The notes below the pieces were generated by a model. That model had not been told where the DNA came from. It searched no databases and saw only the letters and a list, made by a program, of their open reading frames with translations. Below, piece by piece: positions 1 through 64,000 of a DNA stretch of 64,000 nt (positions are counted from its first letter, which is position 1; every line of letters starts with the position of its first letter). Location of the stretch: contig CP129480.1 of the NCBI GenBank assembly GCA_030583885.1, forward strand, positions 3,784,714-3,848,713, written 5' to 3'. The position numbers were made by a program, and so were the translations under genes. Source of the DNA: Anaerolineales bacterium. GTDB taxonomy: Bacteria > Chloroflexota > Anaerolineae > Anaerolineales > Villigracilaceae.

Positions 1-692
1 CCCGTTCCCCTCCCCTGCGCCTCCGGCCGGACCCCAAGCCTGGCGAGGTGCGCCCCAAGCAGACTGCCCGTACTGATCTGGTATCCCACCATGCCCAAAT
101 CGCTTTCAGCAACCGTCGCACATACGGCCTGCGAATACGCCCGTTGAAGTGAGTCAACTGTGTTGTGCCAAAAACGGCCGAAGGCGGCAAGGTCCATGCT
201 GGTCACCTCGGGCAAATCATCATCCCGCATTGGGCGTATCCGAAGCCCATGCGGCGGGGAAAATAACTTAGTATTTTCACTGCCCGACTGCAATAGAACG
301 ATGTTTTGCTTCAGTTCAAAACCATGGGAAAGCAGGATGTTTTGAAACCATTGCTTGACGACAATCGCGGCAACCTGCGCCTGCCGATTGCCGTATCGGA
401 TCTCGCGTGCCGCAACGTCCCACAAGGTGAACCAGGCTTCCGATCCGGAAAGATGCGGATGGTATGCGAAAAGGCGTATCCACGCGACATCCGGCGGGTC
501 TTCCGGGCATGCCAGCGCGGCGGTGATGCGCCCACCTTCTTCCAGTACCCAGTAATTCTGCGAACCGATCCAATCAAGAGCAGACCGCCAGTCGAGATGG
601 CGGTGGCTGTTGGCTTCATAATAAATTAGGTTGGCGATCTGCTGATGATCCTGTGCGACCGCGCGGCGAACTTGCAGGTGGGTGTTAATCAT
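1..692 (-). CDS. Tandem-GNAT N-acetyltransferase, C-terminus cut by window edge
   Basis: The frame is open from an ATG at 692 to the left edge, about 230 residues, with no stop. The first half reads as a degenerate GNAT-like domain. The second half ends in a typical GNAT acetyl-CoA-binding segment: LARLGVRPEAQGRGTG, a beta-strand followed by the Q/R-x-x-G-x-G loop at the very edge of the window. Two-domain GNATs of this kind transfer an acetyl group from acetyl-CoA to an amine; the substrate here is unknown. The ATG overlaps the TGA of the upstream TPR gene as ATGA, so translation is probably coupled. The true end lies outside the window. The family call is firm, the substrate is not. Confidence 0.85.
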   Translation of the reverse strand, partial: MINTHLQVRRAVAQDHQQIANLIYYEANSHRHLDWRSALDWIGSQNYWVLEEGGRITAALACPEDPPDVAWIRLFAYHPHLSGSEAWFTLWDVAAREIRYGNRQAQVAAIVVKQWFQNILLSHGFELKQNIVLLQSGSENTKLFSPPHGLRIRPMRDDDLPEVTSMDLAAFGRFWHNTVDSLQRAYSQAVCATVAESDLGMVGYQISTGSLLGAHLARLGVRPEAQGRGT

Positions 693-1210
693 TTAATAAA
701 TTTAAGAAGAAATTTTAAAATACGCTCAAATAATCCCGGTGTTTCCTTTGCGTCCAGCGAACCCATCATTTTGAAGGCCGATTCGGTCACCCTGCCCGTT
801 TTCAGTTTAATGGCGGCGGCCGATTTCATGACCATGGCGCGCAAGTCGCCTTCACCGGCCTGGCGGAACAGGTCAGCGGAACGTTCATATTTTTCGATGG
901 CTTCATCAAAGCGGTTAAGCCCCTCAAGCGCAGCAGCCTGATTTCCAAGGGCCCTTGCCTGGCGTTTAATATCTTTTGCGTTTTCAAATATTTGATCGGT
1001 ACCAAGTGCGGCATCCAATGCTTTCTGTGGTTTGCCCGCCTGCAGCAAAGCAACGCTAACATTGTTCATCATTTCAGCTGCGTTTAGTCCCGCGCGCCCC
1101 AGCGTATAGCCCTCCGCCGCCTGACGGAAGTACTCGGCAGCCTCATCGAATTTATTATTTCCAAAGGCCTGCCTGCCCTGCGCTTCAAGTTGGGACGGTT
1201 CAGATGTCAT
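689..1210 (-). CDS. TPR-repeat protein
   Basis: A 173-residue, all-helical protein with about three to four tetratricopeptide-like repeats. Visible repeat signatures include KFDEAAEYFRQAAEGY near residue 20, an AALLQAGKPQKALDAALG-like unit near residue 55, and FDEAIEKYERSADLFRQAG near residue 100. There is no signal peptide or membrane segment, so it is probably cytoplasmic. TPR units serve as protein-protein scaffolds; the partner is not evident. It lies 35 nt downstream of the XRE regulator and overlaps the GNAT gene by 4 nt, so the three probably form one transcript. Confidence 0.75.
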   Translation of the reverse strand: MTSEPSQLEAQGRQAFGNNKFDEAAEYFRQAAEGYTLGRAGLNAAEMMNNVSVALLQAGKPQKALDAALGTDQIFENAKDIKRQARALGNQAAALEGLNRFDEAIEKYERSADLFRQAGEGDLRAMVMKSAAAIKLKTGRVTESAFKMMGSLDAKETPGLFERILKFLLKFIK

Positions 1211-1245
1211 GATTGTTTGCCGATTCGATTTCCAAACATGGAAGT

Positions 1246-1920
1246 TTACAACGTAATATCGAGCAGACCTTCCGCAACAGACCGCAATTTTTCGCGGGAC
1301 ATATCACTAAGTTTCATGGCCAGTTCCAGATAGGGACGGTTGACAGGCTGGCAGACAAAATCCTGCATTTCCTCGGGCAGTTCCAGAAACTTTTGCATGG
1401 CCCGCTGGCTGGTCATCCACTGCCCTATGGGACCGCTTTGATCGAAGAAATCCTCAATCCGGCTTCCCATCAGAACAAGAATACTTTCAAGTTCCGGCAC
1501 AGAGATGGCGCGTTCGCCCAGTTCGTAGCTCTTTAGTTTCGCTTGAGAAATACCGGTCTCCGTGGCGAGCTGGCGAAGCGACGTATTCGCCTTGGTGCGC
1601 TCCTGGCGCAAAAGCGCGCCGATCATACGCTGGCGCAAAGCGATCAAGCGTGTCACATCCGCAGCCTCCAGCGGAGAGGAGGCGTCCGATTTCGTTTCAT
1701 TGCCCCAAAACTGCGCGATGGAAAGTTTCAAGAAAAACACAAGCGCTTCAAGCTCGGGCAGTGAAGGGGAACGGCGTCCCTCCTCGTAGGCGCGGAACAA
1801 CCCCGGCTTGACGCCAATCGCGTCGGCACATTCCTTGATACTGCGGCGTTCCGCCATGCGGGCATCCCGAATCAACAAACCAAGTTTCTTTTCACGTATT
1901 GTGATCTGCGCGTTACTCAT
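1246..1920 (-). CDS. Transcriptional regulator with two XRE-type HTH domains
   Basis: A 224-residue protein with two Cro/CI-type helix-turn-helix domains. The first spans about residues 12-68 (IKECADAIGVKPGLFRAYEE). The second spans about 95-150 (SLRQLATETGISQAKLKSYE). A helical tail of about 70 residues follows, with no recognisable ligand domain. The start is supported by a GAGGAAAT ribosome-binding site just before the ATG. Duplicated HTH domains in one chain suggest that a monomer could bind a tandem or inverted operator. The DNA target is unknown, but the adjacent TPR-GNAT genes are the obvious candidates. Confidence 0.85.
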   Translation of the reverse strand: MSNAQITIREKKLGLLIRDARMAERRSIKECADAIGVKPGLFRAYEEGRRSPSLPELEALVFFLKLSIAQFWGNETKSDASSPLEAADVTRLIALRQRMIGALLRQERTKANTSLRQLATETGISQAKLKSYELGERAISVPELESILVLMGSRIEDFFDQSGPIGQWMTSQRAMQKFLELPEEMQDFVCQPVNRPYLELAMKLSDMSREKLRSVAEGLLDITL

Positions 1921-1965
1921 ATTTCCTCGTCATAAGGTTGAATGCTTGAATTATAGCAGAGTGTT

Positions 1966-3285
1966 TCAACGACGCGTGGACGGATTGGGGGATGCTTTTG
2001 GTGCAAAAACATCGGCACTGAGTTTAAATCCAGCCGCTTCAAGGCGCGGCATGAAGTTGGGACGAATTCCCGTGGCATTCACATCGCCCAACACCTGTCC
2101 GTCGGGCGAAAAACCTGCCGGAACAAATTTGAATATATCGGTCAGGACGATAATATCCCCTTCCATGCCTGCCACTTCGGTTACAGCGGTTATTTTACGC
2201 TGGCCGTCCTTCAAACGCGTTTGTTGAACGATTACATCCACCGCTGATGAAATTTGCTGGCGCACCACCTTGAGAGGCAGATCCATGCCCGCCATTAGCA
2301 CAAGCGTTTCGATGCGGGAGATGGCATCGCGCGGTGTATTTGCATGGACCGTGGTCAATGAGCCATCATGGCCGGTGTTCATGGCTTGCAGCATATCCAG
2401 TGCTTCGCCACCGCGCACCTCCCCCACAATGATGCGGTCCGGACGCATGCGCAGGGAGTTTTTTACAAGCTCGCGAATGGACACGGCGTGAAGCCCGTCC
2501 GCATTGGCAACTTTTGTTTCCATTCGCATGACATGGTCCTGCTGGAGTTGCAACTCAGCGGCATCCTCAATTGTAATGATACGCTCACTCTCGGGAATAA
2601 AGCCGGACATGACGTTCAACAGGGTCGTCTTTCCCGAACCCGTACCGCCCGAAATAACAATATTAAAACGCGCTTTTACACAGGCTTCCAAAAAATCAAC
2701 CATTTGTTTTGTAAAGGAACCAAAGTTGATCAAGTCCTCCACCTGCAGTTTATCCTTGCGGAATTTACGGATCGTCATGGATGGACCATCGATTGCAACG
2801 GGACGGACAACCGCATTGACACGCGACCCGTCAGGCAAACGCGCATCCACTGTGGGGGAATCCGCATCCACACGGCGGCCAAGCGGTAAAATGATCCGGT
2901 CAATGATGCGCTGGATGTGGTCATCATCATCAAAAACGACATTGCTTTTGGTTAGTTTTCCATCCTTCTCAATGAAGACCTTCCTTGGACCATTCACCAT
3001 GATCTCCGAAACATCAGGGTCATCAAGTAATTCCTGAATCGGTCCATAACCAAGCAGTTCAGCGAGCACTTGTTTAAATATTTCGTTTTTCAGGTCTTCA
3101 GGGAGCTTTAATTTCGTCTGTTCATATGCCCGGGAAATATTCTGCTGTATAAACGTAATGCGCTGCGCCGCCGGGACACCCTCCGTTTCAAGCGCGCGTG
3201 AAAAACTGTCGGCAAGGTATTTCTTCAGCCGAATTAAGTCCTCGCCTGTGAGTCGTTTGGGGGCGTCGCCGGCCGGGGTGTTCAT
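1966..3285 (-). CDS. cpaF: CpaF/TadA-family secretion ATPase
   Basis: A 439-residue ATPase of the type II/IV secretion superfamily, closest in architecture to CpaF/TadA of Flp (Tad) pilus systems. It has an N-terminal helical region (1-100) and an arginine-finger region with VDARLPDGSRVN near 146. Walker A is GGTGSGKTT at 213-221, the Asp-box region carries ITIEDAAELQL, and Walker B and the His box follow (PDRIIVGEVRGGE, then TGHDGSLTTVHAN). CpaF powers assembly of a pilin fibre at the inner face of the membrane. It overlaps the 99-aa gene by 4 nt (ATGA) and follows cpaE, the usual partner. The membrane subunits TadB/TadC and pilins are not next to it, so the export substrate is unclear. Confidence 0.9.
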   Translation of the reverse strand: MNTPAGDAPKRLTGEDLIRLKKYLADSFSRALETEGVPAAQRITFIQQNISRAYEQTKLKLPEDLKNEIFKQVLAELLGYGPIQELLDDPDVSEIMVNGPRKVFIEKDGKLTKSNVVFDDDDHIQRIIDRIILPLGRRVDADSPTVDARLPDGSRVNAVVRPVAIDGPSMTIRKFRKDKLQVEDLINFGSFTKQMVDFLEACVKARFNIVISGGTGSGKTTLLNVMSGFIPESERIITIEDAAELQLQQDHVMRMETKVANADGLHAVSIRELVKNSLRMRPDRIIVGEVRGGEALDMLQAMNTGHDGSLTTVHANTPRDAISRIETLVLMAGMDLPLKVVRQQISSAVDVIVQQTRLKDGQRKITAVTEVAGMEGDIIVLTDIFKFVPAGFSPDGQVLGDVNATGIRPNFMPRLEAAGFKLSADVFAPKASPNPSTRR

Positions 3286-3581
3286 CCACCCTCTCCCCTG
3301 TCTCCATCCTCATCCACAGGCATGATCCATACGATCTGCCCACTTTGAACGGCAAGAAACGGACCGCTAAAAATAACTTTTCCATCCGCGTCATAAACAC
3401 TGGCGTTCGTAACAGCCACATAATGCTCGACATGTTCCAACTCATCCTTAAACCGCTCCCCCTGCCGTACATGAACAAGCCCCTTGATAAGGTGGGTCGT
3501 TGTCTGCAGTATCGAATGCACAGCCACCTTCGACACCACATTGGTATAAAACTTTCCCTTTTCATCATATTCAATTGTCAT
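3282..3581 (-). CDS. Hypothetical protein between cpaE and cpaF
   Basis: A 99-residue soluble protein whose family I do not recognise. It begins with a hydrophilic segment, has a central stretch rich in aliphatic residues and histidines (VAVHSILQTTTHLIKGLVHV), and ends in an acidic DEDGDRGEGG tail. No signal peptide or transmembrane helix is seen. The ATG is preceded by GGGAG at good distance. It lies 34 nt after cpaE and shares ATGA with cpaF, so it is very likely co-translated with the ATPase and may be an accessory or adaptor of it. That role is inference from position only. Confidence 0.7.
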   Translation of the reverse strand: MTIEYDEKGKFYTNVVSKVAVHSILQTTTHLIKGLVHVRQGERFKDELEHVEHYVAVTNASVYDADGKVIFSGPFLAVQSGQIVWIMPVDEDGDRGEGG

Positions 3582-3615
3582 GTCATAACTCCCATATATT
3601 CAAAGACCTGCAGGG

Positions 3616-4767
3616 TTATTCCGCCCGCATCTTTTGCGCCAGAGCCGCCATTTCCTTCGCCGTATCCTGAAAAACAATCGAGGCGGTGTCCTTGGGGAAC
3701 TTCAATGTAAAGGGCTGGTGATGGGTGTTTGCAAAAGCGAAGTTACTGCCAAGGTATGGCATTGTCGCCATAATCTTTATGCCGATCATCTCCTCGGCGT
3801 CCGTCTTGCTCAAACCTTCCAGCCCCACCGCGCGGTTCAGGATCGGGTAGATCGAATCCGAGCGGACTCCCTTGTTATTCAAATACATACACAGGGTCTT
3901 TGTCAAAGACACGGTGCTGGTATCCGTGCTTATGATCAAGCTGACAAGATCAGCGTGCTGGATCAGCGGCAGGGTGATCTTGGAAAGCGAGCGCCCAATG
4001 TCAACAAACACATAATCATAGGACGCCTTCAGGGCAGTGACCACATCCCAAATGCGCCCGACCTTGAGTTGATTACTGCTCTCAGGGTCGGGTGAACCAG
4101 CCAGCAAATGAAAGCGCCAAACGCCCATCTCCGGCAGTTCGCGGCTGAAAAATGCGGGGGTGGTTTCCGCAGGAGGCATATCCGTGATCGTGACGATATT
4201 CTGCGGCCCGGCATAGCCGACAATTGGCGCAATGGACCCGATCGGCAGGACCAAATCTGCAACAACCAGGCGCGCCTCCGGTTGATATTGAGAAATATTC
4301 ATGGCAAGATTCGCGCACATGGATGAAGTACCCGTCCCGCCTTTTGCGCTTAGAAAGATAATCAACAGGCCGCCCTGCTTCATGGTTTCATCAGTGAACC
4401 CCAGCAGACGATTGATGGTCTCATTAAGAATGGATACGGCCTGCCCGGACTTTGTTATATATTCATTAAAGCCCGCATCCAGGCAGGACTTGATGCGTGT
4501 CACCCGGGAGTCGCCGCTCAGGGCAATCAAAGGGGTCTGCGATGTGCGCGCATCATTCCGCAATTTGGAGGCGATCTCCTCCCCGCTAATATCGGTAATA
4601 TTGGGGTCAACGATCACAAGGTCGGGATGGTCACGCCAGGCGAAAATCAAGCCCTCCTTGCCGGAGCCAGCCTGAATCACTTCATATTTTTGTTCGTATA
4701 GTTTACGGGCTATGAAGTTACGACTGGCAACATCTGCATCGATAATAAGGATTTTCTTTTCAGGCAT
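3616..4767 (-). CDS. cpaE: CpaE/TadZ-like protein: receiver domain plus ParA/MinD-type ATPase
   Basis: A 383-residue protein. Residues 4-120 form a response-regulator receiver domain with acidic pocket D10/D12, phosphoacceptor D54 in VIVDPNITD, and a lysine in ITKSG near 106. Residues 134-383 are a MinD/ParA-type P-loop domain. The deviant Walker A reads SAKGGTGTSS: the signature lysine K142 is kept, but the second P-loop lysine is threonine (T147), as in several TadZ/CpaE proteins. CpaE/TadZ marks the cell position where a Flp pilus apparatus assembles and recruits CpaF. Gene order cpaE-99 aa-cpaF supports this. An intact receiver suggests control by the neighbouring histidine kinases, which is inference. 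Confidence 0.85.
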   Translation of the reverse strand: MPEKKILIIDADVASRNFIARKLYEQKYEVIQAGSGKEGLIFAWRDHPDLVIVDPNITDISGEEIASKLRNDARTSQTPLIALSGDSRVTRIKSCLDAGFNEYITKSGQAVSILNETINRLLGFTDETMKQGGLLIIFLSAKGGTGTSSMCANLAMNISQYQPEARLVVADLVLPIGSIAPIVGYAGPQNIVTITDMPPAETTPAFFSRELPEMGVWRFHLLAGSPDPESSNQLKVGRIWDVVTALKASYDYVFVDIGRSLSKITLPLIQHADLVSLIISTDTSTVSLTKTLCMYLNNKGVRSDSIYPILNRAVGLEGLSKTDAEEMIGIKIMATMPYLGSNFAFANTHHQPFTLKFPKDTASIVFQDTAKEMAALAQKMRAE

Positions 4768-4803
4768 GGTGCATCCCTGCGCACGTCAAACCATGCGCTC
4801 TGG

Positions 4804-5499
4804 TCACGCTTCAACCGGCGGCATAAGGTAGCCCAACCCTGAGCGCGTGACGATATGTCTGGGGTTGTGGGCATCCTCCTCCAGTTTTTGTCTCAGACGG
4901 GCAATGCTCACCCACAAAATTTCCTTGTCACTTTTGTACTCTGCGCCCCATACACTCGTAAGCAATTCCTCCGAGGTGAGGATCTTGCCAATATTATGCG
5001 CAAACTGCAGCAAGAGGCGATATTCCGTGGCGGAGAGTGAAATGGCATCCCCGCCGCGCCACACTTCGGCGCGGGCGAAATCAATCTTCAGATCGTCATG
5101 GGTAAAGAAACGTGCCTGACCGACTTCAGCGGGAGGCTGGGCACGGCGCAACACAGCCCGCACACGAGCCAGTAGTTCCGTGGCGGAGAACGGCTTTACC
5201 AGATAGTCGTCTGCACCCAGGTCGAGCCCGCGCACACGGTCCTGTTCCTCGCCGCGGGCCGTCAGGATGACAATCGGCACATTGGAGAACTCGCGCAGGC
5301 GCTGGCATGTCCCAAAACCATCGAGGCGCGGCATCATCACATCCAACAGCACCAGGTCAATGGGCTGTGCCGAAAACACCTCCAGCGCCTGAATGCCGTC
5401 CTGTGCGGTTGCCACCTCATACCCTTCCGTCTTCAGGTTTGCTTCCAAAAGGCGAAGGTAACGAGGTTCATCGTCCACGATCAAAATACGCTTGGCCAT
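4804..5499 (-). CDS. OmpR/PhoB-family response regulator
   Basis: A 231-residue two-component regulator. The receiver domain (4-118) has D9/D10, phosphoacceptor D53 in VLLDVMMP, a conserved Thr in ILTARG and Lys in VKPFS. The winged-helix DNA-binding domain (about 135-228) ends in the usual hairpin region RSGLGYLM. It binds promoter DNA as a phosphorylation-dependent dimer. AAGGAG sits just upstream of the ATG. It lies between two histidine kinase genes and cpaE on the same strand with gaps of about 35 nt. The 5534-6721 kinase is its most likely cognate sensor. Target genes cannot be deduced. Confidence 0.93.
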   Translation of the reverse strand: MAKRILIVDDEPRYLRLLEANLKTEGYEVATAQDGIQALEVFSAQPIDLVLLDVMMPRLDGFGTCQRLREFSNVPIVILTARGEEQDRVRGLDLGADDYLVKPFSATELLARVRAVLRRAQPPAEVGQARFFTHDDLKIDFARAEVWRGGDAISLSATEYRLLLQFAHNIGKILTSEELLTSVWGAEYKSDKEILWVSIARLRQKLEEDAHNPRHIVTRSGLGYLMPPVEA

Positions 5500-5533
5500 A
5501 ACGATCTCCTTAAGGCAACATGATTATGAACGG

Positions 5534-6721
5534 TCAAAGGGTTGAGTCTGCGGGCAGTTCAATAAAGAAGGTTGTGCCCTCATCCAACACCGACTCTACC
5601 CAAATCTTACCATGATGTGCCATGATAATTTGCCTGCAAATATATAATCCCAGACCTGTCCCGGTCACCGTACGCTCGCCCGGCACGCGGTAGAAGCGCT
5701 CAAAGAGGAAGGGAAGATAATCCTCCGGGATGCCATCCCCGTTGTCGGCAAAGCTGATGCGGATCTTTTTTCCATTGGCGCGCATCGCAATATGAATATC
5801 CGAGTTGGGCGCATATTTTATGGCGTTGCTGAATAGATTCTCAAAGACCTGTGAGAGGCGAAATCCGTCGCCGCGGATCGGCGGAATGGGCTTGATATCA
5901 TAGGAAATCTTTACGTTGGGGCGGTGAGCATTGACACGCATTGCCACATCGCGCACCAGCGCATCCATGCGGACGGGAGAGAATTTAAATTGCAGCGTCT
6001 TGCTCTGCAAACGCGCCGACTCGAGCATATCCTCGATCAGGCGTGTCAAACGGTCCGCTTCTTCATCAATAATGGTGAGGAATTCGTACTGGGTGGCATC
6101 GTCCCAGGTGGTATCCTGCCGCAGGAGGCTGGTGCTGTAGCCCTTAATAAAACCGAGCGGAGTGCGCAATTCATGAGATATGGTGGAGACAAAATCATCC
6201 TGCAGGCGCATTTGTCGTTGCACGGAATCCAGCTCCGCACGCGCCTCCTCCAGATCCCTGCGCTCGATCAGCGCCGCGGACCAAAATGCCTGCAGGGACG
6301 CAATTTGAATATGCAGTTCGGAAAACTCCGGTCCGCCAAAACGAATGAATACCAGCGCACCGTTCAATTTTGATCCAATGTACATGGGAATGCCCAGCAA
6401 ATGGGCGAGCATCATGCGGTTTGCACCATCGGTTTCATGCGCAGGCTCATGCATAACCATCTGCCTGTTTACCAGAACTTCGCTGGCGGCCCCCTCACCC
6501 CAGGCTGCATCGGCTTCGGCACGCTTCCCGCGTCCCATTGCGCGCGCATAAACGACGTCCAACCCTTTCGTCCGCGGATCTTCAAGATAAATGGCAACAT
6601 TATCGAAAACAAAAGAGGCGCGTAAAGACATGAACAACGTATCCAGCGCGGTCTTCCAATCCTGTTTTTGCTGGACGTCCTGAAAAATCTTATGCAAAAG
6701 GGAGAGGGTAGAGATATCCAT
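5534..6721 (-). CDS. Soluble GAF-type sensor histidine kinase
   Basis: A 395-residue histidine kinase with no transmembrane segment. Residues 1-160 resemble a GAF sensor domain. A short coiled coil (155-175) leads to HisKA with phospho-acceptor H183 in ISHELRTPLG. The HATPase_c domain follows with the N box (NLFSNAIKYAP), G1 (FADNGDGIPEDY), F box and G2 (GTGLGLYICRQI). It should autophosphorylate and pass phosphate to a nearby receiver, either the response regulator at 4804-5499 or the CpaE receiver. It is separated from the second kinase by only 3 nt, so the two are co-transcribed. The ligand is unknown. Confidence 0.92.
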   Translation of the reverse strand: MDISTLSLLHKIFQDVQQKQDWKTALDTLFMSLRASFVFDNVAIYLEDPRTKGLDVVYARAMGRGKRAEADAAWGEGAASEVLVNRQMVMHEPAHETDGANRMMLAHLLGIPMYIGSKLNGALVFIRFGGPEFSELHIQIASLQAFWSAALIERRDLEEARAELDSVQRQMRLQDDFVSTISHELRTPLGFIKGYSTSLLRQDTTWDDATQYEFLTIIDEEADRLTRLIEDMLESARLQSKTLQFKFSPVRMDALVRDVAMRVNAHRPNVKISYDIKPIPPIRGDGFRLSQVFENLFSNAIKYAPNSDIHIAMRANGKKIRISFADNGDGIPEDYLPFLFERFYRVPGERTVTGTGLGLYICRQIIMAHHGKIWVESVLDEGTTFFIELPADSTL

Positions 6722-6724
6722 GTT

Positions 6725-7747
6725 TCAATCACGAACAGCCAGCAGCGGGAATTTGAACGTGGAGCCCTTTCCCTCCACCGATTGCACATCCAACAATGAG
6801 CCGTGCGCTTCAATGATCTGGCGGACAAGCGAAAGCCCAAGCCCCGTCCCGCCAAAATGGCGGGTGGATGAACCATCCAACTGGTGGAAAGGCTCGAAAA
6901 TTTCCTTCAAGCGACTCTGTGGGAAGCCAATGCCCGTATCAATGACGGAAACCTGTACAAGATTAACCCCTTCCTCCTGGAGATGGATCATCACGCTTCC
7001 ACCGGAGGGGGTGAACTTGATCGCGTTATCAAGCAATTGGTTCAGCGCCCAGGCAATCTTCTCCGGGTCCGCCTGCACCGCGGAAAGATTTTCAGCGGCG
7101 GCCATCTGGAGTATCACACCGCGTTCATCCGCCTTGTTCGAGGCGGATTTTACGGCCAACGAGACCAGACGGTGAATATCCACTTTATCAAGTTTCATGC
7201 TCATTTCACCGCGCGAAGCCAGCGAGAACATGATCAGATCTTCGATCATGCTTTCAAGTTTTGCAGCAGAACGCTGGCTGACCTGCAAGGCATGACGCTG
7301 GTCATCAGAAATACTCCCCAGTGATTCTGTGACCAGCAGTTCAAGGTAGCCTTTGATGTGGGTAAGCGGTGTACGCAGTTCATGCGAGATGTTTGCCACA
7401 AAATTGGCTTTCATCTGGCTGAGTTCCGATAGCTTGTTGAGCGCCTCATTCAGGTCGGCAGTGCGGTCTTTTACACGCTGTTCGAGGTTGCGGTGCGATG
7501 CCTGCAAGGCGGAGCGCAGTTGGATGAGCTGTTCAGTGACCGCCTCATCGAGCGTATCCCGGTCCAGCATGTTCAAATCCATCAAGGCCTGACCAAGCAG
7601 GTATTGCCTGCCTTTTGAGACCTGCTCCTGCTGAAGGGCAAGCGCCTTCTGCAGGTCAGTATCACTGATCAAGCCCTTCTGGACGATGTATTCGCCGAGG
7701 CGGGGAATCAGCAGTTCCGGGGTAAGTTTTGGAAGGTTTTGTGCCAT
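6725..7747 (-). CDS. Sensor histidine kinase with GspE-N/MshEN-like N-terminal domain
   Basis: A 340-residue soluble histidine kinase. Residues 12-78 look like the N-terminal domain of type II secretion/type IV pilus ATPases, a helical GspE-N fold with the pattern RLGEYIVQKGLISDTDLQKA followed by a second copy around GQALMDLNMLDRDTLDEAV. Some members of that family bind cyclic di-GMP. A coiled coil (80-110), HisKA (H122 in ISHELRTPL) and HATPase_c (N box NQLLDNAIKFTP, G2 GGTGLGLSLVRQI) follow. Its position beside CpaE/CpaF-like ATPases fits a link between secretion or pilus apparatus and signalling. The domain call is by eye. Confidence 0.88.
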   Translation of the reverse strand: MAQNLPKLTPELLIPRLGEYIVQKGLISDTDLQKALALQQEQVSKGRQYLLGQALMDLNMLDRDTLDEAVTEQLIQLRSALQASHRNLEQRVKDRTADLNEALNKLSELSQMKANFVANISHELRTPLTHIKGYLELLVTESLGSISDDQRHALQVSQRSAAKLESMIEDLIMFSLASRGEMSMKLDKVDIHRLVSLAVKSASNKADERGVILQMAAAENLSAVQADPEKIAWALNQLLDNAIKFTPSGGSVMIHLQEEGVNLVQVSVIDTGIGFPQSRLKEIFEPFHQLDGSSTRHFGGTGLGLSLVRQIIEAHGSLLDVQSVEGKGSTFKFPLLAVRD

Positions 7748-7766
7748 GCGCTATCCAATCACTCCA

Positions 7767-9347
7767 TTATTGCAGGACCCATTCTCCATTAATCATCGTC
7801 GCATTTGCACTTAAAGTCAACAGGCCCTTGGGGTCAATTTGGAAGGGGTCTTGATCCAGCACGATCAGGTCAGCATGATAATTTTCGGCGAGTTTGCCGA
7901 GGCGGTCCTCTGCATTGGCAGTGTAAGCAGCGCCCAACGTAAAAGCGGACAATGCCTCAGTCAACGTCAAGGCTTGTTCGGGATACCAACCTGCGGCGGA
8001 GAGCGAAGCGTCAGCACGCTGGCGGGTGACGGCGGCGTGCAATCCCAAAAACGGATTGGGCGACTCGACAGGCGCATCCGACCCAAAGGCAAGGGTCGCG
8101 CCGAAGTTCAACTGGTCGCGCCAGGCGTAGGAGAATTTGGCGCGGTCGCCCCAGAAGCGGTCGGCGGCGTACATGTCCGACGTGGCATGGATCGGCTGCA
8201 TGGATGCAATGACGTTCAGCTTTGCGAGGCGAGGCGCGTCGTCGGGGTGGATGACCTGCACATGCTCGATGCGGTGACGCAGATGCGGCAATCCGTTTTC
8301 CTTTTCGTAGCGGCGCAGCTGCTCGAAGGCATTCAACACCTCGTGATTGGCGCGGTCACCAATGGCATGAACGGTCATGCTCAAGCCGACATCCGCGGCT
8401 TTGCGGCAGTGCTCGAAAAGTTCCTCGCCGTCCATGTTGAGGATGCCGCGGTTGTGCGGTTCGCCTTCATACGGCTGGAACATCGCCGCCGTGCGTGGAC
8501 CGAGCGCGCCATCCATGAATGCCTTGACCGAACCGATCCACAACCACTCATCGCCAAAGCCTGTGCGCAGACCAAGGTCGTTCGCCTGCCCCACGCTTTC
8601 GACGGGGATGTTCTTGCACACGCGCAATTTTAGCTTGTCTGCCGCATGCAAGGATTGCAATGCCATAAAGGATTCACGACGGTCAAAATCGTGAATCCCT
8701 GTGATACCCATGCGCCAGAGGACAGGCTGCGCCTTTTCAATCGCCTCGGCAATCTCGCTGATGCTCGATTCCGGCACGACACTGGATACAAGTCCCATGG
8801 CGGTTTCGAGCAAAATGCCCGTGGTGTGACCGTGCGCATCGCGCTGGATTGCGCCGTCTTTTGGATTCGGTGTGTCGTTTGTGATATTTGCCAACTTCAT
8901 CGCGGACGTATTCACCCACGCCGCATGGAGTGATTTGGCCGTGAGATACACGGGGTTATTTGGGGAAATGGCATCGAGTTCAGCGGCTGTCGGAAAGACG
9001 CCGTCCCATTCATTTTGATTCCAGCCGTGACCGAGCACCCACTCGCCGGGTTTGGAGTTTTTCGCCCGCTCCTCCACGCGGCACAGACATTCTTCCTTTG
9101 TTTTAGTTTCACAATCCACTTTGGACAATCCCAGCGCGTAATGCTGGATGTGGATGTGCGCATCGGTCAGCCCTGGTAGAATGGTCGCCCCTTTCATGTC
9201 CTGCTTATCCACTTTGCCATGCGCAATGCTTTCGAGTTTGCTTTTGTCACCGATTGCAATAATCCATCCGCCCGCGATGAGAATCGCATTGGCGCGCGGA
9301 TCGGATGGATCAAGCGTGTGGATGTTGGCATTGAAAAGAAGTTTCAT
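7767..9347 (-). CDS. Amidohydrolase (YtcJ-like, amidohydrolase family 3)
   Basis: A 526-residue metal-dependent hydrolase. It has the N-terminal beta-sandwich strand, the HxH motif in DAHIHIQH near residue 65, a conserved TVHAIGDRAN segment with His near 305, and HRIEHVQ near 345. A terminal Asp lies in FGSDAPVESPNP near 405, and the beta-sandwich closes at the C-terminus (ADLIVLDQDPFQI). Family members hydrolyse imides, formamides or related C-N bonds; the substrate is not predictable here. There is no signal peptide. Its ATG overlaps the parB stop (ATGA), so it is the last gene of the pfkB-parA-parB transcript, a curious partner for chromosome segregation genes. Confidence 0.88.
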   Translation of the reverse strand: MKLLFNANIHTLDPSDPRANAILIAGGWIIAIGDKSKLESIAHGKVDKQDMKGATILPGLTDAHIHIQHYALGLSKVDCETKTKEECLCRVEERAKNSKPGEWVLGHGWNQNEWDGVFPTAAELDAISPNNPVYLTAKSLHAAWVNTSAMKLANITNDTPNPKDGAIQRDAHGHTTGILLETAMGLVSSVVPESSISEIAEAIEKAQPVLWRMGITGIHDFDRRESFMALQSLHAADKLKLRVCKNIPVESVGQANDLGLRTGFGDEWLWIGSVKAFMDGALGPRTAAMFQPYEGEPHNRGILNMDGEELFEHCRKAADVGLSMTVHAIGDRANHEVLNAFEQLRRYEKENGLPHLRHRIEHVQVIHPDDAPRLAKLNVIASMQPIHATSDMYAADRFWGDRAKFSYAWRDQLNFGATLAFGSDAPVESPNPFLGLHAAVTRQRADASLSAAGWYPEQALTLTEALSAFTLGAAYTANAEDRLGKLAENYHADLIVLDQDPFQIDPKGLLTLSANATMINGEWVLQ

Positions 9348-10195
9348 ATCAATTTATCCAGCAGCGCATCCAGTTCTTCATCGGAATAGTAGTAGATCGT
9401 CACCGTGCCGCCTTTTTTGCCATGTTTGAGCGCAACCTTGGTTCCCAAACTGCGCTGGAGGCGTTTTTCCACATCCGCGACATCGGCGTTGCGGCGCGGC
9501 TTCTTTGCCTTGATGGGCTTGGCGCCTGTCAGTTTCCGCACCAGTTCCTCCGCCTGACGGACATTCAACGACAGATTCATGATCGTTTGCAATGCAGCTG
9601 TCTGAGCCTTCTGTGTGGAAAGCATCAACAGGGCACGGGCGTGCCCTTCGGTGATCTTCCCGTCCACCAGGGCCTGTTTGCCGGCATCCGCCAGACCGAG
9701 CAGGCGCAGGGTGTTTGTCACAGCGACGCGGCTTTTTCCGACACGCTTCGCAACCGCTTCGTGCGAAAGACCGAAGTCCTCCACCAGTTGACGATAGGCC
9801 TCGGCTTCCTCCATCGCGTTCAAGTCTGCGCGTTGGACGTTTTCGATCAGCGCGATCTCCAGCAGTTCCTGGTTGTTCGCCTGCCGTGTGATAACGGGAA
9901 CCGTCCGCAAGCCCGCGCGCTGGGAGGCGTGCCAGCGCCGCTCCCCTGCAATCAGGACAAAGGTCCCATCGCCGTTCGGCGAAACGATCAACGGCTGGAT
10001 GACCCCGTGCGTCCGTATCGACGCAGCCAGTTCGTTCAATTCATCCTGCTCGAAATTGATGCGCGGCTGGCGCGGATTCATCTTGATGGCATCCACCGCC
10101 ACCTGTTGTACACCTCCGCCTCCAGATGTGGGGGCAGGCTTGCCGCCCGGAATGAGCGCATCCAGCCCTTTCCCCAGACCTTTTCGTTGAGCCAT
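9344..10195 (-). CDS. parB: Chromosome-partitioning protein ParB/Noc family
   Basis: A 283-residue ParB. The start at 10195 (MAQRKGLGKGLDALIPGG) is chosen over an upstream in-frame ATG because it gives the typical ParB N-terminus and has GGAGA upstream. Residues about 35-125 form the ParB CTPase domain (INPRQPR-type box, GERRWHASQRAGL). The HTH domain follows (LSHEAVAKRVGKSRVAVTNTLRLL), then a C-terminal dimerisation region. ParB loads at parS and slides on DNA to form the partition complex moved by ParA. It is 25 nt downstream of parA. No parS site was seen in the window. Confidence 0.95.
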   Translation of the reverse strand: MAQRKGLGKGLDALIPGGKPAPTSGGGGVQQVAVDAIKMNPRQPRINFEQDELNELAASIRTHGVIQPLIVSPNGDGTFVLIAGERRWHASQRAGLRTVPVITRQANNQELLEIALIENVQRADLNAMEEAEAYRQLVEDFGLSHEAVAKRVGKSRVAVTNTLRLLGLADAGKQALVDGKITEGHARALLMLSTQKAQTAALQTIMNLSLNVRQAEELVRKLTGAKPIKAKKPRRNADVADVEKRLQRSLGTKVALKHGKKGGTVTIYYYSDEELDALLDKLI

Positions 10196-10220
10196 ACTTC
10201 TCCTTTTCCTCATCCGAAAA

Positions 10221-11003
10221 TCAGGAGGAGGGGCGTTTGCCATCGCCTTTCAATAATTCCCTTGCCAGCGCCTCGTATGCCAGCGCACCGACTGAGGTCG
10301 GCGCGTACTGGGAGATCGGCAAGCCATAAGAGGGAGCCTCCGCCAGACGAACATTGCGCGGAATGATGCTCTTGAAGACCTGATTGGGAAAATGCCTGTT
10401 CACCTCCGTGACCACATCGGTGGACAGATTTGTGCGGTTATCGAACATGGTCAACACCACGCCACGTACATAGAGTTCGGGGAAGAGCGCTGAGCGTACG
10501 CGCTCGATGGTTTGCGTCAGCTGGCTGAGCCCTTCCAGCGCAAGATACTCGCATTGCACGGGCACGATCACGCCGTCCATTGCCGCCATCAGGCCATTGA
10601 CAGTCAATAATCCAAGCGAAGGCGGACAGTCCACCAGAATATAATCGTAGCGCTCGGCAATCGTCAAAATCGCCTTTCGCAAACGTGACTCGCGCGCCAG
10701 TTCATCCACCAGTTCCACCTCCGCGCCGGCCAGCGCCGGCGAGGCGGGCAGCAGGGATAATTGCAGGCGTTCGTTCAACAACACATACGGAAAAATATTG
10801 GTCTCGCCGAACAAGGCCTCATAGGTGCCGCCCTGCACACCCAGTTTATCCACGCCCAGACAGGAGGTCGCATTGGCTTGCGGATCCAAATCCACCACCA
10901 GGACGCGCTGACCCATCTGTGCCAGATAGGCGGCCAGGTTGATCGCGGAGGTGGTCTTGCCCACACCGCCCTTTTGATTCACCAACGTATAGATCTTAGT
11001 CAA
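10221..11003 (-). CDS. parA: Chromosome-partitioning ATPase ParA/Soj
   Basis: A 260-residue ParA with the deviant Walker A KGGVGKTT near residue 9 and switch motifs DLDPQANAT and VDCPPSLG. The start is taken as TTG at 11003, giving MTKIYTLVNQKGG. A perfect GGAGG lies 7 nt upstream, and this removes an upstream extension unlike any ParA. The TTG overlaps the stop of the pfkB-family gene (TTGA), so the kinase and parA are translationally coupled. ParA cycles on nucleoid DNA and segregates ParB-parS complexes. Confidence 0.95.
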   Translation of the reverse strand: MTKIYTLVNQKGGVGKTTSAINLAAYLAQMGQRVLVVDLDPQANATSCLGVDKLGVQGGTYEALFGETNIFPYVLLNERLQLSLLPASPALAGAEVELVDELARESRLRKAILTIAERYDYILVDCPPSLGLLTVNGLMAAMDGVIVPVQCEYLALEGLSQLTQTIERVRSALFPELYVRGVVLTMFDNRTNLSTDVVTEVNRHFPNQVFKSIIPRNVRLAEAPSYGLPISQYAPTSVGALAYEALARELLKGDGKRPSS

Positions 11004-11851
11004 GACAAAACCTCCATTAAACAACTTTCGATTTCCGGCCGGGTGGGGATGCCATTCAATCCCGTACGCGTCACCGAATGCGCTGCAAGGTTGGTCGCAA
11101 AACGCGCCGCCTCCCACGGGTCACGCGTGGCGGACAAACGTACAAAAAATGCCGCCGCGAAAATATCGCCGGCGCCAGTCGCATCCACTTCATCCATAAC
11201 AGGCGCGCGGAAACGGCGGCGGTCCCCGTTCCAATACAGGACTGCGCCTGCCTCCCCTTCCGTGAGACATAGGATGCGTGTGTGGTGTGCCATCCACTCG
11301 ACCTGCTCGAGGTCGCGGTTCACATCCTCCACGCTCATCACCACGCTTCCCGCCCGACCGAGAACCTGTTCGCTGTTTCCCCACACACAAGCCTCCACCC
11401 GTCCATTTTCATCCCAGGTGCGCATCCAGCCTTGCGGCGTAACTCCCAGCAGGGAAGCAGATAATTGCTCCGTCAGGGAAACATCCAATTCATGCGCAAT
11501 GGGCGCAAGGTGGATGATCGGCGCACCCCGCCATGCCTGCGGAATATGCTCGAACAGGATCGGCGCGGCTTGATGATGCAGTGTTTGTCTGCGTCCGTTT
11601 TCAGTCTTTATATTCTCGAAAGTCGTGCTGTGCCCGCTTGGGACATTGACAATCTGAATCCCATTCATGAGTTGCAATGGCGCGTCCTGCCCCGTTGAGG
11701 TGACAATTCCCACCCGCAGACCCAGCGTGCGCGCTGTCAAGGCGGCGTAAGAAACCGTCCCGCCAAGTTGTTTGCCAGCGGGTGTTAAATCCACAGCCAC
11801 ATGACCGATGGCAAGATAATCCACAGGCGTAAGGGATGCAAGTTCCAACAT
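11000..11851 (-). CDS. PfkB-family carbohydrate/nucleoside kinase
   Basis: A 283-residue ribokinase-fold kinase. The PfkB signature is near the C-terminus: DEVDATGAGDIFAAAFF with the catalytic Asp in GAGD. The N-terminal VGHVAVDLTP/GGTVSYAA segment carries the usual substrate-side glycines. Family members phosphorylate sugars, nucleosides or related alcohols with ATP; the exact substrate is unclear. The gene starts the parAB transcript. TATAAT at 11859-11864 leaves only about 7 nt before the ATG, so the mRNA may be leaderless. It overlaps parA by 4 nt. Confidence 0.82.
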   Translation of the reverse strand: MLELASLTPVDYLAIGHVAVDLTPAGKQLGGTVSYAALTARTLGLRVGIVTSTGQDAPLQLMNGIQIVNVPSGHSTTFENIKTENGRRQTLHHQAAPILFEHIPQAWRGAPIIHLAPIAHELDVSLTEQLSASLLGVTPQGWMRTWDENGRVEACVWGNSEQVLGRAGSVVMSVEDVNRDLEQVEWMAHHTRILCLTEGEAGAVLYWNGDRRRFRAPVMDEVDATGAGDIFAAAFFVRLSATRDPWEAARFATNLAAHSVTRTGLNGIPTRPEIESCLMEVLS

Positions 11852-11858
11852 AAAACGA

Positions 11859-11864
11859 ATTATA
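11859..11864 (-). promoter_or_regulatory. -10 element of a likely leaderless promoter for pfkB-parA-parB
   Basis: A perfect TATAAT on the minus strand ends 7 nt before the ATG at 11851. Initiation at the usual distance would therefore fall at or next to the start codon. No good -35 hexamer is seen at 16-18 nt. No Shine-Dalgarno sequence could fit. Confidence 0.55.
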
Positions 11865-11916
11865 CCGTAGGGGTTGCGCCCAAAACATTTCCCCGCCCCG
11901 ATGGCCGCAATATAAG

Positions 11917-11943
11917 AAAAGACCGCCGTGAAGGCGGTCTTTT
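11917..11943 (-). terminator. Intrinsic terminator after khpB
   Basis: An 11-bp stem AAAAGACCGCC/GGCGGTCTTTT with a 5-nt loop lies 7 nt beyond the khpB stop. It has a U-run on the minus strand. It separates the rpmH-khpB transcript from the pfkB-parAB transcript. Confidence 0.85.
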
Positions 11944-11949
11944 TGGAAT

Positions 11950-12756
11950 TTATTCCTTGGGTAAAATGACAACTTTGCGATACGGGTCTTCGCCTGTACT
12001 CTCCGTGATCACCGCGGGATGACCCCGCAGCTCGATATGCACCACACGGCGTTCACTGGACGTCATCGGTTCCATCGTCACTTTGCGCCCCGTTTTTGTC
12101 ACCTGGTCTGCCATGCGGTTTGCCAGTTGACGGATCTGCTTTTCGCGCCGTGCGCGATAGCCCTCCACGTCAATGGTCAATTGCACCCACTGCTGGGTAT
12201 CCTTCCCAACCATGAGGGATGCAATATGTTGAAAAGCATTGAGGGTCTCTGCATGGCGTCCAATCAGCGCAGTCAGGTCATCCCCGCGCACATCCACCTG
12301 AATGGTGCGGTGGTCATCCGAGCTGGACTCGTCATAATTGGCAGAGACCTGCGCCTTCATGCCAAGGTAATTGATCAACTTGGAGACCACCTGTTCGGCG
12401 GTTTCCAAAAGATGGTCGTCGTCATGGTGCTCCACTTTTGGGGCAGGTGCAGGTTTCTCGTCCGCAGGCTTCTTATCAACGCGGCGAGGTTTTGTCTCTT
12501 TCGGTGTTGACTGTGTTTTTTTGGCGGGAGCAGGCAGCGGGACCGCATTTGAAGCGGGCATTTCCTGACCGGGAGGAGGATTTACCGTCAGGCGCACGCG
12601 AACCTGACGGCCGCCGAGTCCGAATAATCCTTTTGAGCCCGAATCCAAAACCTCAATGGAGACGGCTTCTGCCGTCAACCCGAGTTGGGACAAGCCCTGT
12701 GCGAGGGCTTCTTCAACTGTCCCGGCGATGATCTCAAGCGTGGTTCGCTCGTTCAT
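11950..12756 (-). CDS. khpB: RNA-binding protein KhpB (Jag/EloR)
   Basis: A 268-residue protein with the three Jag parts. The Jag-N domain is at 1-55, with the SKGLFGLGGRQVRV signature at about 41-54. A charged, Pro/Lys-rich linker spans about 60-115. A KH-II domain (about 125-195, with LIGRHAETLNAFQHI) and an R3H domain at the end (MTSSERRVVHIEL, then ITESTGEDPYRKVVI) complete it. KhpB binds RNA, and in Firmicutes it helps set cell elongation and division. It sits 9 nt after yidC, its usual partner in origin-proximal clusters, and is followed by an intrinsic terminator. Confidence 0.93.
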   Translation of the reverse strand: MNERTTLEIIAGTVEEALAQGLSQLGLTAEAVSIEVLDSGSKGLFGLGGRQVRVRLTVNPPPGQEMPASNAVPLPAPAKKTQSTPKETKPRRVDKKPADEKPAPAPKVEHHDDDHLLETAEQVVSKLINYLGMKAQVSANYDESSSDDHRTIQVDVRGDDLTALIGRHAETLNAFQHIASLMVGKDTQQWVQLTIDVEGYRARREKQIRQLANRMADQVTKTGRKVTMEPMTSSERRVVHIELRGHPAVITESTGEDPYRKVVILPKE

Positions 12757-12765
12757 GTTGCCTGC

Positions 12766-13536
12766 CTATTTCTTTTTTGAGGGTGGTTGTCGCTTGGCGC
12801 CGCCCGGCAAAATATTGCTCCAGTTGGCGCGCCCGGTGGACGCATATTGAGCCACGCCCAAGACGTTGCTGATGATGAAATAGACGGAAATGCCGGAAGG
12901 GAAAGTGAGCGCGAACCAGCCCAGCAACAGGGGCATGTAGATGCTCATCATTTTTGTCATCTGGGCGCTCTGATCGTTGGGATTGCTCGAAGCGGGCATG
13001 GTCAGTTTGGACTGAATCCATGTGGTGACTGCAACAACAACAGCAAGGATATAGTAGGGCTCGGGTTGTCCCAGATCCATCCACAGGAATTTGCTGTTGA
13101 GCGGGATGATGTTCTCCACGTTTTGGAATGGATAGACCGTGCGGGCGAGTTTGAGCATGTCGAGCGGGGTCGCTGAAAGCGCGGTCGTGATGCTCTGGTA
13201 CAAACCAATGATGATGGGGAACTGCACAAGCGTCGGCAGACAGGATGCGAAGGGATTGATGCCGCGGTCCTTGTAAATACGCATTTGTTCCTGCGCGAGC
13301 TTTTCCTTATCCTTCGCATATTTCTTTTGAATGTCCTGCCATTCCTTGTCATTCTGTAATTCCTGCATGGCCTGCGCACCCTTCACCTGCGCGGCGTTCA
13401 AGGGCCAGGTAATCAGTTTGATCACAATGGTAAATAATATGATCGCAAGACCAAACGTATGCGGGCCATGCCCAAGTACGTCATAGATCCACAGCAAAAG
13501 ATTGGTCATGGGTTGGATGATAATAGTATGCCACAT
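12766..13536 (-). CDS. yidC: Membrane protein insertase YidC/OxaA
   Basis: A 256-residue insertase of the short type, without the large periplasmic P1 domain of proteobacterial YidC. It shows the first hydrophobic segment (about 25-45) followed by the conserved LITWPLNAAQVKGAQAMQEL region. A coiled-coil cytoplasmic loop contains KEKLAQEQMRIYKDRGINP, and CLPTLVQFPIIIGLYQ follows. Two further membrane hairpins and a basic tail (GGAKRQPPSKKK) end the protein. The conserved groove arginine is not assigned here. It inserts and folds inner-membrane proteins, with or without SecYEG. It lies between the PQQ-type lipoprotein and khpB. Confidence 0.93.
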   Translation of the reverse strand: MWHTIIIQPMTNLLLWIYDVLGHGPHTFGLAIILFTIVIKLITWPLNAAQVKGAQAMQELQNDKEWQDIQKKYAKDKEKLAQEQMRIYKDRGINPFASCLPTLVQFPIIIGLYQSITTALSATPLDMLKLARTVYPFQNVENIIPLNSKFLWMDLGQPEPYYILAVVVAVTTWIQSKLTMPASSNPNDQSAQMTKMMSIYMPLLLGWFALTFPSGISVYFIISNVLGVAQYASTGRANWSNILPGGAKRQPPSKKK

Positions 13537-13548
13537 GAGTCGGTTTCC

Positions 13549-14622
13549 TTATTTCCCGGGCTGGAACGTCCAGGCTTGTTTGCCATCCGCGTCATAAGCG
13601 GCAAGGGCAAACTCAGCCTGATACGGCGCCACGAGGATCAAATCACCTGAAATGACAGGGGTGGTATAAATACTGCCGCCGGGTGTCTTTTCCCAGACGA
13701 TTTTCCCGTCGCGGTCCAAAGCGTAGAAGGAGCCCGATTCAGTCGCAACGTAAATCTGGTCGCCCACTACAAGCAGACTCGCCACGATGGGACCATCCGG
13801 CTGAACGTTATCCCAGTTCTGGCGTCCGCTGGTCAGGTCAAACGAATAGAGCATTCCATCCAGGTCGGCGTAATACAGGGTTTCGCCATCCAGAGCGGGG
13901 GTTCCCCAGATCCAATTTCTGGCAGTGGCAATCACTTCATGCCTGCCGTCGGGTTGAATGAACTCAATCCTGGATGCAAACGAACCCACATACACCCCAT
14001 CATTTCCCATTGCGGGGCTGCCGGGGGCTGCGCCGCCGAGGTCAATTGGATCGTTCAAAACGCGTCCAAGGGGGTCAACGACGTAGAAGCGATGGTCAAG
14101 CGAGGTGACATAAAGAAGCGTGCCGTCGGTTGCCGGGGTGGACCACAATGCGCCGCCCAATTCAATGGGGTCCGCAATTTCCCTGCCTCTCATATTAAGG
14201 ATATACAGAAAACCATCCGTGTTGGGCGCATAGATCACATCATTGAGGACAAGCGGCGAAGCCACCCATTTTCCGATTGACTTCGTAAAAGGTTCAGTCC
14301 AGTTCTCTTTGCCCGTTTCAGGGTCAATGCTTGTGAAGGAGTGGGCTGAACCGGCGCTCCCGATCAAAAGTTGACCATCCGGCGTAAGGACAGGGTTTGC
14401 ATAGAATAGTAATTTGCTGTCCGCATCGGAGGGGTAACGCCAGACTTCGCGTCCATTTGTCACGTCCACTGCGTAGATGTAGGAACCGCTGGAGATGTAT
14501 GCGCGTTCGGCATCCGCGGCGAGACCAGGCCAGTTGTTTGACAGGGGCTGTCCACTACACGCGCTGAGAAGAATGACGCCAAGGGCCAGCAGGGAAAATA
14601 AAAGCAATCGTTTTGTTTTCAA
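13549..14622 (-). CDS. Beta-propeller (PQQ-repeat) lipoprotein in the yidC operon
   Basis: A protein of about 357 residues. TTG at 14622 is preferred over an upstream TTG because AGGAG lies 10 nt before it and it gives a clean lipoprotein signal: a basic start, a hydrophobic stretch and a LLSAC lipobox with Cys22. The mature part has about six to seven PQQ-like repeats of the form AVDVTNGREVWRYP, YALDRDGKIVWEKTP and AAYDADGKQAWTFQP, predicting a WD/BamB-like propeller on the outer face of the membrane. It sits between yidD and yidC, where this gene is not normally found. A role in folding or quality control of inserted proteins is possible but is inference. Confidence 0.85.
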   Translation of the reverse strand: MKTKRLLLFSLLALGVILLSACSGQPLSNNWPGLAADAERAYISSGSYIYAVDVTNGREVWRYPSDADSKLLFYANPVLTPDGQLLIGSAGSAHSFTSIDPETGKENWTEPFTKSIGKWVASPLVLNDVIYAPNTDGFLYILNMRGREIADPIELGGALWSTPATDGTLLYVTSLDHRFYVVDPLGRVLNDPIDLGGAAPGSPAMGNDGVYVGSFASRIEFIQPDGRHEVIATARNWIWGTPALDGETLYYADLDGMLYSFDLTSGRQNWDNVQPDGPIVASLLVVGDQIYVATESGSFYALDRDGKIVWEKTPGGSIYTTPVISGDLILVAPYQAEFALAAYDADGKQAWTFQPGK

Positions 14623-14676
14623 ATTCGTAATACTCCTAACTCGTTGCAATCGTCCCTCGATGGGGCGATGATTTTT

Positions 14677-14973
14677 CTATGGAACAGGGTCGTATCCACC
14701 GGGGTTGAAGGGGTTGCAGCGCAATACGCGCCAGCCCGCCATGAGCGAGCCTTTCAAGGCACCGTGTTTATAGACCGCCTGATACCCATAATGGGAACAG
14801 GACGGGTAAAAGCGGCAGGTATTTGCAGGCAGGCCCGGCGAAACCACCATTTGATATAAACGGATCAACGCCAGCACGGGGATGCGCGGCAAATTAACCA
14901 GCGTGCGCGGCAGATCGCGCAGACGCGGTTCATGGGAATAATCATGGAGATGGAACTGGTTTTCAGGATTCAT
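14677..14973 (-). CDS. yidD: Membrane protein insertion efficiency factor YidD
   Basis: A 98-residue protein. The YidD core runs from about 36 to the end, with [32 protein letters not shown] and [17 protein letters not shown]. These match the conserved C-x-F-x-P-S-C-S-x-Y and CNP-GG-DPVP motifs. The family acts at the inner membrane with YidC. The N-terminal 30 residues are longer than usual, so a later start is possible. It overlaps rnpA by 11 nt, as in many bacteria. Confidence 0.93.
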
Positions 14974-15319
14974 CCGCAGGGAGGATTTTGGCTCGCTGGA
15001 GAAGGTTCGTCAGCGCGGAGCGGGTATCTGCCAGGGTGGCGGTTACCAGCGCGGGTCGGGCGATCAGGATCAGGTCCCAGCCGGAGGCGAGTGAGGAAAG
15101 CAGGGGGCGCATGGCTTCGCGTAAAAGTCGTTTGGCTCGGTTGCGGTGGACGGCTGTCCCTGTCGTCTTGCCTGCGGCAACACCCACACGGACATGGGTT
15201 GCTGTTTCGCTGGCCTGCGCCACTAACACAACAAGCGGATGGGCATAGGACTTGCCTGATCGCCGCACCCGCTTGAAATCTTCGGACCGGGACAGTCGGA
15301 ATTTTCTCTGCACCCGCAC
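14963..15319 (-). CDS. rnpA: Ribonuclease P protein component
   Basis: A 118-residue basic protein. RNase P protein features are the aromatic/basic start [19 protein letters not shown], the central [20 protein letters not shown] (the RNR motif) and [10 protein letters not shown]. It binds the RNase P RNA and helps position the tRNA 5' leader. The start is GTG at 15319; a second GTG at 15313, better spaced from GAGG, would shorten it by two residues. It lies 35 nt downstream of rpmH, the classical pair. Confidence 0.95.
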
Positions 15320-15354
15320 CTCATCGTGGTCTCCGCGTCAAAACGCGAGGAGGC

Positions 15355-15525
15355 CTACCAACGAGTCCGCTTGACGTGTTCGTTGGACTTGACTGCGAGT
15401 CTGTAACGGCCCTTGAGGCGGCGGCGCTTGAGCACTGCGCGGCCATCAGCCGTGGACATGCGTTTGCGGAAACCGTGCACGCGCACGCGGCGGCGGATCT
15501 TGGGTTGATATGTTCGCTTGGGCAT
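15355..15525 (-). CDS. rpmH: 50S ribosomal protein L34
   Basis: A short 56-residue ORF beginning [20 protein letters not shown] and continuing [20 protein letters not shown], the L34 signature. It is about 10 residues longer than the usual 44-47 because of a C-terminal tail ending VKRTRW. GGAAG lies upstream of the ATG. It is the first gene of the rpmH-rnpA-yidD-yidC-khpB run and has a near-consensus promoter 83 nt upstream. Confidence 0.96.
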
Positions 15526-15607
15526 TCTAATTTTCTTCCTTTATTACTGAAAAGATGATTACACAATCCCCAATGGGACAGGGTATTCTGGGGTAGACTA
15601 GCGTGTT

Positions 15608-15637
15608 ATTATACCAAGAGGGTTGCGAATCGGTCAA
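15608..15637 (-). promoter_or_regulatory. Sigma-70-type promoter of rpmH
   Basis: Minus-strand TTGACC (15632-15637), an 18-nt spacer and TATAAT (15608-15613). Initiation near 15601 gives a 5' leader of about 75 nt. No DnaA box (TTATCCACA) is seen in this 138-bp gap. Confidence 0.8.
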
Positions 15638-15663
15638 TTTGAGTTTTGGGCAGTTTGAGGGTT

Positions 15664-16686
15664 TCAAGCCCGGGCATTAAAGTATGTATCCCAAATTCGT
15701 TGTTTGGCGGACTCCTCGATAAATGAGGCTTGAAAGGCAAAACGATTGCAAACGTGGACATCCGCCATGCTCATACCGAGGACTTCGTGCGCGATGCGGT
15801 ATTCGTTATTGACATTCGTCTCAAGGACTTCGGGATCATCCGAATTTATCGTGACGCGCACGCCGAGATCGAACAGCTTCTTGAGCGGATGCGCCTCGAT
15901 CGTCGGGACGGAATTGGTCAGGTAATTCGACCACGGATTCACCTCAAGCGTGATGCCCCTTTCCTTGATCAACTCCACCGCCTGCACGTCCTCAATGCTG
16001 TGTATGCCGTGTCCAATGCGGTCGGGCTGAAAGTTGCGGATGGATTCGATCACATAGGAGGCAGGCGTATCCTCGCCGGAGTGGATGGTCACCTTCAAGC
16101 CGGCCTCCTTCGCCTTCAAGATGGGTTTGACAAAGTCCTTCATCGGATAGAGCATTTCGCCGTCGGCAAGGTCCACGGCATTGATATGCCTGCGGTGGCG
16201 GATCGCCCAATCCACGGTTTTGACGCACGACTCCGCACCCATGCTGCGGGAGGTGATGGCAATGATGCCGATTGCCATGTCGAATTCCTTTTCCGCCCGT
16301 TCCTGAGCGCGGAGCAGACCATCGAGGCAGGCGTCCCAATCCAGGCCATGTCCATGAAACGCCCAATCGGGCGAGAAGCGCACTTCAAATAGTTTGATAT
16401 TCTGCCGGGCACAGTCCTCGAACAATTCCCAGGCAATCCGCTCGAAGACGGCGGGGGAGGTGATGCTGCGTTGAAAAATATCGAACGCTTCCAGGACGGC
16501 TTGCAGGTCGCGCATCTGATCAAGGACTTTGACGTGTTTGTCCAGCTCTTCCGCTTCGTAGGCGGGCAGGGAAATGTTGTATTCGCACGCAACGTCAATG
16601 ATGGTCTGCGTGCGGATCGCGCCCTCGAGATGGCAATGGATCTCGGTCTTGGGAATGTCGTTGTATTTCGGGTCGAAATTTTTCAT
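15664..16686 (-). CDS. add: Adenosine deaminase family protein
   Basis: A 340-residue TIM-barrel deaminase. Zinc ligands H17 and H19 are in EIHCHLEGA. A third metal His and catalytic Glu lie in TIHSGEDTPA, and IGHGIHS and the terminal metal Asp (INSDDPEV) follow. It converts adenosine or a related 6-aminopurine nucleoside to the inosine form. The family also includes aminodeoxyfutalosine deaminases, so the substrate is not certain. It runs in the same direction as rpmH but ends upstream of the rpmH promoter. A short inverted repeat lies just upstream of it. Confidence 0.88.
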   Translation of the reverse strand: MKNFDPKYNDIPKTEIHCHLEGAIRTQTIIDVACEYNISLPAYEAEELDKHVKVLDQMRDLQAVLEAFDIFQRSITSPAVFERIAWELFEDCARQNIKLFEVRFSPDWAFHGHGLDWDACLDGLLRAQERAEKEFDMAIGIIAITSRSMGAESCVKTVDWAIRHRRHINAVDLADGEMLYPMKDFVKPILKAKEAGLKVTIHSGEDTPASYVIESIRNFQPDRIGHGIHSIEDVQAVELIKERGITLEVNPWSNYLTNSVPTIEAHPLKKLFDLGVRVTINSDDPEVLETNVNNEYRIAHEVLGMSMADVHVCNRFAFQASFIEESAKQRIWDTYFNARA

Positions 16687-16707
16687 GGGTGCATCCTGAT
16701 TTTATTG

Positions 16708-16760
16708 ACCACAGATAAACAGGTAAATCAAATCCGCGTCCACGCGGGTTCGTCTGTGGT
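16708..16760. repeat. Interspersed inverted-repeat element (CCACAGA type)
   Basis: Outer arms ACCACAGA (16708-16715) and TCTGTGGT (16753-16760) enclose an inner CCGCGT/ACGCGG hairpin. It fills almost the whole gap between add and the M20 gene. The sequence type is a common short intergenic repeat in environmental bacteria. It has no U-run and is not a standard terminator. Confidence 0.6.
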
Positions 16761-16765
16761 TTATT

Positions 16766-18013
16766 TTACCCGCTTGTTAATCTCAAAACCGTTTGCAACA
16801 GCACATTCGCGCCGTTGATGCAGTCCTTCCATTTGGTGAATTCGCGCGGCGAGTGGCTTGCACCGTCCACAGATGGAACGAAGATCATGCCCACAGGACA
16901 CAAATCCGCAAACGACTGCCCGTCGTGTCCCGCGCCGGACGGCATGGACAAGTGGGTCAGTTCCAAACTGTCACAGGCTTCTGCAAATGCATTTTGAACC
17001 GCAGCGCTCATCGAACTCGGCGAATGCCTGCCGAGAAATTCAATGCTCAATTCCAGGCCAAAATGCTCCGCCTCGTTTTGCGCCAGCTCCAGCAATGCAG
17101 CATCCAGGCGTTTAAATTGCCCCACATCGGGTGACCGAAATTCCAATGCCAAATCCACGCGTTCCGGCACAATATTAAATACGCCGGGCGTAAAGTCCAT
17201 ATTGCCCACATTCACAACACAATTCGGAAAGTCCCTCATGACCAGTTCGCGTGCGGCAAGCGTGAACGCACTCGCACTCAGGGACGCGTCGAGCCTATCC
17301 TCCATTGTGGTTGAGCCTGCATGGTCCGCCCTGCCGATGAAGGACAAACGATGGGACCAAATTCCAACAATTGCCGTGACAATGCCCACATCGATCCCCG
17401 CGCGTTCGAGTCTTTTCCCCTGTTCAATATGGACTTCAAGATATCCCGCCAGCGACTCTTTCATCCGTGCGGCGCTCAACATGCTGGCATCGGACAGTCC
17501 CGCCCGTTCCATTCCCGCGACCAGATTTTCGCGTCCGCCACGCGGGGAATCCAGATCCTTTTGACTGAGATGACCCGCCAGCGCTGCGCTCCCAAGCAGA
17601 CCGACCAACGTGCCTTCTTCATCGGTAAAGTCAATCGCCTCCAAATTGACCTTGAGCCTGATCCCGTTTTCCTGGATGGTTCTCAACACCTCGAGAGCGG
17701 ACGTCACGCCGAGAGCGCCGTCGTAACGCCCTCCATTCGGGACGGAGTCCAGGTGCGAGCCGATGAGCAACGTGGGAGAATGCTCCACATCGTTTGCAAG
17801 GACAGCGGAATGATTCCCCGCCCCATCCACGCAAAATTCCAGGCCGCAGGCTTCGATCTGCTCGCGGAACCAGGCACGTGCCGCAAGATGCGCATCGTTC
17901 AATGCAGGCCGATGCACGCCGCCGTCTGCTGTAGCGCCGATGGATGCCAGCTGGGTAAATGAATCAAACAAACGGTCCGAATTGATGCGAAGACTTGAAT
18001 AGGTTTGCGTCAT
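16766..18013 (-). CDS. M20-family Zn amidohydrolase (N-carbamoyl-amino-acid hydrolase/allantoate amidohydrolase type)
   Basis: A 415-residue enzyme from ATG 18013, where AGGAGG lies 6 nt upstream; a longer in-frame start lacks this. Conserved HyuC/AllC features are the metal site in LIGSHLDSVPNGGRYDG and IDFTDEEGT. VHIEQGKRLE and the dimerisation-domain motif ADHAGSTTMEDR follow. The C-terminal metal His lies in MPSGAGHDGQ, before GMIFVPSVDGASHSPREF. The family hydrolyses carbamoyl or ureido groups of amino-acid or purine-degradation intermediates. No hydantoinase or allantoinase gene is adjacent, so the substrate remains open. Confidence 0.9.
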   Translation of the reverse strand: MTQTYSSLRINSDRLFDSFTQLASIGATADGGVHRPALNDAHLAARAWFREQIEACGLEFCVDGAGNHSAVLANDVEHSPTLLIGSHLDSVPNGGRYDGALGVTSALEVLRTIQENGIRLKVNLEAIDFTDEEGTLVGLLGSAALAGHLSQKDLDSPRGGRENLVAGMERAGLSDASMLSAARMKESLAGYLEVHIEQGKRLERAGIDVGIVTAIVGIWSHRLSFIGRADHAGSTTMEDRLDASLSASAFTLAARELVMRDFPNCVVNVGNMDFTPGVFNIVPERVDLALEFRSPDVGQFKRLDAALLELAQNEAEHFGLELSIEFLGRHSPSSMSAAVQNAFAEACDSLELTHLSMPSGAGHDGQSFADLCPVGMIFVPSVDGASHSPREFTKWKDCINGANVLLQTVLRLTSG

Positions 18014-18051
18014 GGGAAGCCTCCTGTCCCCACAATCATATAACAAAAATT

Positions 18052-18073
18052 GGAGCCGGGCGGACCCGGCTCC
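18052..18073 (-). terminator. Intrinsic terminator after hsp20
   Basis: A 9-bp GC-rich stem GGAGCCGGG/CCCGGCTCC with a 4-nt loop, followed on the minus strand by AATTTTTG, about 20 nt beyond the hsp20 stop. Confidence 0.85.
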
Positions 18074-18093
18074 AATTTCGTGTGCATCACGCG

Positions 18094-18537
18094 TTATTTG
18101 GTCTTGATGGTAATGGTCTTGGGTTTGGCTTCTTCGGCCTTGGGAAGCGTTATGGTGAGAATGCCGTTCTCGAAATCGGCTTTGGCTTTATCGGCGACGA
18201 CATTGGTCGGCAGGGCGACGGCACGTTCAAACGCGCCCCAGCGCTGTTCGCGGATATGGTATGCCTTTTCCTTCACTTCTTCCTTCTGGCTGACTTCACC
18301 CTTAAGGGTGAGTACTTCGCCGGTGATGTTGATCTGGACTTCATCCGCTTTGATGCCGGGCAGGGCGGCTTTCACCACGACCTCATTATCGGTCTGGTAC
18401 ATATCCACCGCCGGCACTGTCCAGGGATTGCCGGCCAGGCTGAGCGGACGGGTGAAGGCGTCGTCGAAGAGGCGATCCATGGCTTCGCGCAACGTCATCA
18501 TATCACGGGCGGGTTCCCAACGAATTAAATTAGACAT
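18094..18537 (-). CDS. Hsp20/alpha-crystallin small heat-shock protein
   Basis: A 147-residue holdase chaperone. The N-terminal arm (1-40) includes an MDRLFDDAFTRP segment. The alpha-crystallin domain spans about 42-135 (MYQTDNEVVVKAALPG, FERAVALPTNVVADKAKADF, NGILTITLPKAEE), and a C-terminal PKTITI motif resembles IxI. It forms oligomers that hold unfolding proteins. A strong AGGAGG precedes the ATG. No CIRCE inverted repeat is visible upstream. It is insulated by a terminator on each side. Confidence 0.93.
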   Translation of the reverse strand: MSNLIRWEPARDMMTLREAMDRLFDDAFTRPLSLAGNPWTVPAVDMYQTDNEVVVKAALPGIKADEVQINITGEVLTLKGEVSQKEEVKEKAYHIREQRWGAFERAVALPTNVVADKAKADFENGILTITLPKAEEAKPKTITIKTK

Positions 18538-18584
18538 AGCTACCTCCTTTTGATTTGGTTGGTTTGAACCTACGCTCTTAATTT

Positions 18585-18617
18585 AAAACGCCTGTGTTAG
18601 AAAGACACAAGCGTTTT
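18585..18617 (-). terminator. Hairpin between the 39-aa ORF and hsp20
   Basis: A 12-bp stem (one G-U pair) AAAACGCTTGTG/CACAGGCGTTTT with a 9-nt loop, followed by AAATT on the minus strand. It probably ends the kinase-to-regulator transcript 20 nt after the small ORF. Confidence 0.6.
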
Positions 18618-18637
18618 GTCTGCGTTTCGTTAAAATT

Positions 18638-18757
18638 TCAGGTAATTAGAAATTTGACCAGCGCGACGATCCCATACACCAGTCCAAGGCAGATTATGCA
18701 AATGGCAATCAATTTTCTGATGGCCGCAGGCTCATTTTCAGGCTTTTGTTCGGACAT
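18638..18757 (-). CDS. 39-residue single-helix membrane peptide
   Basis: The ATG at 18757 lies 3 nt after the response-regulator stop, with AGGGA upstream. The product starts with a hydrophilic, acidic/Gln stretch (MSEQKPENEPAAIRK). About 22 hydrophobic residues follow (LIAICIICLGLVYGIVAL) and it ends VKFLIT. A single membrane helix with cytoplasmic N-terminus is predicted. It is too short for routine gene callers. Its tight spacing after the regulator and the hairpin right after its stop support a real gene. Function unknown. Confidence 0.6.
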   Translation of the reverse strand: MSEQKPENEPAAIRKLIAICIICLGLVYGIVALVKFLIT

Positions 18758-18760
18758 GGA

Positions 18761-19480
18761 TCATTCCCTGCCGCGTTTGAAGTCCACAAAGCGGTAGCCC
18801 ACGCCGCGCTCGGTAAGGATGTACTGCGGGTTGGCGGGGTCCTTCTCCAGCTTCTGGCGCAGGTAGTTAATGTAAAGGCGCACGTAATGCGGCTCGTCCC
18901 GGTATTCATATCCCCACACCTTCTGAAGCAGTTGGTCGTGTGAAACGACCCAACCCGCATTTTGCACAAGGTGGAAGAGCAGACGATATTCCGTCGGGCG
19001 CAATTTGACGAGTTTGCCTTCCAGCCAGATCTCGCGGCGGTCGAAGTCAATTTTGAGGCGTTTGTCGATCTCGAGCAAACCGTGCATGGAACCGGTGGCT
19101 CCCTCCGTGCGGCGCAGGACGGCTTTAATACGGCTGACCAATTCACGCGGACTGAACGGTTTGGTAATGTAATCGTCTGCGCCGTTTTCAAGTCCGCGCA
19201 CACGATCATCCTCCTCCCCCTTGGCAGTCAACATGATGACCGGCACATTGCTGAATTCGCGGATGGTCTCCAAAACCTCAAACCCATCAAGGTCCGGCAT
19301 CATCACATCCAACAGGATGATGTCCGGCGTAACGTCCCGTATCCTTTGAATGGCCTGCTTGCCATTAAAAGCTTCACTCACCTGAAAGCCATCATGTTCC
19401 AGGTTCATGCGGATGAAACGCACCATGCGTTCTTCATCATCCACAACCAATATGCGGCGGCGTTCCATTGAATCCGGCAT
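18761..19480 (-). CDS. OmpR/PhoB-family response regulator
   Basis: A 239-residue regulator. The receiver domain has acidic pocket D14/D15, phosphoacceptor D58 in ILLDVMMP, Thr in MLTAKG and Lys in TKPFS. The winged-helix domain runs from about 135 to 233, ending [11 protein letters not shown]. No histidine kinase lies next to it. Instead it follows, within 1 nt, the 80-aa unknown gene at the end of the Ser/Thr kinase-phosphatase-FHA cluster. It may be an orphan regulator, or cross-regulated by Ser/Thr phosphorylation, which is inference. Confidence 0.92.
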
Positions 19481-19481
19481 G

Positions 19482-19724
19482 CTAGTCCCTTACGAAACCG
19501 ATGATCTTCTCTTCCTCCGCGCTTTCCAGGATCTCAATGAAACTTAACGAGGAAAGCGGCCAGATGACCCTGACGACATTATTGTCAATATAGTGCAGGT
19601 CCTTGCCGTCCCTCTGGCGCGGGTTCATGACCACGATATTCGTATCGGCGGGTTTGGGAAGCTCTTCAATCTCTCCGGCAATAGCGCCTTCCCCGGCAAT
19701 ATGTAATATAATTGAATACGCCAT
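19482..19724 (-). CDS. Hypothetical 80-aa protein in the kinase cluster
   Basis: A small soluble protein with beta-rich character: [20 protein letters not shown], then [16 protein letters not shown], then [18 protein letters not shown], ending in an acidic EEEKIIGF. No known family is recognised. It sits 15 nt after the FHA gene and 1 nt before the response regulator. This spacing argues for a real, co-expressed gene. Confidence 0.7.
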
Positions 19725-19739
19725 ATGATGCTCTCTTTC

Positions 19740-20246
19740 CTATTTATCCTCAAGCAATATTTGTATTTTCATCTTTCCAAGCGCAATGATATCTCCATTA
19801 TTTAGATTCTGTTCCACATTGGGAGAGAGCTTCTTCCCGTTGATGTACGTGCCGTTGGCGGAACCGAGGTCCATGAAAATGAGGCGGGCGCCATCCCTTT
19901 TGATAACCGCATGCAAACGCGATACTCCCGCAGCATAGGCTTTATATGGTGAAAGGTCGATATCAGGCATGATCGGCTGACCCTCGCTGATGCGCCCAAT
20001 GGTAAATTCGTTGCCCGAGGAAAGTGGAAGCACCTGCCCGGTATCCAGCAGGTGGAGACTTCCCCACGCCTCCCCCCCGTCGAACGATTGATACAGATCT
20101 CCTGTGGATACCTTGCTATCCCTGAATTTGTCATCGGAAATCGTTTGGGTGGTAAAGGAATCCTTGCCAACCAATTGAGCCCCGCACTCGGCACAAAACA
20201 TTGCCCCGTCCATGTTTGCATGCTTACAACTCGAACAGACGATCAT
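19740..20246 (-). CDS. Zinc-ribbon FHA-domain protein
   Basis: A 168-residue protein. An N-terminal zinc ribbon has four cysteines C4, C7, C18 and C21. A linker of about 50 residues follows, then a forkhead-associated domain (about 75-165). The FHA motifs are IGR, SRLHAVI and DLGSANGTYINGKKL; the GR, SxxH and NGT residues bind phosphothreonine. It should read the Thr-phosphorylation mark written by the kinase at 22680-24581 and erased by the PP2C phosphatase. It overlaps the DnaJ-VWA gene by 4 nt (ATGA). Confidence 0.92.
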   Translation of the reverse strand: MIVCSSCKHANMDGAMFCAECGAQLVGKDSFTTQTISDDKFRDSKVSTGDLYQSFDGGEAWGSLHLLDTGQVLPLSSGNEFTIGRISEGQPIMPDIDLSPYKAYAAGVSRLHAVIKRDGARLIFMDLGSANGTYINGKKLSPNVEQNLNNGDIIALGKMKIQILLEDK

Positions 20247-21727
20247 CCTGCCTTCTCCTTTACACCGCTCAACAAAAGCGCCCGTGTACTATATTTTATA
20301 TCCTTGTTGCCACCCGCGCTCCAGGCATGCATTTTCTCGAGGTTCTCGGCTTCGAACAAGGCCGTCTTCGCAAGGGAATGTTCCCCCTGTGATAACAGGT
20401 GTGTGGCAAGGTTTTTTAGATGGCGGACTGCCGTATCAAATTGACCCGCATCCGCCGCCTCGCGTGCGCGTTCCTGCATCCGATACAAGGTAAGGCGCGC
20501 GAGCGCGCTCAAAATCCGGGTCGGCGGTGGATCCGCTGAAGGGTTTTGCTGCACCGCACGGGTGAGGTGCAAACGAATCGGCGGAACCGGTGTGGGCCGG
20601 GCCGTAATGGAAGTCTTCAATGTGCCGCTTAATAACGTCGCAATATCATCGTCGCCCAAGGCGCCCGGGCTGACGAGAAACTCAAACAAGACTTGCAGCG
20701 GCGCGTCCCGCAAAATCGGGCCCAGATGCATGGGCATTTCAATCTCGACGGAACCGCCTTCGGGCTGCAGGCGAAACGCGTAATTTATCTTGACGTTTTC
20801 CTGCTCCGTGAATTCCAGCAGGACTTCATCTGCATATGTGCTGATCAGGGCTTTAAATTTCTCGACAAGCAGATGCTCAATATCCTTTGGTTTTGAGATG
20901 TAGGCGGAGGAGCCGCCCGTTTTGCTGGCAAGTGCATCAAGAAAGATATCGTTCCATTCATGTCCAATGCCCATGCCGGTGATGCCCACGTTTTGAGCGG
21001 CGGCCTCCTCGGCCAGCTTGAGGCATGCCTGTTCATCTCCATAGGTTTGCCCGTCGGTCAGCAAAATAACATGGTTGACACGTGAGGGATCCAGGGTGCG
21101 GCGGATTTCCTTCAGTCCCGCCTCCAGCCCGGTGTAAATCTCCGTGGCACCGGATGCCTGCATCATTTGAATGCGCCCCTCCTGCATCTTTTTATCCAGT
21201 TTGATCGAGGCGGGGATAATCACTTCAGCGCGGTCGCTAAACGCAACCATGCTCAGCACATCCTCAGGGCGCAGACTGCGCAACAATTGGATGGCGGTGG
21301 CTTTTACAATATCCAATTTTTCGCCCTGCATGGATGTGGAGCGGTCCAGGACAAGGCAAATATTCAAGGGCGGGGATGGGATGGTTGTTTTTTCCTCGCG
21401 AGGGCCGACTTCCAGCAATACATAAATCAATTGGGGTTCACCCAGCTTCACAAGGTTCGGGCGGCTGAAAAAAACCTCATGTTTGATGACCGTGTTGCCT
21501 TCAACATCGGGGGGTAGTGTCGCATCATACATACTGCGCCGCTTGGGATTTGAAAGCACCTCATAGGCCTGCTGTGTCTCCAGAAACAGCTCGGTTTCAC
21601 CCGCGGCAACGTTTTTATCCGGATGCAGGCGCTGGGCGGCTTCAAAATAGGCACGCTTAATCTCCTCCTGTGATGCATCACGGAAGACACCCAGGATCGC
21701 GTAATAATCCGGCTTGCTGGATGACAT
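20243..21727 (-). CDS. DnaJ-VWA fusion protein
   Basis: A 494-residue multidomain protein. Residues 6-70 are a J domain with the HPD motif at 35-37, which stimulates Hsp70 ATPase. Residues about 120-300 are a von Willebrand A domain with an intact MIDAS: DRSTS at 128-132, Thr in GATEIYTG, and LLTDGQTYGD. A beta-rich region follows. A helical C-terminal domain (about 395-490) ends with SAGGNKDIKYSTRALLL, of a type seen in bacterial VWA proteins. No signal peptide is present, so it is cytoplasmic. The fusion suggests metal-dependent protein capture coupled to DnaK recruitment. It is 2 nt after the phosphatase gene. Confidence 0.9.
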   Translation of the reverse strand: MSSSKPDYYAILGVFRDASQEEIKRAYFEAAQRLHPDKNVAAGETELFLETQQAYEVLSNPKRRSMYDATLPPDVEGNTVIKHEVFFSRPNLVKLGEPQLIYVLLEVGPREEKTTIPSPPLNICLVLDRSTSMQGEKLDIVKATAIQLLRSLRPEDVLSMVAFSDRAEVIIPASIKLDKKMQEGRIQMMQASGATEIYTGLEAGLKEIRRTLDPSRVNHVILLTDGQTYGDEQACLKLAEEAAAQNVGITGMGIGHEWNDIFLDALASKTGGSSAYISKPKDIEHLLVEKFKALISTYADEVLLEFTEQENVKINYAFRLQPEGGSVEIEMPMHLGPILRDAPLQVLFEFLVSPGALGDDDIATLLSGTLKTSITARPTPVPPIRLHLTRAVQQNPSADPPPTRILSALARLTLYRMQERAREAADAGQFDTAVRHLKNLATHLLSQGEHSLAKTALFEAENLEKMHAWSAGGNKDIKYSTRALLLSGVKEKAG

Positions 21728-21729
21728 TT

Positions 21730-22668
21730 TTACCCAATCAATTGTGTGAGAATGACGGTTATGTTATCCGGACCGCCGGCCGCATTGGCCGCTTCGACCA
21801 GGCCCTGGCAGGCACGGTGAAGGTTTGGCGCTTCCGTCACAATCCGGAAAATATCCTTTTCGTTGACAACCCCCCACAGACCGTCACTGCATATCATCAG
21901 ATATCCCCCCTGCGGGAATGGGATGGTAAAGATATCGGCTTCGAGTGATTCACCCTGACCCAGGGCACGGATCAAGACATTGCGATGGGGAAAATTATCA
22001 ACCTCATCCTTGTTGAGGTGCCCCAATTCTTCAAGGCGTTTGACCAGCGAATGGTCGCGGGTAAGCGGCTGAACCCTTCCATCAGGATAGATGGAATAGG
22101 CCCGGCTGTCGCCAACATGCGCGATCGTCACCTGCTGCCCCAACACCAGCGCGGCAGTGACCGTTGTGCCGCTGCCCGGCGCCTCGCGCTGGACGTATTG
22201 ATGCGCCTCCATAATGGATGTTTCGATCACCTCCTGCAATGAGTCTTCAAGAGGCTGGGTGGGCAGCTTATATAGGTAGGAATGAAACTTTTTGGTGATG
22301 TTGCCGCCCATAATGCGGATGGCGGCATTGCTCGCCACTTCGCCAAATTGATGTCCGCCCATTCCATCAGCGACAATATACAACCCAAAGGGGACATTCT
22401 CCACGCTACCGGAGATCGTGGAGGTCAGCGCAAGTACGCTGTCTTCATTGTGATCACGCTGCTTTCCAACCGATTGCCCAACCCCGGCAATAAGCTGCCT
22501 CATTTCATATTTCAAACTCTGACTGGCGATAATGGAATTAATCTGCTGATCCGTAAGAGGAGCAGTCGTGGCCGAATCCACCTGTTTCTGTTGGGTTTGC
22601 GGTTGCGGTTGTTTGTGCTTTTCGGGGTCTTTCTTTTCACCAAATAGTTTTCGAAAAAAATCAGCCAC
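21730..22668 (-). CDS. PP2C-family Ser/Thr protein phosphatase
   Basis: A 312-residue protein. Residues 1-60 are a polar, Gln/Lys-rich segment. Residues 62-310 are a PP2C domain with metal-binding motifs RDHNEDS, YIVADGMGGHQFGE, ICSDGLWG and GGPDNITVI. It removes phosphate from Ser/Thr, using two Mn/Mg ions. No transmembrane segment is seen. Gene order kinase-PP2C, 11 nt apart, is typical of bacterial Hanks-kinase pairs. It probably resets the kinase and the DnaJ-VWA/FHA partners downstream. Confidence 0.94.
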   Translation of the reverse strand: MADFFRKLFGEKKDPEKHKQPQPQTQQKQVDSATTAPLTDQQINSIIASQSLKYEMRQLIAGVGQSVGKQRDHNEDSVLALTSTISGSVENVPFGLYIVADGMGGHQFGEVASNAAIRIMGGNITKKFHSYLYKLPTQPLEDSLQEVIETSIMEAHQYVQREAPGSGTTVTAALVLGQQVTIAHVGDSRAYSIYPDGRVQPLTRDHSLVKRLEELGHLNKDEVDNFPHRNVLIRALGQGESLEADIFTIPFPQGGYLMICSDGLWGVVNEKDIFRIVTEAPNLHRACQGLVEAANAAGGPDNITVILTQLIG

Positions 22669-22679
22669 AAGAACTCCTT

Positions 22680-24581
22680 TTAGGCGAACAGAGCATAGAC
22701 GTGATGGTCTGTTGAACCAAAATAAACAATATCGTCAAACACCACCGGGGAACCGGTGATTGCACTTTGTGTTTCGAACTTCCAGCGCAGACGGCCCGTG
22801 CGATATTCCAGACAATACATAGTGCCATCCACAGAGCCGCAATACACTGAATCCTTGTAAACGGCCGGCGAACTGCTTACCTGGTTCTCGGTGCGGAAAC
22901 GCCAGACTTCCTTGGAGGTCCGTATATTCACGCAATAAAGAAACCCATCCGCCGCGCCGACAAATATGAAATCATCCGCAATCGCCGGGGACGAAACGGA
23001 ACCTTTTCCAAGGCGGTACTTCCAGATTGCCCAGCCGTTCATTAAATCCAATGAATATAGGGTGCTATCCAGGGAAGTAAAATAAATTGCCTGCCCCTTA
23101 TCGATCGGGGAGGACGTGACGGAACGCTTGGCTTGAAAACGCCATTTCAGTTCACCGCGGAAATCGAGGGCGTAAAAGGAACCGGCTTCCGTGCCAAAAT
23201 AAACCATTTCATTTGAAACCAACGGTGTGGAATGGATCGGTGCATCCGTGGAAAACTTCCAGACTGCGCGCCCCGTATTGACGTTTACTGCATGAAGGTC
23301 CTGGTCGTCCGAACCAAAAAAAATGTGTCCCTCTGCAATTCGCGGTGAGGAATAGATTTTCCCTTCCGTGAAGTACGTCCACACCACTTTGCCGGTGCGT
23401 GCGCTGACCACATGCAAACGCTGGTCTTCAGAACAGAAAAATACATTATTATCATAAACCAGCGGGCGGGAAACGATTCCTCCCTCCGCCGGGTACTTCC
23501 ATTGGAATTGCCCGTCCGCCGCATTCAAGGTATACAGGTTATTGTCGTAACAGCCGATATATAAAACGCCCTGATTCAAAAATGGCGTGCCGCGGATTTC
23601 GTCCTCACATTTAAATGACCAGAGTGGTTTAATCCCGCCAGTGCCAGCCGGCAGGGCGGAGGTGATCTTGGAAAGCGCACCCGTCTTGCGCGCCACACCC
23701 ATCAGCGCATCCTTCATCGCGTCAGCGCTGGGGAAACGGTCTGCCGGGTTGTATTCTAGGGCCGTGTTGATTACCGCTTCAAATTCAGTGGAAACATTGG
23801 AATTAATCCTCCGCACAGGACGTTCTGCAAAGGAAAAGGGCGGCTCAAGGCGCGGATCGCGGCGCGTAATGGTGTGATGCAATGTTGCGCCCATCGAATA
23901 AATATCCGCGATCGGCGTGGCTTCCCCGCGATACTGCTCGGGTGGGGAATATCCCTCAGTACCGATCATCGTCCCCTTCTGTCCGGTTTGGAATCTCTTG
24001 GCAATGCCAAAATCCACAAGCACCACATCCCCGTTATGGTTGATCATCACATTGGAAGGCTTCATATCGCGGAAGATAATCGGGTCGGGTTTATGCCCAT
24101 GCAGATAAGCCAGCACATCACAAAGCTGGATCGCCCAACTGATCACCTGGTCTTCCGGCAAAAAACCAGTCGAATCACTGATTACAGTTTCAAGGTCCTT
24201 GCCATGGATAAATTCCAGAACAAGGTACGAATGATCGTTATGGGTAAAATAATCATAAATCCGCGGGATGGACGGATGGTTGAGCGTGGCAAGCATGTTC
24301 GCCTCGCGCTCAAAATTTTCAACGATCGTCTGGCGCACAAGCGGGTCGGGCGCCAGGTTGATCATTTCCTTGACAGCCACCAGTTTCACCACATTGGGAA
24401 AGTGCAGATCGCGGGCGCGATAAACCGACCCCATGCCGCCCACGCCGATCACATCCTGAATATTGTAACGGTTAACGAGCGTCACTCCCGCCTGCAACTG
24501 CTGGCGGGAAGATTGATCTCCAGGCCCTGAAAAGGAAGATGTGATGTTTTTTGTTTCCAGAAGGGGGCTCCTCTTCTCCAC
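22680..24581 (-). CDS. Ser/Thr protein kinase with C-terminal PQQ-type beta-propeller
   Basis: A 633-residue protein. The kinase domain (about 38-300) has glycine loop IGVGGMGSVYRARD, catalytic loop FRDMKPSNVMIN in which HRD is changed to FRD, and VDFGIAK followed by GTEGYSPPEQY. A propeller of about seven repeats (about 315-633) follows, for example LYTLNAADGQFQWKYPAEGG. No membrane helix is visible between them, so the propeller is probably cytoplasmic and may present substrates or ligands. The start is GTG at 24581, about 8 nt from the predicted transcription start; no Shine-Dalgarno is seen. It is the first gene of the cluster reaching to 18638. Confidence 0.92.
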   Translation of the reverse strand: MEKRSPLLETKNITSSFSGPGDQSSRQQLQAGVTLVNRYNIQDVIGVGGMGSVYRARDLHFPNVVKLVAVKEMINLAPDPLVRQTIVENFEREANMLATLNHPSIPRIYDYFTHNDHSYLVLEFIHGKDLETVISDSTGFLPEDQVISWAIQLCDVLAYLHGHKPDPIIFRDMKPSNVMINHNGDVVLVDFGIAKRFQTGQKGTMIGTEGYSPPEQYRGEATPIADIYSMGATLHHTITRRDPRLEPPFSFAERPVRRINSNVSTEFEAVINTALEYNPADRFPSADAMKDALMGVARKTGALSKITSALPAGTGGIKPLWSFKCEDEIRGTPFLNQGVLYIGCYDNNLYTLNAADGQFQWKYPAEGGIVSRPLVYDNNVFFCSEDQRLHVVSARTGKVVWTYFTEGKIYSSPRIAEGHIFFGSDDQDLHAVNVNTGRAVWKFSTDAPIHSTPLVSNEMVYFGTEAGSFYALDFRGELKWRFQAKRSVTSSPIDKGQAIYFTSLDSTLYSLDLMNGWAIWKYRLGKGSVSSPAIADDFIFVGAADGFLYCVNIRTSKEVWRFRTENQVSSSPAVYKDSVYCGSVDGTMYCLEYRTGRLRWKFETQSAITGSPVVFDDIVYFGSTDHHVYALFA

Positions 24582-24595
24582 AAACGGATTAATGA

Positions 24596-24624
24596 ATTAT
24601 AGTGTGCAGTTGCAGGAATTGCAA
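24596..24624 (-). promoter_or_regulatory. Promoter of the kinase-phosphatase-FHA cluster
   Basis: Minus-strand TTGCAA (24619-24624), a 17-nt spacer and TATAAT (24596-24601). Initiation is expected near 24589, only about 8 nt before the GTG start. A divergent, weaker TTGCGG-17-CACAAT (24658-24686) faces the phosphoesterase gene. Confidence 0.75.
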
Positions 24625-24694
24625 CTGCCCGGCGTTGCAATTTTGTTGAGGGACGGCTTGCGGGGAACCGATTTCTACGGCACAATACATTATT

Positions 24695-25315
24695 GTGAGG
24701 ATTCTAGCAGTAAGCGACCAGGTTGTGGAGCGCATCTACACCCTCGTCCCCAGCGGACATTTTCAGGGTGTAGAACTCATCCTCGGCTGCGGCGACCTGC
24801 CGTACACCTACCTGGAATATATCGTCACCATGTTGAATGTGCCCATGTATTACATACCGGGCAACCATGACCCGCAATTCGACCTGATGGATAAACGCTC
24901 AAGAGCCGAGGGCGGCTCCAACCTGGACTTGAAAACCGCCCGCCACAATAATATCCTGATCGGCGGGTTTGGCGGATGCATCCGCTACCGTCCCGATGGT
25001 GTCAACCAATACACACAATCGGAAGCCTACCGGCGGGCTTTTCGACTGCTCCCGCAGCTGCTGATAAACCGCATTAAACACGGCCGCGCCATGGACATCC
25101 TGATCAGCCACTCACCGCCCTTCCACATCCACGATGACTCGGACCTCGCACATCAGGGATTGAAAGCCCTAAACTGGCTCAACCGCATTGCAAAACCGCG
25201 TTATCATCTTCACGGACACACACACTTTTACAGGAACAACCTTGAAGATCAGGAAACCCTGTTTAATCAGACCAGAATTATCAACGTATATCCTTACAAA
25301 ATATTGGAAATCTAA
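24695..25315 (+). CDS. Calcineurin-like metallophosphoesterase
   Basis: A 206-residue two-metal phosphoesterase. Motif I is AVSDQV, in which the usual D-x-H is D-x-V. GCGDLP supplies the bridging Asp, and PGNHD, SHSPP and HGHTH complete the set. It hydrolyses phosphomonoesters or diesters; the substrate is unknown. The start is GTG at 24695, giving MRILAVSDQV. No Shine-Dalgarno is seen and a weak promoter ends about 8 nt upstream, so the mRNA may be leaderless. It is transcribed divergently from the kinase cluster. Confidence 0.85.
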   Translation: MRILAVSDQVVERIYTLVPSGHFQGVELILGCGDLPYTYLEYIVTMLNVPMYYIPGNHDPQFDLMDKRSRAEGGSNLDLKTARHNNILIGGFGGCIRYRPDGVNQYTQSEAYRRAFRLLPQLLINRIKHGRAMDILISHSPPFHIHDDSDLAHQGLKALNWLNRIAKPRYHLHGHTHFYRNNLEDQETLFNQTRIINVYPYKILEI

Positions 25316-25324
25316 AAACCATAT

Positions 25325-25392
25325 GGAGTCAGGGAGTTAAGTGCCACGAAGTGGTATGCTCCCGTGGTTTCGGCGGCAAGCCGCCTGTCTCC
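25325..25392. repeat. Imperfect inverted-repeat element
   Basis: Outer arms GGAGTCAGG (25325-25333) and CCTGTCTCC (25384-25392) match at 8 of 9 positions. Inside are two small hairpins, CCAC-GAA-GTGG and GGCGGCAAGCCGCC. It fills the gap between the phosphoesterase and the next gene. It does not look like a terminator, as there is no U-run. Confidence 0.5.
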
Positions 25393-25400
25393 AAAAGTGA

Positions 25401-26264
25401 GTGAAGAAGATGTCAAACCCATTGAACGAACGCACGCGCGCCGACTTTAGCAAGGCACGCTTCAAATCCTTCATCAACCAGGTCTTCTCCGTGATTGCGG
25501 GAAACAAACACACCACCACCCTGCTCTCCTACGACGAGATCAAGGAAAAGCTGCACATCGGCGGTCCCATTTATCGGGGCGTAAAAACCATTCGCGTGGA
25601 CCAGATCGCAGGGAGTCTGAACCGTTATCACGAATTCGACCGCGCCTTCCTTCCAAAGGAAGATCAACTCGCCAGCCGCTGGCAAAAAGTGGATCGCGCC
25701 TTTTACGAAGATATCCACCTGCCGCCCGTTGTCCTGTACAAAGTGGGCGAGGTCTATTTTGTCGTGGATGGTCATCACCGCGTATCCGTCGCGCGCGAGA
25801 AGGGACAACTGTACATCGAAGCCGAAGTGCGCGAATGCGCCACCCGCGTGAACATCACGCCCAACATCAAACCCGAAGACCTTGAGGTGCTTCACACAAA
25901 GGTGCACTTCCTTGAGCGCTCCTCCCTGGATAAGATCCGCCCGCATGCGAATATAAAGCTCACCATCCCCGATGGTTTTGAACGCATGCTTGAACACATT
26001 GCCGTTCACGGCTACTTTATGGGGCTTGACCTCCAGCGTGACGTCTCGGATGAGGAAGCTGTCGCACATTGGTACGATACGGTGTACCTGCCGATCATTG
26101 AGATCATCCGCAAGAGCGGTATCTTAAAGGAATTTCCCGGCAAAACGGAGGGCGATCTGTATCTTTGGACCCTGGACCATCAGCATTATTTATACAAGGA
26201 ACAGGGGCAACCCCTGCAGCCGCCGGAGACAGCCGCAAAAACGTTCATCGAAGAAAACGAGTAA
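25401..26264 (+). CDS. ParB/sulfiredoxin-fold protein of unknown function
   Basis: A 287-residue protein. Residues about 45-150 look like the ParB/Srx fold: a GVKTIRVDQIAGS strand region and a VVDGHHRVSVAREKG signature near 120, comparable to the nucleotide-binding box of ParB-like enzymes. The C-terminal 120 residues are helical, ending in an LYLWTLDHQHYLYKEQG segment. No HTH is present, so it is not a ParB partition protein. Such domains act as nucleases, CTPases or kinases; none can be assigned. The start is GTG at 25401 or ATG at 25410. It is 2 nt upstream of the DapA-family gene. Confidence 0.7.
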   Translation: MKKMSNPLNERTRADFSKARFKSFINQVFSVIAGNKHTTTLLSYDEIKEKLHIGGPIYRGVKTIRVDQIAGSLNRYHEFDRAFLPKEDQLASRWQKVDRAFYEDIHLPPVVLYKVGEVYFVVDGHHRVSVAREKGQLYIEAEVRECATRVNITPNIKPEDLEVLHTKVHFLERSSLDKIRPHANIKLTIPDGFERMLEHIAVHGYFMGLDLQRDVSDEEAVAHWYDTVYLPIIEIIRKSGILKEFPGKTEGDLYLWTLDHQHYLYKEQGQPLQPPETAAKTFIEENE

Positions 26265-26266
26265 CC

Positions 26267-27178
26267 ATGACTGACCTTCATCCACTGGCAGGAGTCTACG
26301 CCGCAGCCGTAACTCCACTAAAAACAGACGCCTCTTCCTTCGACCTTGAGTCGGTTCTCGCCTTTTTGCATTTCCTCGCTGGTAGAGGCTGCCACGGTGC
26401 CTTGCTCTTCGGCACAACTGGCGAGGGACCGTCCTTCTCGCCCAAGGAACGTGAGATATTCCTGCGCTCCGTGCGCGTTGTGCGCCAGCAAATTCGCGGA
26501 TTCAAACTACTGGCAGGCACAGGCACACCCAGCCTGACCGAAACCATCGAATTGACCAAACTCGCCTACCAACTCGGCTACGATGGGACGGTCGTCCTGC
26601 CGCCATATTACTTCCGCAAAGTGACAGATGACGGCTTGTTCCAATGGTTCAGCGAATTGATCGAGAAAGCCGTGCCAGAAGGAAAATATCTGCTCGGCTA
26701 TCATATCCCGCCCATGACAGGCATCGGCTTTTCGCTGGAACTGCTTGAACGATTGAAGGAAAAATTCCCGAATCAATTCGCAGGCATCAAGGATTCATCA
26801 CATGATGAATCCTATGCAACCGCAGTTGGTCAACATTTTGGCAAAGACCTGCTCGTCCTGAACGGCACGGACGCTTATTTGCATCATGCGCTGAAGAACA
26901 ACGCACAAGGCGCGATCACCGCACCCGCAAATCTGATCTCGGATAACCTGCGCAAGGTTTGGGATCTGTTTCAGGAAGGAGAAGACCCGTCCGAAGCGCA
27001 GGCGAAGGTCAGCGAACAGCGGCATTTTCTTGAAAGTTACGCCCCCATCGCCCCTATCTTGAAGGGACTGCTTCATAAGATACACGGACTTCCGCGCTGG
27101 TCGGTGCGCGCGCCGCTGGAAGATGCGGACGAGAAAACGCTGGTAGATGCGGCGGAGAAGTTTTCAAAAATCTCGTAA
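26267..27178 (+). CDS. DapA-family (dihydrodipicolinate synthase-like) lyase
   Basis: A 303-residue TIM-barrel aldolase, started at ATG 26267, 2 nt after the previous stop. It shows the family's TTGEGPSFSPKER loop, a tyrosine in VLPPYYF and the Schiff-base lysine in FAGIKDSSHD. The family includes 4-hydroxy-tetrahydrodipicolinate synthase, N-acetylneuraminate lyase and sugar-acid aldolases. With no lysine-pathway genes beside it, the exact reaction is not determined. A strong terminator follows. Confidence 0.85.
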   Translation: MTDLHPLAGVYAAAVTPLKTDASSFDLESVLAFLHFLAGRGCHGALLFGTTGEGPSFSPKEREIFLRSVRVVRQQIRGFKLLAGTGTPSLTETIELTKLAYQLGYDGTVVLPPYYFRKVTDDGLFQWFSELIEKAVPEGKYLLGYHIPPMTGIGFSLELLERLKEKFPNQFAGIKDSSHDESYATAVGQHFGKDLLVLNGTDAYLHHALKNNAQGAITAPANLISDNLRKVWDLFQEGEDPSEAQAKVSEQRHFLESYAPIAPILKGLLHKIHGLPRWSVRAPLEDADEKTLVDAAEKFSKIS

Positions 27179-27182
27179 TTCA

Positions 27183-27218
27183 GTAGGGACACAGCGACGC
27201 TGTGTCCCTACTTTTTTT
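27183..27218 (+). terminator. Terminator built from a GTAGGG...CCCTAC palindromic repeat
   Basis: A perfect 13-bp stem GTAGGGACACAGC/GCTGTGTCCCTAC with loop GAC, then seven T. The same sequence type recurs at 32763-32788, so a mobile palindromic repeat seems to have become the terminator of the DapA-family gene. Confidence 0.85.
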
Positions 27219-27237
27219 CATCAGGTAAAATTCATCC

Positions 27238-28077
27238 ATGAGAATCTGGCGCTTACTTCACACTCCCCCATCCACGGGCGCATGGAATATGGCGGTGGAT
27301 GAAGCCATACTCGAGCATATCCATCGCGGAGAATCGAAACCGACTTTGAGATTGTATGCCTGGCAGCCGCCGTGCCTCTCACTTGGCTACGCGCAGCCGT
27401 TTAGGGATGTAGATGTGGAGCGGCTCAAATCCCGGGGCTGGGACGTGGTGCGCCGCGTGACGGGGGGACGGGCGATCCTGCACACGGACGAATTGACCTA
27501 CTCGGTGACAGGCTCCGCGGATGAACCCGTGCTGGCAGGCGGTGTACTGGAATCATATAACCGTTTGTCGCAAGCGCTGCTGTTCGCGGTGCGCGAGTTG
27601 GGATTGCAGGTTGAGGTAAAAGAGCAAGTCGCTCAAGCCGCCGTCCTCGGCGGCGGGGACGCCGCCGGGAGCAAGGTAAACCCCGTTTGCTTTGAAGTGC
27701 CTTCGACTTACGAGATCACCGTCAATGGAAAGAAACTCATCGGCTCGGCGCAGGCGCGCAAGAAGGAAGGAGTGCTTCAACACGGCTCACTCCCGTTGAG
27801 GGGCGACCTGACCCGCATTTGCGACGCGCTGGTTTTTGATAGCGAATCCGCGCGGGAGGATGCAAAGGAAAGACTGCTTGCGCGGGCGACGACGGTTGAG
27901 TCGGTTTTGGGTGTAGAAAAAGATTGGGAAACAGCAGCCCAGGCTTTCGTCCGCGGGTTTGAGGCGGAATTGGGAATCCAGTTCGGGCGCGGGGAAATGT
28001 CCCAATCCGAAATCCAAAGAGCGGAAGAATTGGTCAAAGAAAAATACGCGCACGCATCATGGACGGAGCGGTTATGA
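27238..28077 (+). CDS. lipM: Octanoyltransferase LipM / lipoate-protein ligase A family
   Basis: A 279-residue enzyme of the BPL/LplA/LipB fold. The conserved core reads RRVTGGRAILHTDELTYSV, the LipM-type PVCFEVPSTYEI carries the likely catalytic cysteine, and GKKLIGSAQARKKEGVLQHG carries the lysine. This pattern favours LipM, which moves octanoyl from acyl carrier protein to a lipoyl domain, over an ATP-dependent ligase. Just before the cysteine box the DNA has a GCCGCCG/CGGCGGC inverted repeat coding AAVLGGGDAAG. It may serve 2-oxoacid dehydrogenase complexes, whose E3 (lpdA) lies at 41-42 kb. Confidence 0.82.
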   Translation: MRIWRLLHTPPSTGAWNMAVDEAILEHIHRGESKPTLRLYAWQPPCLSLGYAQPFRDVDVERLKSRGWDVVRRVTGGRAILHTDELTYSVTGSADEPVLAGGVLESYNRLSQALLFAVRELGLQVEVKEQVAQAAVLGGGDAAGSKVNPVCFEVPSTYEITVNGKKLIGSAQARKKEGVLQHGSLPLRGDLTRICDALVFDSESAREDAKERLLARATTVESVLGVEKDWETAAQAFVRGFEAELGIQFGRGEMSQSEIQRAEELVKEKYAHASWTERL

Positions 28078-29126
28078 AAAAAGTTTTGGTGTACGGCTCG
28101 TATGGGTACACGGGGGAGTTGATCGTGGAGCAGGCGGTGAAGCAGGGACTTGGGCTGCTGCTGGCGGGGCGCGATGAAAGTAAAGTGCGGGCGCAAGCCG
28201 AGCGATATGGATTGGAATACCGCGCGTTTTCATTGGATGACACCGCCGCGTTAGACGCGGCGCTGCAGGAAACGGACGCGGTCTTGCATTGCGCGGGTCC
28301 GTTCGTGTTGACGTTTCGTCAGGTGGCGGAGGCGTGCATTCGAAACAAAAAACATTACGTGGATATCAGCGGCGAGATTGAAGGCTTTGAAGCGCTGGCG
28401 CAGATGGATTCGGACGCGAAACGCGCGGGCGTGATGCTGCTGCCGGGCGGCGGCTTCGATGTGGTGCCGTCCGATTGTTTGAGCGCGCATGTTGCGGGGA
28501 AACTTCCGAACGCGACGCATTTGAATTTGTACATCAAAAGCATCGGGAGCGGAGTCTCGCGTGGGACGGCGCGCTCTGGCATCGAGAACATGCACAGGCA
28601 GGGACGCATTCGCCGTGATGGAAGAATCCAGACAGTTCCAGGCGCATGGCACGTGAAGCGCGTGGACTTCGGACGCGGCGCAAGTCGTGTAGTTTCCATT
28701 GGCTGGGGCGACGTCAGCACGGCATATCACAGCACGGGCATCCCAAACATTACAGCGTACATGGGTTTCCCCAACGCGATGATAGACGGGTTGTATCTCA
28801 CGCGAGTCATCGGTCCGTTGTTGTACACGCGCCGAATGAAGAATTTTCTCAAATGGCTGATCGGCGTGTTGAATCCCACAGGACCGTCGAAATATAAAAA
28901 CGAAAACGGATTTGCCCTGCTCATCGCCGAAGTATCGGATGGGAAGCAGACCGTCCGCGCCAAGCTACGGACGCCCGAAGCGTATTATCTGACGGCGCTG
29001 ACGTCGGTCGAGATCATGAAGCGGATTCTTGCATCGGACTATAAGGCGGGATTCCAAACCCCAAGCACAGCCTACGGCGCAGATTTTATTCTGGGATTCG
29101 ATGGAGTCCAGCGTGAGGATTTTTAA
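28074..29126 (+). CDS. Saccharopine dehydrogenase-like oxidoreductase
   Basis: A 350-residue protein from ATG 28074, sharing ATGA with the lipM stop. A Rossmann NAD(P) motif is at the N-terminus (VLVYGSYGYTGELI), then LLLAGRDESKV and a conserved substrate-domain segment LLPGGGFDVVPSDCLSAHVA. This is the architecture of saccharopine dehydrogenase-like proteins, which include trans-acting enoyl reductases of lipid synthesis. The substrate is unknown. It converges on trpA, whose stop lies 3 nt away on the other strand. Confidence 0.82.
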   Translation: MKKVLVYGSYGYTGELIVEQAVKQGLGLLLAGRDESKVRAQAERYGLEYRAFSLDDTAALDAALQETDAVLHCAGPFVLTFRQVAEACIRNKKHYVDISGEIEGFEALAQMDSDAKRAGVMLLPGGGFDVVPSDCLSAHVAGKLPNATHLNLYIKSIGSGVSRGTARSGIENMHRQGRIRRDGRIQTVPGAWHVKRVDFGRGASRVVSIGWGDVSTAYHSTGIPNITAYMGFPNAMIDGLYLTRVIGPLLYTRRMKNFLKWLIGVLNPTGPSKYKNENGFALLIAEVSDGKQTVRAKLRTPEAYYLTALTSVEIMKRILASDYKAGFQTPSTAYGADFILGFDGVQREDF

Positions 29127-29129
29127 CCG

Positions 29130-29909
29130 TCACTGCAACGCGCCTCGAAACTCCGCTGCAAACTGTTTCGCTGTTTCTATCGGCTTTTCACTCCCCCCAA
29201 TCGTTTTCACACACGCCGAACCGACAATGACTCCATCCGCCAATTTACCGACTTGCCTGGCTTGTTCGGGCGTGCCGATTCCAAATCCCACACACACAGG
29301 CACAGATGTGTGTTCCCGTACGCGAGAAATTAACTCACCCAAACCTTCTGAAATGGATTTGCGTTCCCCGGTCACACCTGTCACTGAAACAAGATAGATA
29401 AATCCCTTGGCGTTGCGGGCGATCATTTCCATGCGGTCGGGAGGCGTGGTGGGCGCGAGCATTTGAATTAACGGTAATTGTAGGGGCGACGCATGCGTCG
29501 CCCCTACGAATTCATCCGACTCTTCCATCGGCAGATCAGGGATGATGAATCCGTCCGCACCGGCCTCTTCCGCATCACGGACGAATTTCTCCAAGCCATA
29601 CGCCAGCATGGGGTTGTAGTAACCCATCAGGATCAACGGGATGTCCACGCCGCGCTTGCGCAATTCCTTCACGGCTTCGAGCGACTTCTTGACCGTGATT
29701 CCCTGCTCCAAGGCAATTTGTGTCGCGTGCTGAATCACAGGTCCATCCGCGAGCGGATCGGAGAAGGACAGTCCCACTTCGATCAAGTCCGCACCGCTGT
29801 TTGCTAAGGCTTCGATCACGTCAATGGACGTGTCCAAGTCAGGGTAGCCCAACGGGAAGTAGGGCATGAAGATTGGTTTGTTCTTGAAAGCGTTTTCGAT
29901 TCGGTTCAT
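29130..29909 (-). CDS. trpA: Tryptophan synthase alpha chain
   Basis: A 259-residue TIM-barrel subunit that splits indole-glycerol phosphate to indole. Catalytic Glu lies in LIEVGLSFSDPLADGP and catalytic Asp in GFIIPDLPMEESDE. Phosphate loops VSVTGVTGER and GFGIGTPEQ are present. Directly after the PDLPMEESDEF box, a perfect 28-bp palindrome (29480-29507) encodes VGATHASPL in place of the usual helix sequence. The open frame continues on both sides, so the protein should still be made. It is the last gene of the trp operon. Confidence 0.93.
   Translation of the reverse strand: MNRIENAFKNKPIFMPYFPLGYPDLDTSIDVIEALANSGADLIEVGLSFSDPLADGPVIQHATQIALEQGITVKKSLEAVKELRKRGVDIPLILMGYYNPMLAYGLEKFVRDAEEAGADGFIIPDLPMEESDEFVGATHASPLQLPLIQMLAPTTPPDRMEMIARNAKGFIYLVSVTGVTGERKSISEGLGELISRVREHTSVPVCVGFGIGTPEQARQVGKLADGVIVGSACVKTIGGSEKPIETAKQFAAEFRGALQ
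29480..29507. repeat. 28-bp perfect palindrome inside trpA
   Basis: Half-site GTAGGGGCGACGCA followed immediately by its reverse complement, with no loop. It is translated in trpA as VGATHASPL. The ends GTAGGG...CCCTAC match the elements at 27183 and 32763 and a partial copy at 37451-37473, indicating one repeat family. Confidence 0.9.
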
Positions 29910-29928
29910 GATACCTCTGAAAAGAACT

Positions 29929-30017
29929 TAACCACGAAGGGCACAAAGCACACAAAGGGGAAAGGCAATGAGCCTTAAGGCTTTATACCTTCGTGACCTT
30001 AGTGTCCTTTGTGGTTA
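29929..30017. repeat. Inverted-repeat element between trpB and trpA
   Basis: Arms TAACCAC (29929-29935) and GTGGTTA (30011-30017), with further partial symmetry (CGAAGGGCACAAAG versus CTTAGTGTCCTTTG), surround a perfect AGCCTTAAGGCT palindrome at 29971-29982. The trpB stop codon is the outermost base triplet of the element. The ACCACGAAGG/CCTTTGTGGT type resembles a widespread intergenic repeat. Confidence 0.65.
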
Positions 30018-31211
30018 CAGATTTTCTCCCAACTCTTTAATCACCGTATTCAAATCCTTATCGCCTCTACCCGACAAATTCACCAAAATCACCTGGTCTT
30101 TCCTCATCCTCGGTGCGCGCTTGATGACCTCCGCCACTGCATGGGACGACTCCAGCGCAGGGATGATCCCTTCGGTGTGGCATAAGGTCTGGAAGGCGTT
30201 CAATGCTTCATCATCCGTTGCGGATGTATAAAACGCCCGTTCAGTATCCCGCATCAGCGCGTGTTCAGGGCCGACCGCCGCGTAATCCAACCCCGCCGAG
30301 ACCGAATGTGTCTTCGCAATTTGTCCATCTTCATCCTGCAAGACGTACGTCCGTGTGCCATGAATCACACCAATTCGTCCTCTCACGGGATCACCGAAAC
30401 GCGCTGCATGTTTGCCCGTTTCGATTCCGCTTCCGCCCGCTTCGACGCCGATCAACTCCACGTCAGTGTCATCTACAAATCCGCTGAAGACCCCAATCGC
30501 GTTCGACCCGCCGCCGACACACGCGATAACCGTATCAGGCAGGCGTCCCACTTCCATCATCATCTGTTCACGCGCTTCCGTCCCGATCACTGACTGAAAC
30601 TCACGCACCATCGTCGGGTATGGATGAGGTCCCAGCGCCGAGCCGAGCAGATAATGCGTCTCGCGCACATGCGTCACCCAATCACGGATCGCTTCGTTGA
30701 TCGCGTCCTTCAACGTCTGCGTGCCCGACGCCACGGGTCGCACTTCCGCGCCGAGCAGCTTCATGCGGAAGACGTTCGGCTCCTGCCGCGCAATATCCAC
30801 CACGCCCATGTACACCACACATTCGAGTCCCAGCAACGCCGCAACCGTTGCCGACGCGACTCCATGCTGCCCCGCGCCCGTCTCTGCCACGATGCGCCGC
30901 TTCCCCATCCGCTTCACGAGCAATGCCTGCCCCAACGCATTATTTATTTTGTGCGCGCCCGTGTGCGCTAAATCTTCACGCTTCAAATAGATCTGCGCGC
31001 CGCCCAATTTTTCCGACAGCCGTTTTGCGTACGTCAACGGTGTCGGTCGCCCCACGAACGACACCATCAACTGATTAAACTCCTGTTGAAACGCGACATC
31101 CCCCCTCGCCGATACGAACGCCTCTTCCAACTCGATCAACGCGGGCATCAACGTCTCTGGCACGAACTGTCCGCCGTAATTTCCAAATTTTGCTGGTAAC
31201 AATGTCGTCAT
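30015..31211 (-). CDS. trpB: Tryptophan synthase beta chain
   Basis: A 398-residue PLP enzyme that joins indole and serine. It shows N-terminal [23 protein letters not shown], and the PLP lysine in [22 protein letters not shown], the phosphate-binding GGGSNAIG, the catalytic Glu region VEAGG and the C-terminal LSGRGDKDL complete it. It is of the TrpB1 type that pairs with TrpA. It lies 35 nt after trpF, and a repeat element separates it from trpA. Confidence 0.97.
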
Positions 31212-31245
31212 AATTCCTCTTTTGGATTGAAGCCTTTATCTACAC

Positions 31246-31875
31246 TCAAGCCTGACTCTGACCATCACGCACCGCCTGCACGAACGCCTTCATCCTGCTC
31301 GGATCTTTCTTCCCTGGGGCTGACTCCACCCCCGAAGCCACATCCACGCCCCAGGGCTTGACCCTGCCAATCGCCTCCGCGACATTCTCGGGCGTCAACC
31401 CGCCTGCCAGCAGCAGCGGATACCTCTTCGCCAACTCCGCCGCGCCATCCCAATCGCCAGTGACTCCGCTTCCGCCATAGACACCTTTGACAGAAGCATC
31501 CAGCAAAAATGCAGGCGACTCACTCCTGACAAAACCATCTACACTTTCAGGTATTCCACGAAACGCCTTGAACGCTTTGCCATCGAGTGCATTCAATATT
31601 TCAGGTGTTTCGTCTCCATGTAATTGCGCCAAATCCAATGAACAGGTTTCCATGATATTTTTCACTTCTTCAACTGATGAATTCACAAACACACCAACTA
31701 ATTTGATTTGTGGATGTTCCTTCTTCAAAACGGATGTAATTTCAGCACACACTGGCTTCTCAATGAAGCGCACGCTCTTAGAATAAAAATTGAATCCCAG
31801 ATAATCCGCACCAGCGTCTATGGCAACACGAGCATCGTTCAATGTTTTAATCCCGCAGAATTTGATTTTGGTCAT
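31246..31875 (-). CDS. trpF: Phosphoribosylanthranilate isomerase
   Basis: A 209-residue TIM barrel from ATG 31875 (MTKIKFCGIKT). GGTGA lies upstream; an extended frame to 31911 is repeat sequence. The catalytic Cys is in KFCGIKT, the catalytic Asp in LLDASVKGVYGGSG, and the phosphate loop is LAGGLTPENV. It converts PRA to CdRP in tryptophan synthesis. A repeat element lies between it and trpC, so it starts 14 nt after the trpC stop. Confidence 0.95.
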   Translation of the reverse strand: MTKIKFCGIKTLNDARVAIDAGADYLGFNFYSKSVRFIEKPVCAEITSVLKKEHPQIKLVGVFVNSSVEEVKNIMETCSLDLAQLHGDETPEILNALDGKAFKAFRGIPESVDGFVRSESPAFLLDASVKGVYGGSGVTGDWDGAAELAKRYPLLLAGGLTPENVAEAIGRVKPWGVDVASGVESAPGKKDPSRMKAFVQAVRDGQSQA

Positions 31876-31888
31876 CGCTTCACCCATG

Positions 31889-31957
31889 TTATGCTGAGCG
31901 AAGCGAAGCATCTCGCTCGTCGGGGAAGAGACCCTTCGCTTCGCTCAGGGTGACATT
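31889..31957. repeat. Inverted-repeat element forming the trpC 3' end
   Basis: Perfect 15-bp arms CTGAGCGAAGCGAAG (31894-31908) and CTTCGCTTCGCTCAG (31934-31948) with a 25-nt loop. Read on the minus strand it codes the last roughly 22 residues of TrpC (VTLSEAKGLFPDERDASLRS...). The LSEAK/SLRSA peptide is a known hallmark of an interspersed bacterial repeat type. Confidence 0.8.
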
Positions 31958-32755
31958 ACTAAGCTCTCTCACTTTCGCGGGAATATCTTCAGCTGTTACC
32001 AACGCTTCGCCGACAAGGATTGCATCCACGTTCGCTTTTGCCAATCGTTCCACATCGCTAAAAGTGAATATTCCACTTTCGGCGACGACGGCAATCTCAG
32101 ATGGAATCATCGGGCGGAGTTTTTCCGTCGTTTCAAGTGAGACTTCAAACGTGGCGAGATTGCGGTTGTTGATGCCGATGAGTTTTACATCTTGCAATTT
32201 TAAAGCTCGTTCGGTTTCAGCCTCGTCGTGGACTTCAACCAGGGCAGTCAATCCCAGGCTCAAGGCACAGGCATGTAAATCAGCGAACAGCGTATCATCG
32301 GTTAACGCGGCGGCGATGAGGAGGATGGCATCCGCTCCGTTGGCGCGGGATTCGTAGATTTGAGTCTCGTGGATGATGAAGTCCTTTCGTAAAAGAGGTG
32401 TCACGTGCGAGGTGTCAGGTGTCAAGTTGCGAGCGCGGAGTTCTCGCAGAGTTGAAAGATTACCCATGAAGAATTTCTCATCGGTGAGGACAGAGATGGC
32501 GGAGGCGCCGTTTTGGGTATAGATGTCTGCCACTTGGAAGAGGTCAAGGTGCGGGGCGAGAATCCCTTTGGAGGGAGAGGCGCGCTTGAGTTCAGCGATC
32601 AGGCTCGGGCGGAGTCCGAAGCGGCGGCGCTTCAGTGACGCAAGAAAATCTCGGGACGTTGGGCTCTGTTCGGAGGAGAGTCTCAAGGCTTGGGCGTCGA
32701 GCGCCGCAATTTCCAATTTTTTCTGTTCGATGATTTGGGCGAGGATATTTGTCAT
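31889..32755 (-). CDS. trpC: Indole-3-glycerol-phosphate synthase with repeat-derived tail
   Basis: A 288-residue enzyme started at ATG 32755 (MTNILAQIIEQKKLEI); a longer open frame upstream is out-of-frame trpD DNA. IGPS motifs are LIAELKRASPSKG with catalytic Lys, SVLTDEKFFMGN, LLRKDFIIHETQI, EVHDEAE, IGINNRNL and VAESGI. It closes the indole ring from CdRP. The family core ends near residue 266. The remaining NVTLSEAKGLFPDERDASLR is encoded by an inverted repeat, so the C-terminus has been extended by an insertion that displaced the original stop. Confidence 0.94.
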   Translation of the reverse strand: MTNILAQIIEQKKLEIAALDAQALRLSSEQSPTSRDFLASLKRRRFGLRPSLIAELKRASPSKGILAPHLDLFQVADIYTQNGASAISVLTDEKFFMGNLSTLRELRARNLTPDTSHVTPLLRKDFIIHETQIYESRANGADAILLIAAALTDDTLFADLHACALSLGLTALVEVHDEAETERALKLQDVKLIGINNRNLATFEVSLETTEKLRPMIPSEIAVVAESGIFTFSDVERLAKANVDAILVGEALVTAEDIPAKVRELSNVTLSEAKGLFPDERDASLRSA

Positions 32756-32762
32756 GGCAGTT

Positions 32763-32788
32763 GGACACAGCAACGCTGTGTCCCTACG
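32763..32788. repeat. Copy of the GTAGGG...palindrome at the trpGD stop codon
   Basis: Stem GGACACAGC/GCTGTGTCC with loop AAC, continuing into CTAC. It is the same sequence as the 27183 terminator apart from the loop and one decayed end. The trpGD stop TAG is formed by the GTAG end of the element. On the minus strand no long U-run follows, so it is unlikely to stop transcription here. Confidence 0.8.
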
Positions 32789-34403
32789 AGATTGTTTGAA
32801 ACTGTTGTGTAAACTCGACGAGCGCATTGAGTTTGGCGAGGGCGTTGCCGCTTTCGAGCGAGGCTTGGGCTTCATCGAGGGCGGATTTGAAATCGCCTGT
32901 TTCAGCGGCGAGGGCGGCGGCGGCGTTGAGGAGGACCGCGTCGTGGCGCGCGCCGTTGAGTTTATTCGAGAGGAGGTCACGCATCATCACCGCGGATTCG
33001 TCGGGCGTGCCACCGCGGAGATCGGCAACGGTGGATTGTGCGAGACCGAGATCGGCGGGATGGAGGTCGTAGGTTTCGACCGCGCCGTTCTTGAGATGGC
33101 TGACGCGATTGGTGCCCGTGGTGTTGAGTTCATCGAGACCGTTCGCGCCGTGAATGACGAGGGCGGCTTTGGAACCGAGTTCGTTGAGGACGTGCGCGAG
33201 CGGCTCGGTGAGTTTGGGATCGAAGACGCCCGTGAGTTGGATGTGCGCGCCCGCAGGGTTGGTGAGCGGACCGAGGATGTTGAAGATGGTGCGCTGACCG
33301 ATCTCCTTGCGCGGACCGACGGCATGTTTCATGGCAGGATGAAACTTGGGTGCGAACATGAAGCCGATGCCGACCTGTTCGATGGCACCCGCGACCTGTT
33401 CGGCGGTGAGGTCGAGGTTGACGCCGAGGGCGGAGAGGACATCGGCAGAGCCGCATTGTGAGGAGGCGGCGCGGTTGCCGTGCTTGGCAACTTTGCACCC
33501 CGTGCCTGCGAGGACAAAGGCGGCGGCAGTGGAGATGTTGAAGGTGTGCGCGCCGTCGCCGCCCGTGCCAACGATGTCGTACACGGATTCGTCCGTGTTG
33601 AGTTTGACCTTGACCGCGTTGGCTCGCATCGCGCGGACAGAGCCTGTGATCTCAGGGATGGTCTCGCCTTTCATGCGGAGGGCAACGAGATATGCCCCGA
33701 TCTGCGCGGGCGTGGCTTGCCCCGTCATGATGATGTTCATCGCCTGCTCGGCTTCGTCGGCGGTGAGGTCGGTGCGGTTGATGGTTTTGGCAATGAATGG
33801 CTTGAGCATGGAGAGTTCTCCTTTCGCGGCGGGAGCAGGGTTCAGATCGAGAAAGTTCTTGAGAAGTTGCTTGCCGTGTTCGGTGAGGATGGATTCGGGA
33901 TGGAACTGCACACCGTAGGTATGATGCTCGCGATGTTTGAGTCCCATGATCTCTTCTTCAGGCGTGACGGCGGTCACTTCGAGTTCGGCGGGGATGGGGT
34001 CATAGACCACGAGCGAGTGATAGCGCATGGCTTCAAACGGTGAGGGGATACCCTTAAAGATACCCTGCCCGTTATGTGTCACTTTGGAGGTTTTGCCGTG
34101 CATGAGACGCTGGGCACGGTCCACTTTGCCGCCGAAGACTGCTCCGAGGGCTTGATGCCCGAGGCAAACGCCCAGCACGGGAATTTTTCCATCGAAGTAT
34201 TTGATGGCGTCGGAGGAGATGCCGTCGTCTTTGAGCGGTTCGCCGGGTCCTGGCGAGATGACGAGGTGACTCGGGTTGAGCGCGATGAGCTGATTCATCG
34301 TCACCTGGTCGTTGCGGAAGACCTTGATATCCGCGCCGAGTTCGCCGAAGTATTGGACGAGGTTGTAGGTGAAGGAGTCGTAGTTGTCTATGAGGACGAG
34401 CAT
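32784..34403 (-). CDS. trpGD: TrpG-TrpD fusion: anthranilate synthase component II / anthranilate phosphoribosyltransferase
   Basis: A 539-residue bifunctional protein from ATG 34403 ([19 protein letters not shown]). Residues 1-195 are a class I glutamine amidotransferase: oxyanion loop SPGPGEP, nucleophile Cys in [10 protein letters not shown], and His/Glu in [10 protein letters not shown]. After a short linker, residues about 205-539 are TrpD, with [31 protein letters not shown] and GPLTNPAGA. TrpG supplies ammonia to TrpE and TrpD attaches ribose phosphate. The fusion resembles the enterobacterial one. Its stop lies in a repeat. Confidence 0.95.
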
Positions 34404-34421
34404 AATAATTATCCTTACTCC

Positions 34422-34562
34422 GTTGGTCGAGTGGTTCTGAGCGAAGGCGAAGAACCGTATCGAGACCAACGATGTTCAAGAGTAATCTTGTAACAAGAGT
34501 TGCATTGGCTAGTGGTGGTTTCGATACGCTCGCAAATAGCGCTCGCTACTCAACCATCGAGT
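34422..34562. repeat. Repeat cluster between trpS and trpGD
   Basis: Two related elements. The first has arms GTTGGTC (34422-34428) and GACCAAC (34464-34470) and an inner GGTTCT/AGAACC pair. The second, at about 34517-34562, holds GGTTTCGATACG and TACTCAACC ends. They fill most of the 158-nt gap between trpS and trpGD. This gap is long for an operon otherwise spaced by 35 nt or less where no repeat is present. Confidence 0.6.
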
Positions 34563-35611
34563 TAGCCTTCGTTTCCAAAAATATCAACGTTATCGACAAA
34601 CAAATCAAGCGAGTAGGACAATCCCGTTCGTTCGCGGACGAGTTCCATCGTGGCTTTGGCTTCGGCTTGCATGCGGTTGATGCCACTGGCAAGCACGTCA
34701 TTCGGGATCAGCGGATGTGACAGGAAGTAGGCGCGCTTCTCGCGGATCGGCTCGAGGAAGTTGTTGATGGCGACCGCGAGTTTCTGTTTGACTTCCACGT
34801 CGCCCACTTTGCCGACGCGATAACGTTCCTTGAGATCGTCCACTTCGGCTTTGGATGGGTTGAACGCGTCGTGGTAGATGAAGACGGGATTGCCTTCAAC
34901 TGTCCCAGGGTCGGTGGCGCGCAGGCGTTTGGGATCGGTGTACATGTTCATCACTTTTTGTTTGACTGTCTCGGCGTCATCGGAGAGATAAATCGCGTTA
35001 CCAAGTGACTTGCTCATTTTGCTTTGTCCGTCTGTGCCGATGAGCAGGGGAACATCGCCGATGATGGCGTCAGGCTCAGGGAAAACTTCGCCGTAGAGGT
35101 TGTTGAAGCGGCGCGCCATCTCGCGGGCGAGTTCCACGTGGGATTGGTTGTCACGTCCCACGGGGACGACTTGCGCGCGGGGGAGCAGAATGTCCACAGC
35201 TTGAAGGACGGGATACCCGAGCAAGCCAAACGGCATGGAGTCAATGTTGGCGTCGCGCGCCATGTCCTTGAGGGTGGGCATCCGTTCGAGACGCGGCACG
35301 GTAACGAGCATTTCAAAGAGCAGATTCAACTGATAGGTTTCAGGGATCGCCGATTGGACAAAGATCGTGCTGACATCGGGGTCAATGCCAACAGCGAGAT
35401 AGTCCAACACGGTTTCGCGGATGAAGGTTGGAATCTCTTTGATATATTGCGGCTCAGGCTTGGTGGTGAGCGTGTGCAGGTCTGCGATGATGAAGAAGGA
35501 TTCGTATTGATGCTGCAGGCGCACACGGTTTTCCAGCGAGCCGACGTAGTGACCGAGGTGGAGGCGTCCCGTTGGGCGGTCACCTGTGAGGAGGCGGGGT
35601 TTGGTTGTCAT
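34562..35611 (-). CDS. trpS: Tryptophanyl-tRNA synthetase
   Basis: A 349-residue class Ic synthetase. The HIGH-type motif is [15 protein letters not shown] and the KMSKS motif is [13 protein letters not shown], with [15 protein letters not shown] between. It charges tRNA-Trp. AAGGA precedes the ATG. It sits inside the biosynthetic operon behind the same T-box leader as trpE, so uncharged tRNA-Trp should induce both its charging enzyme and the pathway. Confidence 0.96.
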
Positions 35612-35638
35612 GGGTTTTTCCTTTCGTTACATTTCATA

Positions 35639-35736
35639 TGTCGTTGCGAGCAAAGCGAAGCAATCTCCCAATAACATTCATGTTCTTGTTTCGAGGAGAT
35701 TGCTTCGTCGGGAAGAACATCCTCCTCGCAACGACA
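35639..35736. repeat. 98-bp inverted-repeat element between trpE and trpS
   Basis: Outer perfect arms TGTCGTTGCGAG (35639-35650) and CTCGCAACGACA (35725-35736), and inner perfect arms GAAGCAATCTCC (35657-35668) and GGAGATTGCTTC (35695-35706). The element starts 2 nt from the trpE stop. The GTCGTTGCGAGGA/GAAGCAATC type resembles a widespread interspersed repeat. Confidence 0.8.
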
Positions 35737-35738
35737 TG

Positions 35739-37199
35739 TCAACTATTGGTTTCAGCAATCTCAATGGCTTTCAACATCGCGGAGGCTTTATTGACGGTCT
35801 CTTGAAATTCGGTCGTCGGATTCGAATCCGCGACGATGCCTGCGCCTGCCTGCACGCTGAAGGTATTCCCGCGCCCAACCATGGTGCGGATGGCGAGGCA
35901 GGCGTCCATGTTGCCGTCGAAGCCGAAGTAGCCGACCATGCCTGCGTATGCGCCGCGCGGGTCGGCTTCAAGGTCGGCGATGATTTCGAGGGCGCGCACT
36001 TTCGGCGCGCCGCTGACTGTCCCTGCGGGGAAGGCGGCTCGCACCAGATCGAATGCGGTCAAGTCAGCTTTGAGTTTTCCTTCCACATGCGAGACGATGT
36101 GCATGACGTGTGAATATTTTTCAACGGTGAAGAAGTCGGAGACCTTCACTGTACCATATTCGCAGACGCGCCCCAGGTCGTTGCGTCCGAGGTCAACCAA
36201 CATCACATGCTCGGCGCGCTCCTTAGGGTCGGCGAGCAGTTCTTGCGCGAGAGCGGCGTCAGCGGTGGAGTCGGCTCCTCGGGGGCGCGTCCCAGCGATC
36301 GGTCGGAGCGAGGCGATTCGTCCCTCCAGCCGCACGAACATCTCAGGCGACGATCCAACCAAAAAGAGCGGCTCGTCGTCCACCATCCCGAAATCGAAAA
36401 AGAACATGTACGGCGACGGGTTGAGGCGGCGCACGGCGCGATAGACGTCGAACGGCCCGACGCCCGTTTCGCGCGTGAAGCGCTGTGAAAGCACCACCTG
36501 AAAAATGTCGCCCGCCGCAATGTGCTCCTTGGCATCGCGCACCATGTCTTCGTAACTCCCCTGCGTCATGTTGGAGCGCGTCTGCGACGATTTGATTTCA
36601 CGCGGCTGTGACGGCGGAAGCGGCGCATGGATGCGCGACACGATCTCGTCGAGTTTGCGATTTGCGGATTCGACATCATCACCGAGGATGTTCGCAATGA
36701 GGGACAGACTGCGGCGCGCATGGTCGAAGGCGATGACGGTATCGGCGAGGAGGAAAATACCGTCGGGTATTCTCGCGCTGAGCGGAGCCGTAGACGAAGC
36801 GCGCGTCATTTTCACCTTTAGAGTTGGCTCAAAAAACCGAATCGACTCGTACCCGAGATAGCCCACCAACCCACCGATGAAACGCGGCACACCAGCTTGC
36901 GCCTTGAAGTTGAAGCGACTCATTTCCTCTTGCAAGAAATAGGTCGGATCATTGTCGTATTGAACCGTACAGGTTCCGTTAGCATCTTTGATTTCGATCT
37001 GTCCATCACGCAAAATATATTGCGCCCGCGGCTGGACACCGATAAACGAGTAACGCGCGATCCGCTCCCCGCCTTCCACGGACTCGAGCAGGAATGACGT
37101 GCCATCCCCGCGCAGTTTCATGTACACGCTAATGGGTGTCTCGAGGTCTGCGGAAATCTCGCGAATTATTGTTTGAGTAGTTGTTGTTTCGAGCAACAT
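35739..37199 (-). CDS. trpE: Anthranilate synthase component I
   Basis: A 486-residue chorismate-utilising enzyme from ATG 37199 (MLLETTTTQTIIREI). GGAGAG lies 3-4 nt upstream; the longer open frame is T-box leader. It shows the N-terminal LLES-type feedback-site segment (TSFLLESVEGGERIARYSFI) and the chorismate-binding domain with GDIFQVVLSQRF, PIAGTRPRG, LVDLGRNDLGRV, TVSGAPKVRALEII and GAGIVADSNP. With TrpG it makes anthranilate. It is the first gene of the operon. Confidence 0.96.
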   Translation of the reverse strand: MLLETTTTQTIIREISADLETPISVYMKLRGDGTSFLLESVEGGERIARYSFIGVQPRAQYILRDGQIEIKDANGTCTVQYDNDPTYFLQEEMSRFNFKAQAGVPRFIGGLVGYLGYESIRFFEPTLKVKMTRASSTAPLSARIPDGIFLLADTVIAFDHARRSLSLIANILGDDVESANRKLDEIVSRIHAPLPPSQPREIKSSQTRSNMTQGSYEDMVRDAKEHIAAGDIFQVVLSQRFTRETGVGPFDVYRAVRRLNPSPYMFFFDFGMVDDEPLFLVGSSPEMFVRLEGRIASLRPIAGTRPRGADSTADAALAQELLADPKERAEHVMLVDLGRNDLGRVCEYGTVKVSDFFTVEKYSHVMHIVSHVEGKLKADLTAFDLVRAAFPAGTVSGAPKVRALEIIADLEADPRGAYAGMVGYFGFDGNMDACLAIRTMVGRGNTFSVQAGAGIVADSNPTTEFQETVNKASAMLKAIEIAETNS

Positions 37200-37654
<455 letters not shown>

Positions 37655-37753
37655 GAGGAAAATGACTATGAGCTTTTTGATTCAAAAAAAATGTTCAGTC
37701 GCATAAGATGAGATAAACCTCCCCTAAAATAGGACCAGAGAAAAGTAGAAGAC

Positions 37754-38050
37754 TTGAGCTTGCCCCGATACAGTAGACATGAAAAATGTCAATATCTAGC
37801 GGGCTTGAAAGAACAGGAGCAGGATCATGGACGAAAAGAAAATAGGCAGATCGAACGTGAATCGATCCCCATACGTCAAATGTACCATGTGGCGCTGGTC
37901 TCCTCGGATCGAGGTACGAAGCGTCCTGGCGGTTTTTTTTACCGGGATGATTTCGACAAAAAACAGGCGTTCGACCTGCTGGAAGGAGCAACTCAACGAC
38001 TCGCTCACCGCGCCGCAGATCAGGAATGGCAAAACATAATCGCAGGGTAA
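37754..38050 (+). other. Unassigned region with weak, overlapping small ORFs
   Basis: The roughly 500-bp stretch 37700-38130 has no recognisable gene. One plus-strand frame (37754-38050, TTG start) ends in a fairly protein-like segment, GGFFYRDDFDKKQAFDLLEG. Another frame (37827-38039) has a good AGGAG ribosome site before its ATG, but its product is unlike a normal folded protein. Conflicting frames suggest either a degraded gene or a short unknown ORF. A strong hairpin at 38131-38169 follows. 38051-38130 and 38170-38228 hold nothing I can identify. Confidence 0.3.
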
Positions 38051-38130
38051 AACAGGAGGCTCGCAAGAACAGTGTCCTGGGGATGGCAGTGAAAAAAGGT
38101 AAACGTCCTGCATAGCATCAGACAATGGAT

Positions 38131-38169
38131 TGAATCAAAATCGGGACATCACGTCCCGATTTTGATTCA
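38131..38169. terminator. Bidirectional terminator
   Basis: A perfect 17-bp stem TGAATCAAAATCGGGAC / GTCCCGATTTTGATTCA with a 5-nt loop. The A/T-rich outer half gives a U-run in both directions. It lies 60 nt beyond the stop of the minus-strand STAS gene. Confidence 0.8.
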
Positions 38170-38228
38170 GATGCAATACAACTCTACACGCAAGGTCAAC
38201 CAGGCCGTTTCATATGTTCTTAAAGAAA

Positions 38229-38570
38229 CTATGCCAGCAAAACCGCCTGGGCGGATTCAAGCTGTTCATAGATCGGGATAATGCCGGGGATACCGGTCAT
38301 TTCCAAAACACCTTTCACATCCGAAGTCGGATTGAGGAGGACCATTTTTCCACCGCGGCTGGCAAGGGATTTGGCGTTCGTGGTCAGCATGCGGATGCCG
38401 ATGGACGCAAGGTACTCCACCTCCGACAGGTCGACAAGCACGCGCACATTCTGCCCGGAGCAATAGACTGCAAACCTGAGGTCAACCTCGTTGACGCCCA
38501 TGACATCCAGCCTGCCGGTCAATCTGATCAATCGGATGTTATTATCCAGTTCACCGTATTGAAGGTCCAT
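38229..38570 (-). CDS. STAS-domain anti-sigma-factor antagonist
   Basis: A 113-residue protein consisting of one STAS domain: LIRLTGRLDVMGVNEVD, then VLVDLSEVEYLASIGIRML with the phosphorylatable Ser of the xSxG motif near residue 56, then GGKMVLLNPTSDVKGVLEMTG. SpoIIAA/RsbV-type proteins in unphosphorylated form bind anti-sigma kinases and free the sigma factor. No RsbW-like kinase is adjacent. A PP2C phosphatase exists at 21730-22668, but any link is speculative. Confidence 0.9.
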   Translation of the reverse strand: MDLQYGELDNNIRLIRLTGRLDVMGVNEVDLRFAVYCSGQNVRVLVDLSEVEYLASIGIRMLTTNAKSLASRGGKMVLLNPTSDVKGVLEMTGIPGIIPIYEQLESAQAVLLA

Positions 38571-38678
38571 GGTTGTTACCTGTCATCTGAGAGTGACACT
38601 ATTATATTAAACCCGGCCCAATTCTTTGTTAACAACAGGTTATGGTTCTGGGACGGGGGGAAATCCATGCAACAGTCA

Positions 38679-38708
38679 TTGACAGTAGAACATTTGTTCA
38701 AGTAAAAT
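38679..38708 (+). promoter_or_regulatory. Promoter with a GAAC-N4-GTTC palindrome
   Basis: TTGACA (38679-38684), an 18-nt spacer and TAAAAT (38703-38708) upstream of the dienelactone-hydrolase gene. The spacer contains GAACATTTGTTC (38688-38699), which matches the Gram-positive LexA core GAAC-N4-GTTC. One such match is about what chance predicts in a window this size, so only its position inside the promoter makes it notable. Confidence 0.65.
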
Positions 38709-38729
38709 AGCTGGGACAAGGAAAAGCCA

Positions 38730-39392
38730 ATGCCCATTCAAACATCTGACATTCAATTGAATGTGAACAGCCAAAAGGTCAATGCCTATCTCGCCTCCCC
38801 CGCGAGCGGCGGACCAGGCGTTCTGGTCCTGCATGCCTGGTGGGGGCTGAATCCGTTCTTCAAGCAGACATGCGACCGCCTCGCAGAACAGGGATGTACC
38901 GCGCTCGCGCCCGACCTTCGCAACGGCCAAATTGCCGAGACCATCGAAGACGCCAAGGAGTTGATGGAAAAAAGCGATGGTCAACTTGTTGGCGGCGCTG
39001 TCATGGCAGCAAAGGATCATCTGCGCAAACTTACGAAAGGCAGGATCGGCGTGATCGGTTTCTCGATGGGCGGAGCCTGGGCGTTGACAATTGCCTCCAC
39101 CACGCCAGATCAGGTCGGCGCGACGGTGCTCTTTTATGGTAATGAGGATGTGGATGTCAACAAGATCACATCGAAGGTGATGGGACATTACAGCGATAAT
39201 GATGAATGGGAGTCAAATGAATGGGTGCATAAAAAATTCGGGGAGATGAAAACTGCCGGAGTAGATCACACGCTTCACATCTACCCCGGAGTTGCCCATT
39301 GGTTCATGGAAGATGATCGCCCCGAATATGATCCCGCTGCCGCGCAACTGGCGTGGGAACGGACGATTGAGTTCCTGAAGAAAAATCTATAG
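38730..39392 (+). CDS. Dienelactone hydrolase family alpha/beta hydrolase
   Basis: A 220-residue alpha/beta hydrolase. The nucleophile elbow is GVIGFSMGGAWAL, with Ser where classical dienelactone hydrolase has Cys. The oxyanion region is LVLHAWWGLNP, an acidic residue lies around YSDNDEWE, and the catalytic His is in YPGVAHWFMEDDRPEYDP. It likely cleaves an ester or lactone; the substrate is unknown. AAGGAAAA lies before the ATG. It converges on the interrupted membrane-protein gene, with stops overlapping by 6 nt. Confidence 0.88.
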   Translation: MPIQTSDIQLNVNSQKVNAYLASPASGGPGVLVLHAWWGLNPFFKQTCDRLAEQGCTALAPDLRNGQIAETIEDAKELMEKSDGQLVGGAVMAAKDHLRKLTKGRIGVIGFSMGGAWALTIASTTPDQVGATVLFYGNEDVDVNKITSKVMGHYSDNDEWESNEWVHKKFGEMKTAGVDHTLHIYPGVAHWFMEDDRPEYDPAAAQLAWERTIEFLKKNL

Positions 39393-41093
39393 CTTCCCAG
39401 CAAACAAAAAGCGCAGGTCATTGATCGATATTGCCACCAAATTACTCACCACAATCGACACGATCGCAAGGGCCAGCCCAACGAAAATAAAACTTTTTCG
39501 CAGGGCTGGCCTATTTGCCAGTATTTGATACCCCTGCCAAAAGCCGATCACACTAAGGATCATTAAAGATGGCACAAAATCTTCCATATACCGCATTGCG
39601 GCCCAAAAAAACGTCATAAGGAATCCAAAAGCTGATAGGAACACAGCACTTAAAGTAATGGATATCCGGCTATAAAAATGTCCATCTTCCATGTTTGTGT
39701 GCGCAAGCGAGGAGAATTTTTCAAGGCGGGTTGAAAACAGAGTCAACATTGGAATTATGGAAAAAACAATAAAGGGGGCCGTATAGAGCAATCCTGTAAT
39801 CTGCTGGGATGTATACAATTCAGGCAATGGGTAAGTATGGAATACCGCTTCGTTACTTCCATTCTCCACAATAAAGAATGGGAATTGCGCTTCGAATCGA
39901 AATGGGTTGAGCAGGTAATTATATACATTCTGCATAATATATATCGGTTTGAATAAGTCTTGATGGACTTCTTGAATGTAAAATCCGGCCATTTGGTAAT
40001 ACAAACCGAATTCGGTGATGGAACCAAATCGGGCCCAATTATACCAACCCAAACTGGCCGCACAGAATAACAAGGGCGAAGCGAAGGAAAGCAGGCTTAG
40101 TCCTTTTTGAAACGGATTATCATAAGATCTTAATATCCAACATCCGACCATGGCTGTCACTACGCTGATTGGGATCAGAAGAAGAAACCTTGTACCAATA
40201 GCCAGAGCAAAAAAAGTTCCGGCGAGCAAGAGATGCAGCCTTGAGGTCTCACGGCTTAATAGTGTAAACACAATAAAAAGCCCGCCCATGAAAAAGAATT
40301 ACCCTCCGGATATGGCCGCCTCATAAATCCTAGCACCTCTATAATTATTAAGCATAAATGCAACAGGACCAACAACTCCCGTTAAAAAAATTGAGAGACC
40401 CAATATCCATTTTGGATGTTCGAAGAAAAAACGATCCCAAATGTAAACAAGGATGAAAAATTGCGCCAGAAATATTCCGCTCATAAAACCAAACACAAGT
40501 TGCAAATCGCCCACCCTGCCGCCATGAACAGATCCAATAACAAGAAGGATCAAAGCCGGGACGGGTCCCCAGTATAAATAATATCTTCCATTGTAATAAG
40601 ACATGTCGGGCAATACATCTATCCCTACCCGAGAAGATGGGTCATACGGGTTCATAAGTTCAGCCAATAACGGGTCCGGCTGGGTTGGAATGTGCAATTG
40701 TCCGAGTTGAAAACCTCTCGCCAGATTAGCATAATAACGAGTCGGCGAGACCCATTCCACCCACGTGCCTGAACTTACAAACCAGATGTAGATCACGATG
40801 ATCAGCGGAATAATTGGAAATATAAACCCATATTCGCGCAAGAAACGCAATATAAAAGCTGAACTTTGGTATTTTTCCAGCCACAACAAAAAATCATTAA
40901 ATTGATCAAGATAACGATAGAATAGTAAAGCACTCATCGTCAAGAAGATACCAATAATCAGTACAGCCATCCGTACCCTGCTCCAATTGCCTGGATTTCT
41001 ATCCAGACCAATTGCCTCAGCAAAAACTGCCACGCTCACAAAAAACAAGCCAATAGAGAATAATATCACCGGCGCGATTATCGTTTTTTTCAT
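39387..41093 (-). pseudogene. Polytopic membrane protein gene interrupted by one in-frame TAA
   Basis: Two open frames, 40299-41093 and 39387-40298, lie in the same reading frame and are separated only by TAA at 40299-40301. The upstream part ends RIYEAAISGG. The reading then continues FFFMGGLFIVF in frame and stays open to 39387, about 568 codons in all. The product has many hydrophobic segments (starting MKKTIIAPVILFSIGLFFV) and a large loop with PTRYYANLARGFQLGQLHIP. It resembles dolichyl-phosphate-mannose-type membrane glycosyltransferases, but the exact family is uncertain. It is more AT-rich than its neighbours. A CAA-to-TAA change would explain the stop. Downstream ATG 40289 could allow a separate second peptide. 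Confidence 0.75.
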
Positions 41094-41214
41094 AGGGCAA
41101 AATATACCATAAGAGAAGAGTACCAAATGGAGCACGCAACAAGGCCAATTTTCAAGGTGGTGCAATGGATGCGTAGTACAATATGTGAATATTACAAGTC
41201 ACAGGAGTTAAACT

Positions 41215-42615
41215 ATGGCAGAAAATTTTGATGTCGTTGTCATCGGCGCGGGACCTGCGGGCTACGTTGCCGCGATCCGCGCCGCGCAACTGAAGCAGAA
41301 AGTCGCGATCGTGGACAAGCAATGGATGGGCGGCGTTTGTTTGAATATCGGCTGCATCCCGTCCAAGTCCCTGCTGAAGAACGCGGAAGTGGCGCATACC
41401 CTGCGCGAACGCGGCAAGGATTTTGGCTTTTCGTTCGAGAATCTAAAACTGGATTACAGCGTGGCGGTCAAACGTTCGCGCCAGAATTCAGACCGCCTGA
41501 CCAAGGGCGTTGGTTTTCTGATGAAGAAGAACAATATCGCGGTCTTCATGGGCGAGGCGAAGTTCAAGGCAAAAGACACGCTCAATGTGACCGATCAGGA
41601 CGGCAAGGTCACCGAGCTCAAGGCGAAGAACATCATCGTCGCCACCGGCGCGAGCGCGATGGTTCCGCCTGCGTGGAAGGTGGACGGCAAAAAGGTCGTC
41701 ACCTACTGGGAGGCGATCCTTCAGGATACCCTTCCCAAGTCTGTCGTGGTCATTGGCTCCGGCGCGATCGGTGTGGAATTTTCCACGATCTGGAGCGCCT
41801 ACGGTGTGGAGGTGACCATCGTCGAAATGCTGCCGCGTATTGTCCCACTGGAAGACGAGGAAGTTTCGAAGGAACTTGAAAAGGAATTCAAGAAGCGCAA
41901 GATCACCATTATGACGGGGCATAAGGTCGAATCCGTGGAAGCCGCGAAGACGGGTGTGCGGGTCAAGGTGTCGGCGGAGGGAAAGGAAACGGTCCTGGAA
42001 GCAGCCCAGGCGTTGGTCGCGATCGGTTTCCGTCCCAATTCAAAGGGGTTGGGCCTCGAAGAAGTCGGCGTGAAGATCAACGAGCGCGGCTTTGTCGAAA
42101 TCGACGAAAAGATGCGGACCAATGTGCCCGGCATTTGGGCGGTTGGCGATGTGACAGGCAAACTCATGCTCGCGCACGTCGGCTCAACGATGGGTATTGT
42201 CGCCGCCGAACACATCGGCGGACATGAAACCGTCACACTCGATTACGAAATGATGCCGCGCGCGACCTATTCCTATCCGCAGGTCGCGTCGTTTGGCCTG
42301 ACGGAAGCACAGGCAAAGGAACGCGGCCATGAGATCAAGGTCGGGCGCTTCCCCTTCCAGCCGAACGGCAAGGCACTCGGGCTCGGCGATTACATGGGCT
42401 TCGTCAAGATCGTGGTGGATGCAAAATACGGCGAGATTTTGGGCGCGCATATGATCGGTCCCGAAGTGACCGAATTGCTCCCAGAACTGACCCTTGCCCG
42501 CATGATGGAACTCACAGCACACGAGATCGCGCGCAACGTCCACGCCCACCCCACGCTTTCCGAGGCGATCATGGAAGCGGCCCACGGGGCAGGCGGAAGT
42601 CCAATCCATATCTAG
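41215..42615 (+). CDS. lpdA: Dihydrolipoyl dehydrogenase (E3)
   Basis: A 466-residue flavoprotein. The FAD motif is VIGAGPAGYVAAIRAA and the redox-active disulfide is in GGVCLNIGCIPSKSLL. The NAD motif is VVIGSGAIGVEFSTIW, and the C-terminal interface has the His-Glu pair in HAHPTLSEAIMEAAHG. It reoxidises the dihydrolipoyl arm of 2-oxoacid dehydrogenase or glycine-cleavage complexes. E1 and E2 genes are not adjacent. An AGGAG site precedes the ATG and an intrinsic terminator follows. Confidence 0.96.
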   Translation: MAENFDVVVIGAGPAGYVAAIRAAQLKQKVAIVDKQWMGGVCLNIGCIPSKSLLKNAEVAHTLRERGKDFGFSFENLKLDYSVAVKRSRQNSDRLTKGVGFLMKKNNIAVFMGEAKFKAKDTLNVTDQDGKVTELKAKNIIVATGASAMVPPAWKVDGKKVVTYWEAILQDTLPKSVVVIGSGAIGVEFSTIWSAYGVEVTIVEMLPRIVPLEDEEVSKELEKEFKKRKITIMTGHKVESVEAAKTGVRVKVSAEGKETVLEAAQALVAIGFRPNSKGLGLEEVGVKINERGFVEIDEKMRTNVPGIWAVGDVTGKLMLAHVGSTMGIVAAEHIGGHETVTLDYEMMPRATYSYPQVASFGLTEAQAKERGHEIKVGRFPFQPNGKALGLGDYMGFVKIVVDAKYGEILGAHMIGPEVTELLPELTLARMMELTAHEIARNVHAHPTLSEAIMEAAHGAGGSPIHI

Positions 42616-42621
42616 CGAAAT

Positions 42622-42656
42622 AAAAAAGAGCGGATGCAAAACAGCGGTTCTTTTTT
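42622..42656 (+). terminator. Intrinsic terminator after lpdA
   Basis: A 10-bp stem AAAAAAGAGC/GTTCTTTTTT (one G-U pair) with a loop of about 15 nt, ending in six T and then GTTTT, 7 nt after the lpdA stop. Confidence 0.7.
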
Positions 42657-42758
42657 GTTTTATTAATTTCCTCCCCATATTTGTCTAGTCAACTTGAAAT
42701 TAAAGTTGGAGTGTGCTATTAACAATGGAAGAATAAATCCATAAGAAGGTTGTACAGT

Positions 42759-43589
42759 ATGCACCGCGAACGAGTGTCTGAAAATGTATTTTGGTTCCAA
42801 AGTGAAGTCTATGCCCAGGTGACGGCGGGCGTGATTGTGGGTCCGCAATGGGCAGTGGTGATTGATACCCTCGCCCTCCCCGAAGAGACCCTTGGTATGC
42901 GGGAATTCATCGAACAGGAATTGGGGGTACAAGTCCGCTATGTGATCAATACCCATTACCATGCCGACCACACCTGGGGCAACTGTTTCTTTCCCGGCGC
43001 AACCGTCATCGGTCATGCGAAGTGCCGTGAATATCTGATGGAAAACGGCATTCCCTCCTTGGAAAGTTCCCGCAAACAGGACCCAAACCTGCGACAGGTA
43101 AAGATCGTTCCTCCCCACCTGACATTTGCTTCCGGTGAAATGGCAATGCGAGTCGGGAAGAAGAATCTCGTCATCTCCCAGTCCTTCGGTCACAGCAATG
43201 ACGGCATTTCGGTGCTGGTGGAGGAGGACCGTGTGTTATTCGCAGGCGACGTCTTTATGCCTCTTCCCTACATCGTGGACGGTGATGCGGACGACATGCT
43301 CGCCTCGATCAAACGTATCGGGCGCATGGGGCTGGAAAACATCATCCAGGGACACGGCGATATCATCCTGCGCGGCGAAATAGACGCGGCTGTCAAAGAA
43401 AACATGAGCTATTTGAACAATATCAAAAAAGCCGTAAAATCCGCGGGAAAACGCAAGAACGTGGATGAGTATCTGGAAGCGATCACCATTGAGGACTGCG
43501 GCAAAAGCCGCGTTTATCTTGGGGGCCTGGCAGAGACTCTGCACCGCCGCAACCTGCGGGCATTGCACCGCCGGATGAACGAAAAGTAA
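42759..43589 (+). CDS. Metallo-beta-lactamase-fold hydrolase
   Basis: A 276-residue protein from ATG 42759 (MHRERVSENVFWFQSE); an in-frame TTG 9 nt upstream is less likely. Metal-binding motifs are THYHADHTWGN (HxHxDH), a His in SFGHSNDG, Asp in LFAGDVFMPLP and His in IIQGHGDIIL. It binds two metal ions. The family includes glyoxalase II-like hydrolases, lactonases and others, and the substrate cannot be set. The C-terminal 60 residues are helical and basic. Confidence 0.88.
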   Translation: MHRERVSENVFWFQSEVYAQVTAGVIVGPQWAVVIDTLALPEETLGMREFIEQELGVQVRYVINTHYHADHTWGNCFFPGATVIGHAKCREYLMENGIPSLESSRKQDPNLRQVKIVPPHLTFASGEMAMRVGKKNLVISQSFGHSNDGISVLVEEDRVLFAGDVFMPLPYIVDGDADDMLASIKRIGRMGLENIIQGHGDIILRGEIDAAVKENMSYLNNIKKAVKSAGKRKNVDEYLEAITIEDCGKSRVYLGGLAETLHRRNLRALHRRMNEK

Positions 43590-43715
43590 GATCAGTTGCA
43601 CGCCAGATTTGCTTCATGACAAAACACCGCATCATACAAGTCCCATCTTACATGATGTCATTTTCCGAGGGACCCTTCTCCGTATCCATGTTATCCGGAC
43701 GCAAACAGGAAACCA

Positions 43716-46004
43716 ATGATTGCCTTATCCGTTCTTTCCGTCTTTGGAGCAGCCCTGGCTGTCTCGTTATTTTTCCGTCGAGGACATAGCCTGGCGGGAT
43801 GGCTAATCGCGCTGCTCCCATTCAGCCTGACCGTGTACTACACAAGCCTGTTACCGCGCACCGCGTCTGACGGGCCTGAATCCTTTGCTTATGACTGGGC
43901 TTCCGAGTTCGGCGCCCGTTTCTCGTTTCGCGCAGACGGATTGAGCCTGTTATTTGCCCTGTTAATCAGCGGCATCGGCACGCTGGTTGTCATCTACGCA
44001 GGCAGTTATCTAAAGAAAAATAAAAATCTGGGAAGATTCTATGCCTGGCTGTTGATCTTCATGGGAGCCATGCTCGGTGTGGCACTTTCAGATAACCTGC
44101 TGCTCCTGTTCATATTTTGGGAATTAACAAGTTTCAGCTCCTTCATTCTGATCGGCTTCGAGCATGAAAAGGAAACCGCGCGTGCATCTGCTTTGCAAGC
44201 CCTGCTGGTGACCGGTGGCGGCGGACTGGCAATGCTGGCCGGCTTCCTACTGCTGGGACAGGCAGGCGGCACATTCGAACTTTCCGCGCTTCTCTCCCAG
44301 GGGACTGAGGTTCAAGCCAGCCCGCTATATTTATCGGCGCTGATTCTAATTTTGCTGGGCGCATTCACCAAGTCCGCGCAATTCCCCTTCCACTTCTGGC
44401 TGCCCAATGCCATGGAGGCGCCGACCCCGGTCAGCGCATACCTGCATTCCGCAACCATGGTCAAGGCGGGCATCTATTTGCTGGCACGCTTGAACCCTGT
44501 ACTGGGCGGAAGCGACGTATGGATGTACGCCGTTGGCGGCATTGGAATGACCACCATGCTCGTCGGTGGGTATCTCTCGATCCTGCAAACCGACCTGAAA
44601 CGATTACTGGCCTACTCCACACTCAGCGCGCTGGGGACATTGACCATGCTGATCGGCCTGGGTACGCCACTGGCTCTCAAAGCGGCCATGGTCCTGCTGC
44701 TGGCACATGCATTATATAAAGGTGCAATGTTCCTCGTTGCCGGCATTTTGGACCACGAAACCGGCACACGCGATGTGACCAAACTCGGCGGACTGTTGCG
44801 CGCAATGCCCGTTACCGGAGCAGCGGCGGGAGTGACGGCCTTGTCCATGGCGGGCCTACCGCCTTTATTCGGTTTTATCTCAAAGGAACTTGTCTACGAA
44901 GTGGGTCTCGAATTCAACTGGTGGCTGATGGCTGCGATCCTGTGGATGGGATTGTTCACAGTATTCGTCGCCTGGGTTGTGGGAGCGGGTCCATTCCTTG
45001 GAAAACAGACGGATACACCGAAGAAGCCGCATGAGGCGCCGTTCAGTATGTGGATCGGACCCGTGCTGCTGGCAGGCCTGAGCCTGCTCGCGGGCGTCTT
45101 CCCCGGTGCGGTAGGCAGTGCCTTGATCTCCTCGGCAGTTTCCAGCGTCGCAGGTGAAGCGGTCAAGGTCAAACTGGCGCTGTGGCATGGGATCAATCCA
45201 GCGTTTCTGTTGAGCATTGGCACGGTCATTGCGGGCATCGGGTTGTTTGCTGTCAGAGATCCCCTGCGCAGTGCATTGAGTAAAATAAAATGGAAATGGG
45301 GTCCTGCATATTTCTATACACGCGCGCTCGATGGAATGAATTCCCTGGCCCTGTCCCAAACGCGTTTTTTCCAAAGCGGCTACCTGCGTTATTACCTGCT
45401 TATTATTGTGTCCACTGTAGTGGCAGGCGCTGGATATGCGCTCTTTCGCACGAATGGACTGCGCCTGCCGGCAGCCACATTGGATATTCGCTTTTATGAA
45501 CTGGCTTTGGCGCTCCTGATTCTTGGGGCAGCGCTGGCGGCTGTTGTATCGCCATCGCGTCTGGGCGCAATTGCGGCGTTGGGCGCGGCAGGGTACGGTG
45601 TAGCGCTGATCTTTTTGCTATTCGGCGCGCCGGACCTGGCAATGACACAGTTCGCCATCGAATCCTTAACCGTCATTCTCTTTGTGCTGGCCTTCTATCA
45701 TTTGCCAAAATTCCAAAAACTCAGCCCGAAGTCATCGCGGCTGCGTGATGCTGTCATAGCCCTGCTGGCCGGCGGATTAATGACAGCCCTGGTGTTGTTT
45801 GCGGTAAGTGTTGAGATTTCGCCGTCCATCTCCCGCTATTTCGTGGAAAACTCAGTGCCGTTGGCGCATGGGCGCAATATCGTCAACGTGATCCTGGTGG
45901 ATTTCCGCGGTCTGGATACGATGGGAGAGATCACCGTATTGGGGGTGGCCGGCATCGGGGTATACGCCCTGCTCAAACTTCGCAAAGGGAAAGGGCATGA
46001 ATGA
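43716..46004 (+). CDS. mrpA: Na+/H+ antiporter subunit MrpA
   Basis: A 762-residue membrane protein with about 20 helices. The N-terminal 500 residues are NuoL-like with the proton-channel motif region [20 protein letters not shown], the conserved Lys-containing helices, and SKELVYE. The C-terminal part carries the MrpA-specific MbhD/E-like segment, with [14 protein letters not shown] and [21 protein letters not shown]. It is the largest subunit of the multi-protein cation/proton antiporter that exports Na+ and controls cytoplasmic pH. It is first of seven mrp genes and overlaps mrpB by 4 nt. Confidence 0.95.
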
Positions 46005-46423
46005 TGAAAACTGACTCCCTGATCCTGCGCACGATGGTTCGATATCTCTTCCCGCTTCTGCTCCTGTTTTCGATCTTTATTTTCCTGCGTGGACACAACG
46101 AACCGGGCGGTGGTTTTATCGCCGGTCTCGTGGCATCCGCCGCGTTCGCGCTTTTTTCGATTGCCTGCAGTTCAAGAGAATCTCGTGAGGTGCTGGGAGT
46201 TGACACGCGCCTGCTGATCGGCGTCGGGCTGTTGATCGCCCTGCTCAGCGGGTTGATCGGCGTTCTGGCGGGCCAGCCATTTCTGCGCGGGATGTGGACG
46301 TATCTGCCCATTCCGGGCGTCAAGATCGAAATCGGCACACCCCTGCTCTTCGATACTGGCGTGTTCCTGGCGGTGGTGGGAGTGACACTGACCATTATCT
46401 TCGCGCTGGAAGAGGTGGAGTAG
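46001..46423 (+). CDS. mrpB: Na+/H+ antiporter subunit MrpB
   Basis: A 140-residue protein with four predicted helices and the MnhB signature [20 protein letters not shown]. The ATG overlaps the mrpA stop (ATGA), with a second ATG right after it. It is an integral part of the Mrp complex, next to MrpA. Confidence 0.95.
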
Positions 46424-46424
46424 C

Positions 46425-46772
46425 ATGGAGATCGTTCTTGCCATCGTCATCGGCGGGTTATACGCTGCTGGAATTTACATGATGCTTCGCCGCAGTCTCG
46501 TTAAACTTCTGATCGGGCTGGGCCTGCTCAGCTATGCGGCAAACCTGTTGATCTTTACCGCTGCAAGATTGACGCGCGCCAATTCCCCGGTCATCTCTGA
46601 AGGCGAAACTGCTCTGGCGCTGCCCTACGCCGACCCACTTCCGCAGGCGTTGATCCTGACAGCCATTGTGATCGGTTTCGGTGTTACGGCGTTTGCGCTG
46701 GCACTTTCATACCGGGCGTATAAATCCGTTGGGACGGATGATCTGGACAAAATGAAGGGCACCGATACATGA
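46425..46772 (+). CDS. mrpC: Na+/H+ antiporter subunit MrpC
   Basis: A 115-residue NuoK-like protein with three helices. It shows [20 protein letters not shown], the conserved Pro-rich [19 protein letters not shown], and a C-terminal [15 protein letters not shown]. It starts 1 nt after mrpB and overlaps mrpD by 4 nt. Confidence 0.95.
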
Positions 46773-48286
46773 ATCTGCTCCTGCCATTTCCCATCATCAT
46801 TTCCATGCTTACGGGCATCACTGCGCTGCTCACATATCGATCACGGACGGCGCAGCGCTGGTTAAGCGTGATCGGCTCTGCCGCTCTGCTGGGTTCGACA
46901 ATCTGGCTGTTGGTTGAAGTGGAACGGAACGGCATCCGCGCCACGCAGATCGGGGGCTGGCCTGCTCCGTACGGCATCACACTGGTGGCGGATCTTTTCA
47001 GCGCCATCATGCTGGTGCTGACGGGGGTCATCGGCTTCACTGTGGCAGTCTTCTCGCTGGCAACCACCGATCCTGCGCACGAAACCCATGGCTTCCATCC
47101 GTTATATCACTTCCTGCTCATGGGCGTGTGCGGCGCATTCCTAACCGGCGACCTGTTCAACCTGTACGTCTGGTTCGAGGTCATGCTAATGGCGTCCTTT
47201 GTCCTGCTCGCGCTGGGCGGTGAACGCGGTCAATTGGAGGGCGCGATCAAATATGTCACGTTGAACCTCGTGGCTTCCGCCATCTTCCTTGCCGCCATCG
47301 GTTTATTATATGGTCTGGCTGGCACCCTGAACATGGCAGACCTGGCGGATAAATTTTCGAATGAACTCAGCAAGGATGAATCGGGGTTGATCACCACCCT
47401 GGCGATCCTGTTTCTGGTCGCATTTGGGATTAAAGCCGCCATCTTTCCGTTGTTTTTCTGGCTGCCCGCCTCGTATCACACCCCGCCGGTGGCTGTTTCT
47501 GCCCTATTCTCCGGACTCTTAACCAAGGTTGGTGTGTACGCGATCATCCGCGTATTCACCTTGATCTTCATCCAGGAGACCGGCTTCACGCACACCCTGA
47601 TCCTGTTCATTGCAGGCCTGACAATGATTACCGGCGTGCTGGGCGCGGTCGCGCAATACGACATGCGCCGCCTGCTTTCCTTCCACATTATCAGCCAGAT
47701 CGGTTATCTCTTGATGGGGTTGGGATTATTCACAGTGTCGGGGCTGGCTTCGGCTGTGTTTTTTACATTCCACGTCTCGATTGCCAAGACCGCGCTATTT
47801 TTTGTCAGCGGCGCATTACACCACCTGTATGGAACTTTCGACCTGAAAAAGCTGGGCGGCGCATATCAAAATCTGCCGGTGCTGGCAACACTCTTTCTGA
47901 TCTCATCTCTCGCATTGGCTGGCCTGCCGCCCCTCTCCGGCTTCTTTGCAAAACTCGGCCTGATACAGGCCGGCCTTGCACAGGAGAGCTATGGAATCGT
48001 TGCGACCGCGCTCGGCGTCAGCATCCTGACCCTCTTTTCCATGATCAAAATATGGAATGAGGCATTTTGGAAGCCCTTGGCGAAAAGCGACGAGATCACC
48101 GAACCTGCCAGACTTGCCGGCGGTGGAACATGGACGATTCTCATCGCTTCCATCGCGATGCTGGCAGCGGTTACACTGATCATGGGTCTGGGCGCATCCC
48201 CGATATTTGCCCTGGCGTTAAGGGCGGGTGAGCAATTGATGAATCCCACCGCCTATATTCAGGCTGTCATGGAGGCTGTAAAATGA
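46769..48286 (+). CDS. mrpD: Na+/H+ antiporter subunit MrpD
   Basis: A 505-residue NuoN/NuoM-like membrane protein with about 14 helices. Typical channel residues lie in [15 protein letters not shown] (Glu of helix 5), [20 protein letters not shown] (Lys) and the downstream [18 protein letters not shown]. It is the second ion-translocating antiporter-like subunit of Mrp. Overlaps of 4 nt on both sides indicate coupled translation. Confidence 0.96.
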
Positions 48287-48771
48287 ATTACACCCTATTG
48301 AATATTGTCCTGGCGCTGACCTGGGCAATGCTTAACGGTGAAATTAATCCGGTCAATTTAATCGTCGGATTTGTAATCGGCTATCTCATTCTCTTCACCG
48401 CCCGCCGCGCGCTCGGGCCATCGCCGTATTTCGGCAGGGTATGGAAGGCGATCCGTTTCGCAATCTACTTTTTTGGGGAACTCTTTCGCGCCAATTTCAA
48501 ACTGGCATATGATGTGCTGACACCGCACATGAATCTTATGAAACCGCGCATCATCTCCGTACCGCTCGATGTGACCACCGATGCCCAAATCACAGCACTT
48601 GCAAATCTTATCTCGCTGACCCCGGGTACCCTCAGCCTGGATGTGTCATCAGACAGGCGGGTGCTTTACATACACTTCATGTATGCGGAAGACGCAGACA
48701 CCGCACGGCGCGAAATAAAAAACGGGATGGAACGCTGGGTTCGGGACCTGTCCTCGAAGGAAAAGGAATGA
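48283..48771 (+). CDS. mrpE: Na+/H+ antiporter subunit MrpE
   Basis: A 162-residue protein with two or three N-terminal helices and a cytoplasmic domain. It has [34 protein letters not shown] and the family-typical [14 protein letters not shown]-like run. The ATG overlaps the mrpD stop. Confidence 0.94.
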
Positions 48772-48778
48772 TTTGCCT

Positions 48779-49051
48779 ATGAACCTGAACATGGTGTCAT
48801 ACGGTTTGTTGATCCTCGCCTTCCTGCTCGCCTTCCTCAGGATGATCCGAGACCCCAACCGAAACCACCGCATCATGGCGCTGGACCGCGTTGTGGCGCT
48901 CGACCTGATGGCAACCCTGTCCATTGGTTTCATGACTTTATACGCCATTGAAACCGGGAAAACCCTCTTCCTGGATGTGGCCATGGTGCTGGCGTTGATC
49001 GCCTTCCTCGGCACGGTGGCATTTGCGCGCTATCTTGAAAAGGGAAGGTAG
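48779..49051 (+). CDS. mrpF: Na+/H+ antiporter subunit MrpF
   Basis: A 90-residue protein with three helices, started at ATG 48779 in preference to an in-frame TTG two codons upstream. The signature MIRDPNRNHRIMALDRVVAL and the LDVAMVLALIAFLGTVAFA helix are diagnostic of MrpF/PhaF. Confidence 0.94.
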   Translation: MNLNMVSYGLLILAFLLAFLRMIRDPNRNHRIMALDRVVALDLMATLSIGFMTLYAIETGKTLFLDVAMVLALIAFLGTVAFARYLEKGR

Positions 49052-49055
49052 AAAC

Positions 49056-49457
49056 ATGCTTTCGCAAATCCTGACGTTAATCGGCGCCTTTTTCATGTTT
49101 GTGGCGGCTTTGGGGGTGTACCGTATGCCGGACCTGTACATGCGCCTGCACGCGAATACGAAATCCGCAACCTTTGGAGTGGGTTTTTTACTGCTCGGCG
49201 CCGCCACCCATTTTTCGGATTTTGGCATCAGCATCAGCGCACGCGCACTGGCGATCATGCTCTTCCTCTTTGCCACAGCGCCGGTTGCCGCACATATGAT
49301 CGGGCGTGCAGCGTACATTGCAAAAGCGCCTCTCTGGGAGGGGACATTGAGCGACGATTTGAAGGAACAATACGACCCTAAAACTCACGAACTGGCCGCA
49401 CAGGCGGAGCTCCAAAAATCTAAAACAAAAAAACATGGAGATAAACGAACCAAATGA
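49056..49457 (+). CDS. mrpG: Na+/H+ antiporter subunit MrpG
   Basis: A 133-residue protein from ATG 49056 (MLSQILTLIGAFFMF). It has three helices and the MnhG motif GVYRMPDLYMRLHANTKSAT, then ATAPVAAHMIGRAAY. A basic Lys-rich tail ends the protein. The last codons overlap the next antiporter gene by 4 nt (ATGA), extending the mrp operon. Confidence 0.94.
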   Translation: MLSQILTLIGAFFMFVAALGVYRMPDLYMRLHANTKSATFGVGFLLLGAATHFSDFGISISARALAIMLFLFATAPVAAHMIGRAAYIAKAPLWEGTLSDDLKEQYDPKTHELAAQAELQKSKTKKHGDKRTK

Positions 49458-50377
49458 GTTACGTCATCGACTCGATCATCATCATCGCTACAATTTTGGG
49501 GCTATGGTGGGGCGCGGTCTGGGTGGTGGAAGCCGCCTCCCGCATCGCCAAGCGTCTGGGGGTTTCCGAATTAATCATCGGCTTGACGGTGGTCGCCATG
49601 GGGACCTCCGCCCCGGAGTTCGCCGTCACTGTGGGGGCCGCCTTGAAGGGACAGGGTGATATTTCCATCGGGAATGTGGTTGGATCCAACATCTTCAACC
49701 TCGGTTTTATCCTTGGCGGCGTGGCGCTGGTGCGCGCCATCACCACCACCCGCTCGCTTGTCTATCGTGACGGCATCGTGATGATCGGCATTACCTTCCT
49801 GCTGTTATTCTTCCTAAGGGACCTGACATTGGAACGCTGGGAGGGAGTTGTCCTGTTTCTGCTCCTCTTTATATATATCGGGTATTTGATCTACAGCCGC
49901 GAACCGGCAGGAGAGGAACTGCCCGAGGGTGACTTCCAATGGATGGACATCCCCCGCCTGCTGGCGGGGCTGACGCTGATCGTGACAAGCGGACACTATT
50001 TGGTCGAATCAGCCTCCAGTCTGGCACGTGCTTTCGGCGTATCGGAATGGGTGATCGGCGTGACCATCGTCGCCGCCGGCACATCCGCACCTGAACTGGT
50101 GACATCCCTCATCGCCGTCCTGCGCGGACATTATGGCATCTCCGCGGGCAACCTGATCGGCAGTGACATCTTCAACCTGCTGGGTGTGCTGGGGCTGGCT
50201 GCGATCTTAAGGCCCATGAGCATTGACCCGAGCGCCTACTCAAGCCTGTACATGCTCTCGGGCATGGTTATTCTGGTGGTGATCATGATGCGCACTGGCT
50301 GGAAGATCTCCCGCTGGGAGGGCGGACTGCTGGTCCTGATCAACATCATCCGCTGGGTCGTGGATTTCCAGCGGTAG
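49454..50377 (+). CDS. CaCA-family calcium/sodium exchanger (YrbG type)
   Basis: A 307-residue membrane protein with about ten helices. It carries the two inverted alpha repeats: VAMGTSAPEFAVTVGAAL with GNVVGSNIFNLGFILG, and AAGTSAPELVTSLIAVL with GNLIGSDIFNLLGVLG. These helices form the ion-exchange site with paired Glu residues. It exchanges Ca2+ (or K+) against Na+ or H+. Its start overlaps mrpG, so Na+/H+ and cation exchange are co-expressed; the Na+ gradient made by Mrp could drive this exchanger. Confidence 0.93.
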   Translation: MSYVIDSIIIIATILGLWWGAVWVVEAASRIAKRLGVSELIIGLTVVAMGTSAPEFAVTVGAALKGQGDISIGNVVGSNIFNLGFILGGVALVRAITTTRSLVYRDGIVMIGITFLLLFFLRDLTLERWEGVVLFLLLFIYIGYLIYSREPAGEELPEGDFQWMDIPRLLAGLTLIVTSGHYLVESASSLARAFGVSEWVIGVTIVAAGTSAPELVTSLIAVLRGHYGISAGNLIGSDIFNLLGVLGLAAILRPMSIDPSAYSSLYMLSGMVILVVIMMRTGWKISRWEGGLLVLINIIRWVVDFQR

Positions 50378-50525
50378 GATTAAATTCAATACAAATAGGT
50401 CGTCGGAGACTGCCGTCACCGCCAATAAATAGAGAGCTCCAAATCCCCGGCAGCATGCCATGAGGTGACGGTCATTTTCCATTTGATCTGTCACCTCTTG
50501 CGCTTTATCACATCGAATACTTAAT

Positions 50526-51104
50526 ATGGCAAATTACTACTCAAAGGCATTTTCAGGACTTCCCCCATTCCAGCAAGGCGGCTTGGATTCGCTTTGCGGT
50601 CTGTACAGCATCATCAATGCCGAAAGGATCATCAATCGTTCGTCGGATGAAGAAACCCAGCAGTTGTTCGACGACCTGATCCATTATCTCTCGCGTCGCA
50701 AGTTGTTGAGCAAATTCCTGATCGGCGGGATCATTCACAGGGAGATGCTGGTGATATTAAGAAAAGTGGTGGGGAAGAGGCGCATCTCGAACGTGCGGAT
50801 CCCCTTTCGTGGCGTGCCCAACCCGGACCTGACGACATTCTGGAAATCCATGCAGTATTTCCTGGACGGCACACCCGGGCGTTCCATCATCCTCGGCCTG
50901 CAGGGCTATCATGATCATTGGACGGTGATCGAAAAGATCACAAATCGCTCCATTCTGCTCTACGATTCGTCGCTGATCAAACGCCTGCCACGCGCCGAAT
51001 GCACGACTGTCTACGCCACGTGGAAGCGCAAACACCTGCTCTATCCTGCGCAGACGTATTACCTCTCCAATGAAGTGCTGGACATCAGCCAGTATGATTA
51101 TTAG
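50526..51104 (+). CDS. Putative papain-like cysteine-peptidase-fold protein
   Basis: A 192-residue protein whose family I do not recognise by name. It shows an ordered Gln-Cys-His-Asp pattern: Q17 then LDSLCGLYSIINA with C24, YHDHWTVIEK with H131, and ILLYDSS with D147. This spacing fits a papain-like fold of the C39/NlpC kind, acting as peptidase, transglutaminase or inactive binder. No signal peptide is seen, so it is cytoplasmic. It has no Shine-Dalgarno and lies in a 148-bp gap after the exchanger gene; the gap itself shows nothing else. Confidence 0.5.
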   Translation: MANYYSKAFSGLPPFQQGGLDSLCGLYSIINAERIINRSSDEETQQLFDDLIHYLSRRKLLSKFLIGGIIHREMLVILRKVVGKRRISNVRIPFRGVPNPDLTTFWKSMQYFLDGTPGRSIILGLQGYHDHWTVIEKITNRSILLYDSSLIKRLPRAECTTVYATWKRKHLLYPAQTYYLSNEVLDISQYDY

Positions 51105-51112
51105 AGGTATCG

Positions 51113-51502
51113 ATGAAAAATGAAAACCTTGAAATACTTCTTTCCAAACTATCAAAGGAGGAATACTGCTATCTCACCACCAGGGGGCGTAAAACGGGCA
51201 GGTCGCATGAGATCGAGATCTGGTTTGGGGTTGAGGGGAATTCGCTCTACCTGCTCTCCGGCGGCGCGGGAAAATCAGACTGGGTGAAGAATCTGCGCGC
51301 GGACCCAAATGTGACCGTGCGGATCGCACAATACAACTTCACAGGCACGGCACGTATTGTTCGGAACATCAGGGAAGAGTCAACAGCCCGCCCGATGTTG
51401 GCGGCCAAATATCAGGGCTGGCAGGAGGGACACGAACTTAGCGAATGGGCGCGGGATGCATTGGCAGTGGGGATCGATTTGATTTCCATCGTCAAAGATT
51501 AA
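51113..51502 (+). CDS. Flavin/F420-dependent oxidoreductase-like (split beta-barrel) protein
   Basis: A 129-residue split beta-barrel protein of the nitroreductase/DDN type. It has YLTTRGRKTGRSHEIEIWF with a basic cofactor-phosphate patch, LYLLSGGAGKSDWVKNLRADPNVTVRI in two adjacent segments, and a C-terminal WARDALAVGIDLISI. Relatives use F420 or FMN to reduce quinones or nitro compounds. The cofactor is not determined. It is 8 nt downstream of the peptidase-like gene. Confidence 0.75.
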   Translation: MKNENLEILLSKLSKEEYCYLTTRGRKTGRSHEIEIWFGVEGNSLYLLSGGAGKSDWVKNLRADPNVTVRIAQYNFTGTARIVRNIREESTARPMLAAKYQGWQEGHELSEWARDALAVGIDLISIVKD

Positions 51503-51578
51503 GCCTTCCATTAGACCTTAACATTTTTTTCTCCCTTGTTTCAAACCCATGGTATTATGAAATTGAAGGGAGAGACAT

Positions 51579-52664
51579 ATGAATCTACTTGATGTCCGTT
51601 TATTGCAACAGGTCAAAGGCTATCCGTGCCTGACGATCATCCTGCCCACGCACAGGACTTCACCCGATAACCGCCAGGATCCCCTGCGGTTGAAAAACCT
51701 CATCGGCGAAGCCACCAACCGCCTGCTAAGCGAGTTCAGCAAACGGGAGGCCGAGGCGCTGTTGAAGCGTCTCGAAGACCTGACCAGCGGAATCGACTTC
51801 GCCCGTACGCTGGACGGGCTGGCGCTGTTCGTCAATCAGGATTTTGCGCGTGCATCCATCCTGCCGTTCACGGTCAAGGAAAGGGTTGTAGTCGATAAGA
51901 CCTTTGCCACGCGCGATCTGGTCTATGCGCTCAACCATTCCGTGAGATATTGGGTGCTGGCGCTGAGTGAGAAGCCCACCCGTCTGTTCGAAGGGACGAA
52001 TGACACACTGGAGGAAATTCAGGAAAAAGGCTTTCCGATGGTGCATGAAGGTCCCGGCGGAGAAGCCCCCCTGCCCGGCGGATTCGGTGTGCAGAAATCC
52101 GCGTACCGCGATGAATATTTTGAAAAATTCCTTCGCAAGGTGGATGCCGCGCTGAAGAATGTCCTCGCAGAGGACAACCTGCCCGTCATCCTCGTCGGCG
52201 TGGACCGCCACCTTGCCTTCTTCAACGAACTGACCGCTCACGGGAATTCCGTCATCGGCTCGGTGACGGGCAGTCATGACAAGACATCGCCGCACGAACT
52301 CGGCAAACTGGTTGCGCCTCTGCTGGAAACGTATTTGGACGACAAACGCAAGGATGCGCTCGCCCAACTGGACAAGGCAACCAGTGAGAAGAAACTCGCC
52401 TCGACCATCGGGGACGTTTGGGTGCTCGCCCATGAAGGACGCGGCGACCTCCTGCTCGTCGAAGACGATTTCCACTACCCCGCCCGCCTCGATGAAAGCG
52501 GGAAGAATATCATCCCAACCGAAGATACAACCGCGCCCGATGTCATTGACGACGCCGTGGACGAGATCATCGAAGAAGTGTTGAATAAAAAAGGGAAGGT
52601 CGTTTTCCTGCAAAACGGACAATTGAGCGATCACGGGCGCATCGCGCTTGTATTGCGGTATTAA
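51579..52664 (+). CDS. Bacterial aeRF1-like protein, Balon-type ribosome hibernation factor (putative)
   Basis: A 361-residue soluble protein with the pattern of bacterial archaeo-eukaryotic release-factor-like (baeRF) proteins. The N-terminal domain has PCLTIILPTHRTSPDNRQDP then LRLKNLIGEATNRLL. A central domain has VILVGVDRHLAFFNEL. The C-terminal eRF1/L7Ae-like domain has DEIIEEVLNKKGKVVFLQNG and ends GRIALVLRY. One member, Balon, binds idle ribosomes in stress, and family assignment is from memory of these motifs. GGGAGAG precedes the ATG, and a strong terminator follows. Confidence 0.65.
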   Translation: MNLLDVRLLQQVKGYPCLTIILPTHRTSPDNRQDPLRLKNLIGEATNRLLSEFSKREAEALLKRLEDLTSGIDFARTLDGLALFVNQDFARASILPFTVKERVVVDKTFATRDLVYALNHSVRYWVLALSEKPTRLFEGTNDTLEEIQEKGFPMVHEGPGGEAPLPGGFGVQKSAYRDEYFEKFLRKVDAALKNVLAEDNLPVILVGVDRHLAFFNELTAHGNSVIGSVTGSHDKTSPHELGKLVAPLLETYLDDKRKDALAQLDKATSEKKLASTIGDVWVLAHEGRGDLLLVEDDFHYPARLDESGKNIIPTEDTTAPDVIDDAVDEIIEEVLNKKGKVVFLQNGQLSDHGRIALVLRY

Positions 52665-52670
52665 TCGCCA

Positions 52671-52713
52671 AAAACAGACCTCCGAGGTCTCAAAAACCTC
52701 GGAGGTCTGTTTT
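52671..52713. terminator. Bidirectional intrinsic terminator
   Basis: An 18-bp perfect stem, AAAACAGACCTCCGAGGT against its complement, with a 7-nt loop. U-runs occur on both strands, between the convergent genes ending at 52664 (+) and 52720 (-). Confidence 0.95.
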
Positions 52714-52719
52714 TTTAAC

Positions 52720-53001
52720 TCAACAACTCTCCCCATCCTCACCCACATAACAATAGTCGCCCTGAAACAACTGCCAGTCGTGCATGATTTTTTCCAACTC
52801 TTTTAAATACGGCTGGATATCCGTGCCGCTGACCACTCGCTCGTTGTTCTTAATCACGGGCAGGGCATGTCCATCACCGAACATCTTGCGCACCTGTGCA
52901 GGCTCTACGACGACGCGGTCATAGCCCAGCACCATCTCGCGGAACTCCGCTTCGATGGCATCCGCTTCGTCACTTTTTAATTCGCGATACAGAATGATCA
53001 T
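52720..53001 (-). CDS. Small thioredoxin-fold-like protein without N-terminal CxxC
   Basis: A 93-residue protein. The segment HALPVIKNNERVVSG has the cis-proline and beta-strand pattern of glutaredoxin-like folds, and helices on each side fit. The usual N-terminal CxxC is absent (start MIILYRELKSDEADAIEAEF). Two cysteines occur instead near the C-terminus (DYCYVGEDGESC). It may be a non-catalytic or atypical redox protein. Function unknown. Confidence 0.6.
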   Translation of the reverse strand: MIILYRELKSDEADAIEAEFREMVLGYDRVVVEPAQVRKMFGDGHALPVIKNNERVVSGTDIQPYLKELEKIMHDWQLFQGDYCYVGEDGESC

Positions 53002-53088
53002 CCAAACCTCATTTACAGATTATACTCAATGAATTCGTTTGAAATTCACAAACAACGATCCATCCAATCCAAACTTTAGAGGTGAACC

Positions 53089-53562
53089 ATGCAAACAGTA
53101 GACCAGGCTTTCCCAGACGGCAACATCACAAAACCTCCCCGCAAAAAATTAGGATGTGCCTTCGCCCTGCTGCCCATCGGTGCTGTGATTCTATTGGCAG
53201 TCAGCATTTGGTACGGTTACTCAAGTTATCAATTCGTCAGCAACGGCGTGAAAGTGGAAGCGGCAGTGGTGCGGCTGGAATCCTCGAGCTCCGCTGATTC
53301 AGGCATCACCTACTCCCCCGTTTTCCGCTACACGGTGGATGGTGTCGACTATGAATACGAGAGCGTCAATTCATCCAGCCCACCCACCCACGAGGTCGGT
53401 GAAGTCTCCACTCTGCTGTATAACCCCAACAACCCCGCCAAGGCGCGCGAAAATTCCTTCTGGGAACTCTGGCTCATGCCCATCATCCTTTGCCCAGCTT
53501 CCATTATGATGCTCATGCTCTCCATTGTGATCCCAATGTTCGTGCGCGCCATGCCACAATAG
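53089..53562 (+). CDS. DUF3592-type membrane protein
   Basis: A 157-residue protein with a cytoplasmic basic start and a first membrane helix (about 22-42). An extracytoplasmic beta-domain has YSPVFRYTVDGVDYEYES and GEVSTLLYNPNNPAKARENS, the DUF3592 signature, and a second helix (about 125-150) ends the protein. Function unknown. A bidirectional terminator follows. Confidence 0.8.
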   Translation: MQTVDQAFPDGNITKPPRKKLGCAFALLPIGAVILLAVSIWYGYSSYQFVSNGVKVEAAVVRLESSSSADSGITYSPVFRYTVDGVDYEYESVNSSSPPTHEVGEVSTLLYNPNNPAKARENSFWELWLMPIILCPASIMMLMLSIVIPMFVRAMPQ

Positions 53563-53585
53563 ACGTCCGCATTACTCCCTTGTAA

Positions 53586-53619
53586 AAAATCCCGCAGGTT
53601 TTTGATCCTGCGGGATTTT
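53586..53619. terminator. Bidirectional intrinsic terminator
   Basis: A 13-bp stem AAAATCCCGCAGG/CCTGCGGGATTTT with an 8-nt loop, between the convergent DUF3592 and ndh genes. Confidence 0.93.
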
Positions 53620-53623
53620 TGAT

Positions 53624-54874
53624 TCACTCTTTCGTGATCAACCTGACCTGGTTATCGTAGAAGAGATAATCCCATGCCCAGTTGAACATCACAATGATGC
53701 GGTTGCGGAAACCGATGATGCGGTAGATGTGCAGGAAGACCCAGATGACCCAGGCGATGAATCCGCTGAAGGAGATGCCGAAGATGCGGGCGACGGCTGC
53801 ATTGCGCCCAATCGTCGCGAGCAGGCCGGGATCCTTGTAATGGAACGGGAGCGGTTCGCTCCCTGAGGCCATGCGGCGCAGGTTCTTCGCAGTGGCATGT
53901 CCCTGTTGGATGGCGACGGTGGACAGCATCGGCAGGGGTTGACCATGTTCATCGAGCAGGAAAGCGGCGTCTCCGAGGACAAAGGCGTCGGGAAACCGAG
54001 GCAGGTTCAAGGTCGGGGTGACGCGCACGCGTCCCATGGCGGCTTTTTCCACATCCATTGAGTCAACGATCTCCGCGGCTTTCGCGCCGGCCGTCCAGAT
54101 CAACGTCTGTGTTTCGATGCGCGAGCCGTCGCCCAGCACCACGCGTTGACCGTTGAAATCCTGCATTTTGGTATTCAGGCGTACATCCACTTGTTTGCGC
54201 TGTAAAAGTTTGAGCGTGGCATTGCGCAGTTCATCGGGATACGCGCCAATGAGGTGTGAGCCCGCTTCGAGCAAAATAACACGCGCCTCTTTGAGATCCA
54301 GGCTGGGATAATCCTTGCGCATGACATGCATGATGAGTTCGCTGAGCGCGCCCGCCGTTTCCACGCCCGTCGGTCCGCCGCCGACGATGACGAAGGTGAG
54401 CACGGCTTTGCGTTTTTCGGGGTCGCCTTCATGACTCGCATGCTCGAACATGGTCAGCAGGTGGTTGCGAGTCTTTACAGCGGTATCGAGATCTTTGAGC
54501 TGCAAGCCGTGTTTTTCGAGCGCGTCGAAGCCGAAGAAATTGGTGCGCGCGCCCGCCGAAATGACGAGGTAATCATAGGCGATGGCAGAGCCATAGAGTT
54601 TGACGAATTTTTTTGTGAAATCAATCCCGGTCACTTCGCCCATTTGGAAGGTGAAATTTTTCTGCCCCCGGAAAATGGTGCGGACAGGCTGGGCGATCTG
54701 CGAAGGCAGCAAGCCCGCGATCGCAACCTGATACAGCAGGGGCTGGAAGAGGTGGTGATTGTTTTTATCGATCAGCGTGATGCGCACGGGGGCGTTCGCC
54801 AATCCGCGGGCGGTTTCGATGCCCGCAAACCCTGCGCCGATGATGACGATGTGGGGATGGTTTTTTGTGTTCAT
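53624..54874 (-). CDS. ndh: Type II NADH dehydrogenase (NDH-2)
   Basis: A 416-residue flavoprotein from ATG 54874; an in-frame GTG 9 nt upstream is an alternative. The FAD motif is IVIIGAGFAGIETARGL, and the quinone-side region has LFQPLLYQVAIAGL. The NADH motif is FVIVGGGPTGVETAGAL, and FAD contact is FVLGDAAFLLDEHGQPLPM. A C-terminal amphipathic/hydrophobic anchor (GFIAWVIWVFLHIYRIIGF) ends it. It passes electrons from NADH to quinone without pumping. A Rex-like operator overlaps its promoter. Confidence 0.93.
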   Translation of the reverse strand: MNTKNHPHIVIIGAGFAGIETARGLANAPVRITLIDKNNHHLFQPLLYQVAIAGLLPSQIAQPVRTIFRGQKNFTFQMGEVTGIDFTKKFVKLYGSAIAYDYLVISAGARTNFFGFDALEKHGLQLKDLDTAVKTRNHLLTMFEHASHEGDPEKRKAVLTFVIVGGGPTGVETAGALSELIMHVMRKDYPSLDLKEARVILLEAGSHLIGAYPDELRNATLKLLQRKQVDVRLNTKMQDFNGQRVVLGDGSRIETQTLIWTAGAKAAEIVDSMDVEKAAMGRVRVTPTLNLPRFPDAFVLGDAAFLLDEHGQPLPMLSTVAIQQGHATAKNLRRMASGSEPLPFHYKDPGLLATIGRNAAVARIFGISFSGFIAWVIWVFLHIYRIIGFRNRIIVMFNWAWDYLFYDNQVRLITKE

Positions 54875-54898
54875 GGTGACCACTTTGCATTAATTAAA

Positions 54899-54947
54899 TT
54901 GTGAATTTTATCACTACAATTATAGCCAAATTGGTCGTATTTGTAAA
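54899..54947 (-). promoter_or_regulatory. ndh promoter with overlapping Rex-like operator
   Basis: Minus-strand TTTACA (54942-54947), a 17-nt spacer and TATAAT (54919-54924). TTGTGAATTTTATCACTA at 54899-54916 (plus strand) covers the expected start point near 54912. It matches the Rex consensus TTGTGAAWWWWTTCACAA at 16 of 18 positions. Rex represses ndh in Bacillus when NADH is low, so this layout is functionally plausible. Confidence 0.65.
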
Positions 54948-55008
54948 TATTTTCACGATAGGATGTTGGTACTACCCCGTAGATACGGGTCGCCCCTCCG
55001 AACAAAAA

Positions 55009-55036
55009 AGCCTCCCGTTTTAGATTGCAGGAGGCT
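55009..55036 (-). terminator. Intrinsic terminator of the MNT-HEPN operon
   Basis: A 7-bp stem AGCCTCC/GGAGGCT with a 14-nt loop, followed by TTTTTTG on the minus strand, directly after the HEPN frame ends. Confidence 0.8.
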
Positions 55037-55416
55037 ATTCCGCGCCAAGATACCGCTGCGCGGCTTCCAGGAATTCCTGCGCCTGATGGATCATTGTCGT
55101 CACAATGCCGATCTCGATATCAGGGTCAAAGGCGTAATCCCCGATCTGCCTTTGGTCGAACGACGTGAGCAGCCAGCAGTGAAACTTTGGATCCAATTCG
55201 CTCGTTTTTGCAAATTGCTGTCCGTAGGCGGCAATGACATTTCCATTGTTTGCCGAACTGGGAGCCTTTCTCATTCAGCAGGGCTTCGGCAGTATAAAAC
55301 ATGGCGTAATAGGCGCGTCCAGCGGCAAAATCAATTTTTCCGTTGGTTGCCAGAATTTCCGCCGCTTCGATCGCGTCCACTGCGCGGGCGAATAACTGAC
55401 GGGTGGTCTCCTTCAT
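55035..55416 (-). pseudogene. HEPN-domain toxin-like gene with a +1 frameshift
   Basis: The first half (from ATG 55416) codes RAYYAMFYTAEALLNEKGSQ, a HEPN helix pair. It runs out of frame at about 55245. The second half continues in another frame with GNVIAAYGQQFAKTSEL and YAFDPDIEIGIVTTMIHQAQ, typical HEPN C-terminal helices. Removing one A of CAATGG (55246/55247) restores a single chain of about 126 residues reading GKHGNV. The catalytic R-x6-H position reads R-x6-Y. It is the usual partner of the MNT gene, with 4-nt overlap. A sequencing error is an alternative to real loss. Confidence 0.75.
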
Positions 55417-55733
55417 GCGGGAATCCCCTCCGCGCGGATGTTATGCAATACGGGCAGGCCTCCCGTCTTCCACTGCTTTTCCTTCATGAACGTGCGGCTG
55501 ATGGTTACGTTGTATTTCAACGAAAGGTCGCTCGCCAGTTCCGCCGAACAGACAAGTTCATCCCAGGCACGCCGGTAATCGTCCAATACGATCATCACGT
55601 CCAAGTCGGAGTTCTGGTTGTAATCCCCGCGCGCATACGAGCCGAACAGGAGGACCGCCTTCAAACGGTCGCCGTACAAGCGGGATAATCCCGACTTCAG
55701 TTCTGCCAGCAGGGATTTGGTGTCTATCGCCAT
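55413..55733 (-). CDS. MNT-type nucleotidyltransferase (antitoxin-like)
   Basis: A 106-residue minimal nucleotidyltransferase with VLLFGSYARGDYNQNSDLDV, the complete GS-x-ARG...SDxD metal/nucleotide site, and MIVLDD strand 3. In MntA-HepT systems the MNT protein adenylylates the HEPN toxin and silences it. The ATG lies 6 nt after a TATAAT (55740-55745), so its mRNA may be leaderless. It shares ATGA with the HEPN gene. Confidence 0.88.
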   Translation of the reverse strand: MAIDTKSLLAELKSGLSRLYGDRLKAVLLFGSYARGDYNQNSDLDVMIVLDDYRRAWDELVCSAELASDLSLKYNVTISRTFMKEKQWKTGGLPVLHNIRAEGIPA

Positions 55734-55764
55734 ATGGCAATTATAAACCGATTAACGAATGGAA

Positions 55765-55794
55765 AAGCCCCCCGCTTCTGACTACGGGAGGCTT
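55765..55794 (-). terminator. Intrinsic terminator after the UbiA gene
   Basis: A 10-bp stem AAGCCTCCCG/CGGGGGGCTT (one G-U pair) with a 10-nt loop, then TTCC. It lies between the UbiA stop and the MNT promoter on the minus strand. Confidence 0.7.
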
Positions 55795-55816
55795 GGTTCT
55801 ACATATTGGGTGGATA

Positions 55817-56848
55817 TTACCGCCAGAAATATTGGGTGAAGGGAATCAAGCGCAGGGCAACGTCAAGCAGGATGCCAAGCATAAAGAGCGAGCCAAAGGA
55901 ACGGTTATTGCGAAAAGCAATGGGTGCGAAGAAGAGCGGCCAGCCGCCCTGTCCGTCGGGGAAGCCTTCGGGACGGGTATCAGGCTTGGGCTGGGTCAGC
56001 GGCGGGATGCTCTGCCGCAGGGCAGGGATGGCGAAGAGTACGATCAGCATGAGGGGGGTGAAGAATTTTGTCGCGATCAAATATACAGTGAAGAGATACG
56101 GTAGCACCATCATGGCGATGACGGCATAACGCGCGGCTTTTTCACCGATCATGACAGGCAGGGTGTGGATCTTCTTGTCTTTATCCACCTGGATCTTGTC
56201 GATATGCTTGCCGAAGATGACCGTGGTCACGCCAAGCACATACGGGAGGCTGGCGATCACAACCGACCAGTTCCAGTGCTCTGCCAGCACATAATATCCG
56301 CCGCCGATCATGAGCGGGCCCCACACCAATAACACGGCAACTTCACCGAGACCCAGTCCCTTGAGGGGCCAGGTATAGAAAAGAACAAAGAATGAGCCGA
56401 GCGCGAGCAGGGTCCAGGTGGTACTACTAAACCCGGTATGCCAGATGAGATACAAGCCTGCAATCACGGCAAGAAAACCGGTCACCGCAAAATAGGTCAG
56501 GTGCTGGCGCTGGGTCATCAGGCCGGAAGCGACGGGCTGGGCGCCGTACATCGTGCGGTAGTAGTTGTCCTTGTCCACGCCGCGCACGAAGTCCGTGTAG
56601 TCGTTGAAGATGTTATTGGCGGCATGTGCCATGATGAGACCGAAGACCAGCGCGAACCACGGCACGAAACTGAATGCGCCATCGCGCCACGCGAACAGTC
56701 CCGCCAGCGCTGCGGAGATGAAGGTCATGATGAGGACGGCTGCGCGGGTGGAGATCAGCCATTTGGAGATCACATCGAGGCGATCCCATTCATCCTTCGA
56801 GACTTCGGGAATGACGTTCAACGCCTTTTTCCACATTGCAAAATTCAT
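55817..56848 (-). CDS. UbiA-family prenyltransferase (MenA-like)
   Basis: A 343-residue membrane enzyme with about nine helices. The first Asp-rich motif is NNIFNDYTDFVRGVDKDN. The second lies in KHIDKIQVDKDKKIHTLPV, and GPLMIGGGYYVLA precedes it. These bind Mg-diphosphate of the prenyl donor. The pattern is nearest to 1,4-dihydroxy-2-naphthoate polyprenyltransferase (menaquinone synthesis). Other acceptors are possible because no men genes adjoin. AGGAG lies 10 nt upstream of the ATG. Confidence 0.85.
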   Translation of the reverse strand: MNFAMWKKALNVIPEVSKDEWDRLDVISKWLISTRAAVLIMTFISAALAGLFAWRDGAFSFVPWFALVFGLIMAHAANNIFNDYTDFVRGVDKDNYYRTMYGAQPVASGLMTQRQHLTYFAVTGFLAVIAGLYLIWHTGFSSTTWTLLALGSFFVLFYTWPLKGLGLGEVAVLLVWGPLMIGGGYYVLAEHWNWSVVIASLPYVLGVTTVIFGKHIDKIQVDKDKKIHTLPVMIGEKAARYAVIAMMVLPYLFTVYLIATKFFTPLMLIVLFAIPALRQSIPPLTQPKPDTRPEGFPDGQGGWPLFFAPIAFRNNRSFGSLFMLGILLDVALRLIPFTQYFWR

Positions 56849-56986
56849 TTCTGGTACACTCCTTGAGGATTTTTATAAATTATATCCAATTTATCCACTT
56901 CGGGCGGAGTTGGGTGCGTTCGTGGAAGTAAAAAGTGGAATGGAGGTGCGGATCCATTCCACTTCGGATCTGTTCTCTGGACAGTG

Positions 56987-58186
56987 CTACAGCTCGCTGG
57001 TCATGATGAAGAGCGGCTTCATCTCGAAGTTTTCGTAGATGGGTCGGTAGCGGTCGGTGTCGTAGAAATGCTGCACATCCACGACCTTCTTTGTGGCGGT
57101 CACCACATCGAGCGGCACATTATCGTAGCGTCCATTTTTCAGCACGACCAGACGCCCGTGAATGCCCTTCAGAAACAAATCCAGCGCAAGGTTTCCAAAC
57201 GCCATCGGGACAATGGAATCGATCGCGTCGGGGTCGCCGCCGCGCACCATGTAGCCAAGTTTTTGATTGATCACATCCACCGTTTTGCCTTTGTTGAACT
57301 TCGGCGAAATTTCCTTGATCTGCGAGGAGACCAGATCGCCGATACCGCCCAGTTTTGCATGTCCATACGCGTCGGTGGTACGGTCTTCAAATATCATCTC
57401 GCCGCCCTGGTACATGGCGCCTTCCGAGATCAACAATACCGAATAGCGGCTGGGGTTGGCCTCGCGGTCCTTCGACATCAACTCGGTCAGATGCTCGATA
57501 TTGAATTTATATTCCGGTATGACGCAGCGGTTTGCCGCTCCAGCCATGGTCGGCAGCATGGCGGTGAAACCCGCATAGCGCCCGAACACTTCAAGAACCA
57601 TGAAACGCTCATGCGACCCCGCGATGGTGCGCAGGCTGTTGGTTAGCGAGATCGTGCGGGTGACACAGGTGCTGAAGCCGATGCAATAATCCGTGCCGGG
57701 CACGTCATTGTCCATGGTCTTGGGAATGGCGATGACTTTTACACCCTCCCGAAACATGCGCACACCATAACTCAGTGTATCGTCGCCGCCGATGGGGATC
57801 AAATAATCAATGCCCAAAAAATCCAGGTTCTTAATCACCTCGGGAGTCAGGTCGTTCTTCTCATCCACATATTTTTCGCGAAGATGTTCAGGCATGCTGG
57901 ATTTTTTAATTGAACTGGGATTGGTGCGTGACGTGTGCAGGAACGTGCCGCCTGTACGCCCGGCGCGGTTCACGATCTCTTCGGTCAATATTTGATAATT
58001 ATTGCTGTTGTCTGCGTTTTTATCGCGGATGACATCCACCAGCCCGCCCCAGCCGCGGCGAAGCCCGATCACCTGGTAGCCCTCGCGCAAAGCCCGGATC
58101 GTCACTGCGCGGATGGCGGGATTCAACCCCGGCACATCGCCGCCCCCGGTCAAGATTCCAATAACGCCTTTCTTTTTGCCTGCCAT
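56987..58186 (-). CDS. pfp: Phosphofructokinase, probably pyrophosphate-dependent
   Basis: A 399-residue protein from ATG 58186, preceded by GAGGTGACC. Phosphofructokinase features are ILTGGGDVPGLNPAIRAV, then GGDDTLSYG and IPKTMDNDVPGTD, and later VLEVFGRYAGFTA. In the nucleotide site Asp replaces the second Gly of GGDG, and Lys is found in PKTMDND in place of PGTIDND. Both are hallmarks of the PPi-using class. It would catalyse reversible F6P to F1,6BP. Confidence 0.88.
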   Translation of the reverse strand: MAGKKKGVIGILTGGGDVPGLNPAIRAVTIRALREGYQVIGLRRGWGGLVDVIRDKNADNSNNYQILTEEIVNRAGRTGGTFLHTSRTNPSSIKKSSMPEHLREKYVDEKNDLTPEVIKNLDFLGIDYLIPIGGDDTLSYGVRMFREGVKVIAIPKTMDNDVPGTDYCIGFSTCVTRTISLTNSLRTIAGSHERFMVLEVFGRYAGFTAMLPTMAGAANRCVIPEYKFNIEHLTELMSKDREANPSRYSVLLISEGAMYQGGEMIFEDRTTDAYGHAKLGGIGDLVSSQIKEISPKFNKGKTVDVINQKLGYMVRGGDPDAIDSIVPMAFGNLALDLFLKGIHGRLVVLKNGRYDNVPLDVVTATKKVVDVQHFYDTDRYRPIYENFEMKPLFIMTSEL

Positions 58187-58225
58187 GGTCACCTCTTTGA
58201 TTTCGATGATTATACCCGCCAACCA

Positions 58226-59236
58226 TCAGGCGGAAAATGCCCTGCGATAGGCCTGGATGATATCCTCCCATTTTTGGACGGCGTCATGGTCAATGGTCTG
58301 GAATTCCGGATGTGCTTCAAACCAGGCCAGCGAGCGGCGCACGCCTTCGTTCCATTTCACTTCGCAATGATAATCGGGCACAAACCGTTTGATCTTGCCG
58401 TTATCGAACACCACGCTGTTGGATTTATCGCCAATTAAACTCCCAACGGCATGTTCATCGAAGCGTGCAATAAAATCGCTCGGGATGTGGATCACGTTCG
58501 GCTCCAGACCGAGAGCTTGATACGCTTCGAGATAGATCTGACCCCAGCTGAGAACTTCATCGGACGTGATGTGGAATGCCTCGCCTGTCGCGTTTTGATT
58601 GCCCAGCAACCCGAGCAGACCTTTGGCAAAATCCGCGTTCCAGGTCAGCACCCAAAGGGAGGTACCATCCCCGGGGACAATGACGGGCTGTCCCCGCTTC
58701 ATGCGCTGGATCAACGTCCATGGATGAAGCCAGCTGCCATAGATGAACGGGATTTGCGAAGGTCCGTAGGTATGCGAAGGGCGGATGATGGTAACGGGGA
58801 ATCCGTTTTCACGATACTCCCTCATCAGCAAGTCTTCGCAGGCGATCTTGTCCCGCGAATACTCCCAAAACGGATTTTCCAGCGGCGTCTCTTCGGTGAT
58901 CAGGTAATTTTTCACCGGCTTTTGATAGGCACTGGCAGAGGAGATGAACACGAACTGGCCGGTCTTATCGCGGAACAGGGACAGGTCCCGTTCGATGGCC
59001 TGGGGGGAAAAGGCAATGAAGTCCACCACTGCGTCAAAGCGATGACCCGCCAGGAGCGCGGAGAGATGCGTCGAAGCAGCGTGGATATCTGCCTGGAGGA
59101 CAGTCGCACCCTTCGGTGCAGGATACTTCGCCGAGGCGGAGCGATTCAAAAGGAAAAGCTCGTGATGGTGTTCCACGGCAAGGTCGGAACACGCAGAGCT
59201 GATCAATCCGGTACCGCCGATGAAAAGTAGTTTCAT
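58226..59236 (-). CDS. NAD-dependent epimerase/dehydratase (SDR-extended)
   Basis: A 336-residue protein from ATG 59236; the much longer open frame to 60265 is the rarD region out of frame. The Rossmann motif is LFIGGTGLISSACS, followed by VVDFIAFSPQAI. It has FISSASAYQK with the catalytic Ser/Tyr region, IIRPSHTYGPSQIP and VPGDGTSLWVLTWNADFAKG. It resembles sugar-nucleotide or isoflavone-reductase-like extended SDRs; the substrate is unknown. TAATG overlap with rarD. Confidence 0.87.
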   Translation of the reverse strand: MKLLFIGGTGLISSACSDLAVEHHHELFLLNRSASAKYPAPKGATVLQADIHAASTHLSALLAGHRFDAVVDFIAFSPQAIERDLSLFRDKTGQFVFISSASAYQKPVKNYLITEETPLENPFWEYSRDKIACEDLLMREYRENGFPVTIIRPSHTYGPSQIPFIYGSWLHPWTLIQRMKRGQPVIVPGDGTSLWVLTWNADFAKGLLGLLGNQNATGEAFHITSDEVLSWGQIYLEAYQALGLEPNVIHIPSDFIARFDEHAVGSLIGDKSNSVVFDNGKIKRFVPDYHCEVKWNEGVRRSLAWFEAHPEFQTIDHDAVQKWEDIIQAYRRAFSA

Positions 59237-60135
59237 TATCCTTCTCCTGGTTCGGGGAGGGGCTGCACGGATGCACGATGCGCCCTGATATTTTCGACCC
59301 AGAAGATGATGAGTGCCAGCCAGATGATGCTGAAACCGATCAGGCGCGTGTGATCGAAGACTTCCTTGTAGATGAAAACGCCGATGAGGAATTGAATGGT
59401 GGGGGCAAGATATTGCAGGATGCCGACCATGTTTAAAGGAATCTGTTTTGCGGCCGAGGCGAACATAAGCAGCGGGATGGTGGTTACGATGCCTGCGCCG
59501 ATCAGGAGCAGGTCCACCCGCAGCCCCTCGTGCAGGAATGAGCCCACTCCGCTGGATTGGATATAGGCGAGATAGATCAGGGCAACGGGAAAGACAATAC
59601 CCGTTTCGAGAGCCAGGCCATGGACGGAGCCGAGAGACGAGAGCTTCTTCACAAATCCATAAATACCGAAGGAGAATGCCAGCGAGAGGGCGATCCAGGG
59701 CAGGCGCCCATAGGTGACCGTGAGATAGATCACGCCGACTCCGGCAAGCGCAATGGGAATCCATTGTGTGGGACGCAGGCGTTCGCGCAAAAAGACCACG
59801 CCCAACAGCACGCTGAACAACGGATTGATGAAATATCCCAGGCTTGTTTCGATGATAAAGCCCGCGTTGACACCCCAGACATAGATCAGCCAGTTGACCG
59901 ACAGCAAAATGCCCGCGATCGCGTACACCCCAAGTGTCTTTGGCTTGAATGCCGACGAACGAAATGCATTCCACTGACCTGCAAGCATGATGTAGGCGGC
60001 CAGCAGGATGAACGACCAGCCGATGCGATGCCCCAGCAATTGCAGTGCAGGGACCTGTTGCAGCAATTTCCAGTAGATGGGGAAGAATCCCCACATGGAA
60101 TACGCGGCAATGCCGCTCCAAATGCCTTTGCTCAT
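59236..60135 (-). CDS. rarD: EamA-family transporter RarD
   Basis: A 299-residue protein with ten predicted helices and two EamA repeats. The start MSKGIWSGIAAYSMWGFFPI and WLIYVWGVNAGFIIETSLGY, FINPLFSVLLGVVFLRERL are typical of RarD. A C-terminal AKQIPLNMVGILQYLAPTIQ repeat follows. It is a probable drug/metabolite exporter, and no RarD substrate is firmly known. AAAGGAGC precedes the ATG. Confidence 0.93.
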   Translation of the reverse strand: MSKGIWSGIAAYSMWGFFPIYWKLLQQVPALQLLGHRIGWSFILLAAYIMLAGQWNAFRSSAFKPKTLGVYAIAGILLSVNWLIYVWGVNAGFIIETSLGYFINPLFSVLLGVVFLRERLRPTQWIPIALAGVGVIYLTVTYGRLPWIALSLAFSFGIYGFVKKLSSLGSVHGLALETGIVFPVALIYLAYIQSSGVGSFLHEGLRVDLLLIGAGIVTTIPLLMFASAAKQIPLNMVGILQYLAPTIQFLIGVFIYKEVFDHTRLIGFSIIWLALIIFWVENIRAHRASVQPLPEPGEG

Positions 60136-60170
60136 TTTGCTCCTTTATACCTATCGTACGCGTGTCGAAA

Positions 60171-60202
60171 AATGACCCTGCCAGTCCAGCGGCAAGGTCA
60201 TT
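60171..60202 (-). terminator. Intrinsic terminator after the second Ser/Thr kinase
   Basis: A 12-bp stem AATGACCTTGCC/GGCAGGGTCATT (one G-U) with an 8-nt loop, followed by TTTCG on the minus strand, 23 nt past the kinase stop. Confidence 0.8.
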
Positions 60203-60224
60203 ACTGAGTGTATTGTGCAGGCTC

Positions 60225-61058
60225 TTACAACTTTCGTAAATACCACTTGCCTGAAACCACTTCATTCACATCGCGGGCAAAATCCCCCGCCGTGGCGTAC
60301 CGTTCGTGCGGGTCCTTTGCCATGGCTTTCGCCACCACCTCCTGCCACACGGCGGGAATGCTGGCTTTCACCTTGCGAATGTCCGGAATCGGCATCTCCA
60401 CATGCGCATTGATCAAGGCGGTGGTCGAGTCACTTGAAAAAGGGAGTTGTCCCGTCAGCAGGCGGTACAACACGACACCCAAGGCATATACATCCGAACG
60501 GCCGTCCACCTGGTCGCCCTTCACCTGCTCGGGACTCATATATGCGGGCGTCCCCACAAGCCACTCACCGTCATCATCGGTGATCGTTTTGGACTTTGCG
60601 ATCCCAAAATCGGAAAGGAAGGCTTCGTCGGTTGAATCGAACAAAATGTTGGACGGCTTGACATCGCGGTGGATGATATTCTGCGCATGAGCCGCATCCA
60701 GCGCCTCGGATATGCGCTTGAGGATGTGCGCCATTTCGGTGAGTTTCAACTCGCCTTTGGCAAGCCTGTCATCCAGACTCCCCGCGGACATATACCGCAT
60801 GACGATATAGGGCTGTTCGCCATGCCAGCCGAAATCATAGATGGGAACAATACACGGATGTTCCAGCGCAGCGATCACCTCGGCTTCGCGCTGAAAAAAC
60901 TCCCGATAGATCTCGTCCAGCGTACGGCTGTACATCAATACTTTAACCACCACCTGACGCTGGATGTATGGATCACGCGCCAGAAAAATGACGCCCATGC
61001 CGCCCTGTGTCAATTCAGTTTCAACTTCGTAACGTCCAATTTGTGATATGCTCATCAT
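60225..61058 (-). CDS. Compact Ser/Thr protein kinase
   Basis: A 277-residue kinase domain only. The Gly loop is LTQGGMGVIFLARD, the lysine is in VVVKVLMY, and the Glu is in FFQREAEVIAAL. The catalytic loop is intact (HRDVKPSNILFD), and SDFGIAKS, GTPAYMSPEQV follow. There is no transmembrane or sensor domain; about 12 residues follow the fold (VNEVVSGKWYLRKL). It likely works in the cytoplasm. Regulation and substrates are unknown. It has its own strong promoter and terminator. Start at first of two ATGs. Confidence 0.93.
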   Translation of the reverse strand: MMSISQIGRYEVETELTQGGMGVIFLARDPYIQRQVVVKVLMYSRTLDEIYREFFQREAEVIAALEHPCIVPIYDFGWHGEQPYIVMRYMSAGSLDDRLAKGELKLTEMAHILKRISEALDAAHAQNIIHRDVKPSNILFDSTDEAFLSDFGIAKSKTITDDDGEWLVGTPAYMSPEQVKGDQVDGRSDVYALGVVLYRLLTGQLPFSSDSTTALINAHVEMPIPDIRKVKASIPAVWQEVVAKAMAKDPHERYATAGDFARDVNEVVSGKWYLRKL

Positions 61059-61086
61059 CTCTTAACCACTATGCGGGATGGGCGCT

Positions 61087-61115
61087 AGTATAGAGCAATT
61101 CGGGTGATATGACAA
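61087..61115 (-). promoter_or_regulatory. Promoter of the second Ser/Thr kinase
   Basis: Minus-strand TTGTCA (61110-61115), a 17-nt spacer and TATACT (61087-61092), about 28 nt before the ATG. Confidence 0.8.
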
Positions 61116-61118
61116 CGA

Positions 61119-61502
61119 TTATTCCCAGTCGATCAACCGACGGCCTTGAAAGCCCGCTTCGATCTCGTGCCAGAACTGGATCTGTTCCTCGCCGTACTTC
61201 CAACACAGATACACTTCCCTGCCATCCCGCAAAGCGACGAAGTCTATCAAGCCAATCGTTAGATCCTTGATCTCAATTCCCATCTCCTGCATGTGATGCA
61301 ACAAAGAATCAAGCCTGTCGAATTCGGGGAGCATTTTGCTGAGTTCGGGATTCCCGCCATTGCCCGCGGATTTTTGCACCACAGACCAGATCTGCGGCTG
61401 GTGCGCACGGATCCTCTCACCGATCGCCATCATTTCCTCCACCAGCGGACGGACGACGGTCAATGCTTGGTTGGCTTCGCGGGGCGTATAGTACTTTGGC
61501 AT
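61119..61502 (-). CDS. DUF2203 family protein
   Basis: A 127-residue soluble protein from ATG 61502; an in-frame GTG upstream lies inside a terminator. It is helical in the N-terminal part (YYTPREANQALTVVRPLVEE, then MMAIGERIR) and beta in the C-terminal part (GIEIKDLTIGLIDFVA, VYLCWKYGEEQIQFWHEI). These residues are the DUF2203 signature. No function is known for the family. Confidence 0.85.
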   Translation of the reverse strand: MPKYYTPREANQALTVVRPLVEEMMAIGERIRAHQPQIWSVVQKSAGNGGNPELSKMLPEFDRLDSLLHHMQEMGIEIKDLTIGLIDFVALRDGREVYLCWKYGEEQIQFWHEIEAGFQGRRLIDWE

Positions 61503-61521
61503 GGCGGAAGTATACACCAAC

Positions 61522-61548
61522 AAAAAAGGCGGTTTTTCCACCGCCTTT
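61522..61548 (-). terminator. Terminator of the copper operon
   Basis: An 8-bp stem AAAGGCGG/CCGCCTTT with an 8-nt loop, followed by TTTG, 4 nt beyond the HMA-chaperone stop. Confidence 0.85.
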
Positions 61549-61551
61549 GTA

Positions 61552-61764
61552 TCATGCTGATATTGCGGTATATCCCTTTTTCTTCACCGCTGCGACGATC
61601 TGATCTTCAGTTAACCGCGAATTGTCGTATTCGATGACCATCTCCAGTTTGTGATAGCTGGCGTTGATCTCTTTCACGCCGTCGAGGTCATCTTCCAACG
61701 ACTCGATCTTCATCGCGCAGTTGGTGCAGGTCATATCGGGAATTTTGAACGTTTTCTTGAGCAT
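61552..61764 (-). CDS. Heavy-metal-associated (HMA) copper chaperone
   Basis: A 70-residue ferredoxin-like domain from ATG 61764. The metal motif MTCTNCAMKIE has both Cys, and the GVKEINASYHK loop and VAAVKKKGY end follow. It likely binds Cu(I) and hands it to CopA or the SafE protein. It starts 2 nt after the SafE-cupredoxin gene. Confidence 0.9.
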   Translation of the reverse strand: MLKKTFKIPDMTCTNCAMKIESLEDDLDGVKEINASYHKLEMVIEYDNSRLTEDQIVAAVKKKGYTAISA

Positions 61765-61766
61765 GG

Positions 61767-62972
61767 CTATTGTTCCTCGAATACGATCTGCCCCGTGTAC
61801 ATGCCCATCGAACACGTGTAGAACAGCGTGGTCCCTGCCTTTTGCGGCGGGATGGTCGTTTGCATCACACCCGTCGCGGGGAGCAGCATGTAAAAATTCA
61901 ATTTCGGAATGACAAAATCGCGCGCACAGGAATAGGTCTCGTTGGTGACGAGGTTGAGCGTGAGTTCTGTATTCGCGGGCGCAGTCATGACGGCGGGAGA
62001 ATATCCGCTGTTTTCGACGTTGAGGTAGATCTCGCCTCCTTCCACGGGTTGACCTGAATCAGCTACGGGGGCAGATTCTGCCGGGGAGGAGGACCAGGCT
62101 CGCGTTAGGTTCTGAAGCGAGAAGGGCGAGCCCATCAGGTTGAGTCCGCTGTCGAGGGTCACAAATCCAAGGATCAGAATTGCAACGGCCACAAATCGCA
62201 TGAAGAATTTTTCGAGGCGCGCGCCGAGCTCGGTGGTCAGATAGGCGACGATGAAAAAGACGGGGCTGGTGCCGAGCGTGAACGCGAACATGAGCGCCGC
62301 GCCCATGGCGATGCTGCCTGTGCCGAGTGCGGTTGCCATCATGGCTTGCGTCACGCCGCAAGGAATAAAGACTGTCAGGAAACCGAGAAATACGGGTGTG
62401 GCGGTGTCAGTCCCTTTTGCTGTGCGGCGGATATAGCGCGTGATGAACTTGGGCGGCTCAATGGAAAAATAACGAAAGATCGGATGCACATTGAACATGC
62501 GCAGCGCGTTGCCGATCATGAAGATGCCGATGGCGATCATCAACACCGCGCGCGAGATGGGGCTGAGCGTGAGATACGAACCCAGCCAGCCGAGCAATGC
62601 GCCAAGCAGTGTGTAGGTAACTAATTTTGAAACGAGAAAAAGGAAAATGGGAAAGGCACTGTTGGTGCGCTGGACTTCGATCTTTTTACTTCCTTTTTTC
62701 TGCCCCACCTGTGACGCATAATCCTGCTCGATCTGATGCGCGAGTGAGCTGGCAAGCAGGCCACCCTGCACGGCAAGGCAACTCAAGCCGCCAGTGGTGA
62801 TGCCTGTGACAAAAGCAACGACCAACTGGCTCACCAGCCCTGAATCAGCAGCGATGTTGATGGAATTTGAATCAGATTGAAAGGCGGTCATGGCAACGGC
62901 AATGGCAAGGAACACCACACCGAGCATCACGACAATGACTGGATCAACGGAAGGTTTTGTATTCTTGTTCAT
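61767..62972 (-). CDS. SafE/DsbD-like membrane protein fused to a cupredoxin-like domain
   Basis: A 401-residue protein. Helices from about 45 to 270 form the sulfite-exporter/DsbD-like six-helix unit. It contains the paired cysteines TTGGLSCLAVQGGLL and FIPCGVTQAMM, and a long basic loop about 85-105. From about 300 a beta-domain follows with ETYSCARDFVIPKLN and TTLFYTCSMGMYTGQIVF. These Cys/Met-rich loops resemble cupredoxin-type copper sites. A role in Cu handling or assembly of Cu enzymes is inferred from the HMA and CopA neighbours. The fusion may couple metal or electron transfer to the outside. Confidence 0.8.
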   Translation of the reverse strand: MNKNTKPSVDPVIVVMLGVVFLAIAVAMTAFQSDSNSINIAADSGLVSQLVVAFVTGITTGGLSCLAVQGGLLASSLAHQIEQDYASQVGQKKGSKKIEVQRTNSAFPIFLFLVSKLVTYTLLGALLGWLGSYLTLSPISRAVLMIAIGIFMIGNALRMFNVHPIFRYFSIEPPKFITRYIRRTAKGTDTATPVFLGFLTVFIPCGVTQAMMATALGTGSIAMGAALMFAFTLGTSPVFFIVAYLTTELGARLEKFFMRFVAVAILILGFVTLDSGLNLMGSPFSLQNLTRAWSSSPAESAPVADSGQPVEGGEIYLNVENSGYSPAVMTAPANTELTLNLVTNETYSCARDFVIPKLNFYMLLPATGVMQTTIPPQKAGTTLFYTCSMGMYTGQIVFEEQ

Positions 62973-63072
62973 TCGACCTCAATAAGTTCAGATGATAAAT
63001 AATGATGATTAACGAGCAGTGAGAAAGTTGGACAGGGTGCAAGGGATATCCTCGCACCCTGTTACTCAAAAC

Positions 63073-63582
63073 TTAGCGTTGACCGCCATTCCACACCACG
63101 AACGGCATGTTGATGACAACACCGGGCTGTTCGATGGTCATTTCGCCAGCGGCTTCGGCAGCGAGGACATCATCCACGTGGGTGAGTTCGCGAGCGTTGG
63201 CTTGGTCTGTCCATGTCACCACGTTGAGGCGGCGCAGGGGAGTATAACCATCCGTGCCAGGCGGGTTGTCGAAGACATCGGACTGAAAACCAAAGGGTCC
63301 CATGCCTTCGATGCCGTTGGTAAAGACATACACGTTCGCCAACGATTCATCAGGGACATTTGCAAGCGAGGGCACGAGCATGACAGGTGATGCCATCATG
63401 TCCGTCAATTTTTCTGCAACAGCCGCGTCCGAGGCTTCGGTGTGGATGAAGTAGATTTCCTTGCCGTCTGCCCAGGCTTTACCAGCGGGCAATTCGGCTT
63501 TCGGCATTTCGGCAGCTTGCGGGGCGCATGCAGCGATCAGCAATGCCAATGCTGTAACGAGAAGGAGGGATGTTTTTTTCAT
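63073..63582 (-). CDS. Lipoprotein of unknown function in the copper operon
   Basis: A 169-residue protein from ATG 63582. The signal is MKKTSLLLVTALALLIAAC with a lipobox Cys at position 19. The mature part contains VYVFTNGIEGMGPFGFQSDV, RRLNVVTWTDQANARELTH and an acidic helix. It has no known catalytic motif, and the mature part lacks His clusters. It lies between the YHS gene and the SafE-cupredoxin gene, so a role on the outer face in copper binding or sensing is possible. Confidence 0.75.
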   Translation of the reverse strand: MKKTSLLLVTALALLIAACAPQAAEMPKAELPAGKAWADGKEIYFIHTEASDAAVAEKLTDMMASPVMLVPSLANVPDESLANVYVFTNGIEGMGPFGFQSDVFDNPPGTDGYTPLRRLNVVTWTDQANARELTHVDDVLAAEAAGEMTIEQPGVVINMPFVVWNGGQR

Positions 63583-63605
63583 ATTATGGGTTTCCAATTC
63601 TGTAA

Positions 63606-63824
63606 TTATGAGTTAATGGGTTCATCATCCTCAAGAGGATGCTCGATCTCGCCTGCCATGAAGGCTTCCGGCGCGCCCAAGAAGGCATTCAGACAAGCGG
63701 TATTACAAAAGTAGACTCTCTCACCATTAAACATGGCACTCGGATATTGTGTTGGGTTTTGCAAAACCCCTCCACAAGCGGATTTTATTTCTTGCTGTTC
63801 GGAGTTAAGAGGTAAAGTATTCAT
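63606..63824 (-). CDS. YHS-domain protein
   Basis: A 72-residue protein from ATG 63824. The YHS core has YPSAMFNGERVYFCNTACLN with two cysteines, followed by FLGAPEAFMAGEIEHP. An extra Cys lies at the N-terminal side (KSACGGVLQNP). YHS domains bind metals and often accompany copper ATPases, either fused or adjacent. Here it is directly downstream of the CopA gene. Confidence 0.85.
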   Translation of the reverse strand: MNTLPLNSEQQEIKSACGGVLQNPTQYPSAMFNGERVYFCNTACLNAFLGAPEAFMAGEIEHPLEDDEPINS

Positions 63825-63836
63825 ATGCTGTTGACG

Positions 63837-63864
63837 ATCGTCCATCGTCCATCGTCTATCGTCT
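63837..63864. repeat. Short tandem repeat ATCGTC(C/T) x4
   Basis: Four 7-bp units, two ATCGTCC and two ATCGTCT. The last unit runs into the copA stop codon (63863-63865). This is typical slipped-strand tandem DNA; an effect is not evident. Confidence 0.8.
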
Positions 63865-64000
63865 AAATCTTCACACCGCGCAGGCGCAGGCTGTTCGTCA
63901 CCACAAAGACGCTGCTGAACGCCATCGCACCAGCGGCGAGCATCGGGTTCAAATATCCCAGCATTGCAGCAGGGATCAAAATCACGTTATAGATGAACGC
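63863..64000 (-). CDS. copA: Copper-translocating P-type ATPase, C-terminal end
   Basis: The frame is open from the right edge to TAG at 63863-63865 and gives 45 residues: [20 protein letters not shown], then [25 protein letters not shown]. This is the last transmembrane pair of CopA-type ATPases, where the Tyr-Asn (here FIYN) and Met-Ser region (AMAFSS) help line the Cu(I) site. The rest of the gene is outside the window. It heads the YHS-lipoprotein-SafE-HMA operon. Confidence 0.9.

Follow-up and report, generated by a model that had tools for sequence, protein, structure and literature searches.

A 28-bp double-foot palindrome, probably a REP element linked to RAYT transposases, is translated within trpA of an Anaerolineales bacterium

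The palindrome and its host gene

The locus lies in a 64,000-nucleotide stretch of an Anaerolineales genome, referred to here as the window. The host gene is trpA, a minus-strand ORF whose product gave a full-length match to Trp_syntA (E 1.7e-88), and it contains a perfect 28-bp palindrome, GTAGGGGCGACGCATGCGTCGCCCCTAC, that was read directly from the sequence (Table 1). The translation across the palindrome runs ...ESDEF-VGATHASPL-QLPLIQMLAPT..., and both the position and perfect symmetry of the palindrome and its in-frame reading within a genuine trpA are as the original prediction had stated. Two of the three frames of the 28-mer are free of stops, yielding VGATHASPL and RGDACVAPT. No match to it occurred in 100 dinucleotide shuffles of the window, even with three mismatches allowed, which rules out a chance origin of the palindrome. 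The near-normal length ascribed to TrpA holds roughly, in that most relatives in the genus are four residues shorter at the insert spot and the empty gene of G021 is two residues shorter.

Table 1. Coordinates of trpA and of the palindromes within the window
Feature	Position	Strand	Remarks
Double-foot palindrome, 28 bp, each strand beginning 5'-GTAG	29480..29507	.	In-frame VGATHASPL within trpA
trpA (tryptophan synthase alpha chain), 259 aa; contains the palindrome	29130..29909	-	Trp_syntA match, structure model
Sister palindrome GTAGGGACACAGCGACGCTGTGTCCCTAC	27183..27211	.	Intergenic; an ORF ends a few bp upstream, at 27178; common type in the genome
Decayed family member GTTGGACACAGCAACGCTGTGTCCCTAC (GTTGGACACAGC...GCTGTGTCCCTAC)	32760..32787	-	trpD-trpC junction; read directly

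In an AlphaFold2 model of TrpA (mean pLDDT 87.5, with moderate model confidence at the insert site), residues 135-143 form the end of helix 128-139 and the turn ahead of strand 147-151. The active site of an (alpha/beta)8 barrel is on one face and the helix-to-strand turns are on the other. The predicted structure does not support the earlier placement of the insert in a helix next to the active-site loop, and a turn that faces away from the active site argues for tolerance over an effect on catalysis. Judging from the model, the insert is most likely a tolerated passenger that would be neutral for TrpA.

A genome-wide search for GTAGGG/CCCTAC palindromes, as had been suggested, found 23 sites that fit GTAGGG-N(6-36)-CCCTAC in the 4.4-Mb genome of the window, with the exact 28-mer present twice. 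Nearly all of these are near-perfect palindromes of a few types whose arms carry matching changes, and they lie mainly in tight intergenic gaps beside gene ends, with the TAG of the GTAG foot often serving as the stop codon. We judged trpA to be the sole convincing intragenic case among the 23 sites, the other overlapping ORFs being N-terminal extensions or spurious. The reversed control pattern, CATCCC-N(6-36)-GGGATG, fits 42 sites in the genome versus 23 for the real pattern, with a rough chance estimate of 8. Three related palindromes had been proposed within the window; the one at 27183 stands, the one at 32763 is a decayed copy, and near 37451 there is at best a fragment, GGGGAAACCCCGCCCTTAC. 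The GTAG foot of the decayed copy provides the TAG stop of the trpG-trpD ORF, which ends at 32784. A different repeat family occupies the trpC-trpF junction (31886-31956). Here both the tail of trpC (VTLSEAKGLFPDERDASLRSA) and the residues that extend the trpF ORF at its N terminus (MLRFAQHNMGEA) are read from an inverted repeat whose arms are 29 bp long (CTGAGCGAAGCGAAG...).

Filled and empty trpA sites among relatives

We compared trpA within the genus and with the outgroup L045, aligning 30 sequences over the insert stretch. No palindrome is present at the site in 19 of the 30 genes (EF-QSINGDM-PLI type), and the outgroup trpA lacks the 28-mer segment. The 28-mer is found in two of the 30, from the window genome and from G031 (one synonymous change). 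Two others carry GTAAGGGCGACGGG(C/A)... or a near form, with different centers (GTAAGGGCGACGGGCCCGTCGCCCCTAC and a form with GGGCCA), one carries GTAGGGGCGGATCGCAATCCGCCCCTAC, four carry the unrelated palindrome GGTCGAGTAGAC...GTATCG, and the last two are longer at the site without a clear palindrome. The 28-mer in trpA is an insertion relative to these relatives. The GGTCGAGTAGAC...GTATCG palindrome, which is in frame at the same site in L034, L041, L042 and L044 (G036, G030, G016 and G012), is a low-copy repeat of the genus with 0 to 3 exact-pattern copies per genome, followed by GAGACC in some cases. That unrelated palindromes have repeatedly occupied a single trpA site seems not to have been reported before.

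The net change at the site is +12 bp compared to most relatives and +6 bp compared to G021, and the flanks differ, suggesting that the 28-bp palindrome arrived with loss or replacement of local sequence; the event thus differs from a clean 28-bp insertion. No target duplication was seen. At the position of the GTAGGGG foot of G035, some empty trpA genes contain GTGGG or GTGGGG. Filled states are scattered over the trpA tree, whose deep branches are weakly supported, and this distribution likely reflects several gains or losses of the insert, the number of which is not countable from that tree. Between the two carriers, the DNA of the palindrome shows no exceptional conservation: G031 keeps 27 of the 28 bases, a level matched by 18 of 249 windows of 28 nt taken codon by codon along the gene.

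Spread of the 28-mer and its association with RAYT genes

No fewer than 117 stretches from other genomes contain the identical 28-mer. Among the 80 matches listed, the record titles give about 19 phylum-level labels: Chloroflexota, Gammaproteobacteria, Desulfuromonadales, Glassbacteria, Gemmatimonadota, Peribacteria, WOR-3/Stahlbacteria, Coprothermobacterota, Omnitrophota, Planctomycetota (Kuenenia), Nitrospinota, Acidimicrobiia, Armatimonadota, Acidobacteriota, FCPU426, Verrucomicrobiota, Nitrospirota (Manganitrophus), Latescibacterota and Binatia. By simple arithmetic, chance alone would yield about 4e-6 occurrences of a given 28-mer in 257 Gb. Many of the records are metagenome bins, but contamination is made less likely by several single-chromosome records in which multiple copies occur in differing contexts. 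A phage or plasmid origin was rejected, as the matches included no phage or plasmid records and no more than two viral contigs. The 28-mer occurs in 14 of 301 genomes of a Chloroflexota sample, one of which has 28 copies and its sampled congeners 0 or 1. The open literature that was searched contained no report of the 28-mer, its peptide or the trpA site, and the letter-perfect sharing of the 28-mer across phyla seems to be unreported.

In other genes, within the fetched stretches on which our genic and intergenic counts are based, the 28-mer interrupts or adjoins recognizable domains of UvrA, leucyl-tRNA synthetase, a polyketide synthase, a glycosyltransferase, a DUF2142 membrane protein and a SpoIVB-type peptidase, and it lies in terminal extensions of RNase J, a class I tRNA synthetase, a ferredoxin-like protein and PEP mutase. 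The count of open ORFs at the sites (42 of 120) contains spurious ORFs and was set aside as an intragenic rate. A uvrA-like gene in a Verrucomicrobia bin (L098, 1107-6485) has two in-frame exact 28-mers, which recalls the uvrA insertions of O. terrae reported by Di Nocera et al. 2013 (PMC3733652). At 9 of 134 distinct sites, versus 0.3 expected from shuffled flank pairs, the 28-mer is exactly central in a longer inverted repeat (L130, L132, L112, L125, L155, L059, L230, L244 and L245), which could result from hairpin-tip targeting or from palindrome growth by template switching. Many 28-mers of G195 (L230-L242) have common longer flanks (CTGAACGATGCACCGCTGGACGC), indicating that they are part of larger composite repeats there.

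A profile built from two Glassbacteria RAYTs showed that the exact 28-mer is also found in frame within RAYT genes of several phyla, invariably in the stretch that separates the HUH motif from the tyrosine motif; it reads VGATHASPL in L087, L106, L131, L160, L165, L244 and L245, and RGDACVAPT in L293. Sister palindromes occupy the same place, between the HUH histidines and the region of the catalytic tyrosine, and read VGARHASPL, VGTRRRRVPT, VGAQRRCAPT and others. In G011, which belongs to the same genus as the window genome, an exact 28-mer (L283) lies directly upstream of a RAYT gene, and a sister palindrome lies in the loop of that RAYT. Among 37 RAYTs of a Chloroflexota sample, a strict double-foot palindrome was present in the loop (4.0 kb in total) of 10 and in the flanks of 7, with none in the remaining core (15.0 kb). 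The loop and flank palindromes are identical or nearly so in at least three RAYT genes, and at L353 one palindrome recurs upstream, inside and downstream of the RAYT. The tandem repeat of NGVT units beside the palindrome in the RAYT loops of L244 and L245 differs in length between these two related genomes. The original prediction is thus borne out in part. That the repeat can lie within genes and be read through in frame is supported, and the prediction withstood the refuting condition set for it, since trpA of relatives mostly has neither this DNA nor this peptide; it had missed the breadth across phyla (about 19 labels among the matches listed) and the tie to RAYTs.

RAYTs were present in 10 of the 14 Chloroflexota genomes with the 28-mer versus 72 of the 287 others (Fisher p = 0.0005, for genomes that are not phylogenetically independent). 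This association falls short of proof, given that many-copy genomes may be larger or richer in mobile DNA. The RAYT profile found no match in 9 of 38 genomes searched, all nine of which carry the 28-mer; these include two single-chromosome records, G063 with 25 copies and G069 with 7. In such carriers, either the RAYT was lost, or it acted from elsewhere, or another process copies the palindromes. With PF01797 alone, a Y1 gene was missing in 5 of 20 palindrome-bearing genomes, and the RAYT-specific profile recovered two of these (G070 and G079), indicating that the Pfam model under-counts.

The window genome has two RAYTs, at C1:1330638 and C1:690718, the second matched in its first half only. 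The loop of the first contains a decayed GCAGGGGCACGG...CCGTGCCC and the other is without a recognizable loop palindrome; in a strict test, no Y1 transposase of this genome was flanked by the palindrome. Four AACACTGGGA...TCCCAGTGTT inverted repeats surround the RAYT at C1:1330638 (G000:C1:1328506-1331248) in the manner of terminal repeats, and a pattern search found this repeat nowhere else in the window genome. The suspicion of a palindrome family around this RAYT other than that of the 28-mer (ACTGGGA...TCCCAGT) was discarded, its four copies lying within 2.8 kb as local repeats.

Probable origin of the insert and alternatives

Quentin et al. 2018 (PMC6006769) described double-foot REPs, with in-frame insertion within tnpA_REP, for subclass 2.4 (RAYT group 4). 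As in those elements, the 28-mer has GTAG at one end, the complementary CTAC at the other and a long stem, and its distribution is patchy across phyla. It ends a long hairpin with 5' GT[AG]G and 3' C[TC]AC, and palindromes of this kind flank tnpA_REP genes here, as in G011 and at the 7 of 37 RAYTs above. The RAYT alignment shows NHI/VH, WQRNYYE and YI..NP, with a variable residue before NP, which is close to the NH[IFV]H, WQ and YIxNNP of the subclass 2.4 transposases rather than letter-perfect. By its sequence and its location inside and beside RAYT genes, the 28-mer appears to be a double-foot REP of subclass 2.4, a kind already known. Unlike in the published description of the subclass, one exact 28-mer occurs in about 19 phylum-level groups among the matches listed, and this copy lies in trpA. 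The GTAG REPs of Di Nocera et al. 2013, some of which are intragenic, notably in uvrA, resemble the 28-mer family in their GTAG foot, palindromic structure, location in short gaps near gene ends and frequent use of TAG as the stop codon. However, the GTAG of a canonical GTAG REP is unpaired and at one end only, whereas in the 28-mer it pairs with CTAC and is at both ends, which rules out identity with the canonical single-foot element. Rickettsia palindromic elements, going by their description in PMC3733652, are likewise palindromic repeats tolerated in frame in protein genes.

We consider it very probable that a RAYT-linked double-foot REP landed in the trpA turn, kept the frame and is translated as a harmless segment. 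The 28-mer would be a short, non-autonomous mobile hairpin linked to single-strand HUH transposases (RAYT/TnpA_REP), and comparison of sequences suggests that these may mobilize it. When single-stranded, either strand could fold into a hairpin with a GTAG foot, and the transposase would recognize foot and hairpin, cut and rejoin. Copies would then spread, mostly to tight intergenic gaps and also to the transposase's own frame between the HUH and tyrosine motifs. One copy would have entered, or replaced part of, the helix-to-strand turn of trpA, and a version that kept the frame would have survived.

A spread or regeneration of the palindromes without RAYTs, through template switching at hairpins, gene conversion or another recombinase, with RAYT genes being merely frequent landing sites, seems to us unlikely. 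Genomes that carry as many as 25 exact copies but gave no RAYT match speak for such a process, as do the GTGGG or GTGGGG of some empty trpA genes, and the centering of 9 of 134 sites in longer inverted repeats fits template switching and hairpin-tip targeting equally. However, the palindromes are concentrated in one RAYT loop and in RAYT flanks at recurring distances, the 28-mer is associated with RAYTs in the Fisher test, and a RAYT could have been lost after the repeat had spread. We regard it as much less probable still that the insert is adaptive in trpA, either through a hairpin that acts on translation in the trp operon or through a change at the alpha-beta interface. Selection could explain why different palindromes sit at one trpA spot in several lineages of the genus, yet insert length and peptide vary freely among lineages, many lineages have no insert, the site lies, with moderate model confidence, in a turn from helix to strand, and similar inserts are found in unrelated proteins (among them UvrA, leucyl-tRNA synthetase and a polyketide synthase). 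That the segment is ancestral trpA coding sequence, palindromic by accident, is scarcely credible: its conservation in G031 is like that of the rest of the gene between both carriers, but the orthologs compared, including the outgroup, mostly lack both the DNA and the peptide, and the identical 28-mer recurs across many phyla, both in unrelated genes and in gaps.

In addition to insertion of a RAYT-linked REP, we tentatively raise the idea, itself rather doubtful, that persistence within the RAYT frame has kept these palindromes stop-free in two frames and so pre-adapted them to other genes, and that the trpA turn is a real hot spot that has independently accepted at least three unrelated palindrome types in one genus.

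In summary, a tiny repeat remains identical to the letter across phyla while the genes around it differ, and it is turned into protein within essential genes of biosynthesis and repair. With filled and empty versions of the trpA site in one genus, this site offers a natural test bed for the entry of REPs into genes and for the question of whether RAYTs mobilize them.
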